Shown here: piece after piece, positions 1 through 35,413 of the stretch | How positions within the stretch are numbered: the stretch's first letter is position 1 | Layout of the letters: every line of letters starts with the position of its first letter | Virus record (IMG/VR): IMGVR_UViG_3300017748_000035 | Location: 1 to 35,413 of that record | Length of the DNA stretch: 35,413 bases | Source: a virus | Strand: one strand, 5' to 3' | Program-made: the position numbers and the translations under genes | The notes under the pieces: model-generated | Told to the model about the DNA's origin: nothing | What the model saw: the letters and a program-made list of their open reading frames with translations, nothing else | Databases searched by the model: none

Positions 1-2
1 AT

Positions 3-116
3 GTCACTAAAATGGCATTCCTTGACCTTTACACTAAAATCTCTGCTGGGGAAATGGATTCTCCAGCTGAGGAAGATAGTGATAGAAACCCATTTACTGA
101 AGAGGTATCTGAATAA
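3..116 (+). CDS. C-terminal end of an unknown protein (partial at window edge)
   Basis: An open frame enters from the left edge and stops at 114-116, where the TAA shares its last A with the ATG of the next gene. The visible 37 residues are acidic and end in EEVSE. An internal ATG at 12 could give a 34-residue product, but more likely this is the tail of a longer gene outside the window. I do not recognise it. The TAATG coupling suggests co-translation with the following gene. Confidence 0.5.
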   Translation, partial: VTKMAFLDLYTKISAGEMDSPAEEDSDRNPFTEEVSE

Positions 117-556
117 TGGAACTTACACCATACGAACTTCTTACTAAGTTTCAAAAGCGATGGGTAGATAACATGATTGTTGTCTATCCTGAACTTGAGA
201 CTGGTGGTGCTATTACTTTGGAAAAATGTACTGAAGGGATTGTTAAGCTGAAAGAAAAACATGCTGAAGATCCTAGTTTTCCTAAGATCGGTACACCTAA
301 TTGGAATTATAAGATTAACAAGATCGACAAAGGCATCTATTTCTTTCCTGCTCCAGGAGCAGACTCAGAGATGGCGATTCGTGAAGCTGAGGATATAAAG
401 ATATCTCGTTTACCGAAACCAAAGTTTGTCATAAAAGACGAGGAAGATGCCGACTTCGTTCAGGAACTGAAAGACTTCGGTATTGATATAGATGTCGCCG
501 ATGAAGATAATGGTGTTTCAGTTCCTGATTTAAGGGATTCATCTGTTATTGACTGA
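116..556 (+). CDS. hypothetical protein, acidic C-terminus
   Basis: This 146-residue protein starts at an ATG coupled by TAATG to the upstream gene and is followed after 16 nt by a terminator-like hairpin, so it is the last gene of its operon. The N-terminal half is mixed (ELTPYELLTKFQKRWVDN) and predicted soluble. The last ~35 residues are rich in Asp and Glu. There is no signal peptide or membrane segment. I do not recognise a family. In T4-like marine phages, unknown genes commonly sit just upstream of the gp45 cluster, as here, but that gives no function. Confidence 0.7.
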   Translation: MELTPYELLTKFQKRWVDNMIVVYPELETGGAITLEKCTEGIVKLKEKHAEDPSFPKIGTPNWNYKINKIDKGIYFFPAPGADSEMAIREAEDIKISRLPKPKFVIKDEEDADFVQELKDFGIDIDVADEDNGVSVPDLRDSSVID

Positions 557-572
557 CGATAGCTGATGATAG

Positions 573-603
573 AAAGGGAAGGACTGCCATCTCCTTCCCT
601 TTT
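573..603 (+). terminator. Rho-independent terminator-like hairpin
   Basis: An 11-bp stem (573-583 with 592-602) has an 8-nt loop and the 3' arm runs into TTTT. It lies 16 nt after the stop at 556. It would end the upstream operon, but it stands only 20 nt before the tRNA gene, so the tRNA must come from read-through or from processing at this hairpin. Confidence 0.7.
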
Positions 604-622
604 GCATTTATTTACAGTGGAT

Positions 623-698
623 GGACTCGTGGTGAAACTGGATATCACACTAGTCTTCTAAACTTGTATTACAGGTTCGAGTCCTGTCGAGTCCACCA
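623..698 (+). tRNA. tRNA-Arg (anticodon UCU)
   Basis: The 76-nt sequence folds as a cloverleaf. The acceptor stem is 623-629 with 688-694, the D stem 632-635 with 645-648, and the anticodon stem 650-654 with 662-666 (one T-T mismatch). The 7-nt anticodon loop has TCT at 657-659. The T stem is 671-675 with 683-687 around TTCGAGT, the discriminator is A695, and CCA (696-698) is encoded. It would read AGA, visibly the favoured arginine codon in the neighbouring phage genes. T4 and many marine T4-like phages also carry tRNA-Arg(UCU), so codon-usage compensation is a reasonable role. There is no separate promoter between the upstream hairpin and the tRNA. Confidence 0.93.
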
Positions 699-699
699 C

Positions 700-728
700 T
701 TTACTTTTAAGTTTTTTTAATATAGAGT
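700..728 (+). promoter_or_regulatory. sigma70-like promoter P1, leaderless-type
   Basis: TTTACT (700-705), a 17-bp spacer starting TTTAAG, and TAGAGT (723-728). The expected +1 is about 735, one base before the ATG at 736, and no Shine-Dalgarno lies between. The -35 box starts two bases after the tRNA CCA end. It should drive the DUF3310-like gene and the clamp operon. Confidence 0.7.
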
Positions 729-735
729 ATTGAAT

Positions 736-1029
736 ATGAAAAATAAAAATCCTAATATTGATTATAAATTTGATGAAGATAAACTTATTGAAGACTTCAA
801 AGAATATATTGATAAAACTTACATGGGGCACTACAGTAAAAACTCATTTCAAGCAAGTGAATTTATTATTGATTGTGGTCATGGTATGGGATTTTTTATG
901 GGTAATGTATTGAAGTATGCCCAAAGGTATGGCAAGAAAGATGGTTATAATCGTGCCGATATTTTAAAAATACTTCACTATGCATTGATGGCTTTACATC
1001 AACATGATAAAATTAACAAGGAGAAATAA
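736..1029 (+). CDS. DUF3310-like phage protein
   Basis: This 97-residue protein resembles the phage DUF3310 (SaV-like) family. The core, about residues 37-85, reads FQASEFI...GNVLKYAQRYGKK...DILKILHYAL, matching the family pattern of a helix, 'GN-LKY--RyG-K' and a C-terminal helix. The family's biochemical role is not established, although such genes often lie with nucleotide or replication genes. I chose the ATG at 736 rather than the in-frame TTG at 730, because the promoter -10 box ends at 728 and transcription should start near 735. The mRNA would thus be leaderless. The stop is 4 nt before the clamp gene and the AAGGAG of gp45 overlaps its end, so it leads the gp45-gp44-gp62-regA operon. 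Confidence 0.75.
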   Translation: MKNKNPNIDYKFDEDKLIEDFKEYIDKTYMGHYSKNSFQASEFIIDCGHGMGFFMGNVLKYAQRYGKKDGYNRADILKILHYALMALHQHDKINKEK

Positions 1030-1033
1030 TATT

Positions 1034-1699
1034 ATGAAAATTTCGAAAGAAACTTTGAGTGTCCTTAAGAACTTTGCCACTATTAATGGCAATATTCTTA
1101 TTAAAGCTGGTAATCGTTTATCGACTATATCAGCACAAAAAAATGTTATGGCTAGTACTACTGTCCAAGAAAACTTTGATGGTGAGTTTGGTATCTATGA
1201 CTTAAATGAGTTTTTGGGTGTGTATTCTTTATTTGATGCAGATCCTGAACTTGCCTTTGATGAAAAGTTTGTCACTGTAGCAAATGGTAAATCTAAAGTA
1301 AAATATTTTGCTGCCGATCCATCAGTTCTAGCATCGCCAACTAAAGATGCTCTTCCTGTTGATGCAGATATTGAATTCGACTTATCAAAAACTATGTATG
1401 ATATGATTATGAAAACATCTTCAGTATTGAGATCTGGTGATGTATCATTCATTGGTGATGGTTCGAATGTTAGTGTAGTTGTAGCTGATAAAAAGAATGC
1501 TACTTCTAACTCTTGGGATGCTACTTTGGGCACAACTGATAAAGTGTTTAAAGTAAATTTCAGGATTGATAATTTCAAAATGCTAGATGGGGATTATGTA
1601 GTTTCTATTTCTAAGAAAAGAATCTCTAAGTTTGCTTCTAAGATGAATGACTTGACTTACTTCATCGCAGTTGAAGCTGACTCTACTTTTGACTTTTAA
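1034..1699 (+). CDS. 45: gp45 sliding clamp (DNA polymerase processivity factor)
   Basis: This 221-residue protein has the length of T4 gp45 (228). It begins with the typical clamp N-terminus (MKISKETLSVLKNFATING), followed by INGN-LIKAGNRL and YDLNEFLGVYSLF, and ends with an FIAVEADSTFDF-like strand. As a trimer it encircles DNA and tethers gp43; in T4-type phages it also activates late transcription. The start at 1034 is set by AAGGAG 9 bases upstream; an earlier in-frame ATG at 1004 lies inside the previous gene and lacks such a site. It is followed by the clamp-loader genes, as in T4. Three proteins in this window carry a C-terminal (S/T)LExFF tail that could bind this clamp. Confidence 0.95.
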   Translation: MKISKETLSVLKNFATINGNILIKAGNRLSTISAQKNVMASTTVQENFDGEFGIYDLNEFLGVYSLFDADPELAFDEKFVTVANGKSKVKYFAADPSVLASPTKDALPVDADIEFDLSKTMYDMIMKTSSVLRSGDVSFIGDGSNVSVVVADKKNATSNSWDATLGTTDKVFKVNFRIDNFKMLDGDYVVSISKKRISKFASKMNDLTYFIAVEADSTFDF

Positions 1700-1720
1700 T
1701 TTTACTGAGAGATTTATATT

Positions 1721-2659
1721 ATGGATGACCAATTTATTTGGGTCGAGAAATACAGACCTAAGACTATTGAGGAGTGTGTCCTTCCTGACAGTTTAAGGGA
1801 TACATTCAAAGAGTTTGTTGCTAGTGGGCAACTGCCGAACTTCCTGTTCTGTGGTACTGCTGGTGTCGGTAAAACTACTGTCGCCAAAGCACTATGCAAC
1901 GAAGTCGGTGCTGAGTATCTGTTCATTAATGGTTCCGAAGAATCTGGCATTGATGTGATACGAACAAAAATCAAAAACTTTGCTTCGTCGGTTTCCCTGA
2001 CTGACTCAAAGAAAATCGTTATTCTTGATGAAGCTGATTATTTGAATCCGAACAGTACTCAGCCAGCACTGAGAGCATTTATCGAAGAGTTCTCTGGGAA
2101 CTGCCGATTTATATTTACCTGTAATTTTAAGAATAGGATTATTGAGCCACTTCACTCTAGATGTGCTGTGGTTGAGTTTAGGACTGATGCTAAGGATAAA
2201 CCAGCAGTTGCTACAGCTTTCTATAAAAGAGTGGAGCATATTCTTAATACTGAGGGTGTGGACTTTGAGCAAAAAGCAGTTGTAGAAATTATACAAAAAC
2301 ATTATCCTGACTTCCGAAGGGTGCTGAACGAACTTCAAAGATATTCAGTATCTGGTAAGATAGATAGTGGCATTATGATTAATGTCAGTGAAGAGTCCTG
2401 GAATAATCTCTTTACACTTCTAAAGGATAAGAACTTCAAAGAGGTTCGTAAATGGGTCACTAAAAATAGTGATATTGAAACAACCCAATTATTTTCTGAT
2501 ATATTTAATAATGCTAATAACAAACTAGAATCTGCTTCAGTTCCACAAATGGTTCTGATTCTCGCAGATTATCAGTATAAAGCAGCATTTGTCGCTGACC
2601 ATGAACTTAATAAAATGGCAGCACTTACAGAGATAATGGCTTCCTGTAAGTTTAAATAA
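1721..2659 (+). CDS. 44: gp44 clamp loader large subunit (AAA+ ATPase)
   Basis: This 312-residue protein is close to T4 gp44 (319). It has the AAA+ motifs in order: WVEKYRPKTIEE at the N-terminus, Walker A GTAGVGKTT (about 45-53), Walker B VILDEADYL, sensor 1 in FTCNF, and the arginine-finger SRC box in EPLHSRC. With gp62 it uses ATP to open gp45 and load it at primer-template junctions. It starts 21 nt after gp45 with GAGAG before the ATG, and its stop overlaps the gp62 start as TAATG. Confidence 0.96.
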   Translation: MDDQFIWVEKYRPKTIEECVLPDSLRDTFKEFVASGQLPNFLFCGTAGVGKTTVAKALCNEVGAEYLFINGSEESGIDVIRTKIKNFASSVSLTDSKKIVILDEADYLNPNSTQPALRAFIEEFSGNCRFIFTCNFKNRIIEPLHSRCAVVEFRTDAKDKPAVATAFYKRVEHILNTEGVDFEQKAVVEIIQKHYPDFRRVLNELQRYSVSGKIDSGIMINVSEESWNNLFTLLKDKNFKEVRKWVTKNSDIETTQLFSDIFNNANNKLESASVPQMVLILADYQYKAAFVADHELNKMAALTEIMASCKFK

Positions 2660-3042
2660 TGGCAAACCCTTTCCTTTATATTAACAACATAACTAACGAC
2701 AAGAAGGATCTATTCCAGGATAATCCTCTTGCCGATAAGGATTATGTACCCTTTATTATTAATAGAGGTTTGAGTTATTTCCCTGACACAATAATGCAGT
2801 CCAACATGATGAACCAATATCATGATATCCCGAAGTCTTGGCAATACTATTTTTTACTAAATACTATTACAAAAGGCAAAAGGTTCTCGAAGTGGCATAA
2901 AAATGAGAAGCAAACCGAGTCTTTGAAACTGGTTATGGAATATTATGGATATTCTCCAGAAAAGGCTCGTCAGGTGATGGATATATTAACAACTGACCAG
3001 ATGAGCATTATTGAACAAAAACTAAATAAAGGTGGTAAATAG
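2659..3042 (+). CDS. 62: gp62 clamp loader small subunit
   Basis: This 127-residue protein is shorter than T4 gp62 (187). It starts MANPFLYINNITNDKKDLF and has the conserved 'YVPFIINRGLSYFPDTI...N' segment seen in gp62 of T4-like marine phages. Its start overlaps the gp44 stop (TAATG), the usual coupled arrangement. It forms the 4:1 gp44-gp62 loader. Identification rests on position and the INRGLSYFPDT segment, since the family has low sequence conservation. Confidence 0.9.
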   Translation: MANPFLYINNITNDKKDLFQDNPLADKDYVPFIINRGLSYFPDTIMQSNMMNQYHDIPKSWQYYFLLNTITKGKRFSKWHKNEKQTESLKLVMEYYGYSPEKARQVMDILTTDQMSIIEQKLNKGGK

Positions 3043-3044
3043 AC

Positions 3045-3461
3045 ATGTCAGTTGAAATGATACATTACGATTGGACTGCGGAGAAGATGCTTGAAGTCAC
3101 ACTCCCAGAGCCAGATAACTTTCTAAAAGTTAGAGAAACCCTAACTCGAATAGGAATATCTTCTCGCACAGAAAACAAACTATTTCAGTCTTGCCATATT
3201 TTACATAAACAAGGCAAGTATTTCATAGTACATTTTAAAGAACTTTTCGCATTAGATGGTAAAGAATCTAATATAGCTAATAACGATATTGAGCGAAGGA
3301 ATACTATTGCTGTTCTGCTACAAGATTGGGAACTATTAAATATTGTAGATTCTAGTCAAGCTGAGCCAAAAGCATCCCTCTCTCAGATTAAGGTTTTATC
3401 CCATAAAGATAAATCTTCTTGGGAATTAGTACCTAAATATAATATTGGGAAAAAGAAATAA
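3045..3461 (+). CDS. regA: RegA translational repressor
   Basis: This 138-residue protein (T4 RegA is 122) shows strong family matches: FLKVRETLTRIGISS, FQSCHILHKQGKYFIVHFKELF, ERRNTIAVLLQDWELLNIV, and the terminal WELVPKYNIG. RegA binds phage mRNAs around the initiation codon and represses translation of early genes including clamp and clamp-loader genes. It starts 2 nt after gp62 with AAGGTGG upstream. The first ~15 residues are an extension relative to T4. Several operons here look leaderless, which bears on where RegA could bind. Confidence 0.95.
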   Translation: MSVEMIHYDWTAEKMLEVTLPEPDNFLKVRETLTRIGISSRTENKLFQSCHILHKQGKYFIVHFKELFALDGKESNIANNDIERRNTIAVLLQDWELLNIVDSSQAEPKASLSQIKVLSHKDKSSWELVPKYNIGKKK

Positions 3462-3470
3462 GGAGAGTAA

Positions 3471-4724
3471 ATGGCTGACGCAAAGATTAGTGAACTTCCA
3501 GTATTAGCGACCCCAGAGTCCATTGATAAATTACTGATTGTTGACACTTCCGAATCTACTACAAAACATATTACATATGGAAATCTAGTATCTGCATTAC
3601 AGGGTGCGAATGTGACATTGGCATCACTAGGAGATGTAAATACTACTGGACTTTCTAATGGTCAGGTTTTAAAATACAACGCATCTGCTGGGGAATGGCA
3701 ACCTGGATCCGATACAGCTGGTATCTTATATACAGATTTATCAGCCATCAATGCTTCAGCATCTGGTACTGGATCTTTGGCATTTAATAATGTCACAGGT
3801 GTATTTACTAATACTCCACCTGACTTAACAGGATTTATTACAGCGTCTTCTACAGACACACTTACTAATAAGTCTGGAAATATTTCTATGTTCACTAATA
3901 ATAGTGGATATATCACAGCATCTTCATCTGATACTCTTACTAATAAAGCTGGTAATGTTGATATGTTTACCAATAATGCTGGCTACCTAACTGGAACATC
4001 TACTGATACTTTAACAAATAAAACTATTGATGCTGATGGTACTGGCAACTCTATTTCAAATATTGAAGATGCTAATATAAAAGCATCTGCTGCGATTGAC
4101 GCAACTAAGATTGCTGATGGAACTGTGACTAACACAGAGTTTCAACATATTAATAGTGTGACTGGAAATGTACAAACACAGATAAATGCGAAAGCAGATA
4201 CTTCTTCGCTGGCAGCATCGGCAACTACTGATACAACTAATGCTACTAATATAGCAAGTGGTACTTTAAACAAAGCTAGATTGCCTTCATCTATTGATGC
4301 AGATACTACTGGGAATGCTCTAACAGCAACCACTGCTACAACTGCTACTAACTCAACAAATTTACCATCTACAGCTTTAGGAGATAATCAGTCTTATGCT
4401 TTCCTATACTATTTCAATGATTTAGCTGGTACAACTCCAGACTTTATTAATGTTGGAAATACTGTATCTGGTGACAAACTTTGGTATCATACTGGAACTA
4501 TAAGCACAAGTGACTTGGGTCCAGGATATACAAGCAATTATTCGCCACCCAATACTGCTTCAGGTTTAAACCCTGGAGACGCAGGTGGTTTGAACAGCTG
4601 GGCACAAATAGATTCTACAGGTAATAGCACTTGGAGAAATATGGGTCCACAGCAAGCAACATCGTACGATCCTGCAGGAGCTGACTGGTACAAAGTGCCA
4701 GCATTATTCGTGAGGGTCTCGTAA
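3471..4724 (+). CDS. fibre-like virion protein with ADxKISEL N-terminus and repeats
   Basis: This 417-residue protein has a clear AAGGAG 5 nt before the ATG. Residues 1-46 form a module (ADAKISELPVLAT...LLIVDTSES...NLVSAL) found at the N-terminus of many phage fibre or appendage proteins and shared with the gene at 27764. Residues 121-185 hold three 25-residue repeats rich in Thr, Ser and Asn. A low-complexity Ala/Thr/Asp stretch follows, then a distinct ~110-residue C-terminal domain rich in Gly, Trp, Tyr and Pro (WYHTG, GLNSWAQ, WRNMG) that could be the receptor- or glycan-facing tip. The family suggests a virion appendage. It is odd that a late-type gene sits between regA and hsp20. Confidence 0.75.
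   Translation: MADAKISELPVLATPESIDKLLIVDTSESTTKHITYGNLVSALQGANVTLASLGDVNTTGLSNGQVLKYNASAGEWQPGSDTAGILYTDLSAINASASGTGSLAFNNVTGVFTNTPPDLTGFITASSTDTLTNKSGNISMFTNNSGYITASSSDTLTNKAGNVDMFTNNAGYLTGTSTDTLTNKTIDADGTGNSISNIEDANIKASAAIDATKIADGTVTNTEFQHINSVTGNVQTQINAKADTSSLAASATTDTTNATNIASGTLNKARLPSSIDADTTGNALTATTATTATNSTNLPSTALGDNQSYAFLYYFNDLAGTTPDFINVGNTVSGDKLWYHTGTISTSDLGPGYTSNYSPPNTASGLNPGDAGGLNSWAQIDSTGNSTWRNMGPQQATSYDPAGADWYKVPALFVRVS
3831..4025 (+). repeat. 75-bp in-frame tandem repeat, about 2.6 copies
   Basis: Copies start at 3831, 3906 and 3981. They encode 25-residue units of the form G(F/Y)(I/L)T-(A/G)(S/T)S-DTLTNK-(S/A)GN(I/V)-MFTNN. They lie in the shaft of the fibre-like protein. Copy number could change by recombination without a frameshift. 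Confidence 0.85.
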
Positions 4725-4743
4725 AATAATTTATATAAAGGAC

Positions 4744-4775
4744 TTGAAATTTTTGTAATGATACCTATATATAAT
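4744..4775 (+). promoter_or_regulatory. probable promoter of hsp20
   Basis: TTGAAA (4744-4749) is followed by the run TATATATAAT (4766-4775), so several -10 registers are possible at spacings of 16 to 20. It leaves a 50-60 nt leader before the hsp20 ATG at 4835, unlike the leaderless-type promoters elsewhere in the window. Confidence 0.4.
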
Positions 4776-4834
4776 GTAGAGAGAATGCCATAATGGGTTC
4801 TCGTAAATTAAACTCGCTTCATAAGGAGGAAAAT

Positions 4835-5260
4835 ATGACGCATTATAATCTATGGAGGGACAGCAGACTTGCTCCCTTTTCAATCGGCTTCGACAATTTA
4901 TTCGATACATTCGATAGAGTCGGAGAAATCCACAAACAAGAAACTTATCCACCATACAATATCAAAAGACTCAGCGATGAGAAGTTTGCTATTGAAATGG
5001 CTGTGGCTGGGTTTTCTAAAAAAGATATTACAGTTGAACATCAGGAGAATACTTTGACTATTAAGTCGGTGCCTTCTGAAGAAACAACTGAAGAAGAATA
5101 TGTACATAGAGGTATCTCTAAGAGAAACTTTGCTCGTACATTTACAGTTGCTGATGATGTTATAGTCAAAGGTGGCACTCTAAAAGATGGAATGCTTTCC
5201 GTCGAACTCGAAAGGATTATTCCTGAAGAGAAGAAACTTAAAGTCATCGACATTAAGTAA
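4835..5260 (+). CDS. Hsp20/alpha-crystallin small heat-shock protein
   Basis: This 141-residue, IbpA-like protein has an FDNLFDTFDR N-terminal arm, an alpha-crystallin domain (about 38-130) with YNIKRLSDEKFAIEMAVAGF and RGISKRNFARTFTVADDV, the conserved GxL motif in LKDGMLSVEL, and a C-terminal IDI (IxI-type) anchor. It holds unfolded proteins in oligomers; T4-like marine phages commonly carry one. The start is fixed at 4835 by a perfect AAGGAGG; an in-frame ATG at 4793 would add 14 residues but has no such site. The hairpin at 5271 follows. Confidence 0.93.
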   Translation: MTHYNLWRDSRLAPFSIGFDNLFDTFDRVGEIHKQETYPPYNIKRLSDEKFAIEMAVAGFSKKDITVEHQENTLTIKSVPSEETTEEEYVHRGISKRNFARTFTVADDVIVKGGTLKDGMLSVELERIIPEEKKLKVIDIK

Positions 5261-5270
5261 TTAACCAAGA

Positions 5271-5292
5271 CTCCCCAGCCGATGCTGGGGAG
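5271..5292 (+). terminator. strong GC-rich hairpin after hsp20, no clear U tract
   Basis: A perfect 9-bp stem (5271-5279 with 5284-5292) closes a CGAT tetraloop 10 nt after the hsp20 stop. It is followed by CACCACTTTAAT, a poor U tract, so it may be a weak terminator or an mRNA 3'-end stabiliser. Confidence 0.55.
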
Positions 5293-5317
5293 CACCACTT
5301 TAATATGGAGATATATT

Positions 5318-5632
5318 ATGAAAGATGAAAATATCAAATTGTTTATGATGAACTCAGGTGAGATTATCGTAGCAGAAATAGTCGACTTCGGTGTTGAGCA
5401 ATATGAATGTAAAGTTCCAAGTATGCTAGTCACCGATAACCCTAATGACCAAGGAAAATCACAAGTAGGATTAGCACCTTATTGCCCATATGGCGATCCA
5501 GCTAATTCTATCATATTTTACAAAACAGCTATACAGTCTGTTGTAATTCCAACCCAACAATTAAAAGACGAATATAAGAGAATATGGGGAAGTCCTAGTA
5601 TTATGACTCCCGAAAAAAAATTAATTGTATAA
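5318..5632 (+). CDS. small protein, possibly Sm-like fold
   Basis: This is a 104-residue protein. The start at 5318 is chosen for TGGAGA upstream; an earlier in-frame ATG (5282) would lie inside the hairpin. The N-terminus (IKLFMMNSGEIIVAEIVDFG) reads like an Sm1-type strand-turn ('hydrophobic-NGxxIxGxI'), and a later IFYKTAIQSVVIPTQ segment could be the closing strands. This resemblance is by eye only. Similar short proteins next to replication genes are common in T4-like marine phages. It ends 2 nt before the gp43 promoter. Confidence 0.6.
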   Translation: MKDENIKLFMMNSGEIIVAEIVDFGVEQYECKVPSMLVTDNPNDQGKSQVGLAPYCPYGDPANSIIFYKTAIQSVVIPTQQLKDEYKRIWGSPSIMTPEKKLIV

Positions 5633-5633
5633 C

Positions 5634-5662
5634 TTTACTTTTAAACAAATCTAGAGTAGAGT
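5634..5662 (+). promoter_or_regulatory. sigma70-like promoter P2 (gp43), leaderless-type
   Basis: TTTACT (5634-5639), 17-bp spacer (TTTAAACAAATCTAGAG), TAGAGT (5657-5662). The expected +1 is about 5669, one base before the polymerase ATG at 5670. There is no Shine-Dalgarno. Confidence 0.7.
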
Positions 5663-5669
5663 TGTATTA

Positions 5670-8153
5670 ATGAAGTTTTATACAAATGTTCATCCCCATG
5701 GTAATCAGCTTCTAGTCAGATATATTTCTGGCACGAAGCGAAAAGCCGAGAAGATACCTTTCAAACCCAGTGTATGGGTCACAAAAGGTAAAGGCGAAAC
5801 ACCATACAAAACTCTTAAAGGGCATCCTGCTTATAAAATCCAACAAGGATCTATAAAGGATGCTAAAGACTTTGTACACCGATACAATGATGTTATGGAA
5901 GTACATGGTCAAACTCAGTGGCATTACCAATATATGCATGATGAGTTTAAGGATGATATTGAATGGGATAAAGAACTTATTAAGATTTGGTCAATAGATA
6001 TTGAGACTGAAACTGAAGAAGGATTCCCTAATATTGAACGAGCCAACGAGAAACTTCTACTAATTACTTTACAAGATAATCATTCAAAAGAGATTATTAC
6101 TTTCGGCACTAAAGAATATACAGGTGACGAAAAGCAACATAATAACTGGCGATATGTATATTGTCGTGATGAAAAGATTTTATTTCACAAGTTCCTAGAT
6201 TACTGGATTGAAAATTATCCTGATGTAATTACAGGTTGGAACTCTCAGTTTTTTGACCTCGCATATTTATGGCGAAGAATGTGTCATGTAATTGGCGAAG
6301 ACCATGCTCGTAGATTGTCTCCTTGGAAAATTGTACATGAACGAGAGATATTCGTAAAAGGTAATAAAGAGTTCGCCATAGCAATCGCAGGTATTGCTCA
6401 ACTTGATTATCTTGACCTCTATAAAAAATATACTTACACAGCACAAGAATCTTATCGTCTAGATAATATTGCCTTCGTTGAACTTGGTCAAAAGAAACTT
6501 GACCATAGTGAGTACGCAACATTCTCAGAGTTCTATAGAAATGATTGGAATAAATTTGTTGATTATAATGTTATTGATACAGTATTAGTTGACAGGCTAG
6601 AAGATAAAATGAAGCTGATTGAACTTCAGCTTACTATGGCATATAATGCTAAGATTAATTATGATGATGTATTTTCTCAGGTTCGTATGTGGGATATGAT
6701 TGTTCACAATTATCTGATGAAAGTAAATGTGGTAATACCACCGAAATCTAATGAAGATAAAAAGACTAAGTTTGAAGGAGCATTCGTAAAAGAGCCATTG
6801 ATTGGTTTACATAAATGGGTTGCTTCATTTGACTTGAACTCGCTGTATCCCCATTTAATTATGCAATATAATATATCTCCCGAAACTCTACAACCTGAGT
6901 CTGTAGAAAAAGGAGTTGAGCATTATCTTAAAAACCCTGCCATAGATTCGGAGTTTGCTGTTGCTGCCAATGGCTCTCAATATAGAAAAGATTTCAGAGG
7001 TGTATTCCCTAGTATTATGGAAGACTTCTATAATCAAAGGAAGATCGCTAAGAAAGAGATGCTTCAAGCACAGCAATTATATGAGGATGAGAAAGATACT
7101 CGTCAGCTAAAAGTTATATCAAGTAAGAATAATTATCAGATGGGTTTGAAGATTGCTCTTAACTCAGCTTATGGTGCACTTGGTAATCAATACTTCAGAT
7201 ACTTTAATTTAAAAATGGCTGAAGCTATTACTACTTCTGGTCAATTATCTATTCGTTGGATACACGATAGAATGAATGAATATCTCAACAAGATAATCGG
7301 TACAGAAAACGAAGATTATATTATCGCTGTTGATACAGATTCTATATATGTGACATTCGAAAAACTTGTAGATAAAGTTATGGGAGATAAACAATCTGAC
7401 ATAAATAAAACCATCAAGTTCCTAGACACTATATGTAATGATAAATTTATGCCATATATAAATGAACAATATTCTGAACTGGCTAATAGGCAAAATGCCT
7501 TTGCTAACAAGATGGTTATGGAAAGAGAAGTTCTAGCTGATAAAGGTTTATGGACTGCGAAAAAAAGGTATGTTCTTTCAGTGTATAATTCTGAAGGTGT
7601 GTCCTATAAAAAACCTAAGATGAAAATTATGGGACTAGAGATGATTAAATCTTCTACTCCCTATGCTGTTCGTGAACTTCTAAAGGGTGTGATACCAGTT
7701 ATCCTACATGGTGATAATAATGAACTCTTCAAATATATTGAAGAGACTAGAAACTATTTCAACTCTTTACCTATTGAAGAGATTTCCTTCCCTAGATCTG
7801 TAAATGGTCTCAGCAACTATAAAGATTCTATGAGCATATATAGGAAAGCAACTCCTATTCATGTCAGAGGTGCTTTACTTTATAATCATTATTTGAAAGA
7901 AAAGAACATAGACCTAAGATACAATGATATTAAAGAGGGTGAGAAAATTAAATTCGTTTACTTGAAAAAACCTAATGTCATCAGGGAGAATGTTATATCC
8001 TTCCTAGATGTTGTTCCTAAAGAGTTCGGCATACATGATTATGCTGATTATGACTTGATGTTTGAAAAGGTATTCTTAGATCCAGTCGATATCATGATAC
8101 AATCACTTGGATGGAAAGTAAAGCAAACAGCCAGTCTTGAGGATTTCTTTTAA
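5670..8153 (+). CDS. 43: gp43 family B DNA polymerase
   Basis: This 827-residue replicative polymerase (T4 gp43 is 898) is intact. The 3'-5' exonuclease motifs are Exo I SIDIET (D110, E112), Exo II GWNSQFFDLAYL, and Exo III YNVIDT. Polymerase motif A is DLNSLYP (D388), motif B is KIALNSAYGALGN, and motif C is VDTDS (D555, D557). The C-terminus ASLEDFF matches the clamp-binding tail of T4/RB69 gp43 (SLFDMF type). The ATG at 5670 is 8 nt after the -10 box with no ribosome site, so translation appears leaderless; the leader hairpin used for gp43 autoregulation in T4 would be absent. Confidence 0.97.
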   Translation: MKFYTNVHPHGNQLLVRYISGTKRKAEKIPFKPSVWVTKGKGETPYKTLKGHPAYKIQQGSIKDAKDFVHRYNDVMEVHGQTQWHYQYMHDEFKDDIEWDKELIKIWSIDIETETEEGFPNIERANEKLLLITLQDNHSKEIITFGTKEYTGDEKQHNNWRYVYCRDEKILFHKFLDYWIENYPDVITGWNSQFFDLAYLWRRMCHVIGEDHARRLSPWKIVHEREIFVKGNKEFAIAIAGIAQLDYLDLYKKYTYTAQESYRLDNIAFVELGQKKLDHSEYATFSEFYRNDWNKFVDYNVIDTVLVDRLEDKMKLIELQLTMAYNAKINYDDVFSQVRMWDMIVHNYLMKVNVVIPPKSNEDKKTKFEGAFVKEPLIGLHKWVASFDLNSLYPHLIMQYNISPETLQPESVEKGVEHYLKNPAIDSEFAVAANGSQYRKDFRGVFPSIMEDFYNQRKIAKKEMLQAQQLYEDEKDTRQLKVISSKNNYQMGLKIALNSAYGALGNQYFRYFNLKMAEAITTSGQLSIRWIHDRMNEYLNKIIGTENEDYIIAVDTDSIYVTFEKLVDKVMGDKQSDINKTIKFLDTICNDKFMPYINEQYSELANRQNAFANKMVMEREVLADKGLWTAKKRYVLSVYNSEGVSYKKPKMKIMGLEMIKSSTPYAVRELLKGVIPVILHGDNNELFKYIEETRNYFNSLPIEEISFPRSVNGLSNYKDSMSIYRKATPIHVRGALLYNHYLKEKNIDLRYNDIKEGEKIKFVYLKKPNVIRENVISFLDVVPKEFGIHDYADYDLMFEKVFLDPVDIMIQSLGWKVKQTASLEDFF

Positions 8154-8173
8154 ATTCAAAGACTTAGCAGAGG

Positions 8174-8202
8174 TTTACTTTTAAGTTTTTTAAGAGTAGA
8201 AT
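8174..8202 (+). promoter_or_regulatory. sigma70-like promoter P3, leaderless-type
   Basis: TTTACT (8174-8179), 17-bp spacer (TTTAAGTTTTTTAAGAG, nearly identical to P1), TAGAAT (8197-8202). The expected +1 is about 8209, next to the ATG at 8210. Confidence 0.7.
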
Positions 8203-8209
8203 GATGATA

Positions 8210-8509
8210 ATGAATAAAGTAATAGCTATATTGATGATGCTTGGAGTCACTATGTGTTCTCCTCCAGCCTATACTGCACCTTTGACTAAGGTTGTAGCAT
8301 ATGGTCCAAACTGTACTACAGAGACGACTCAGGTTGTCCAAAATGGTATTATAGTTAAGGAGATAACTACTAGAACATGTAAGGAAGAAACTAAGCAGGG
8401 AAAACAAAAGTTTGACCCAGATGCTAACGCAACTGATGCCCTATTATATGAGGGTGCTCAGTTATTAATGTATTCTGTATTCGTGAAGCTAATTACGGAA
8501 ATGAACTAG
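8210..8509 (+). CDS. small exported protein with Sec-type signal peptide
   Basis: This 99-residue protein starts MNKVIAILMMLGVTMC, a short positive N-region plus hydrophobic core, with a plausible signal-peptidase I site near AYTA. The mature part contains two cysteines (PNCTTE, RTCKEE) that could form a disulfide in the periplasm. I chose ATG 8210 over in-frame ATGs at 8201 and 8204 because those overlap the -10 box. It leads a cluster of three envelope-type genes before uvsX. No family is recognised. An action on the host envelope is inferred only from the signal and neighbours. Confidence 0.65.
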   Translation: MNKVIAILMMLGVTMCSPPAYTAPLTKVVAYGPNCTTETTQVVQNGIIVKEITTRTCKEETKQGKQKFDPDANATDALLYEGAQLLMYSVFVKLITEMN

Positions 8510-8523
8510 GAGATAACTATATT

Positions 8524-8643
8524 ATGAAATATATTATTGGAGTTGCTATCGGGATTGGGATTACTTACTTCTATCCTGAAATGGCAAATAACATAATTGA
8601 AATCGTGAAGGAGGTTTATAATGTCATCATTTCAAAATTTTAA
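8524..8643 (+). CDS. 39-residue single-span membrane protein
   Basis: This short gene has TAGGAGA upstream and an ATG at 8524. Residues 3-17 are hydrophobic (IIGVAIGIGITYFY), followed by an amphipathic helix with charged residues. It overlaps the next gene by 23 nt, and the AAGGAGG for that gene lies within it. Its position between an exported protein and a lipoprotein fits an envelope role, but the function is unknown. Confidence 0.6.
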   Translation: MKYIIGVAIGIGITYFYPEMANNIIEIVKEVYNVIISKF

Positions 8644-9184
8644 AATCTTACTAATCTCAGGTATGCTGGTATTTTTGGCAGCATGTTCTACTACTAAGAT
8701 TGCCACTGAAGCAAATCGTGATGGTGTTCTTAATAAAGTGCCGACTTGGTACTTAGACGCAGAAGTAGAAAAAGGATTAATTAGAAACAGGGATGCCGAA
8801 GAATTTATTTATGGTGTCGGCTCTTCAGTTTCTTACGATCTTCAGTTTGCTCTTGATAAAGCTACTACTATCGCAAAGTCGGATTTAGCTGACCAAGTGA
8901 ATGGCAGGATTACTCAAAATGAGAGTATATATAAAGAAGAAGGATCTGGTGAAGGTGAAGACTTAATGGTTGAAAGATCTACAAGTCAAACTAACAACAT
9001 AATCACTCCTACTTCTCTTCCTGGATATGAAGAGTGGAACAAAGATGTATTCATTACAGCTGATGGGTTGTATCGAGTATATGTCGGATTGAAATGGTCT
9101 GAAACAAATAATAGGTTGGCACCTAACATTAAGATGCAAAAGTTAGAGCCAGTAGAATCTAAACCTATTGACGCATCTATTTAA
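8621..9184 (+). CDS. LPP20-family-like lipoprotein
   Basis: This 187-residue protein has a lipoprotein signal peptide with lipobox LAAC (Cys22) followed by Ser, which favours sorting to the outer membrane. The mature region reads VPTWYL...FIYGVGSS...ALDKATTIAKSDLADQVNG, typical of LPP20-type lipoproteins ('P.Wy', 'GvGs', 'A...A...A...La'), and ends with a YRVYVGLKW strand. In bacteria LPP20 proteins are surface or outer-membrane lipoproteins. In a phage, a role in superinfection exclusion or envelope remodelling is inference. A perfect AAGGAGG precedes ATG 8621. uvsX follows after 17 nt in the same transcript. Confidence 0.8.
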   Translation: MSSFQNFKILLISGMLVFLAACSTTKIATEANRDGVLNKVPTWYLDAEVEKGLIRNRDAEEFIYGVGSSVSYDLQFALDKATTIAKSDLADQVNGRITQNESIYKEEGSGEGEDLMVERSTSQTNNIITPTSLPGYEEWNKDVFITADGLYRVYVGLKWSETNNRLAPNIKMQKLEPVESKPIDASI

Positions 9185-9201
9185 CTAAAGGAGAAAATTA
9201 T

Positions 9202-10245
9202 ATGGTTGGGTATTTAAACGACCTTATAGATAATCTCGATAACGAGTACGCAGGACTTGCGGAAAATGCTCTAGACTCTGATGTCGGTTTTGTTGACACA
9301 GGGTCTTACGCATTTAATGCTTTATTGAGTGGTTCTATTTATGGTGGACTTCCAGGAAACAAGGTGACTGCCCTTGCTGGTGAGAGTTCTACAGGTAAAA
9401 CTTTTTTCGCTCTAGGAGTTGCTAAAAACTTCCTAGACATGGATAAAGAAGCAGGTGTTATATATTTTGAAACAGAGGGTGCACTTACTAAGCAAATCCT
9501 TGAAGATAGAGATATTGACACAAACAGATTTGTTATTGTACCAGTGACAACTATTCAAGAGTTTCGTACTCAAGCTGTGCGTATTCTTGAAAATCATAAA
9601 ACTGTACCTGAACAGGCAAGGAAACCTATCCTATTTTGTTTAGACTCTTTGGGTATGCTCTCTACAAATAAAGAAGTAGCAGATGTAGCAGAGGGTAAGG
9701 ATACTCGTGATATGACGAGAGCACAATTAGTTAGAGGTGCTTTCAGAGTATTGAGTCTAAAACTCGCACAGCTTGATGTACCAATGATTGTGACCAATCA
9801 TACTTTCGATGTTATAGGATCTTATGTACCTATGAAAGACATGGGTGGTGGAGGTGGCTTAAAATATGCTGCATCTACAATCGTGTTCTTGGGTAAAAGT
9901 AAAGATCGTGATGGTACAGAAATCGTGGGCAATATTATTAAAGCAACTACTCAGAAGTCTAGATTTACTAAGGAGCAAATGAAAGTTGAATGTAAACTTA
10001 ATTTTGAAACAGGTTTATCTAGATATCATGGACTTACCGACCTTGCTGTTGAAGCAGGTATCTGGGAAAGTGCTGGTGGTCGTATTACTGTAGATGGTAA
10101 AAAAGTATTTGGTAAAGTTATTATGAAAGAGCCAGAAAAGTTTTTTACTGAAGAAGTATTAAAACAGATTGACGAACACTGTAAATCTAAATTTATGTAT
10201 GGGACTGAAAGTGAGCAAGAAACCGAAGATAATACAGGGGAATAA
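9202..10245 (+). CDS. uvsX: UvsX RecA-like recombinase
   Basis: This 347-residue protein has a Walker A GESSTGKT (60-67), a Walker B region ILFCLDSLGML, and the conserved MIVTNHTFDVIG and MGGGGGLKYAAS segments of phage UvsX. It forms filaments on single-stranded DNA for strand exchange and recombination-dependent replication. AAAGGAG sits before ATG 9202. The C-terminus is acidic (ESEQETEDNTGE), as in T4 UvsX. The next gene begins inside its 3' end. Confidence 0.95.
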   Translation: MVGYLNDLIDNLDNEYAGLAENALDSDVGFVDTGSYAFNALLSGSIYGGLPGNKVTALAGESSTGKTFFALGVAKNFLDMDKEAGVIYFETEGALTKQILEDRDIDTNRFVIVPVTTIQEFRTQAVRILENHKTVPEQARKPILFCLDSLGMLSTNKEVADVAEGKDTRDMTRAQLVRGAFRVLSLKLAQLDVPMIVTNHTFDVIGSYVPMKDMGGGGGLKYAASTIVFLGKSKDRDGTEIVGNIIKATTQKSRFTKEQMKVECKLNFETGLSRYHGLTDLAVEAGIWESAGGRITVDGKKVFGKVIMKEPEKFFTEEVLKQIDEHCKSKFMYGTESEQETEDNTGE

Positions 10246-10690
10246 TCCTAAAGAGTACCAACCAATCCACTCTGCTAATGATTATGTATCTGAAGAAGAT
10301 TACTTAAAAGCAAAAGAGGAATGGGAAAAGGAAAACTATCATACTGACAAGTTGAGAGATACAGGTCAGCAACAACTTCCACATACAGTATTAGAAGAAA
10401 CCAACGAACAAGGTTTCATGAAACTTAAAGTCAATCAAGGCATCCTAGAAGATAAAATAGTTTCCTTTGGTAAAGTTTCTTTTCAACCCACTGAAGATGG
10501 TACTATTAAACTTGACTATAATTATGAGATAGATGGTCCAGATAAATATAGACCAGTACCAAAGGTTGAAGTTGAGAAAATACTTGGCGACTTCCTAATG
10601 GCTATGATAAAAGAACAAATGGCTGAAAAAGCAGTTCTTTTTAGAGGTGGCGAGGATGAAATGAAGGAAGCATTAGGAGAAGATGCCTAG
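10199..10690 (+). CDS. hypothetical protein between uvsX and gp41
   Basis: This 163-residue protein has a basic start (MGLKVSKKPKIIQG) and an otherwise acidic sequence with a central GFMKLKVNQGILEDKIVSFGKV strand region. I chose ATG 10199, overlapping uvsX by 47 nt; TTG 10169 and GTG 10211 are alternatives and no good ribosome site decides. In T4 the uvsX-41 interval holds gene 40, but I see no similarity to it. No membrane segment or known motif is visible. A role in recombination or replication is suggested only by position. Confidence 0.65.
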   Translation: MGLKVSKKPKIIQGNNPKEYQPIHSANDYVSEEDYLKAKEEWEKENYHTDKLRDTGQQQLPHTVLEETNEQGFMKLKVNQGILEDKIVSFGKVSFQPTEDGTIKLDYNYEIDGPDKYRPVPKVEVEKILGDFLMAMIKEQMAEKAVLFRGGEDEMKEALGEDA

Positions 10691-10691
10691 T

Positions 10692-10720
10692 TTGACATTT
10701 AACTTTTTTACAGGTAGAAT
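10692..10720 (+). promoter_or_regulatory. sigma70-like promoter P4 (gp41 / DNA-modification operon), leaderless-type
   Basis: TTGACA (10692-10697), 17-bp spacer (TTTAACTTTTTTACAGG), TAGAAT (10715-10720). The expected +1 is 10727, exactly the A of the gp41 ATG. This is the closest to consensus of the leaderless-type set. Confidence 0.78.
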
Positions 10721-10726
10721 CTAACT

Positions 10727-12118
10727 ATGCGTATTGAAGACACTATATTAAATAATCTTATTCATAATGATGAGTACTGCCGAAAAGTAGTACCATTTAT
10801 TAAAGCTGAATATTTCCAAGATAGAACTGAAAAGATAATATTTGAAGAGTTTGATAAACTGTTCTTACAGTACAACAACATTCCTAATCCTGATATGATT
10901 GCTTCTGAAGTTTTTGAACGAAAAGATTTATTTGAAAACGAGCATGCTCTTATTCAGGAAAAAATACAGCAGATGTCTGAGCCAAAATCTATTAATGATA
11001 ATTGGCTATATGATAAAACTGAGGAATGGTGTAAAGAACGAGCAGTACATAATACTATTATGGACTCTATCAAAATTATCGATGGTCGTGATAAAGTACA
11101 TACCAAAGATGCGATTCCTAAAATGATGCAGGATGCTTTGGGTGTTTGCTTTGATGACTCTGTCGGTCATGATTATCTTGAAGATGCTGATGATAGATTT
11201 CAATTTTATCATAAGATTGAAGAAAAAATTAAATTTGATATTGATTTATTGAATACTATTACTCGTGGTGGTTTGAGTAAAAAAACTCTTAACATCGCCA
11301 TGGCTGGTACTGGTGTTGGTAAATCTTTGTTTATGTGTCATCATGCATCTAGTGTATTGAACGAGGGTATGAATGTTCTTTATGTCACTATGGAGATGGC
11401 TGAAGAAAAGATATCTGAAAGGATTGACGCAAACTTATTGAACTTGGGTATGGATGAAATTAAAGTTGTTGACCATGATATATTCAGTAAGAGAATTAAT
11501 AAAGTAAAAGAAAACAGTAAAGGTAAACTGATTGTAAAAGAATATCCTACAGGTGCTGCTCATGCAGGTCACTTCAGAGCATTACTTGAAGAACTTAAAA
11601 TGAAAAAAGGTTTCAAAGCAGATATTATATTTATCGATTATCTAAATATCTGTGCTTCGCAAAGACTAAGGATGGGTGCCAATGTAAATACTTATTCTTA
11701 TATCAAATCTATTGCTGAAGAACTAAGAGGTCTGGCAGTTGAATATAACTGTCCTATCGTATCAGCTACTCAAACTACAAGAGGTGGATATAATAATACT
11801 GATGTTGGTCTTGAAGATACTTCGGAGTCTTTCGGTTTACCAGCTACTGCCGATCTAATGTTTGCGATTATTGCTAGTGAAGAACTGGATAATATGGGAC
11901 AATGGATGATTAAACAACTTAAAAACAGATATTCAGATCCTAACTATTATAAGAGATTTGTAGTTGGGGTTGATAAAAACAAGATGAGATTGTACAATGT
12001 TGAAGAATCTGCCCAAAGTAATATAATGGATAGTGGGCAGGAAGAAAAAGATATCGGAGCAGTATTTGATAAAACCGATGCAGGTGAACGATTAAGTATG
12101 GAAGGATTTAAGGTATGA
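10727..12118 (+). CDS. 41: gp41 replicative DNA helicase (DnaB/RecA-type)
   Basis: This 463-residue protein (T4 gp41 is 475) has a DnaB-like N-terminal domain (MRIEDTILNNLIHNDEYCRKV) and a RecA core with Walker A GTGVGKS (194-200), TMEMAEEKISERIDANLL, Walker B DIIFIDYLNIC, and SATQTTRGGYN. It unwinds duplex 5'-3' at the fork as a hexamer and works with primase gp61 (30885). The ATG at 10727 coincides with the predicted transcription start. Its stop overlaps the next ATG as ATGA, so the TET/JBP gene is translationally coupled to the helicase. Confidence 0.96.
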   Translation: MRIEDTILNNLIHNDEYCRKVVPFIKAEYFQDRTEKIIFEEFDKLFLQYNNIPNPDMIASEVFERKDLFENEHALIQEKIQQMSEPKSINDNWLYDKTEEWCKERAVHNTIMDSIKIIDGRDKVHTKDAIPKMMQDALGVCFDDSVGHDYLEDADDRFQFYHKIEEKIKFDIDLLNTITRGGLSKKTLNIAMAGTGVGKSLFMCHHASSVLNEGMNVLYVTMEMAEEKISERIDANLLNLGMDEIKVVDHDIFSKRINKVKENSKGKLIVKEYPTGAAHAGHFRALLEELKMKKGFKADIIFIDYLNICASQRLRMGANVNTYSYIKSIAEELRGLAVEYNCPIVSATQTTRGGYNNTDVGLEDTSESFGLPATADLMFAIIASEELDNMGQWMIKQLKNRYSDPNYYKRFVVGVDKNKMRLYNVEESAQSNIMDSGQEEKDIGAVFDKTDAGERLSMEGFKV

Positions 12119-13416
12119 CAAAAACAATAACAGCACCTAAGAAATTTGACTGTGAAAATATATTGGGTAGATTTGGTGACGAAAGTCATTATGAGTTGTT
12201 AGTTGATTATGATTGTGATTTTTATGCTCCTACACCTATGGGTGAGGAAAACTCTGAAGAAAATATTATATTCAAGTTTAGAAAGAACTTCTTTTCTCAA
12301 GAACAACAAGACGAAGCATATAAAGGACTTCGTGAAGCAGCAGGTGCCACTGAAAATCGTGGACTCGCAGCAGGTATAGAAAAAACCAAATCGCTTGGCT
12401 CTAGAGATTGGGTCACTAATTACCATGAAGAATTATTGGCATATTTTCAAAACCCATCTACAACACTAGATGGTTCTGACCCAGTAGAAAATATTAAAGC
12501 TAAGTGGAAAGGTAGAGAGAATATTGCTGATGACAGTAGAGGTAATGTATGGTTGGCTCTTAAAGTTGCTGAGGAAGCATTTGAGTTTGAAGCATGGGTT
12601 GAAGAGATAAGGTTATTACCCAAAGATGAAATGGTAGCTGAAGCGAATAGAGTTAGAGATAAACTTACATCTACAACTTCTTATGCTAATCAGGTTTTCT
12701 CAGGTATCGCAGGTTATTTTGACAGATATCCTCGTATTCCTTTTGGTCGTCCTACAACTTACACTCGTGATAATTATGATAAGTTTGAGATGGCACTTCC
12801 TTTCTTACAACAACTTAGTAAAGGATTTGAAGATCTATTACCTGTCAGATATGGTAAGCAGAATGAAGCATGTGGTAAATTAGATTCTAAGTTTATTATT
12901 CCAGGAACTGTATTTACTACTGCTACTGTAAACAAAACTTTTAGAACAGCTTACCATAGAGATGCTGGTGATTTGAATGAAGGTTTTTCTAATCTTACTG
13001 TTGTATCTAATAATGGTAAATACTCAGGTGGTCATTTAATACTTCCTGAATATAAGGTTGCTGTAAACATTCGTCCTGGAGATTTATTACTAATTAATAA
13101 TCATGACGGAATACATGGTAATACACCTATGGTTATGGAATCTGATGATGCTGAAAGAATATCATTCGTGTGTTATTTTAGGGAAAAAATGTTAGAACTT
13201 GGATCTTGGGATTATGAAAGGGCAAGGGAAGATTATGTCACTGCTCGTAGAACTAATAAAGAACACCCTTTACAAAGAAAATTATGGAATGGTATCAGTC
13301 CTGGAATGTGGGATGAAAGTGAGTGGTACGATTTCTTAGAAAATAAATTAGGTATAGATGTATTGACTAAGTATCATCCCGACAGTCAGTCATCAAGTTT
13401 GGAGGAATTTTTCTAA
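12115..13416 (+). CDS. TET/JBP-family 2-oxoglutarate/Fe(II) dioxygenase, probable DNA base hydroxylase
   Basis: This is a 433-residue protein. The C-terminal half carries the double-stranded beta-helix signature: TAYHRDAGDL (H281, D283 of HxD), SGGHLILPEYKVAVNIRPGDLLL, IHGNTP (H334, distal iron ligand), and AERISFVCYFRE (R348, 2OG carboxylate). The sequence around HxD and 'GGxLxxPxYxVAVxxRPGDLL...HGN' is the pattern of the TET/JBP family (TET 5mC oxidases, JBP thymine hydroxylases and phage relatives). Residues 1-~185 are an N-terminal region I cannot place. The last residues SSSLEEFF resemble the clamp-binding tail of gp43. It is coupled to gp41 (ATGA) and to a glycosyltransferase (TAATG). 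Predicted: hydroxylation of thymine or 5mC in phage DNA. No C5 cytosine methyltransferase is in the window, so the substrate is undecided. Confidence 0.85.
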   Translation: MTKTITAPKKFDCENILGRFGDESHYELLVDYDCDFYAPTPMGEENSEENIIFKFRKNFFSQEQQDEAYKGLREAAGATENRGLAAGIEKTKSLGSRDWVTNYHEELLAYFQNPSTTLDGSDPVENIKAKWKGRENIADDSRGNVWLALKVAEEAFEFEAWVEEIRLLPKDEMVAEANRVRDKLTSTTSYANQVFSGIAGYFDRYPRIPFGRPTTYTRDNYDKFEMALPFLQQLSKGFEDLLPVRYGKQNEACGKLDSKFIIPGTVFTTATVNKTFRTAYHRDAGDLNEGFSNLTVVSNNGKYSGGHLILPEYKVAVNIRPGDLLLINNHDGIHGNTPMVMESDDAERISFVCYFREKMLELGSWDYERAREDYVTARRTNKEHPLQRKLWNGISPGMWDESEWYDFLENKLGIDVLTKYHPDSQSSSLEEFF

Positions 13417-14240
13417 TGGACATTTTAAAAGATTATCAAATCTGTATCCCATCATATAAGCGACACGAAACTGTGATGAATAAAACCATCGAGGTATTAA
13501 AGTCATATAATATTGACCCAGCTAGGATTAAAGTATTCGTGAATGATGAGGAGCCAGGAGAGTATGACAATTATGTAGATACTTTATCTAAAACTGAATA
13601 CACAAAAAATATTGAAGTCGTAAAAGGTGTACCAACTATTGGTAAGCAAAGAAACTTCATAGAGAAGTATTATCCTGAAGGAACTTATGTCATGTCTTTT
13701 GATGATGATATTGAAGAAGTACAAGTTAAGGATGGCGAGCAAAACTTACTGCGTGTTGAAGACTTTGAAAAAGAAGTTATACTTAGAGGTTTCCAAGCAT
13801 GTGAAGATAACGATGCTAAGACTTTCGGTATATATGCAGCATCAAATGCGTACTTTATGAAGCATCGTACATATACGAAACTTTGTTATATTATCGCTAG
13901 TATGTATGGATTTATAGCTGACCACGATCCTGAATTAGATCGTCATACTAATCATGGTGAAGATTATGAGTATAGTATGCGTCAATATAGAAAACATGGT
14001 GTTGTCGTAAGACTTGATGATATTACTGTAAAATCTAATTACTATAAAGAGGTTGGTGGCTTACAAACATTTAGAACTGCTGAAAATATTAAGTCAAGTA
14101 TTGAGTGGATTGCTGAGAACTTTGACGATTTATGTACGATGTATATTCGTAAGACTACTGGGCATGCTGAATTAAAATTGCGTGATACATCTGGTGGTAA
14201 ATATGATAAAAATTTAAGCACATTAGAAGGTTTCTTTTGA
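13416..14240 (+). CDS. GT-A glycosyltransferase of the TET/JBP-associated (TAGT / base-J GT-like) type
   Basis: This 274-residue protein begins YQICIPSYKRHETV, with KTIEVLKSYNIDPARIKVFVNDEEP and the metal-binding FDDDIEE (D96-D98), then GEDYEYSMRQYRKHG, consistent with a GT-A fold. 'IPSYKR...KT...FV' and its place directly after a TET/JBP gene fit the TET/JBP-associated glycosyltransferases related to the base J glucosyltransferase and GREB1. It would add a sugar to the hydroxylated base. It ends STLEGFF, the same class of tail as gp43 and the dioxygenase. The start overlaps the upstream stop (TAATG). Confidence 0.8.
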   Translation: MDILKDYQICIPSYKRHETVMNKTIEVLKSYNIDPARIKVFVNDEEPGEYDNYVDTLSKTEYTKNIEVVKGVPTIGKQRNFIEKYYPEGTYVMSFDDDIEEVQVKDGEQNLLRVEDFEKEVILRGFQACEDNDAKTFGIYAASNAYFMKHRTYTKLCYIIASMYGFIADHDPELDRHTNHGEDYEYSMRQYRKHGVVVRLDDITVKSNYYKEVGGLQTFRTAENIKSSIEWIAENFDDLCTMYIRKTTGHAELKLRDTSGGKYDKNLSTLEGFF

Positions 14241-14368
14241 ACGAATTAAAACCATTTATCTTAGGTATAGCAATAGCAATGTTATTTGTTGGTCTTATAA
14301 TATGGATAAGTCCATATGGTGGTCAGCATGAGCCATTAGATATATTAATTAGAATCTATCAACAATGA
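14237..14368 (+). CDS. 43-residue membrane peptide inside the modification operon
   Basis: A TTG start at 14237 overlaps the glycosyltransferase stop (TTGA), and its TGA (14366-14368) overlaps the next ATG (ATGA), so it fits seamlessly in the operon. The product NELKPFILGIAIAMLFVGLI has one clear transmembrane helix (about 7-25) and a short C-terminal part (SPYGGQHEPLD...). The function is unknown. It could anchor or regulate neighbours, or act on the envelope. The main doubt is the TTG start. Confidence 0.6.
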   Translation: MNELKPFILGIAIAMLFVGLIIWISPYGGQHEPLDILIRIYQQ

Positions 14369-14784
14369 GAACTGGTATAACTGCTTCAACTTTCGACCTG
14401 CTTCATGCTGGTCATGTACAAATGTTAAGGGATGCCAAATCTCAATGCGATTATTTAATAGCATGTTTACAGATAGATCCTAGTATAGATAGAAAAGATA
14501 AAAATGCTCCAATACAAACTGTCGTTGAAAGATACACACAATTAAAAGCAGTAAAATATGTTGATGAGATTATACCATATTCAAGCGAAAAAGATTTAGA
14601 AGATATCTTAGAATTATATGAGATTGATGTTAGAATACTAGGCGAGGAATATAGAGAAAAAGATTTTACTGGTAAGGATATATGTAAGAGAAGAGATATA
14701 GAATTATATTTTAATAAGAGGGAACATAGGTTTTCCTCCACAGATTTGAGAGAAAGGGTGAGTGAGCAATGGTCTGGAAAGTAG
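14365..14784 (+). CDS. TagD-like cytidylyltransferase (HIGH nucleotidyltransferase)
   Basis: This 139-residue protein contains TASTFDLLHAGHVQML (HxGH signature near the N-terminus), ERYTQLKAVKYVDEIIPY, and HRFSSTDLRERV (the RxSSTxxR second signature), the layout of glycerol-3-phosphate cytidylyltransferases and related sugar-phosphate nucleotidyltransferases. It would activate a phosphorylated small molecule with CTP or ATP. In this operon it may supply the nucleotide-linked donor for the glycosyltransferase (inference; alternatively it modifies a virion or host glycan). It is coupled upstream by ATGA and overlaps the cupin by 16 nt. Confidence 0.85.
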   Translation: MRTGITASTFDLLHAGHVQMLRDAKSQCDYLIACLQIDPSIDRKDKNAPIQTVVERYTQLKAVKYVDEIIPYSSEKDLEDILELYEIDVRILGEEYREKDFTGKDICKRRDIELYFNKREHRFSSTDLRERVSEQWSGK

Positions 14785-15083
14785 CAAAGAAAGACGAAAG
14801 ATATACTGTATTAGATTATGAAGGATTGAATGTTCTCGTACCTTCTCTCACAATTTTACAACCTGGATGTGAAACTAATGGTCATGTACACAGTGACCCA
14901 CAACAGGAAGAAGTTTATGTATTTACAACTGGCACTGGACTCATGGAAGTTGAAGATGAAACGATCTCTGTAAAAGCTGGAGACATCATCCCAGTGCCAG
15001 CCAATAAATTTCATAAAGTCTATAATAATGATGTAGTGCCATTACACTTTGCTGCTGTATTCAATGGTGCTAGATATGAGTAA
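14769..15083 (+). CDS. single-domain cupin
   Basis: This 104-residue protein shows both cupin motifs: GHVHSDPQQEEVYVFTTGTG (HxH...E metal ligands) and GDIIPVPANKFHKVYN (PxN...H). Small cupins include sugar isomerases, epimerase-like enzymes and metal-dependent binding proteins. The reaction cannot be read from sequence. Being translationally interlocked (16-nt overlap) with the cytidylyltransferase, it probably acts on the same sugar or polyol pathway. It ends the interlocked set. Confidence 0.85.
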   Translation: MVWKVAKKDERYTVLDYEGLNVLVPSLTILQPGCETNGHVHSDPQQEEVYVFTTGTGLMEVEDETISVKAGDIIPVPANKFHKVYNNDVVPLHFAAVFNGARYE

Positions 15084-15118
15084 ACCCAACCTTTTCCCAA
15101 TATCACTAAATAGTTGAT

Positions 15119-15667
15119 ATGGCAAAGTGGTATAGAGATAAAGCAATAATCAATGTCAGAGGTGGAGATGCCGAGACTAGAAAACTTGTTCGCTCTATCG
15201 CCCACTGGGTTTCTCGAAAAACTATGGATGTTCGACTCCGAACATCTGTCACTGTAAATATCGTAATACAAAAAAACTTATATCTTAAGGAAAAAGTCCA
15301 AGGATTATCTTGGATTGACGATGAAGCATATCGTCCTAAGAAATTTAAGATACAGGTTGAAAAGGAATCTAGACTAAGACCTTTGCTAGAAACTATTGCC
15401 CATGAAATGATACATGTTAAGCAATGGGCATCTGGTGAAATGTATGAATATTCTGATGGCTTTAGGACTCGTTATAGAAAGCAAGGGTTTAACACTAAAA
15501 AGTTAGATTATTGGGATGCTCCTTGGGAAGTAGAAGCACATGGTAAAGAGGTTGGTCTATTCGTAAGATGGGCAGAAGAAGAAGGATATAACAAACTTCC
15601 TTGGGCACAAATTGACTTCCTAAAACCTGAGTATGCCAAGAAAATTAAAAATCAAATAAAATCGTAA
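15119..15667 (+). CDS. zincin-like metalloprotein (HExxH), possible SprT-type protease
   Basis: This 182-residue protein has IAHEMIHVKQW (HExxH with two His and catalytic Glu) and, downstream, WEVEAHGKE, which could provide the third zinc ligand (Glu). The N-terminal part is a basic, strand-rich region (VRSIAHWVSRKTMDVRLRTSVTV). SprT/Spartan-like zincins cut DNA-bound proteins; this is a possible but unproved assignment. No ribosome site precedes ATG 15119; the sequence ACTAAATA (15105-15112) 6 nt upstream resembles a T4-type late promoter box, so this gene may also be leaderless or late. Confidence 0.7.
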   Translation: MAKWYRDKAIINVRGGDAETRKLVRSIAHWVSRKTMDVRLRTSVTVNIVIQKNLYLKEKVQGLSWIDDEAYRPKKFKIQVEKESRLRPLLETIAHEMIHVKQWASGEMYEYSDGFRTRYRKQGFNTKKLDYWDAPWEVEAHGKEVGLFVRWAEEEGYNKLPWAQIDFLKPEYAKKIKNQIKS

Positions 15668-15674
15668 AAAGTCC

Positions 15675-15707
15675 TTTACTTTTGTTCAAATTTAAGTAGA
15701 ATAAATA
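15675..15707 (+). promoter_or_regulatory. promoter P5 with overlapping late-type box
   Basis: TTTACT (15675-15680), 16-bp spacer, TAGAAT (15697-15702). The expected +1 is about 15709, 4 nt before ATG 15713. The -10 runs into AATAAATA (15700-15707), similar to the T4-type late box TATAAATA, so early and late signals may share the same start. Confidence 0.6.
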
Positions 15708-15712
15708 GTGTT

Positions 15713-16918
15713 ATGTCTAAATTTGAAAACGACCTAGATCTTGTAAAAGCCAAACAGAATGCAGTGAGAGCAAAAGCTACACTGGAAAAACGATTTGCTT
15801 CAGATCCTAAAATACAACAAATACTTGATAAAATAACACCCAATAAACAAGTTATGTGTTATATCTTTTCTAAGAGTATAGCATTTCGTATGGGTCGTGG
15901 TAGTATAAAATCTATCGCAGGATTTCCTGCTGGACTTAAAAATAGTTTTACAGGTATTAATACTGCCAAATCAACTTTCAATCCTTTAAAGATACCAGCA
16001 GAAACTAAAAGCTATTCTAAATCAGATACTGTTTTATTACTTGCTTTACATTATTTAATTAATTTTTCTGATAGAGTAAAAAGCGAAACTGATAAAACCG
16101 AAGCAGTTGAAAGTGAGCAAGTTATGACAGTACAAGCTGACTTAAAAAAATTAATTAGAGAATATGGTATAGTGAGATTACAAGTAGGAAAAGAAACTTT
16201 TGATGTAGATAATTTTAAACAAGTTCCTGGAAGACCGAAAGCAGATATGGTGTTCGAATATAAAGGCAGACCAAATATTTTTGTATCACATAAAAAAGGA
16301 ACTAAACCTGCTGCCTTCCAACAGTATGGTGGTTTTGCTGTTGACCTCCAAGTGAAAGATTTACAATCAGCTAGAGCATATCCAGAAATAGAACAGTTTT
16401 TAAAAGATATAAACGAAACTATGAAAGCTATGGGTGTGAAAAAAGATTCGGCTGGTCGTTATGATTTAAATGATTTACAAAGAGGAAGTAATATGGCTCG
16501 TCTTATTCATGATGAAGATGTTGCTAATACTGTTAAGTTTGGTAAAGATTTTAAAACTAAAAAAATGGGTCTAGACAATTGTTCTATACTTATAGATGGT
16601 GACATCGTATTTAAACCAATGACTGGAAATATATTTGAATTATGTGGAAGTTTTCATACAGATATAAATCCTGAATTACAAAAAAAGAAAAAAAGATTTA
16701 TATCAGATAAAAATGATGTGTACTCTCCTGCTATGTTTATTTTAAAGTCAGAACAGCAAGGTCTAAATCAAGCAGGGTTGGCTAATGCTAGAGCAGTTAT
16801 TTGGCCAAATAACCAGATTATTCAAGGATATACAGCACAGTTTGAAAGGATGTTTAGAGGAGTAAAAACTAAGAACAGCAATACCATAGAAGGATTGAAG
16901 AAAGAATTTAAAAAATAG
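15713..16918 (+). CDS. hypothetical protein, possibly PD-(D/E)xK-like nuclease fold
   Basis: This 401-residue protein has a central segment GRPKADMVFEYKGRPNIFVSHKKG...FQQYGGF that resembles a restriction-endonuclease-like core (an acidic residue, two strands, then xxK), but the usual D/E-x-K is S-H-K, so catalysis is uncertain. The N-terminus is a charged helix. The C-terminal half contains LDNCSILIDGDIVF and MFILKSEQQGLNQAGL. There is no signal peptide or membrane segment. Its stop lies in the terminator hairpin at 16911, making it a single-gene unit with its own promoter. I do not recognise a named family. Confidence 0.7.
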   Translation: MSKFENDLDLVKAKQNAVRAKATLEKRFASDPKIQQILDKITPNKQVMCYIFSKSIAFRMGRGSIKSIAGFPAGLKNSFTGINTAKSTFNPLKIPAETKSYSKSDTVLLLALHYLINFSDRVKSETDKTEAVESEQVMTVQADLKKLIREYGIVRLQVGKETFDVDNFKQVPGRPKADMVFEYKGRPNIFVSHKKGTKPAAFQQYGGFAVDLQVKDLQSARAYPEIEQFLKDINETMKAMGVKKDSAGRYDLNDLQRGSNMARLIHDEDVANTVKFGKDFKTKKMGLDNCSILIDGDIVFKPMTGNIFELCGSFHTDINPELQKKKKRFISDKNDVYSPAMFILKSEQQGLNQAGLANARAVIWPNNQIIQGYTAQFERMFRGVKTKNSNTIEGLKKEFKK

Positions 16919-16937
16919 GTTATAAGTACCTGTTTTT
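16911..16937 (+). terminator. Rho-independent terminator
   Basis: The stem 16911-16920 (AAAAATAGGT) pairs with 16928-16937 (ACCTGTTTTT) around a 7-nt loop, with one G-U pair, and ends in a T run. The stop codon of the upstream gene (16916-16918) is inside the 5' arm. The A/T flanks could make it work on both strands. Confidence 0.7.
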
Positions 16938-16985
16938 ATATAATAAAATAGTCTAAAAAAAAGACGATTCGGTCGACGATTTTAC

Positions 16986-17014
16986 TTGACATTTGTCTAA
17001 AAATGGAGTAGAAT
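16986..17014 (+). promoter_or_regulatory. sigma70 consensus-like promoter P6
   Basis: TTGACA (16986-16991), 17-bp spacer, TAGAAT (17009-17014). The expected +1 is about 17021. Unlike the others it has a ~25-nt leader with AAAAGAGG before ATG 17046. Upstream, GTC-A8-GAC and a GGTCGACGAT stretch (about 16950-16980) could be an operator, but nothing proves it. Confidence 0.75.
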
Positions 17015-17045
17015 TACTGTATAAATTGATAAAAAAGAGGTAAAT

Positions 17046-17435
17046 ATGACTATGACAATTTTAAAAATGACTGAGGAAAAAGGTTCTTATCAAAGAACTG
17101 TACATTCTCTTGAGAACCAATTAGTTGGTGTTGATGAAATCAGAATCGCTGGTAGAGATTATACAAGGCAATCTGACTTTTTTGATAACCAGTGGTCGAC
17201 TACTTCAAACTCTGTAGAGTTTGCTAAGAATAGTGGTGGTTTCTATGTTGATGATGAGAGTATCGTTAGATGGCATTCAAATAACCAAGAGCCATTCGGT
17301 GATATGCTTCTTGACTTACATGAAGCTGGTCATATTACTTTAGACCAAGTTGACAGAACTTGTATGTCTAAAGAAATTAAAACTGAACAGTTCTGGAAAG
17401 AACAGTTCGAAAATATTAATATGGAGGATAAATAA
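17046..17435 (+). CDS. hypothetical protein
   Basis: This 129-residue acidic soluble protein has a clear ribosome site (AAGAGG) and a strong promoter. Its central segment (RDYTRQSDFFDNQWSTTSNSVEF) is polar; FGDMLLDLHEAGHITLDQVDRTC is helical. I do not recognise a family. It heads an overlapping trio (TAATG at 17433-17437) of small proteins, consistent with early host-takeover functions, but that is only the usual fate of such genes in T4-like phages. Confidence 0.75.
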   Translation: MTMTILKMTEEKGSYQRTVHSLENQLVGVDEIRIAGRDYTRQSDFFDNQWSTTSNSVEFAKNSGGFYVDDESIVRWHSNNQEPFGDMLLDLHEAGHITLDQVDRTCMSKEIKTEQFWKEQFENINMEDK

Positions 17436-17617
17436 TGTCACACTGGAGTACCGATGCAATTATCGATAAAATTAATGATGAGATCGATGGTATGTCTGCT
17501 CATGAGAAACACATATACCTTTTCAAGAATAAGCTACAAACTGCTTATAGAGAAGATTGGAATGATGTGATTGCTCAGGACATGTTCGATAAAAAAATGG
17601 AAGAGAGTCCTTACTAA
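17435..17617 (+). CDS. small hypothetical protein
   Basis: This 60-residue, charged, mostly helical protein (STDAIIDKINDEIDGMSAHE) is joined to both neighbours by TAATG overlaps. It has no recognisable motif, signal peptide or membrane helix. It is probably expressed by translational coupling from 17046. Confidence 0.7.
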   Translation: MSHWSTDAIIDKINDEIDGMSAHEKHIYLFKNKLQTAYREDWNDVIAQDMFDKKMEESPY

Positions 17618-17958
17618 TGGCACAAGTACACGAAATGTTATACATGAAAATGGATAATGGTGATTATATCTATGGTACTAATTTAGATATTGGTAAATAC
17701 TCAGTAAAGTTTGACCCACCACTTGAATGTAAATATGAGTTTGACCATGTACCACCTATGAAACTAGAAGGACAAGGTGGCTACTCGGAAGGATCTAAAG
17801 CATTCAAGTATGTTGGTACTGACCACGATCCTATGACAGTTTCTCATCCACCTAGCCAAGAGATGATGAGAGTGACTGCTCGAGGTGATAAAGAATTCTA
17901 TAAAACTAATGGCTGGGATTATGAAACAGGGGAGTTAATATACAACGAAAAATGGTAA
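17617..17958 (+). CDS. hypothetical protein
   Basis: This 113-residue protein has a beta-rich N-terminus (VHEMLYMKMDNGDYIYGTNLD), a His/Pro-rich middle (HDPMTVSHPPS) and a Trp-rich C-terminus (GWDYETGELIYNEKW). I do not recognise it. TAATG couples it to the upstream gene, and its stop overlaps the next start by 7 nt. Confidence 0.7.
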   Translation: MAQVHEMLYMKMDNGDYIYGTNLDIGKYSVKFDPPLECKYEFDHVPPMKLEGQGGYSEGSKAFKYVGTDHDPMTVSHPPSQEMMRVTARGDKEFYKTNGWDYETGELIYNEKW

Positions 17959-19199
17959 AATCATTTAAGACATTAATTACTGAGCAAAAAAATGTTCATA
18001 TGGAACATATTGAAGACATCCTCTTTGACGAGGGTGTCGCTGGTGCTAGACGAGCAATTAATTTCATGCAAGGTATGCGTGATATGTTGGCTGGTAAATC
18101 ATCAAACAAAGTAAATGCTACAGTAAAATGGGATGGTGCACCAGCAATCTTTGCTGGTACAGATCCTAGAAATGGAAAAAAGTTTGTTGCTAAAAAAGGT
18201 ATCTTCAATAAAGATCCTAAAGTTTATTATACACCTGCCGATGTTAAGAAAGATACATCTGGGGACTTACAAGCAAAGCTATTAATTTGCTTGAAATATT
18301 TACCCAAGATTCTACCAGATCGTGGTATCTTTCAAGGAGACTTAATGTGGGCAGGTCGTAATGACTTAAAATTAAAAGATATAGATGGTCAGTCTATGGT
18401 GACTTTTCAACCTAATACTATCGTCTATGCTGTTCCTGCTATATCAGGATTATCAAATGTTATTCGTCGTGCTCATATGGGTATCGTCTGGCATACTGAA
18501 TATACTGGAAATACATTCGATACTCTTAGAGCATCGTTTGGTAAAAACATTGCTAAGAAAATGAAACAACCTGGAATACTAGGTGGCGATGTTTGGTTTG
18601 ATGATGCTACTTATAAAGATGTATCAGGTCAAGCATCTATGACTGCTAAAGAAACAGCTGAGTTTACTAAGCAACTATCTGCTATCGGTACTCAGTTTAG
18701 AAAAGTAAATGCTAATATATTGAACAGTATTAATGCTAATAAAGATTTGCTTATCAATATCAAGGCATTTAACAATACTAAGATAAAAGCAGGGAAAAGG
18801 ATTACCAACCCAAGCCAGCATGTGACGCAAATGTTTCATTATATTGCTAACAAGTATAAGAAAGAAATAGATAGCAAGAAAACTGAAGCTGGTAAGAATA
18901 CTTGGAAAGCTAAAAAGAATGATGTACTGTCATTTTTTATAAATGACAAACAAAAAATCGTTGAGATATTTAAGCTGATGAATATGATGGTGGATGCAAA
19001 GCAAACACTAATCAATAAAATGAACCAAATTGGATCTATGAAAACTTTTGTAAGGACTCGCAATGGGTTTAAAGTGACAGGAGTTGAGGGTTATGTGGCT
19101 ATTGACAAGATGTCAGGGAAAGCTGTAAAACTGGTAGATAGACTTGAGTTCTCTCGCCTGAATTTTTCTCCTGAAATATTGAAAGGTTGGAATAAATAA
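17952..19199 (+). CDS. DUF6267-like protein with ligase/nucleotidyltransferase motifs and capsid-targeting-like N-terminus
   Basis: This 415-residue protein resembles a family widespread in T4-like marine phages (which I recall as DUF6267). Sequence motifs match the covalent nucleotidyltransferase fold of DNA/RNA ligases: motif I VKWDGAPA (K59 as candidate AMP-accepting lysine, KxDG), IFQGDLMW (D130, motif III-like), VEGYVAI (E379, motif IV-like), and GKAVKLVD (K393, motif V-like). The N-terminus KSFKTLITE resembles the T4 internal-protein capsid-targeting sequence, with an I-T-E cleavage-type site. This suggests a ligase-like enzyme packaged in the head, though activity is unproved. It overlaps the upstream gene by 7 nt. 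Confidence 0.75.
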   Translation: MVKSFKTLITEQKNVHMEHIEDILFDEGVAGARRAINFMQGMRDMLAGKSSNKVNATVKWDGAPAIFAGTDPRNGKKFVAKKGIFNKDPKVYYTPADVKKDTSGDLQAKLLICLKYLPKILPDRGIFQGDLMWAGRNDLKLKDIDGQSMVTFQPNTIVYAVPAISGLSNVIRRAHMGIVWHTEYTGNTFDTLRASFGKNIAKKMKQPGILGGDVWFDDATYKDVSGQASMTAKETAEFTKQLSAIGTQFRKVNANILNSINANKDLLINIKAFNNTKIKAGKRITNPSQHVTQMFHYIANKYKKEIDSKKTEAGKNTWKAKKNDVLSFFINDKQKIVEIFKLMNMMVDAKQTLINKMNQIGSMKTFVRTRNGFKVTGVEGYVAIDKMSGKAVKLVDRLEFSRLNFSPEILKGWNK

Positions 19200-19217
19200 A
19201 TACCTAAATATAGGTAT
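19191..19217 (+). promoter_or_regulatory. candidate late promoter box and small hairpin before the polyprotein gene
   Basis: AATAAATA (19191-19198) resembles the T4-type late -10 box TATAAATA and overlaps the upstream stop. It is followed by an inverted repeat ATACCT (19200-19205) / AGGTAT (19212-19217). The hairpin is weak with only a short T stretch, so terminator, operator or leader structure are all possible. Confidence 0.35.
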
Positions 19218-19239
19218 ATTTAATCGATGGGACAAATAA

Positions 19240-22200
19240 ATGAAAGACTTTAAAACACTTCTTAATGAAGTGCCTGCTAAAAAAATGGTCATAGGGTTTG
19301 GAAGATTTAATCCTCCAACCACTGGTCACGAATTACTTATCAATAAGGTGACCCAGTATGCTCGTTCAAAAGGCAGTCCCTCCAAAATATATGTCACAGC
19401 TACTGAAGACAAAAAGAAAAACCCACTAAAACAAGAACGCAAAATCTATTACATGAAAAGGATGTTCGGTGTGAACGCTCCTTTCGTGCCAACGAAGTCG
19501 CCTAATCAAAGAACAATTATAGAAGTAGCAAAGTATCTCAATACAAAAGAAAAGATTACTGAACTAACACTTATTGCTGGTAGTGATAGGATTGCTGAAT
19601 ACAAGAGATTACTCAACCAATATAATGGTAAAGATTACAACTTTGATAAGATAACTGTATTATCTTCTGGTCGTAGAGACCCTGACTCAGATATGGCTGA
19701 GGGAATGTCAGCTACTAAAATGAGAACTGCTGCCAGTTCTGGTAAATTTACTGACTTCAAACGAGGTATCCCTCGTAGAATGACTATGGCTGATAGTAAA
19801 AGATTATTTAACGAAGTACGCAAAGGCATGGGTCTGCCACCAATTAGAGAAGAAGTAATTCTACCAACATCTCAACTAAGAGAAGATTATGTAGCGAAGA
19901 AGATATTTAATGTCGGAGCAGTAGTTGAAGACGCTGATGGTGTATATGAAGTTATGGATCGTGGGGCAAATTATATTAGTGTATCTGACGAAGATGGCAA
20001 TGTATCCAAAAAATGGCTACACGAAGTTCGTCAGATCGCCGAAACTAATACTGTAAATGACTATCATTATAATGATGAATTGGTATTTAAAGGGTTTACT
20101 ACAGAACACTTCCATAATTACTACGAAATAAAAGATAAGTTTCTAGATTTATTTGAAAGTGATAAAGATCCTGTTGCTGTGCTTACATGCTTAAAACTTG
20201 TCGACCAGTCATTAAAGATATTAGAGGAAGCTAAGTCTAGAGGATACGCACTAATGGAAGAAGTTGGTGCTGATTCTATCATAAAAATGAAATTGTCAGA
20301 CTCCCTAAATAATATAGGAGAGTTAGAAAGACATGACTACTTAGACCAAATAAATGCCGACTTGGCTGACTTACTCTCTAAGGAACCAAATATGAGAAAA
20401 GATTTAGAAGAACAAAAGAACTTAAAAATTGACCCACAGAATAAATTTAGATTTACTTCTGCTGATAGGATTAAGGTCGCTAGAATTATTGCTGGTTCAA
20501 TGGGTGTTGATAACCCTGAGAAAATGTCAAACCCAACTCAACTTATAAACTTTGGTCTTAGAAAACTAAGAACAAAAAGAGTCACTCCTGAGTTTGCTGA
20601 AATCGTAAAGAAAATGCTACAGACTGCTAAAACTGCAGGAATAGATTACGATCGTCAATATTTACCAGCTATTATGAGACAAGGGAAGTTCGCAGTAGAA
20701 AACAAATCATTTAAAGATTTTATGAGCGAAGTATCTGGCTCAGGTGTAGATCCTATCGTATTACAACTTAGAAAAAATATTAATCTAAAAGGTAATTATA
20801 CATTCGAATTTAATGATGGCTCAAAAGGTAAAATGTCTCCTGGAGCATCTGAAGGAATCTTAAACAAATACGATTCGCTAAGAAGACCTGCTCAAAAATT
20901 AAATGTGTCAAGAGGTATGGGTAAATCCATGAAATCTCTAAAAGATACATTATCAAACTGGGATTCTGTTGCTAATAAAGAAGATCCTAAAGCTAAGAAG
21001 TCTGGTAGAGATGAACCACTTCGTGGTGTAAAGAATCCTATGGATGAAGCTGACCAATATTATAAAGGTGTATCTTCTAAAGATAAAAAAGCAAGGAAGG
21101 CAGAGTTTGAAAAAGATTCTAAAAAAGATGATAGCGATCCTACCAAGTACGATCCTGCTGCTGGAGATCTAGATAAAAAAGGCGATTTTAAGAAAACAAA
21201 AAAATCTAAACATACACTTAAATACCATAAAAAGTATGGCGACCCAGAAGAACAAAACGAAGCATGGTTAAAAACTATTGAAGATTTAACAGCTTTCTGG
21301 GATGAAGATGTAAAAGCCACAAAAGAAAGAATTAAAAAAGAAAAAGAAGCAGATAAAATGAAGCATGATAAAATGATGGATCGTGCTAGAACTCAAGATG
21401 CTCAGAAGAAAAACAGGGAAACAAAACCTGGAATGAAGAAAGAAGAGTCTGAAGGCAAAGATGGTATCATGGGTGTAGGTAAAAATGTCACTCGTAAAGT
21501 TAGGCAAGGTCTAAGAGCAGAACTTATGATGCGTATGGCTATGACTAAAAAGAAAATGGCGAAAGCTGATAAAGGGTCAAAAGAGTTTGATGAACTTTAT
21601 GCTGAATATAAAAAGTGTAAAGATAGAATGAAAAATCTTCCTGGAGTAGAGGGTGCTAATGAGCAGAAAATATGGGAAGTAAAACGACCAAGTGTAGATG
21701 AAGTAGATCCTTCTAGTAATTTTAATATTGCTAAGTCTATTATGTCTTACCAAGATTACAAAAAGATGTTAAAACTAGCTGGTGGTATTGAAAAGAGAAA
21801 AGTAGATGGCACTATGGAAGTTGACAGTAAAGCTACTCGCGATGAAAAGATAATGAAACAAGTTATCGATGAAGATTGGTTAGAAGAAAACACAGCTGTA
21901 GCAAAGAAAGCTAAGAAGTCTGGTATTCCTAAAGGTATATTAATGCAGGTTTACAAAAGAGGAATGGCTGCATATGGTACAGGGCATCGTCCAGGAGCAT
22001 CTCAACAACAATGGGCACTCGCTCGTGTAAATAGTTTCATTGGTAAAGGTAAAGGAACTTGGGGCAAAGCTGATAAAGATCTTGCAGATAAAGCAAGGTC
22101 AGCAATGAGTGATGAAGTAGAGCCAAATAAGAAAAAGAAAAAAGGCGATGTTGAATTAAAAGAACAAAAAAAGAACTGTGGGTGTGGCAAAGACCCATGT

Positions 22201-23220
22201 GAAACTTATGGCGATATACCAGAAGAAAAGGAAATGACTGATGCCCAAATGAAAAAACGAGAAGATATCGTTAAGGGCATGAAAGATAAAACTGCTGATT
22301 TTAAAAAGCGATATGGTAAAGATTATAAAGATGTAATGTATGCTACAGCTACTAAGATGGCTATGAAAGAAGAAGCTGATGGCGAACCGATGACTAAAAT
22401 AGAAATCGATAAGCCAGTAGAAACTGAAGATAAACCAAAAGCTGATAAGATTAAAAAAAAATCAGGAACACCTAAGTCTGACGACCCATATGATTTAGAA
22501 GTATTTGTAGCTGACCCAAAAGCTGACGCAATGCTTGACGATCTTAACGATGATGAAATCGAAAATGTGGTCAATATGTTTGACCCTGAGCAAGATCCAA
22601 TAAATGGTAAACTAGATATCTTTGACTTATATGATGATGAAGAACTAGCATTAGAAGTTGAAGATGAAGAAGGCGAAGTCACTCAAGAAAACTTTGAATA
22701 TCTTGAGGGTGATTTAGAACAACAGCTGAACGAAGTACTAAGTAGAACTGAAAGAATTAAAAACCGAGTAAGAGTTAGAAGAACTAAGGCAAGGAGAGCA
22801 AGAAGTTTACGAATCGCTCTTAGACGACACTCTTCTACACAGGTTATAAATAGTAGAGCAAGAAGATTAGCAGTAAAATTACTGAAAAGAAGATTCTTTA
22901 AAAAGGCACCTAATCAACTATCTGTAGGTGAAAGGGAAAGAGCCGAAGCAAGAATCGCTAAAATGCGTCATGTAGTAAAAAGGATTGCCCTAAAACTAGC
23001 ACCTCGTGTTAGGCAGATGGAAAAGAAAAGACTACATGGTAGAAAATCTGTAAAACCTGCTCAAAAATTTAAATCGGCACTGGCTGGTGGTAGAATTAGA
23101 ACTGCCAAAAAACAAACAGGTCGTAAAACTGTAGGCAACTATGTTGGTCAAAGATCTAAAAGTAAAAAAGGTTATGGTGGGGCAACTGGTAAAGCATATG
23201 GTGGAGTTAGGAAAAAATAA
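19240..23220 (+). CDS. 1326-residue virion polyprotein with N-terminal HIGH-type nucleotidyltransferase and highly basic C-terminus
   Basis: Residues 1-11 (MKDFKTLLNEV) look like a capsid-targeting peptide ending in an L-N-E site. Residues 16-190 form a nucleotidyltransferase: GFGRFNPPTTGHELL (TGH 28-30) and MSATKMR (156-162), similar to NMN adenylyltransferase-type enzymes. A second targeting-like peptide KSFKDFMSEV occurs at 489-498. The middle is a long Lys/Glu-rich stretch. A module at about 900-960 (GIPKGILMQVYKRGMAAYGT...WALARVNSF) and a NCGCGKDPC cluster (C980, C982, C987) follow. After QQLNE (E1165) the last 161 residues hold about 55 Lys/Arg and only ~5 Glu/Asp, a DNA-binding-type tail. 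Inference: processed in the prohead and packaged with DNA. There is no single-family match over the whole length. Confidence 0.8.
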   Translation: MKDFKTLLNEVPAKKMVIGFGRFNPPTTGHELLINKVTQYARSKGSPSKIYVTATEDKKKNPLKQERKIYYMKRMFGVNAPFVPTKSPNQRTIIEVAKYLNTKEKITELTLIAGSDRIAEYKRLLNQYNGKDYNFDKITVLSSGRRDPDSDMAEGMSATKMRTAASSGKFTDFKRGIPRRMTMADSKRLFNEVRKGMGLPPIREEVILPTSQLREDYVAKKIFNVGAVVEDADGVYEVMDRGANYISVSDEDGNVSKKWLHEVRQIAETNTVNDYHYNDELVFKGFTTEHFHNYYEIKDKFLDLFESDKDPVAVLTCLKLVDQSLKILEEAKSRGYALMEEVGADSIIKMKLSDSLNNIGELERHDYLDQINADLADLLSKEPNMRKDLEEQKNLKIDPQNKFRFTSADRIKVARIIAGSMGVDNPEKMSNPTQLINFGLRKLRTKRVTPEFAEIVKKMLQTAKTAGIDYDRQYLPAIMRQGKFAVENKSFKDFMSEVSGSGVDPIVLQLRKNINLKGNYTFEFNDGSKGKMSPGASEGILNKYDSLRRPAQKLNVSRGMGKSMKSLKDTLSNWDSVANKEDPKAKKSGRDEPLRGVKNPMDEADQYYKGVSSKDKKARKAEFEKDSKKDDSDPTKYDPAAGDLDKKGDFKKTKKSKHTLKYHKKYGDPEEQNEAWLKTIEDLTAFWDEDVKATKERIKKEKEADKMKHDKMMDRARTQDAQKKNRETKPGMKKEESEGKDGIMGVGKNVTRKVRQGLRAELMMRMAMTKKKMAKADKGSKEFDELYAEYKKCKDRMKNLPGVEGANEQKIWEVKRPSVDEVDPSSNFNIAKSIMSYQDYKKMLKLAGGIEKRKVDGTMEVDSKATRDEKIMKQVIDEDWLEENTAVAKKAKKSGIPKGILMQVYKRGMAAYGTGHRPGASQQQWALARVNSFIGKGKGTWGKADKDLADKARSAMSDEVEPNKKKKKGDVELKEQKKNCGCGKDPCETYGDIPEEKEMTDAQMKKREDIVKGMKDKTADFKKRYGKDYKDVMYATATKMAMKEEADGEPMTKIEIDKPVETEDKPKADKIKKKSGTPKSDDPYDLEVFVADPKADAMLDDLNDDEIENVVNMFDPEQDPINGKLDIFDLYDDEELALEVEDEEGEVTQENFEYLEGDLEQQLNEVLSRTERIKNRVRVRRTKARRARSLRIALRRHSSTQVINSRARRLAVKLLKRRFFKKAPNQLSVGERERAEARIAKMRHVVKRIALKLAPRVRQMEKKRLHGRKSVKPAQKFKSALAGGRIRTAKKQTGRKTVGNYVGQRSKSKKGYGGATGKAYGGVRKK

Positions 23221-23567
23221 TGAAAACTTTTAAGGAACATAGAGAAGATAACATAGACGCAGTATGCGAAGCTATGGAACTTCCTACATTAGAAGAAGCT
23301 AAGTATCAAGGCAAAACTGTCACACTTAACGATCCTATTCGTACTTCTGAAAATCCTAACAAAAAATTTAAGGTATATGTAAAAGGTCCAAAAGGTAATG
23401 TCGTTGTTGTACGATTCGGAGATCCGAACCTAAGTATTAAAAGGGACGATCCTAAAAGGAGAAAAAGTTTCAGAGCAAGACATGGGTGTGATAATCCAGG
23501 TCCAAAATGGAAAGCGAAATATTGGTCATGCTATCAGTGGAGAGCAGGTGCCAAAGTAAATAGTTAA
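23220..23567 (+). CDS. conserved phage protein with basic Cys/Trp-rich C-terminus and removable leader
   Basis: This 115-residue protein starts MKTFKEH, again like a capsid-targeting peptide, and has L-E-E (24-26) just before the conserved domain beginning YQGKTVTLNDP. The core (FKVYVKGPKGNVVVVRFGDPN, KRRKSFRARHGCDNP, KAKYWSCYQW) recurs in many marine phages, without known function. Cleavage after residue 26 would release a ~89-residue, strongly basic domain. Its start overlaps the stop of the polyprotein (TAATG). Confidence 0.75.
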   Translation: MKTFKEHREDNIDAVCEAMELPTLEEAKYQGKTVTLNDPIRTSENPNKKFKVYVKGPKGNVVVVRFGDPNLSIKRDDPKRRKSFRARHGCDNPGPKWKAKYWSCYQWRAGAKVNS

Positions 23568-23591
23568 TTACATTAACAAAGTGGAGATAAT

Positions 23592-24557
23592 ATGAGTAGT
23601 GAAAAGAATGGTCCAGTGGACATCCCAGAAACTGACGAACAATGGGATGAACTTATAAACGAAGCAGATGTAGAAGAACATCTGGCACAACAAAAACAAC
23701 TAGAGGAAGAAATGAAAAGTGGGTTGACAAAACCTACAGAATCAAACCCTAGTGTAAATCCTTACAGTACAGATCCTAATGCACCTCTTCCTGAGGGTGT
23801 GCTTAAAAGAGTTATGGGTATGGCTATTCCTACTAGAGAAAAACAACTAGAGGATTATGAGAAATATAAGGAAGCAACTGCTAAAACAACTGACAAATCC
23901 AAAGTAGATTGGGCGATTGAACAGATTGGCGATAATAATTTAGAAGGTGCTCAAGAATGGCTAAAAGAAAATAAACAAGAGATTGATGAAAATAAAAGGT
24001 TGACAATTACCGAAGGACAAGCTGTTCAAGTACACTATGTTAAATTCTTATCAGAAGAAGAGTTTGAGAAAAAAATTATTGAAGGTTTGGCTGAGATTAA
24101 ACAGCTAGAAGTATCTGAGATTATGGAAGCTGGTGGTATGGATGCTCACCTCGTAAGGGATTTAGATATTGATTCGCTTGATGCTATCGAACTAATTATG
24201 GATGCTGAGGATATGCTTGGTGCCCAAATCGAAAATACTGAGATTATGTGGGTCAAAACCCTTAGAGATATCTTTGAAGTTATTAAGTATAAGATCGAAA
24301 ATGATAATATGCCTTATCCTATACCTGAATTCGACGAAGAAGATATTATCTTTAGACCAACTACAGATACAGTAGATGGTAAAGAAGTACATTCAGGCAA
24401 CTCTGCTTATAAACAATTCATGGCAGGGACTGATGAAAAGCATCGTATGGAAACTGATATAGACAAATATCTCGAAGAAGAAGAGGAAAGAGAGAAAAAA
24501 TTGCGTGACCTTTTAGACGATGATGACGATGATTTATCAGTTGGACACAACAAATAA
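23592..24557 (+). CDS. acidic protein with embedded acyl-carrier-protein-like domain
   Basis: This is a 321-residue protein. Residues ~165-235 read like an ACP: VSEIMEAGGMD...LVRDLDIDSLDAIELIMDAEDMLGAQI, with DSL (S195) in the place of the phosphopantetheine-bearing serine, then MWVKTLRDIFEVIKYKIE as the last helix. The flanks are acidic and disordered-looking (DIPETDEQWDELIN; C-terminal DDDDDDL). Ribosome site GTGGAGA precedes ATG 23592. An ACP inside a long acidic phage protein is unusual; it could be a functional carrier (needing host phosphopantetheinyl transferase) or a fold reused for protein binding. Confidence 0.75.
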   Translation: MSSEKNGPVDIPETDEQWDELINEADVEEHLAQQKQLEEEMKSGLTKPTESNPSVNPYSTDPNAPLPEGVLKRVMGMAIPTREKQLEDYEKYKEATAKTTDKSKVDWAIEQIGDNNLEGAQEWLKENKQEIDENKRLTITEGQAVQVHYVKFLSEEEFEKKIIEGLAEIKQLEVSEIMEAGGMDAHLVRDLDIDSLDAIELIMDAEDMLGAQIENTEIMWVKTLRDIFEVIKYKIENDNMPYPIPEFDEEDIIFRPTTDTVDGKEVHSGNSAYKQFMAGTDEKHRMETDIDKYLEEEEEREKKLRDLLDDDDDDLSVGHNK

Positions 24558-24688
24558 TGGATTATCTTGCATTATATGAGTCCGAAAGGCAAAAAGTACT
24601 AGAACTTGAAGGTAAAATTCGAGAACTAGAAAGTAAAATAGAACTAAATAATAGTAAATTCAACAATGAAGGAGAACGAAATGATTAA
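24557..24688 (+). CDS. 43-residue coiled-coil peptide
   Basis: ATG 24557 overlaps the upstream stop (TAATG), and the frame runs to TAA 24686-24688, overlapping the next gene by 8 nt. The product has a heptad-like helix (RQKVLELEGKIRELESKIEL), so it probably forms a coiled coil. No family is recognised. It is supported by tight coupling on both sides and the regular Leu/Ile spacing. Confidence 0.6.
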   Translation: MDYLALYESERQKVLELEGKIRELESKIELNNSKFNNEGERND

Positions 24689-24923
24689 TGAAGATGAGAA
24701 AGTGGCTGTAGAGAATGAAACTCCAGAAGCTACTCAGGAAACTGAAGCACCTGTAGAAACTCCAGCAGAAGAGCCAAAAGCTGAAACTCCAGCTGAAGCA
24801 CCTGCTGAAGAACCAAAAGCTGAGGAAACTCCTGCTGAAGAAAAACCAGCAGAGCAACCAAAAACTTATGGTGATAGACTACAAGCTGCAGCAGTGAGAG
24901 AGCTAGACAATTTAATTAAGTAA
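24681..24923 (+). CDS. acidic Pro/Ala/Glu-repeat protein
   Basis: This 80-residue protein has AAGGAG 6 nt before ATG 24681 (an in-frame ATG at 24666 would place that site inside the gene). Residues ~15-58 are degenerate repeats of ETPAEEPKA, intrinsically disordered and very acidic, followed by a helical end (YGDRLQAAAVRELDNLIK). Small acidic proteins next to head genes recall the T4 prohead core protein gp67, but there is no sequence match and this is only a possibility. Confidence 0.7.
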   Translation: MINEDEKVAVENETPEATQETEAPVETPAEEPKAETPAEAPAEEPKAEETPAEEKPAEQPKTYGDRLQAAAVRELDNLIK

Positions 24924-24934
24924 AGGGTACTAAT

Positions 24935-26563
24935 ATGTCAGAAGTTTTAGGATATCAAGAGTTTATGGAAGCATTGGATTCAGTGAATTCAAAAGCTGTA
25001 AAGAAAAAATTTAAAGATAGAAAAGACAAGGATATCGACAACGATGGCGATGTCGATGCTTCTGACAAATATCTTCACAAAAGACGCAAAGCTGTTTCTA
25101 AGGCTGTCAAAAACGAAGACATGATGAAACCTATGACCTCTGCTGAAAGAGCAAAGGAAATGCAAAAGAAAGCTAACAAAGTGAAAAGGGATGCGGAAGC
25201 AAAACTTAAGAAAGCAAAAGGCATAACCATGGGAGAAAAACTTGACAATAAAGATAAGAAAGTTGTCAAAGATGTAGTAAAAGCATTAAAAGGTGCAACT
25301 AAAGCACATTCAGGTCAAGCTAAAGAATTAGAAAAAGCTATGAAAACTGAAGGTAAGTATGCAAAATATTCAGATTTACTTTTAAAGAAGCAACGCATGA
25401 GAAAAATGGGTCAAAACACTATGGTGGTTGATAAAGAAATAGAAGCTGAAAAGAAAAAAATTCAAGCAGGTGGTATGAAAAAAGAATCGCTTGATGAAAC
25501 AATCAGAAACTATGGTGACTTGAGAAAAATGCTGGACCAAAAAGCTAGAATGAAAGCTATGGGACAGAATATTGATTCTATTAGTGACAAAATTAAAAAA
25601 GCCAGAATAGAATATGGCAAAATGCTCAACAAAGAATCACTTGATGAAGAAATGCCAGCAGCATTTAAAGCCATGCTTATCCAAAGAGATAAAATGAGAA
25701 AAGCAGGAAAGAATATTGATGCCATTAGTGACAAAATTAAAAAAGCAAGGCATGAATATATGAGAATGGCTCCCAATGCATTCAAGAAAGAAGAAGCAAT
25801 AGACGAGAAAGGTCCTGGTCTGTATCATAATATAAATATGAAAAGAAAACGAGGAGAAAAAATGCGTAAAAAAGGTGAGAAGGGTGCACCTACAGAAAAA
25901 GATTTCGCTAGTGCTGCAAAAACTGCTAACGAAGAAAGAGAAAACTGTCATTCAAAAGACCATGACTGTGCTACTGTCGTAGAACATATTGTATGGGGAT
26001 TCGGAAAGCCAGTTTATGAAAGTCACGCAGTACCAACTGACGATGGCTATGTTTCTTGGTATGATGTAGAATTCGAACATGGTGTTGAAAAAGAAGTACC
26101 AACTGAGGATTTAAAAATTTATACTACAGAAGACCATTCTAAGTATATGAAACCGAAATCTAAAAAATCAGTAAACGCACAAAAGAAAAAAGATAAAGAC
26201 GAAATGATTGATGAAGGAGAATTCTCCGATGCAGAAATCGCTAAAGCTGTCGACATCGCTAAGAAGATGGCTGGACATAACTACACTGGTGCTACAAATG
26301 CAATTAATAAAATGAAAAAAGGATTAGCATCTAATGGAAAAGTTAAGTATGCTTTGAAAAAAGCAGCAGAAAGTTTTGAGACCTTTAATGGTCTAACTAT
26401 ATCAGAAGTTGAAGAGATCGTTTCAGATCTTACCGACTCTGCCCATGACTACATTAAGTTGGTGGAAGATGGAGACTTAGAGTCCGTCAACGAGCCAAAA
26501 GTTGAGCCAGTCAAAGGGATGCCCTTATCATATAAACAATTTCAATCTAAAATAGGAGACTAA
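24935..26563 (+). CDS. 542-residue repeat polyprotein with EF-hand loop, probable prohead/virion protein
   Basis: Residues 5-14 (LGYQEFMEAL) resemble the YQEF core of T4 capsid-targeting peptides. Residues 33-44 (DIDNDGDVDASD) form a canonical EF-hand calcium loop followed by KYLHKRRKA. Residues 140-291 hold three ~50-residue Lys-rich helical repeats, each ending (S)LDE or IDE, the (I/L)xE type cut by T4-type prohead protease. A C-terminal region (EHIVWGFGKPVYESH...VPTEDLKIY) is a small beta module; SDAEIAKAVDIAKKMAGHNYTGA follows, and the end is SYKQFQSKIGD. Inference: a structural or scaffold polyprotein processed during head assembly. Confidence 0.72.
   Translation: MSEVLGYQEFMEALDSVNSKAVKKKFKDRKDKDIDNDGDVDASDKYLHKRRKAVSKAVKNEDMMKPMTSAERAKEMQKKANKVKRDAEAKLKKAKGITMGEKLDNKDKKVVKDVVKALKGATKAHSGQAKELEKAMKTEGKYAKYSDLLLKKQRMRKMGQNTMVVDKEIEAEKKKIQAGGMKKESLDETIRNYGDLRKMLDQKARMKAMGQNIDSISDKIKKARIEYGKMLNKESLDEEMPAAFKAMLIQRDKMRKAGKNIDAISDKIKKARHEYMRMAPNAFKKEEAIDEKGPGLYHNINMKRKRGEKMRKKGEKGAPTEKDFASAAKTANEERENCHSKDHDCATVVEHIVWGFGKPVYESHAVPTDDGYVSWYDVEFEHGVEKEVPTEDLKIYTTEDHSKYMKPKSKKSVNAQKKKDKDEMIDEGEFSDAEIAKAVDIAKKMAGHNYTGATNAINKMKKGLASNGKVKYALKKAAESFETFNGLTISEVEEIVSDLTDSAHDYIKLVEDGDLESVNEPKVEPVKGMPLSYKQFQSKIGD
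25352..25807 (+). repeat. three in-frame ~150-bp coding repeats
   Basis: Units encode residues 140-188, 189-238 and 239-291 of the preceding protein. Units 2 and 3 share SDKIKKAR; their DNA has a 23-nt perfect match at 25580-25602 and 25724-25746, a 144-nt offset. Each unit ends in an LDE or IDE tripeptide. Unit 1 is more diverged. Confidence 0.75.
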
Positions 26564-26564
26564 T

Positions 26565-27680
26565 ATGGCAATGTGGGGAGACTCTGATTCGCATGTGAAT
26601 CGACCAAACTGGCTAGAAGTTGGGCAAATTAAAAAATTAAATGTGACTACTTTAGGAAGTGGATATGGTTCCGCTCCTTCAGTCGCAATTGCTGCCCCAG
26701 CATCTGGCACTCAAGCAACTGGAACTGGAGTATTATCTGGTTCTACTCTTGCTTCAATTACAATTACAGATCCAGGAGACGGATATGTAGCAGGTGATGC
26801 TGCTGGTGTGACAATTGCTGCACCAACATCTAATACTGTTGCTACTTCTGCTGTCACTACTGCATCTGATACAATCACAACTGGAACGCATAACTTAAAT
26901 ACAGGTGATGCTGTTATATATGCTAATGGTGGTGGTACTGATATCACTGGATTAACTGGTGGTACAACTTACTTCGTAATTAAAGTTGACGCAACTAATA
27001 TTAAAGTTGCTACTAACAAAACTAATGCCGAAGCTGGAACTGCAATCGCAATTTCTGGTACAGGTAATAACGCACAAACTTTCGCTGGTGTACAAGCTGT
27101 CGCAAGTGTCGTAAAAGCAGGAAACAAATATGCTGCTGCGGACATTATGTTCGTTGATACTGACGAAGCACAACTTGCTCAAAACAAAGCAAGAGGTATT
27201 ACTGGTGCTGGTTGGTGGACAATTAAATCTGGCAAACAAGACTCAGATGGTAATACAAGATACCAAGCTGAATGTATAGTTGCTATGGCTCGTACTGCTG
27301 CTCAAGCAGGTGACGATGCTGCTGATGATGCTTCTGTATCTGATGCTGCTAACTCATTCGCTATAACAGTACAACCTGCTGCAATGACTACATCAAGTGG
27401 AAATGCAACAATTACTCTAACTACTGGATCAGTCGTAGGTACGATTGGTGCACTCAACTACAAATGGCAAAGACAAACTGCGTCAGGAACTCGTTGGGTT
27501 GACATCGCTGCTGGCACTGATGGTGGAATCTACGCAGACTTCGCTACTGCTACATTAGCAGTATCTGGTGTGACTGATACTACTCACAATGGTAAGAAGT
27601 ACAGAGTAAAAGTGAACAGTGCTAATGGTGCACCAGAGCAAGTCTCTAATGGTGTAGCTACACTTACTTTCGGATCTTAA
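26565..27680 (+). CDS. virion surface protein with C-terminal Ig-like domain
   Basis: This is a 371-residue protein. The N-terminal two-thirds are Ala/Thr/Gly-rich repeats of the type GSGYGSAPSVAIAAP / DPGDGYVAGDAAGVTIAAP, typical of phage appendage proteins, with a TGTHNLNTGDAVIY segment. A middle domain (YAAADIMFVDTDEAQLAQNKA...GWWTI) follows. Residues ~265-370 are Ig-like: NYKWQRQTASGTRW and THNGKKYRVKVNS carry the W and YRVxV strands of Hoc-type capsid decoration domains. It probably decorates the head or fibre. It starts 1 nt after the upstream stop with GGAGACT, and a terminator follows. Confidence 0.75.
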   Translation: MAMWGDSDSHVNRPNWLEVGQIKKLNVTTLGSGYGSAPSVAIAAPASGTQATGTGVLSGSTLASITITDPGDGYVAGDAAGVTIAAPTSNTVATSAVTTASDTITTGTHNLNTGDAVIYANGGGTDITGLTGGTTYFVIKVDATNIKVATNKTNAEAGTAIAISGTGNNAQTFAGVQAVASVVKAGNKYAAADIMFVDTDEAQLAQNKARGITGAGWWTIKSGKQDSDGNTRYQAECIVAMARTAAQAGDDAADDASVSDAANSFAITVQPAAMTTSSGNATITLTTGSVVGTIGALNYKWQRQTASGTRWVDIAAGTDGGIYADFATATLAVSGVTDTTHNGKKYRVKVNSANGAPEQVSNGVATLTFGS

Positions 27681-27708
27681 TAACCGAATAACATAAACCT
27701 AGAACTGT

Positions 27709-27737
27709 GGGAGGGTTGTAAAAAACCCTCCCTATTC
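27709..27737 (+). terminator. Rho-independent terminator
   Basis: A perfect 9-bp stem, GGGAGGGTT (27709-27717) with AACCCTCCC (27724-27732), has a 6-nt loop and is followed by TATTCT. It ends the block of virion genes; the next gene begins 27 nt later. Confidence 0.75.
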
Positions 27738-27763
27738 TGCAAATATAAAATAGGAGTAAAATT

Positions 27764-28360
27764 ATGGCAGACCAAAAAATTTCAGAACTAGTCGCAGCAA
27801 CCTCTGCTGCAGGTGCCGATCTCTTGAATATCGTTCAAGGTGGCTCTAATAAAAAACTAACAGTCGCAAATCTATTCGCAAACTTAGACACCCCAGTTAT
27901 TATTAACGAATCTGGTGGTGACCAAGACACTCGTGTCGAAGGATTAAACGACAACAATCTATTATATGTAGATGCTTCAACTGACCGAGTTGGTGTAGGA
28001 GTAGCAACTCCAACACAGAAACTTGATGTAAATGGGGATGTAGCAATCAGTGGTGGTAGTTTATACCTATCGCAAACTGCTCAGTCTTCAACAGGAACAT
28101 CTACTGCCGACTTAACTAAAGCTGTGACCGAACTTACTTTGTCATCTGGTTCAGATGCTGCGTCACTTGCTAATGGTACAGTTGGGCAAGTTAAAATTTT
28201 TGTAGTAGTTGGTGGTTCAGGATCTTGTGTCCTTACACCTACAACATTAAATGGTGGTACTACTATAACATTCAATGCAGTTGGTGACGCAGTCACTTTA
28301 CTGTATGTTGCTACTGTAGGGTGGAGTGTTATTGGCTCTAACTCTGTAGTTGTAAACTAA
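27764..28360 (+). CDS. virion protein with ADxKISEL N-terminus (paralogous module)
   Basis: This 198-residue protein has TAGGAG before the ATG. Residues 1-45 (ADQKISELVAATSA...LLNIVQGGS...VANLFANL) match the module at the start of the gene at 3471. A fibre-type segment follows (RVGVGVATPTQKLDVNGDVAISGG, the 'vGIGt..P...LdV.G.v' pattern), then a ~85-residue beta-rich end (GQVKIFVVVGGSGSCVLTPTTL...GWSVIGS). It is likely a fibre or head-decoration component. Confidence 0.75.
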   Translation: MADQKISELVAATSAAGADLLNIVQGGSNKKLTVANLFANLDTPVIINESGGDQDTRVEGLNDNNLLYVDASTDRVGVGVATPTQKLDVNGDVAISGGSLYLSQTAQSSTGTSTADLTKAVTELTLSSGSDAASLANGTVGQVKIFVVVGGSGSCVLTPTTLNGGTTITFNAVGDAVTLLYVATVGWSVIGSNSVVVN

Positions 28361-28383
28361 TATATTATTTTTAGGAGATAATT

Positions 28384-28596
28384 ATGGCAGATTATGATGT
28401 TAATGCGAAACTTGATGGATACAGAGATTCTCTAAAGAAAAAAGAAGAGATCCTTATTCAACTTAATCAAGGTGTGGTTAATACTCAAGCTGAGATGAAC
28501 ATGTTGACTGGTGCGATTCAAGCATTAGAAGATATTGTAAAATTTCAAACTGAAGAACCAAAGAAGAGCAATGATAAAAAAACTGACAGAAAATAA
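28384..28596 (+). CDS. small coiled-coil protein
   Basis: This 70-residue protein has TAGGAGA before ATG 28384. It is one long helix (YRDSLKKKEEILIQLNQG...LTGAIQALEDIVKF) with a charged end (KKSNDKKTDRK), a small coiled-coil type common among T4-like marine phages. Its 3' end overlaps the next gene by 26 nt. Function unknown. Confidence 0.7.
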   Translation: MADYDVNAKLDGYRDSLKKKEEILIQLNQGVVNTQAEMNMLTGAIQALEDIVKFQTEEPKKSNDKKTDRK

Positions 28597-28948
28597 CTTT
28601 CTTCAGTTTGCTCTAAATAATTACGATAACCCTTCTTGTGCGACACTTGAAGAGTTTGAAAATGATTTAAAGAAGTTTTTATATCTTAACAAATTATTTC
28701 AAAGATATAAAAAGAACAAAGATCTAAGAGAAAGATTAATTTTAAATCATATAATCGTAATTTATAATTTATGGGGAGAAGCTGCAACTGATATGCTATT
28801 CTTCAAAGTGGATGAAGAAAGCTGGAATGCACTTATTGTATTCCTAACATATCTAGGCAGACTTCCCGAATATATTCCAGGAACATCCACTCGTTCCACA
28901 AGTTTAAATCACGATGAAAGCATCGTAGATATACTAAGAGAGATATGA
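28571..28948 (+). CDS. conserved hypothetical phage protein
   Basis: This 125-residue helical protein (ATLEEFENDLKKFLYLNKLFQRYKK) has a central segment LRERLILNHIIVIYNLWG and WNALIVFLTYLG; it looks soluble rather than membrane-spanning. It appears similar to a protein seen in many T4-like marine phages in the same position before the next gene, but no function is known. It is coupled downstream through ATGA at 28945. Confidence 0.7.
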   Translation: MIKKLTENNFLQFALNNYDNPSCATLEEFENDLKKFLYLNKLFQRYKKNKDLRERLILNHIIVIYNLWGEAATDMLFFKVDEESWNALIVFLTYLGRLPEYIPGTSTRSTSLNHDESIVDILREI

Positions 28949-29820
28949 GTAAAACAGTAGATAATATAATTGCTTATAGAATAATTTCTATGTTAGTAAA
29001 ACCTTTTAAAGACACTGATGCTTTTAAAGAAGGTATTATTGACGAGAGAGGTAAGATCCTTAAGAAAGCTAACAAGCTGACTACTACTAAGGAAAAGAAC
29101 GCATATACCTTTTTACATAGATTAATATTCAAACTAAAGCAGTTCGTAGAAAAAGCTCCTGGTGGTAAAACCAGACTGGGCTCACTTGCTGCAGCATATT
29201 ATCTAATTCGTGAAGCATATGAAGGACAAGAGTCAGTACATATATTGCGTGAAAAATATGAAGACTTAATATCAAAAGATATTTCTCTATTAGAAGAAGA
29301 ATTATTAGTCGAAGAAGTTATTGAACATCTATATTGGAATATGTTTAATATCGAAGCAAAGTCGCCTGCACAACAAGCAGCAATCGCAATCTCTATGAAA
29401 AAAGCTGGTAAAAAACCAAAAGACCAGACTGATGAAGAAGTTGCTGCAAACTCAGTGTCAGGTGGGGGAGTAGATTTATCCCCAACAGTTAGAATGAAAA
29501 AGGGTAGAAAGTTTGCTACATTTCAAGTATCAGGCGATGTCCTTAAAAAGTTTAAATCAGGGAAAAAGAAATATTCTAAATGGAAAGAGTATCTGAATAT
29601 GTCAGATGATACACAATCTGCCATATATAATTATGCTCGTAAAAATCCGAAAGGTGTCATAGTCTTACAAACAAAAGAGGGTGATACTAAAGCAATAAGA
29701 TTTAATAGAAATGGTGGAGGAAGTTGGAGACATATCAAAAGACCTGTAGCAAGGTCAGTTGGTAAAAGCACTATGCTTAACCAACCAAACGATATCGTAG
29801 TATCAACTACAGCATTATAA
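28945..29820 (+). CDS. conserved hypothetical phage protein
   Basis: This is a 291-residue protein. The N-terminal part (AYRIISMLVKPFKDTDAFKEG, TTTKEKNAYTFLHRLIFKLKQF) is recognisable from T4-like marine phages as a conserved unknown. A middle helix (LLEEELLVEEVIEHLYWNMFN) and a C-terminal domain rich in basic and beta-prone residues (GRKFATFQVSGDVLKKF...KAIRFNRNGGGSWRHI) follow. No enzymatic motif is visible. Its start overlaps the upstream stop (ATGA), and its stop overlaps the spanin start (TAATG). A virion role is likely by context only. Confidence 0.7.
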   Translation: MSKTVDNIIAYRIISMLVKPFKDTDAFKEGIIDERGKILKKANKLTTTKEKNAYTFLHRLIFKLKQFVEKAPGGKTRLGSLAAAYYLIREAYEGQESVHILREKYEDLISKDISLLEEELLVEEVIEHLYWNMFNIEAKSPAQQAAIAISMKKAGKKPKDQTDEEVAANSVSGGGVDLSPTVRMKKGRKFATFQVSGDVLKKFKSGKKKYSKWKEYLNMSDDTQSAIYNYARKNPKGVIVLQTKEGDTKAIRFNRNGGGSWRHIKRPVARSVGKSTMLNQPNDIVVSTTAL

Positions 29821-30437
29821 TGTTTTCATTAATTACTATACTTGGGTGGATACCCACTTCAATTTATTTTGGTATTACAGCTGTTGGCTTAATAGGACTT
29901 GTAATAGTTTCTATTTTACCACTTATACCTAAAAGTTGGGGATTAGTTTTTGGATTATTATTTGGCGTCGGATCGTTTCTATTGGGTGCTGTTTGGACTA
30001 GTGGTCCGATTATCGAAGAGCTAAATAACATGAAAGAAGAAATGAAACTTATTGAAGCTGAAGCTGAAAAAGTTTCTAACGAGTTAGCTCAAGAATATGA
30101 AGCAGACAGCAATAGAATAACAAGTAATGGAAATAAAATAAGTGAGAAGGTCAATGAACTACTTAATGAAAACGATGATGCTCAGTGTAGTATTCCTGAC
30201 GATGTTAGGTTGCTCCACGACAGTGCCATTAAAAATGAAGTTCCCGACACCACCAGAAGTACTGATGGAGGAGGGGAAGAAAATGGAGACGATAGAGGAG
30301 AGGAAAAACTCCGACTCTCAGAATTAACAACGATAACTGTAGATAACTACACCTCTTGTAATGAAGTAAGAAGGCAACTTCAACAATTACAAAGATGGGT
30401 AGGAGAAATGCAAAGGGTACACAACTATGGCGAGTGA
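29820..30437 (+). CDS. i-spanin-like (Rz-type) inner membrane protein
   Basis: This 205-residue protein has an N-terminal hydrophobic region with probably two membrane segments (about 4-36 and 41-62), then a coiled coil (IIEELNNMKEEMKLIEAEAEKVSNELAQEYE) and the Rz-like end CSIPDDVRLLHDSA. A lipoprotein gene is nested in another frame, the classic Rz/Rz1 layout. Spanins join the inner and outer membranes and complete lysis of Gram-negative hosts. The double hydrophobic N-terminus and a ~60-residue acidic extension after the Rz motif are longer than usual. It starts by TAATG coupling. Confidence 0.8.
   Translation: MFSLITILGWIPTSIYFGITAVGLIGLVIVSILPLIPKSWGLVFGLLFGVGSFLLGAVWTSGPIIEELNNMKEEMKLIEAEAEKVSNELAQEYEADSNRITSNGNKISEKVNELLNENDDAQCSIPDDVRLLHDSAIKNEVPDTTRSTDGGGEENGDDRGEEKLRLSELTTITVDNYTSCNEVRRQLQQLQRWVGEMQRVHNYGE
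30154..30327 (+). CDS. nested o-spanin (Rz1-type) outer-membrane lipoprotein
   Basis: This 57-residue protein lies wholly inside the i-spanin gene in the +1 frame. It has a signal peptide with lipobox MLGC (Cys20) followed by STT, then a short Pro-containing mature part (KFPTPPEVL). GAGAAGG lies just before ATG 30154; a GTG at 30142 and ATG 30166 are alternatives. The outer-membrane lipoprotein would bind the i-spanin coiled coil across the periplasm. The lipobox, prolines and nesting make this a convincing Rz1. Confidence 0.82.
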   Translation: MNYLMKTMMLSVVFLTMLGCSTTVPLKMKFPTPPEVLMEEGKKMETIEERKNSDSQN

Positions 30438-30843
30438 AGTCGAAATAGCAAAGAATCAAGTCGAAATATCTAACCTGAAGAATGATATTCAGAAGATCGA
30501 TGTATCTATTGAGAAGATAGGTGAAGCCACTTCTCAAATATCTAAGCTACTAGCTGTACATGACAGTAGATTAGATTCGGGAGAAGAAACCGATGAAGAA
30601 ATTAAGAGAGATATTAAGGTACTGCATCAGCGAATTACCGAAGGTGCGAAAGAAGTCGTCACTGCTATCCATCAGTCAGAAAAGGCAATTAATGATACTG
30701 CTAGTCGACAGCATGCCAAAATGTCTGAAGAAATAACGAATTTAGATAACAAAGTTGTAAAACTGGAGCAATATAAGTGGTATGTCATGGGCATAATTGC
30801 TAGTATTGCAGGTGGTATGGGACTACTTGGTTATCTTATGTAA
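30427..30843 (+). CDS. XhlA-like coiled-coil protein with C-terminal membrane anchor
   Basis: This 138-residue protein has residues 1-115 forming long charged helices (VEIAKNQVEISNLKNDIQKID...NLDNKVVKLEQ) and one transmembrane helix at the C-terminus (YVMGIIASIAGGMGLLGYLM). This resembles the XhlA/hemolysin-type membrane proteins next to lysis genes. It overlaps the i-spanin by 11 nt, so a lysis or envelope role is likely, whether as holin partner or otherwise unproved. No endolysin is visible in the window. Confidence 0.7.
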   Translation: MASEVEIAKNQVEISNLKNDIQKIDVSIEKIGEATSQISKLLAVHDSRLDSGEETDEEIKRDIKVLHQRITEGAKEVVTAIHQSEKAINDTASRQHAKMSEEITNLDNKVVKLEQYKWYVMGIIASIAGGMGLLGYLM

Positions 30844-30848
30844 GAAAC

Positions 30849-30877
30849 TTTACTTTTAAGTTTTTTTCAACTAATAT
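30849..30877 (+). promoter_or_regulatory. sigma70-like promoter P7 (primase), leaderless-type
   Basis: TTTACT (30849-30854), 17-bp spacer (TTTAAGTTTTTTTCAAC, close to P1), TAATAT (30872-30877). The expected +1 is about 30884, one base before the primase ATG 30885. Confidence 0.65.
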
Positions 30878-30884
30878 TATATCT

Positions 30885-31898
30885 ATGATTTATGTGGACG
30901 CAAAATATGCGAGTATGCTTGCACCTCGTGTAAGAAACTTTAAACAACAGAAGGATTATCTATGGAACTTTTCCTGTCCTCTCTGTGGAGACTCACAAAA
31001 AAATCAATCAAAAGCTAGAGGATATATCTATAGAAAAGAGTCCTCGTTATTTTACAAGTGCCATAACTGTCAAGCTGGCAGTAGTCTAGGCAACTTGCTC
31101 AAGCAGGTTGACCAAAGAATCTATAATGAGTACTCCCTTGAAAAATTTGGTAGTACTAATAATAAACATATTACAGATAAACCTGATTTAGAAATATTCA
31201 AAACAGATACGAACTTGGCTTATACCTCGCTAAAACATGCCAACTTAGTATCTACTTTGGATAACTCGCACCCAATCAAGAAGTTCTTGTTAAGACGACA
31301 CATAAATCACGATCTTCATCAACACTTCTTTTGGGTGCCCAGATTTAAAGAATGGGTGAATAATAATATAGTCATGAAGTTTCATCAGATAGAAAGTGAT
31401 GAGCCAAGATTAGTTATACCATTTTACAATGAAGAAAAAGAATTAATAGCGATACAAGGCAGATCTTTCGGAAATGAAACACCTAAGTATTATACAATCA
31501 AAACAAATGAAAAAAATCATAAAGTATATGGTCTCGACCGAGTAGATAAAGATAGACATGTTTATGTTGTCGAAGGTCCAATCGATAGTTTGTTTCTAGA
31601 TAATTGTATTGCTACAGCTGGTGCTGACTTTAATATACCACAAGTCAGTCAGTTTAAAGATAACTGTACTATCGTATTTGATAATGAACCAAGAAACTCT
31701 GCCATAGTAAAGCAGATTGAGAAAATGATTAATCATGGGTTTCGTGTTTGTTTATGGAATGATAGTGTGAAAGAAAAAGATATTAATGAAATGATTATGG
31801 CAGGTAAAACACCTCTAACAATACATGCTCTTATAGAACATAATAGTGTAGAGGGTGTTGATGCTGTGGCTAAATTTAACTTATGGAGAAAATGCTAA
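30885..31898 (+). CDS. 61: gp61 DNA primase
   Basis: This 337-residue protein matches T4 gp61 in size (342). The N-terminal zinc finger has C31-x2-C34 and C59-x2-C62 (CPLC, CHNC). The TOPRIM core shows VYVVEGPIDS and IVFDNEPRNS, followed by KDINEMIMAG. It makes RNA primers on the lagging strand with helicase gp41. The ATG is 8 nt from the -10 box and has no ribosome site. Its stop overlaps the next ATG (TAATG). Confidence 0.94.
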   Translation: MIYVDAKYASMLAPRVRNFKQQKDYLWNFSCPLCGDSQKNQSKARGYIYRKESSLFYKCHNCQAGSSLGNLLKQVDQRIYNEYSLEKFGSTNNKHITDKPDLEIFKTDTNLAYTSLKHANLVSTLDNSHPIKKFLLRRHINHDLHQHFFWVPRFKEWVNNNIVMKFHQIESDEPRLVIPFYNEEKELIAIQGRSFGNETPKYYTIKTNEKNHKVYGLDRVDKDRHVYVVEGPIDSLFLDNCIATAGADFNIPQVSQFKDNCTIVFDNEPRNSAIVKQIEKMINHGFRVCLWNDSVKEKDINEMIMAGKTPLTIHALIEHNSVEGVDAVAKFNLWRKC

Positions 31899-32398
31899 TG
31901 AGCGAAGTTCCTTTTGATAGAGCAGACTTATTAAAAGATTATATTCATGATGTAGAAATTACTGAAGACTTGGTAAGAAACTTTTGTAAAATTATTCAAG
32001 ATGATAATCCTTTACACTTTGGTGATGAAGAGGGTAATGTTATGCCAGGAGCATTAATGATATCCTTATTGTATTCTAATCCTGTTCCTGGATTTTTTAT
32101 TAGAAATTTTAAAATTAATTTCCTAGCACCAATACACTTTCCTACAACAGTAAAATGTTATCGAAAAGTATGGAAAGCTACAGATAGAAAAGCAGGTGAA
32201 CTTGGTGAAGGTATATTCGCTATAAAAGACATGAGCGATGGCATCATAAAAGCTAAAGGCAGTGGTCAAGTATTTAGACCAACCAAAAGATTAATGGAGA
32301 CATTTGAACAAGGTGTCGATAGAAACTTTTTTAAATCAAGCGACCCAAACTTTGAAAGAAGACATTGGGTCAATCCCGAAGGGAAGGAGATAAAATGA
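31898..32398 (+). CDS. MaoC-like hotdog-fold protein
   Basis: This is a 166-residue protein. The start is placed at 31898 (TAATG overlap, GGAGA 9 nt upstream); an ATG at 31883 would add five residues. VRNFCKIIQDDNPLHFGDEEGNVMPGALMI fits the MaoC/(R)-hydratase motif with the catalytic Asp and His (D36, H40), and the rest (FKINFLAPIHFP, KVWKATDRKAGELGEGIF) fits a hotdog fold. Relatives hydrate (R)-enoyl-CoA or act on acyl-ACP. It is an unexpected metabolic gene next to primase; the C-terminal ~40 residues extend beyond the fold. Confidence 0.78.
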   Translation: MSEVPFDRADLLKDYIHDVEITEDLVRNFCKIIQDDNPLHFGDEEGNVMPGALMISLLYSNPVPGFFIRNFKINFLAPIHFPTTVKCYRKVWKATDRKAGELGEGIFAIKDMSDGIIKAKGSGQVFRPTKRLMETFEQGVDRNFFKSSDPNFERRHWVNPEGKEIK

Positions 32399-32877
32399 CA
32401 GACGATAAAGATAATATACAAGATGCTGAAATAGTTGATATCAACGAATATGCTGCGAAAAAATTTGATGCGGATAGGTTGGAGGAAGTTAGAAAGCAAC
32501 ATGAGTATGAGCAAAACTTTATTCTTACACCACTTTGGGAAGCACTAACAAGTATTAAAACTGGGAAGCAAGCAATAAGTGCATCAATGGGTATGTTAAT
32601 TGCTGCGAAAGATATACTTGTGCTCGAGATGGGTAAAGAGCAAGCAAAGGTTATTATTGGAACCTTAGATTTTGATACCATCGATTTAGTTTCTATTGAG
32701 AAAAGACCAATGGGAAGTAATGAGGAAGTAAATTATGATATACGAAGTGAAAATGATGAACCTCTTCAGATACCAGATTCGCCAGCTAATGACAATATAG
32801 TTGACATAAATGAGAATACCAATTTAGAATTTACTAAAACTGAACGAGGAGATGATGATGAAGAAAGCACTGATTGA
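32395..32877 (+). CDS. hypothetical acidic protein
   Basis: This 160-residue protein starts at an ATGA overlap with AAGGAG upstream. A helical, conserved-looking core (FILTPLWEALTSIKTGKQAISASMGMLIAAKDIL) is flanked by acidic ends (NIQDAEIVDINEYAA and RGDDDEESTD). No membrane segment or known motif is recognised. It overlaps the next gene by 20 nt. Confidence 0.65.
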   Translation: MTDDKDNIQDAEIVDINEYAAKKFDADRLEEVRKQHEYEQNFILTPLWEALTSIKTGKQAISASMGMLIAAKDILVLEMGKEQAKVIIGTLDFDTIDLVSIEKRPMGSNEEVNYDIRSENDEPLQIPDSPANDNIVDINENTNLEFTKTERGDDDEESTD

Positions 32878-33220
32878 AGAAAAGTGGGAAGATGAGGATT
32901 ATATAGAAGAATCCAAACCCAAAAGGGTTGTCACTAATTTTGTTAATGGTGAGTGGATTGATAGGATTTATGGTGGTGGCTATGTTGCTGCACAACGCAG
33001 ATTACTACAAGGTGAGTTCGGTGAAGAATATAAAGGTAAAATAGAAGAAAAAAAGTTTAGACGATATCGTACTGACCATATGAAAACCACTGGAGTTTAT
33101 TATCAGAAGTATTTTCATACCTCTGATGGCAGGTGGTTTGATAATAGTGGGATGCCCTGTGAGAGACCCCACCATGAGCCCAAACAGGCTGATATAGACG
33201 ATAACGAGGATGATGAATAG
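32858..33220 (+). CDS. hypothetical protein with basic centre and acidic tail
   Basis: This is a 120-residue protein. Three successive in-frame ATGs (32852, 32855, 32858) follow GAGGAG; 32858 has the best spacing. The centre is basic and aromatic (RLLQGEFGEEYKGKIEEKKFRRYRTDHMKTTGVYYQKYF), with TSDGRWFDNSGMPCERPHHEP near the end and a DDNEDDE tail. No family is recognised. Confidence 0.65.
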   Translation: MKKALIEEKWEDEDYIEESKPKRVVTNFVNGEWIDRIYGGGYVAAQRRLLQGEFGEEYKGKIEEKKFRRYRTDHMKTTGVYYQKYFHTSDGRWFDNSGMPCERPHHEPKQADIDDNEDDE

Positions 33221-33231
33221 GGTAAGTATAT

Positions 33232-33786
33232 ATGGTTGAAGAACGACTCAGAAAGATCGATGGAAAGTCTCTGTGGTATTTTGATAATATCTTTACTTTC
33301 GAAGAACGAGAAAGACTATATAGTTATTGCTTAAACAAAAAGTATTCGCTAAGTGGCTCTGATGTACAAAGATTGGAGACTAAAGGCGACTATAACTTAT
33401 ATTGTAATCTCTCTCTCGTTGATGTGGAAAATATGGGGATAGAGGATATAAGCAATTACTCCCACATCAAACACCACTTAGATGACTATACAATAACACA
33501 AGCTAGGATTAACCTTAGTACAATCCAGGATAAAAATCGTTTTCATTGCGATACTGGTGCTGAGCATAATTTAACCATGCTATATTATCCCAACATGGAA
33601 TGGGAAAAGTCTTGGGGTGGACAAACACTGTTTACTAACTCAACCAACGATACCCTAGACTGGGCATCGTTCTATATTCCAGGGAGGATAATTTTATTCG
33701 ATGGCACAATACCCCACACAATCAACCCACCAACAATCCACAGCCCAACGCACAGATTTTCAATCGTCATTCAGTATGGAAAATAA
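33232..33786 (+). CDS. 2OG-Fe(II) oxygenase, prolyl-hydroxylase-like
   Basis: This 184-residue protein has FHCDTG (H105, D107), IPHTINPP (H162) and HRFSIVIQY (R175), in the correct order and spacing for the double-stranded beta-helix of 2OG oxygenases, plus SWGGQTLF and RIILFDGT. Such genes are very frequent in T4-like marine phages. The substrate (protein, nucleotide or other) is unknown. It has no similarity in motif context to the TET/JBP enzyme at 12115 and lacks its (S/T)LExFF tail. nrdA follows in 2 nt. Confidence 0.85.
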   Translation: MVEERLRKIDGKSLWYFDNIFTFEERERLYSYCLNKKYSLSGSDVQRLETKGDYNLYCNLSLVDVENMGIEDISNYSHIKHHLDDYTITQARINLSTIQDKNRFHCDTGAEHNLTMLYYPNMEWEKSWGGQTLFTNSTNDTLDWASFYIPGRIILFDGTIPHTINPPTIHSPTHRFSIVIQYGK

Positions 33787-33787
33787 A

Positions 33788-35413
33788 ATGGAAGATAAAT
33801 TAATTTCAGAGATACATGGTATCACAATAGACTATACTAGAGATTCTCTACTAGATGATGCTGGTAAAATACGATTAAGAGAATCGTATATGAAAGATGA
33901 TGAAACTTCTCCGCAAGAAAGATTCGCTTTTGTATCAAAAACTTTTTCATCTAATCCTGAACATGCTCAAAGGTTGTATGATTATTCATCTCAACATTGG
34001 CTAAGTTATGCCACTCCTATTTTATCTTATGGTAGAAGTAAAAGAGGATTGCCTATTAGTTGTTTCTTAAATTATATTGAAGATTCTTCTGAAGGATTAG
34101 TACAAAATTTATCAGAAACTAACTGGTTGTCAATGTCAGGTGGTGGTGTAGGCATAGGATTCGGTATTCGTAGTGCCGATGATAAATCTACTGGTGTTAT
34201 GCCACATATGAAAATGTATGACGCATCTTCATTAGCATATCGTCAAGGTCGTACAAGAAGAGGTAGCTATGCTGCGTACTTAAATATTGACCATCCTGAT
34301 ATTAAAGAATTTATTGAAATGAGAAAGCCGACTGGCGATCCTAACATGCGAGCATTAAATATGCACCATGGTATTAATATCCCACACAGCTTTATGCAGA
34401 TTATCGAAAACTGTATGAAGAATGAAAACTGTGATGATAAATGGGCACTCAAGGATCCGCATAATGGAAAAGTAAAAGAGTATGTATCGGCTAGAGAATT
34501 ATGGCAAAGTATTTTAGAAACTCGTATGATGACTGGTGAGCCATATCTACACTTCATTGACACTAGCAACGAACAGATGCCAGAGTTCCTAAAAGAAAAG
34601 GGTTTGAAAATTCACCAAAGTAATTTATGTTCAGAGATTATACTTCCTACTAATGAGGAAAGAACTGCTGTATGTTGTTTATCATCTTTGAACTTAGAAC
34701 ACTATGATGAGTGGTCAAAAAATAAAACATTCCTGAAAGATGTAGCTGAAATGCTTGATAATGTTTTGCAGTATTTTATTGATAATGCTAGACCTGAATT
34801 ATCTCGTGCCAAGTATTCAGCTGAGCAAGAAAGATCTATTGGGATAGGTGCTTTGGGTTTTCATGCTTACTTACAGAAAAATGGAATACCTTATGAAAGT
34901 GCCATAGCAGGAAATAGAAATGAAAAGATTTTTAAACATATTAGAACTGGACTGGATAAAGCAAACATTGAGATGGGTATTGAGCGAGGGGAAGCACCTG
35001 ATGCTACTGGTACTGGTCGGAGGTTTAGCCACATGCTTGCTATTGCTCCTAATGCTAGTAGTAGCATTATCATGGGTAATACTTCTCCTAGTATCGAGCC
35101 TTTTCGAGCTAATGCTTATCGTCAAGATACACTTTCTGGATCTCATACCAATAAGAATAAATTCCTTCAGAAACTACTGGAGAAAAAAAGTAAAGAGAGC
35201 AAGTTAAATCTAGATGATGAATGGTCAAGTATTATAGCAAATGATGGTTCAGTACAGCATCTAAAATACCTAACAGATTTAGAGAAAGATGTATATAAAA
35301 CATCTATGGAGATGAACCAACAATGGATTATAAACCATGCCAGTGAAAGACAAAAATATATTGACCAAGCACAGTCAGTTAATTTATTCTTTAGACCTGA
35401 CGCAGATATTAAG
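33788..35413 (+). CDS. nrdA: NrdA, class I ribonucleotide reductase large subunit (partial)
   Basis: 542 residues are visible and the frame is open at the window's end. Conserved sites: LPISCFLNYI (first redox Cys), NLCSEIILPT (Asn, active-site Cys and Glu), AVCCLSSLNL (second redox Cys), SGGGVGIGFG, and PNASSSIIMGNTSPSIEPF. It reduces NDPs to dNDPs for phage DNA synthesis with the radical-generating NrdB. The N-terminus begins directly at the first catalytic-domain helices (LISEIHGITIDYTRDSL), so there is no N-terminal ATP cone, which suggests it lacks dATP inhibition. The C-terminal redox tail lies outside the window. Confidence 0.94.
   Translation, partial: MEDKLISEIHGITIDYTRDSLLDDAGKIRLRESYMKDDETSPQERFAFVSKTFSSNPEHAQRLYDYSSQHWLSYATPILSYGRSKRGLPISCFLNYIEDSSEGLVQNLSETNWLSMSGGGVGIGFGIRSADDKSTGVMPHMKMYDASSLAYRQGRTRRGSYAAYLNIDHPDIKEFIEMRKPTGDPNMRALNMHHGINIPHSFMQIIENCMKNENCDDKWALKDPHNGKVKEYVSARELWQSILETRMMTGEPYLHFIDTSNEQMPEFLKEKGLKIHQSNLCSEIILPTNEERTAVCCLSSLNLEHYDEWSKNKTFLKDVAEMLDNVLQYFIDNARPELSRAKYSAEQERSIGIGALGFHAYLQKNGIPYESAIAGNRNEKIFKHIRTGLDKANIEMGIERGEAPDATGTGRRFSHMLAIAPNASSSIIMGNTSPSIEPFRANAYRQDTLSGSHTNKNKFLQKLLEKKSKESKLNLDDEWSSIIANDGSVQHLKYLTDLEKDVYKTSMEMNQQWIINHASERQKYIDQAQSVNLFFRPDADIK

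Follow-up and report, generated by a model that had tools for sequence, protein, structure and literature searches.

The stretch of DNA analysed here (the window; 35,413 nt) comes from a marine, T4-like phage and has a GC content of 35%. Its features of interest are collected in Table 1. The four genes predicted between positions 12115 and 15083 are all present on the plus strand, but the claim that they all overlap applies to only some of the junctions. The gp41 and TET genes share ATGA, TET and TAGT share TAATG, and the cytidylyltransferase and cupin genes overlap. The TAGT and cytidylyltransferase genes, however, are 124 nt apart, and a candidate ORF in this gap overlaps both of its neighbours. 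The gp45 sliding clamp encoded elsewhere in the window is 31% identical to T4 gp45 (E 1e-27).

Table 1. Features of the window discussed in the text, with profile scores and, where given, Pfam cut-offs.
Feature	Position	Strand	Basis
gp45 sliding clamp, proposed docking partner	1004..1699	+	PF09116 26.8 bits (cut-off 25)
gp43-type family B DNA polymerase	5670..8153	+	PF00136 103.6 bits
Polymerase last 8 residues TASLEDFF, similar to TET and TAGT tails	codons 8127-8150	+	sequence
TET/JBP oxygenase of the 2OG-Fe(II) type with 433 aa, a proposed thymine 5-hydroxylase on DNA	12115..13416	+	PF12851 73.1 bits (curated cut-off 34.9); fold
TET last 8 residues SSSLEEFF, proposed gp45 sliding-clamp docking motif	codons 13390..13413	+	tail enrichment
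GT-A glycosyltransferase of the TAGT family (274 aa), proposed to glycosylate 5-hydroxymethyluracil in DNA	13416..14240	+	PF20691 45.6 bits (cut-off 27.5); D96-D98; model
TAGT last 8 residues LSTLEGFF, proposed clamp-docking motif	codons 14214..14237	+	tail enrichment
Candidate 43-codon ORF, TTG start, hydrophobic stretch, between TAGT and cytidylyltransferase	14237..14368	+	ORF call only
Nucleotidyltransferase of the TagD/RfaE type (139 aa), which may activate the donor (putative)	14365..14784	+	PF01467 (CTP_transf_like) 56.8 bits (cut-off 21)
One-domain cupin (104 aa) that may isomerise or epimerise a sugar (putative)	14769..15083	+	PF07883 (Cupin_2) 41.9 bits (cut-off 27.2)

The oxygenase encoded at 12115 belongs to the TET/JBP family. 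It exceeds the curated Tet_JBP cut-off (Table 1) and contains every residue of the signature recognised in the original prediction: the Fe(II) triad (H281, D283, H334) and the 2OG arginine (R348) are invariant across 30 sequences, and GGHLILPEY begins at residue 305. It also matches phrog_24024 at 539 bits, a family annotated there as of unknown function. The structural model (mean pLDDT 88.9) is a double-stranded beta-helix of the TET type, and its 26 best Foldseek matches in the PDB are TET2, CcTet, NgTET1 and CMD1. Superposition on TET2 gave a Z-score of 21.1 (rmsd 3.8, 262 aligned residues), compared with 14.2 for the best oxygenase outside the TET group, ALKBH3. A protein-modifying 2OG enzyme, which structure prediction might have revealed, is rejected on this fold evidence; the outcome was the opposite, with DNA base oxygenases as the nearest folds. 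Plain phmmer searches of the PDB with TET and TAGT returned only spurious-looking matches, and a profile search with TET found TET2 (E 1e-4). A Pfam search detected no J-binding domain. Among the matches listed for TET pattern stretches in IMG/VR, 551 of 599 encode relatives of the window TET, far above chance. The most likely activity of the enzyme is oxidation of 5-methylpyrimidines in DNA; to our knowledge, no chemistry has been established for any member of its clade.

The adjoining gene at 13416 was correctly recognised as a DxD GT-A glycosyltransferase of the kind associated with TET enzymes. It scores over the TAGT cut-off, D96-D97-D98 are invariant across 20 aligned sequences, and a TET gene adjoins 24 of 26 distinct TAGT relatives, the remaining two being at contig edges. 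The model is GT-A-like, and its best viral match is a glycosyltransferase of S-CBWM1 (5.7e-22). Fold comparison was less discriminating: the PDB matches are generic GT-A enzymes that include the teichoic-acid transferases TarS, TarP and RmlT, so that structure by itself did not dispose of a cell-wall enzyme. Against such a role, and more generally against an oxygenase or glycosyltransferase that works on protein, lipid or cell wall, stand the TAGT family membership, the linkage to TET, the DNA base oxygenases that head the TET fold matches, the polymerase-type tail shared by both enzymes and the exchange of TAGT for ADDT behind the same TET (both discussed below). We therefore regard a target other than DNA as very remote, and hydroxymethylated DNA is most likely the TAGT acceptor.

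Both enzymes share a C-terminal tail with the phage's own DNA polymerase (Table 1), and on this basis we propose that they ride the replication clamp. The pattern [ST]LExFF, which was written after the tails had been seen, closes 211 of 2,120 ORF proteins, mostly polymerases, TETs and TET-linked glycosyltransferases. A chance origin is rejected: counted inside these proteins rather than at their ends, the six-residue core occurs 29 times in 535,822 positions, from which 0.34 tails would be expected. By class, the tail is found in 36/37 polymerases, 133/154 TETs, 18/21 TAGTs and 15/18 GT-B enzymes, and in 0/52 gp41, 0/45 UvsX and 0/45 gp44 proteins. ADDT of the L077 type never carries it, and the strict pattern misses the TETs of Cr30, DLP6 and S-CBWM1. 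It is also absent from all six TETs of phages that are not T4-type (podo- and siphoviruses and actinophages), which we take to be without a T4-type clamp. T4 gp43 ends in SLDFLFG and T4 gp55 in SLDFLYEAND. One study describes the C-termini of gp43, gp55 and gp33 as binding gp45 and able to replace one another (PMC2988020). Such a tail might instead be common for reasons unrelated to the clamp, for example as a proteolysis or folding signal; the pattern was derived from the same data. The concentration of the tail in polymerases, TETs and their glycosyltransferases, its absence from gp41, UvsX and gp44 and from the six TETs outside T4-type phages, and its resemblance to the ends of known clamp ligands make this alternative quite improbable. 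The pattern suggests that TET and TAGT dock on gp45 through their C-termini and would thereby decorate new DNA.

Under a single TET clade, the genes that follow are repeatedly swapped: some loci have TAGT, some a transferase of the GT-B type, and others ADDT together with a P-loop kinase. ADDT is an amino acid:DNA transferase that makes up, with this kinase, a thymidine-hypermodification set. The nearest relatives of the window TET with visible downstream genes (82-89% identical) all carry ADDT. The window TET groups (SH-aLRT 100) with L020, L022 and L023, which have ADDT cassettes, and with L021, which is too short to tell; L024 and the partial L047 (89%) carry ADDT too. In a profile search, ADDT (PF18724) was over cut-off in 14/55 records compared with 0/14 control genomes, and it was absent from the window and from G002, the longest contig nearly identical to it. 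Where an ADDT gene has 4 kb or more of sequence upstream (32 distinct genes), a TET always precedes it. ADDT is also the commonest partner of this TET: counting only loci fetched by TET queries, it occurs in 25 of the 46 distinct ones that extend 6.5 kb or more downstream. The ADDT-like protein of L020 was assigned to no family by hmmscan, yet it reached 41.6 bits to PF18724, over cut-off, in the genome search; in agreement with the latter, it aligns with the ADDTs of L077 (26% identity; 72.8 bits to PF18724) and Cr30. The TET tree was a quick one (LG+G4) from which 12 of 239 rows (truncated or outside 380-520 aa) had been removed, and long branches, including L008, L137, L131, L100, L223, L105 and L210, were flagged. 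Partner counts on the tree are approximate and leave out 19 of 144 rows without a label. Because the labels came from tblastn with few queries, divergent partners were missed: the gene after the TET of L285, labelled 'none seen', resembles the TAGT of L283 (69.5 bits), and in DLP6 a TAGT (39.1 bits) precedes the TET.

The original prediction found no cytosine C5 methyltransferase in the window and suggested thymine as a possible target. None was found in the window here either, and we judge thymine the likelier substrate. PF00145 was found in 0/40 distinct records in which a TET relative is present; these total 2.71 Mb and include the complete genomes of DLP6, C48C1, Cr30 and S-CBWM1. In phage Melnitz, whose TET is divergent, the same search does find a C5-methyltransferase next to that gene. 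The window's own genome is incomplete (its longest contig of nearly the same sequence, G002, has 61,677 b) and may carry a methyltransferase elsewhere. Absence of PF00145 is by itself no proof of thymine, since it is also missing from six other phages with a TET, which are of different kinds. ThyX occurs in 6/20 records and PF00303 in 1/22 distinct records, so that TET is the only visible source of hydroxymethyluracil in most records searched. At the position aligned with TET2 His1904, which we take to be a residue with a role at the target base, all 142 parsed TET members have Arg (Arg356 in the window TET) and Melnitz has Asp.

These observations bear on a cytosine pathway, in which TET would oxidise 5mC supplied by a methyltransferase of the host, or of the phage if one lies in the unsequenced part of its genome, and TAGT would then glycosylate 5hmC. 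There is precedent in two sources, which describe the combination of C5-methyltransferase, TET and glycosyltransferases as a frequent phage arrangement (PMC12730594) and the TAGT of T6-like phages as thought to act on glucosyl-hmC (PMC13390438). The Melnitz methyltransferase adjoins its TET, and the window genome is only partial. The 0/40 count, the invariant Arg and the prevalence behind the same TET of ADDT, a family of the thymine type, nevertheless make the cytosine pathway unlikely, if still worth weighing. We favour a shared step in which thymine becomes 5-hydroxymethyluracil, because PF00145 is absent from these records and because cassettes are exchanged under one TET clade, with ADDT in the nearest relatives.

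The contribution of the last two genes is less clear. Both the cytidylyltransferase and the cupin are over their Pfam cut-offs, but the description of the former as TagD-like holds only broadly, as it falls below the NCBIfam equivalog cut-offs for TagD (TIGR01518, 69.7 of 165.4) and RfaE domain II (TIGR02199, 71.5 of 181.5). These genes may supply an activated donor. Alternatively, TET and TAGT modify DNA while the cytidylyltransferase and cupin form a separate module, for instance in cell-surface sugar or CDP-alcohol metabolism, a prospect that falls only a little short of even. Among the best 80 of 593 cytidylyltransferase relatives, TET lies within the flank (up to 7 kb, less at contig ends) of only 2 of the 79 other than L001, both being the window's own two contigs. 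Cyanophage clusters of cupin, nucleotidyltransferase and glycosyltransferase genes have been interpreted as modifying outer polysaccharides (PMC7824862). The low linkage weakens a TET-specific role, which is partly restored by two sets of loci. The order TET-TAGT-cytidylyltransferase recurs in L127/L128, and in L297-L300 the cytidylyltransferase adjoins genes for an epimerase and for a glucosyltransferase of the AGT family (PF11440 scored in L297 only, the others assigned by similarity). The three complete copies of this glucosyltransferase end in DLESFFA or GLEEFFA/G, which resembles the clamp tail loosely. The single pathway originally drawn from gp41 to the cupin, and with it the hypermodification operon, is supported for its TET and TAGT core; gp41 is the replicative helicase upstream and no member of it, and inclusion of the cytidylyltransferase and cupin is in doubt.

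Taken together, the operon probably encodes a clamp-coupled, base-J-like pathway for glycosylating thymine in the phage's own DNA. TET would hydroxylate thymine's own methyl group to give 5-hydroxymethyluracil, so that no methyltransferase is needed, and TAGT would join a sugar to the new hydroxyl, yielding a base-J-like product. The tails would hold both enzymes on gp45 at newly made DNA, as for the polymerase, the cytidylyltransferase and cupin perhaps providing the donor. The presumed purpose is protection of the modified DNA from host nucleases. The kinetoplastid base J pathway (JBP1/JBP2 and the base-J glucosyltransferase) likewise pairs a TET/JBP oxygenase with a glycosyltransferase and, as predicted for the window, requires no methyltransferase and leads to glycosylated 5hmU; the window differs in being phage DNA with adjacent TET and TAGT genes, clamp-type tails and no Pfam-detectable J-binding domain. 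Work by Burke in 2021 is said to have shown phage TET activity on 5mC and a cytosine hypermodification system of C5-methyltransferase, TET and glycosyltransferase; the last two are common to the window, whereas its kin lack the methyltransferase in the 40 records above. Thymidine hypermodification by ADDT/aGPT-Pplase and 5hmU DNA kinase (phages ViI, M6, phiW-14) would share the hydroxymethyluracil entry step, and the window's sister phages have ADDT and the P-loop kinase where the window has TAGT. In ViI/M6-type phages 5hmU is made through a pyrimidine hydroxymethylase, in place of which the window would use TET. A tet-like gene is mentioned for Rhodococcus phage Tonitrus, which is of the thymidine-hypermodification type (PMC11955845). 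A parallel for the clamp is T4 alpha-glucosyltransferase, a DNA glycosyltransferase that contacts gp45, although this contact proved not to account chiefly for the dominance of alpha-GT (PMC13216743). The T4 alpha-GT sequence has no polymerase-like tail, unlike the window enzymes, where the oxygenase carries one too.

A broader reading, on which we are evenly divided, is that in T4-like phages of one widespread aquatic clade a clamp-riding TET hydroxylates thymine in new DNA and an exchangeable cassette adds either a sugar (TAGT or GT-B) or an amino-acid-derived group (ADDT and kinase), making the window phage a prokaryotic counterpart of base J. If this is true, phages produce hydroxymethyluracil post-replicatively by oxidising thymine directly, and base-J-like glycosylated thymine occurs outside eukaryotes. 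Base modification would be tied to the replisome in a phage parallel, with an oxygenase, of DNMT1 docking on PCNA. The clamp tail would also be a simple sequence marker to tell DNA-decorating from cell-surface glycosyltransferases in T4-like genomes. By swapping the cassette behind an unchanged TET, phages could alter the chemistry of their DNA without giving up its initial step. Cultured relatives with a TET include Caulobacter phage Cr30, and the paper on DLP6 lists 18 restriction enzymes.

The operon is real, and its members belong to known enzyme families. The original prediction had placed a base hypermodification operon in the window, and its four open reading frames are all present, with the catalytic residues named for the oxygenase correct. 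Three of the products lie over curated Pfam cut-offs for the families proposed: the TET/JBP oxygenase (TET; Tet_JBP, 73.1 bits), the TET-associated glycosyltransferase (TAGT, PF20691; 45.6 bits) and the cupin (Cupin_2, 41.9 bits). The fourth, proposed as a TagD-like cytidylyltransferase, is over the Pfam cut-off for CTP_transf_like (56.8 bits) but does not reach the NCBIfam cut-off for TagD or that for the RfaE domain. The genes were also said to be all overlapping, which fails between TAGT and cytidylyltransferase, where 124 nt intervene; a 43-codon ORF overlaps the stop of the one and the start of the other. The window's 35,413 bases come from a T4-like phage, and the gp45 clamp, gp44, gp62, regA and gp43 (DNA polymerase), then UvsX and gp41, lie upstream of the operon. 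IMG/VR holds near-identical contigs (99.9%), the longest of 61,677 bases.

Coordinates and distinguishing properties of the features discussed
Feature	Source	Position	Strand	Property
gp45 sliding clamp	window	1004-1699	+	proposed docking site of C-terminal tail
gp43 DNA polymerase	window			ends TASLEDFF
TET	window	12115-13416	+	ends SSSLEEFF
TAGT	window	13416-14240	+	ends LSTLEGFF
43-codon ORF	window	14237-14368	+	candidate gene; TTG start, hydrophobic N-terminal half
Cytidylyltransferase	window	14365-14784	+	
Cupin	window	14769-15083	+	
SprT-like gene	window	15119-15667	+	weak match, below cut-off
DUF6267 protein	window	17952-19199	+	full-length, 357 bits; phage family without assigned function
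C48C1 cassette	L006	13323-15355		TET, protein without Pfam match, UDP-galactopyranose-mutase-like protein (named by eye)
Cr30 cassette	L007	15027-18474		TET followed consecutively by ADDT, TAGT-like protein and annotated inositol-1-phosphate synthase
HTVC112P TET	L010	4674-5582		short (302 aa), then annotated FkbM methyltransferase; 32-kb pelagiphage
Melnitz pair	L015	4010-6194		HhaI-like C5-methyltransferase directly before divergent TET; Asp at the clade's Arg position
AGT-family glycosyltransferase	L297	8274-9599		PF11440; loose clamp-type tail
AGT-family glycosyltransferase	L299	8298-9620		loose clamp-type tail
AGT-family glycosyltransferase	L300	8157-9479		loose clamp-type tail

A structure model of TET, built from a 29-sequence alignment (mean pLDDT 88.9), returned CcTet, TET2, NgTET1 and CMD1 as its 26 best Foldseek matches in the PDB. 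VIA-align ranked TET2 first (Z 21.1, rmsd 3.8, 262 residues), followed by CMD1 (19.9), NgTET1 (19.1) and CcTet (18.2); the next family was ALKBH3 (14.2). Human TET2 was also the best match in a PDB sequence search with a profile of 30 TET relatives (E 1e-4). GenBank records of the phages DLP6, Cr30, S-CBWM1 and HTVC112P (L005, L007, L008, L010) label their TET/JBP-like proteins 'SNF2 DNA repair protein', a name under which a keyword search misses the family.

The genes after TET vary between relatives. The TET set (239 rows, 165 distinct TET DNA sequences) includes 79 distinct loci with at least 6.5 kb downstream; these carry ADDT (amino acid:DNA transferase, PF18724) in 41 cases, TAGT in 16, a GT-B glycosyltransferase in 10, the GT-like c8 in 5, TAGT with ADDT in 2, a UDP-galactopyranose-mutase-like gene in 1 and nothing recognised in 4, the TAGT and ADDT counts being inflated by loci fetched with those queries. 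Loci from TET queries only (46 distinct, at least 6.5 kb downstream) gave ADDT 23, GT-B 10, c8 5, TAGT 3, TAGT with ADDT 2 and none recognised 3. ADDT scores 72.8 bits in locus L077; matches above its cut-off came from 14 of 55 records and from 0 of 14 control genomes. The Cr30 gene (180.7 bits to PF18724) matches 206 phage records; two of these are its own, and phages of Salmonella, Klebsiella and Escherichia make up most of the set. The best 80 of 561 ADDT loci comprise 69 distinct genes, and all 32 with at least 4 kb upstream have TET upstream on the same strand; among 26 distinct TAGT relatives TET is directly upstream in 22 and shortly downstream in 2, the other 2 starting at a contig edge. 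All these loci were retrieved through resemblance to genes of the clade and so describe that clade, not all phages. Cr30, a cultured phage, appears to combine the two types of decoration, and the mutase-like gene of C48C1 suggests furanose decoration.

Cassettes have been exchanged behind related oxygenases. A tree of 144 unique TETs requires 20 cassette-label changes (minimum possible 5, shuffled mean 52.6), and starred branches alone force at least eight for ADDT and at least six for TAGT. The window TET falls in a five-row group (support 100) with L020, L022 and L023, all with ADDT, and L021, which is too short to show its cassette. In L020, L022 and L024 the UvsX, gp41, TET and SprT-like genes are kept at 84-96% identity to the window, and FkbM-type, ADDT-like and myo-inositol-phosphate-synthase-like genes with a P-loop kinase occupy the place of TAGT, cytidylyltransferase and cupin; L047, whose TET part is 89% identical, has the same set. 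ADDT acts on hydroxymethyluracil-derived thymine, in agreement with the annotation of two of the 40 Cr30 ADDT matches listed as alpha-glutamyl/putrescinyl thymine pyrophosphorylase. The product of a TET serving both cassettes would thus most simply be hydroxymethyluracil made from thymine. For Rhodococcus phage Tonitrus, a thymidine system made up of a tet-like gene, aGPT-Pplase2 and a 5hmU kinase is proposed (PMC11955845).

The window was said to lack a cytosine C5-methyltransferase, and a PF00145 search bears this out. The family was likewise absent from 40 distinct whole records behind TET loci (2.71 Mb; 0/7 and 0/34, one record in both sets). All 40 carry a TET relative, distant in S-CBWM1 and in G035 (the record behind L134); DLP6, C48C1, Cr30 and S-CBWM1 are complete phage genomes, and the others are 23 to 173 kb IMG/VR records that may be fragments. 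Among seven other TET phages, PF00145 found one HhaI-like enzyme, adjoining the divergent Melnitz TET, and none in the remaining six, so its absence alone is no proof of a thymine substrate. Thymidylate synthase/hydroxymethylase (PF00303) occurs in 1 of 22 distinct records (1/7 and 0/16, one record common to both), namely Cr30, and ThyX in 6 of 20.

The profile alignment sets window R348...R356 opposite R...H in RISLVFYQH of TET2. Arginine occupies the R356 position in 142 of 142 parsed members (the motif was unparsable in 2 of 144) and in HTVC112P and P12024L; the residue is Asp in Melnitz, a phage with a C5-methyltransferase, whereas four actinophages have Leu or Ile. R356 aligns with TET2 His1904, which contacts the base; the arginine gives a hint about substrate specificity rather than a test of it. 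The Melnitz TET would be a natural 5mC-type counterpart to the window clade for comparing specificity.

The C-terminal motif [ST]LE[DEG]FF ends three of the 42 window genes inspected: polymerase, TET and TAGT. The 241 TET loci gave 2,120 unique ORF proteins of 80 aa or longer; a strict form of the motif closes 211 of them, versus 0.34 predicted from the same core at internal positions. The pattern was defined after the tails had been seen, which leaves the polymerase tail as the independent part. The strict tail is carried by 36/37 polymerases, 133/154 TETs, 18/21 TAGTs, 15/18 GT-Bs and 2/6 L020-type ADDTs, and by none of 73 L077-type ADDTs, 59 kinases, 52 gp41, 45 UvsX, 45 gp44, 52 gp45, 50 GTc0 or 9 GTc8 proteins. 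Other proteins account for 7 of 1,444; three of these seven were scanned, two matching TAGT (69.5 bits, and 22.6, below cut-off) and the third giving weak matches to glycosyltransferases that stay under the cut-off. Of the 21 TETs without the strict tail, most end in a relaxed version of it, for example SLEGFL or SMDEFF. The tail is absent from the TETs of six phages not of T4 type and from those of S-CBWM1 and Cr30; the DLP6 (ATLGDFFV) and Melnitz TETs do not match the strict form, and C48C1 TET has the tail.

T4 gp43 ends in SLDFLFG and gp55 in SLDFLYEAND; the T4 alpha-GT and beta-GT sequences have no such tail. The C-termini of gp43, gp55 and gp33 are described as closely alike, able to bind the clamp and exchangeable for one another (PMC2988020), and an LDFL motif is described in gp55 and gp33 (PMC9690074). 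T4 alpha-GT pulls down with gp45 and beta-GT does not, a contact that the authors do not credit for the alpha excess (PMC13216743). Mammalian Tet1s, according to another report, goes to replicating heterochromatin, probably not via PCNA (PMC9440122). Among the matches listed from open-licence literature, none concerned a phage TET at the sliding clamp; this scope does not argue against such a report in print. Fold alone leaves the TAGT acceptor unfixed; linkage and tail point to DNA. The arrangement makes two claims testable: that a phage oxidises thymine and then glycosylates the product, and that the sliding clamp recruits a TET enzyme.

The cytidylyltransferase may serve DNA decoration. Among the best 80 of 593 relatives (79 besides the window locus, L001), the available flank contains a relative of the window cupin in 25/79 and TET in 2/79, both the window's own contigs. 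The L304 cytidylyltransferase relative is directly overlapped by a cupin (Cupin_2, 34.6 bits), and the pair adjoins a gene for a polymerase with 29% identity to that of the window; in L127 and L128 the cytidylyltransferase directly follows TAGT. In L297-L300 the genes after it encode an epimerase and a PF11440 DNA alpha-glucosyltransferase relative (101.5 bits in L297), the latter ending in a loose tail form in the three complete copies. L297, L299 and L300 have no TET within the flank, and their genes are possibly another clamp-coupled DNA glycosylation module.

In the closest relatives, the exchanged cassette ends on its downstream side at the SprT-like gene. The DUF6267 protein also occurs close to the operon in several relatives.
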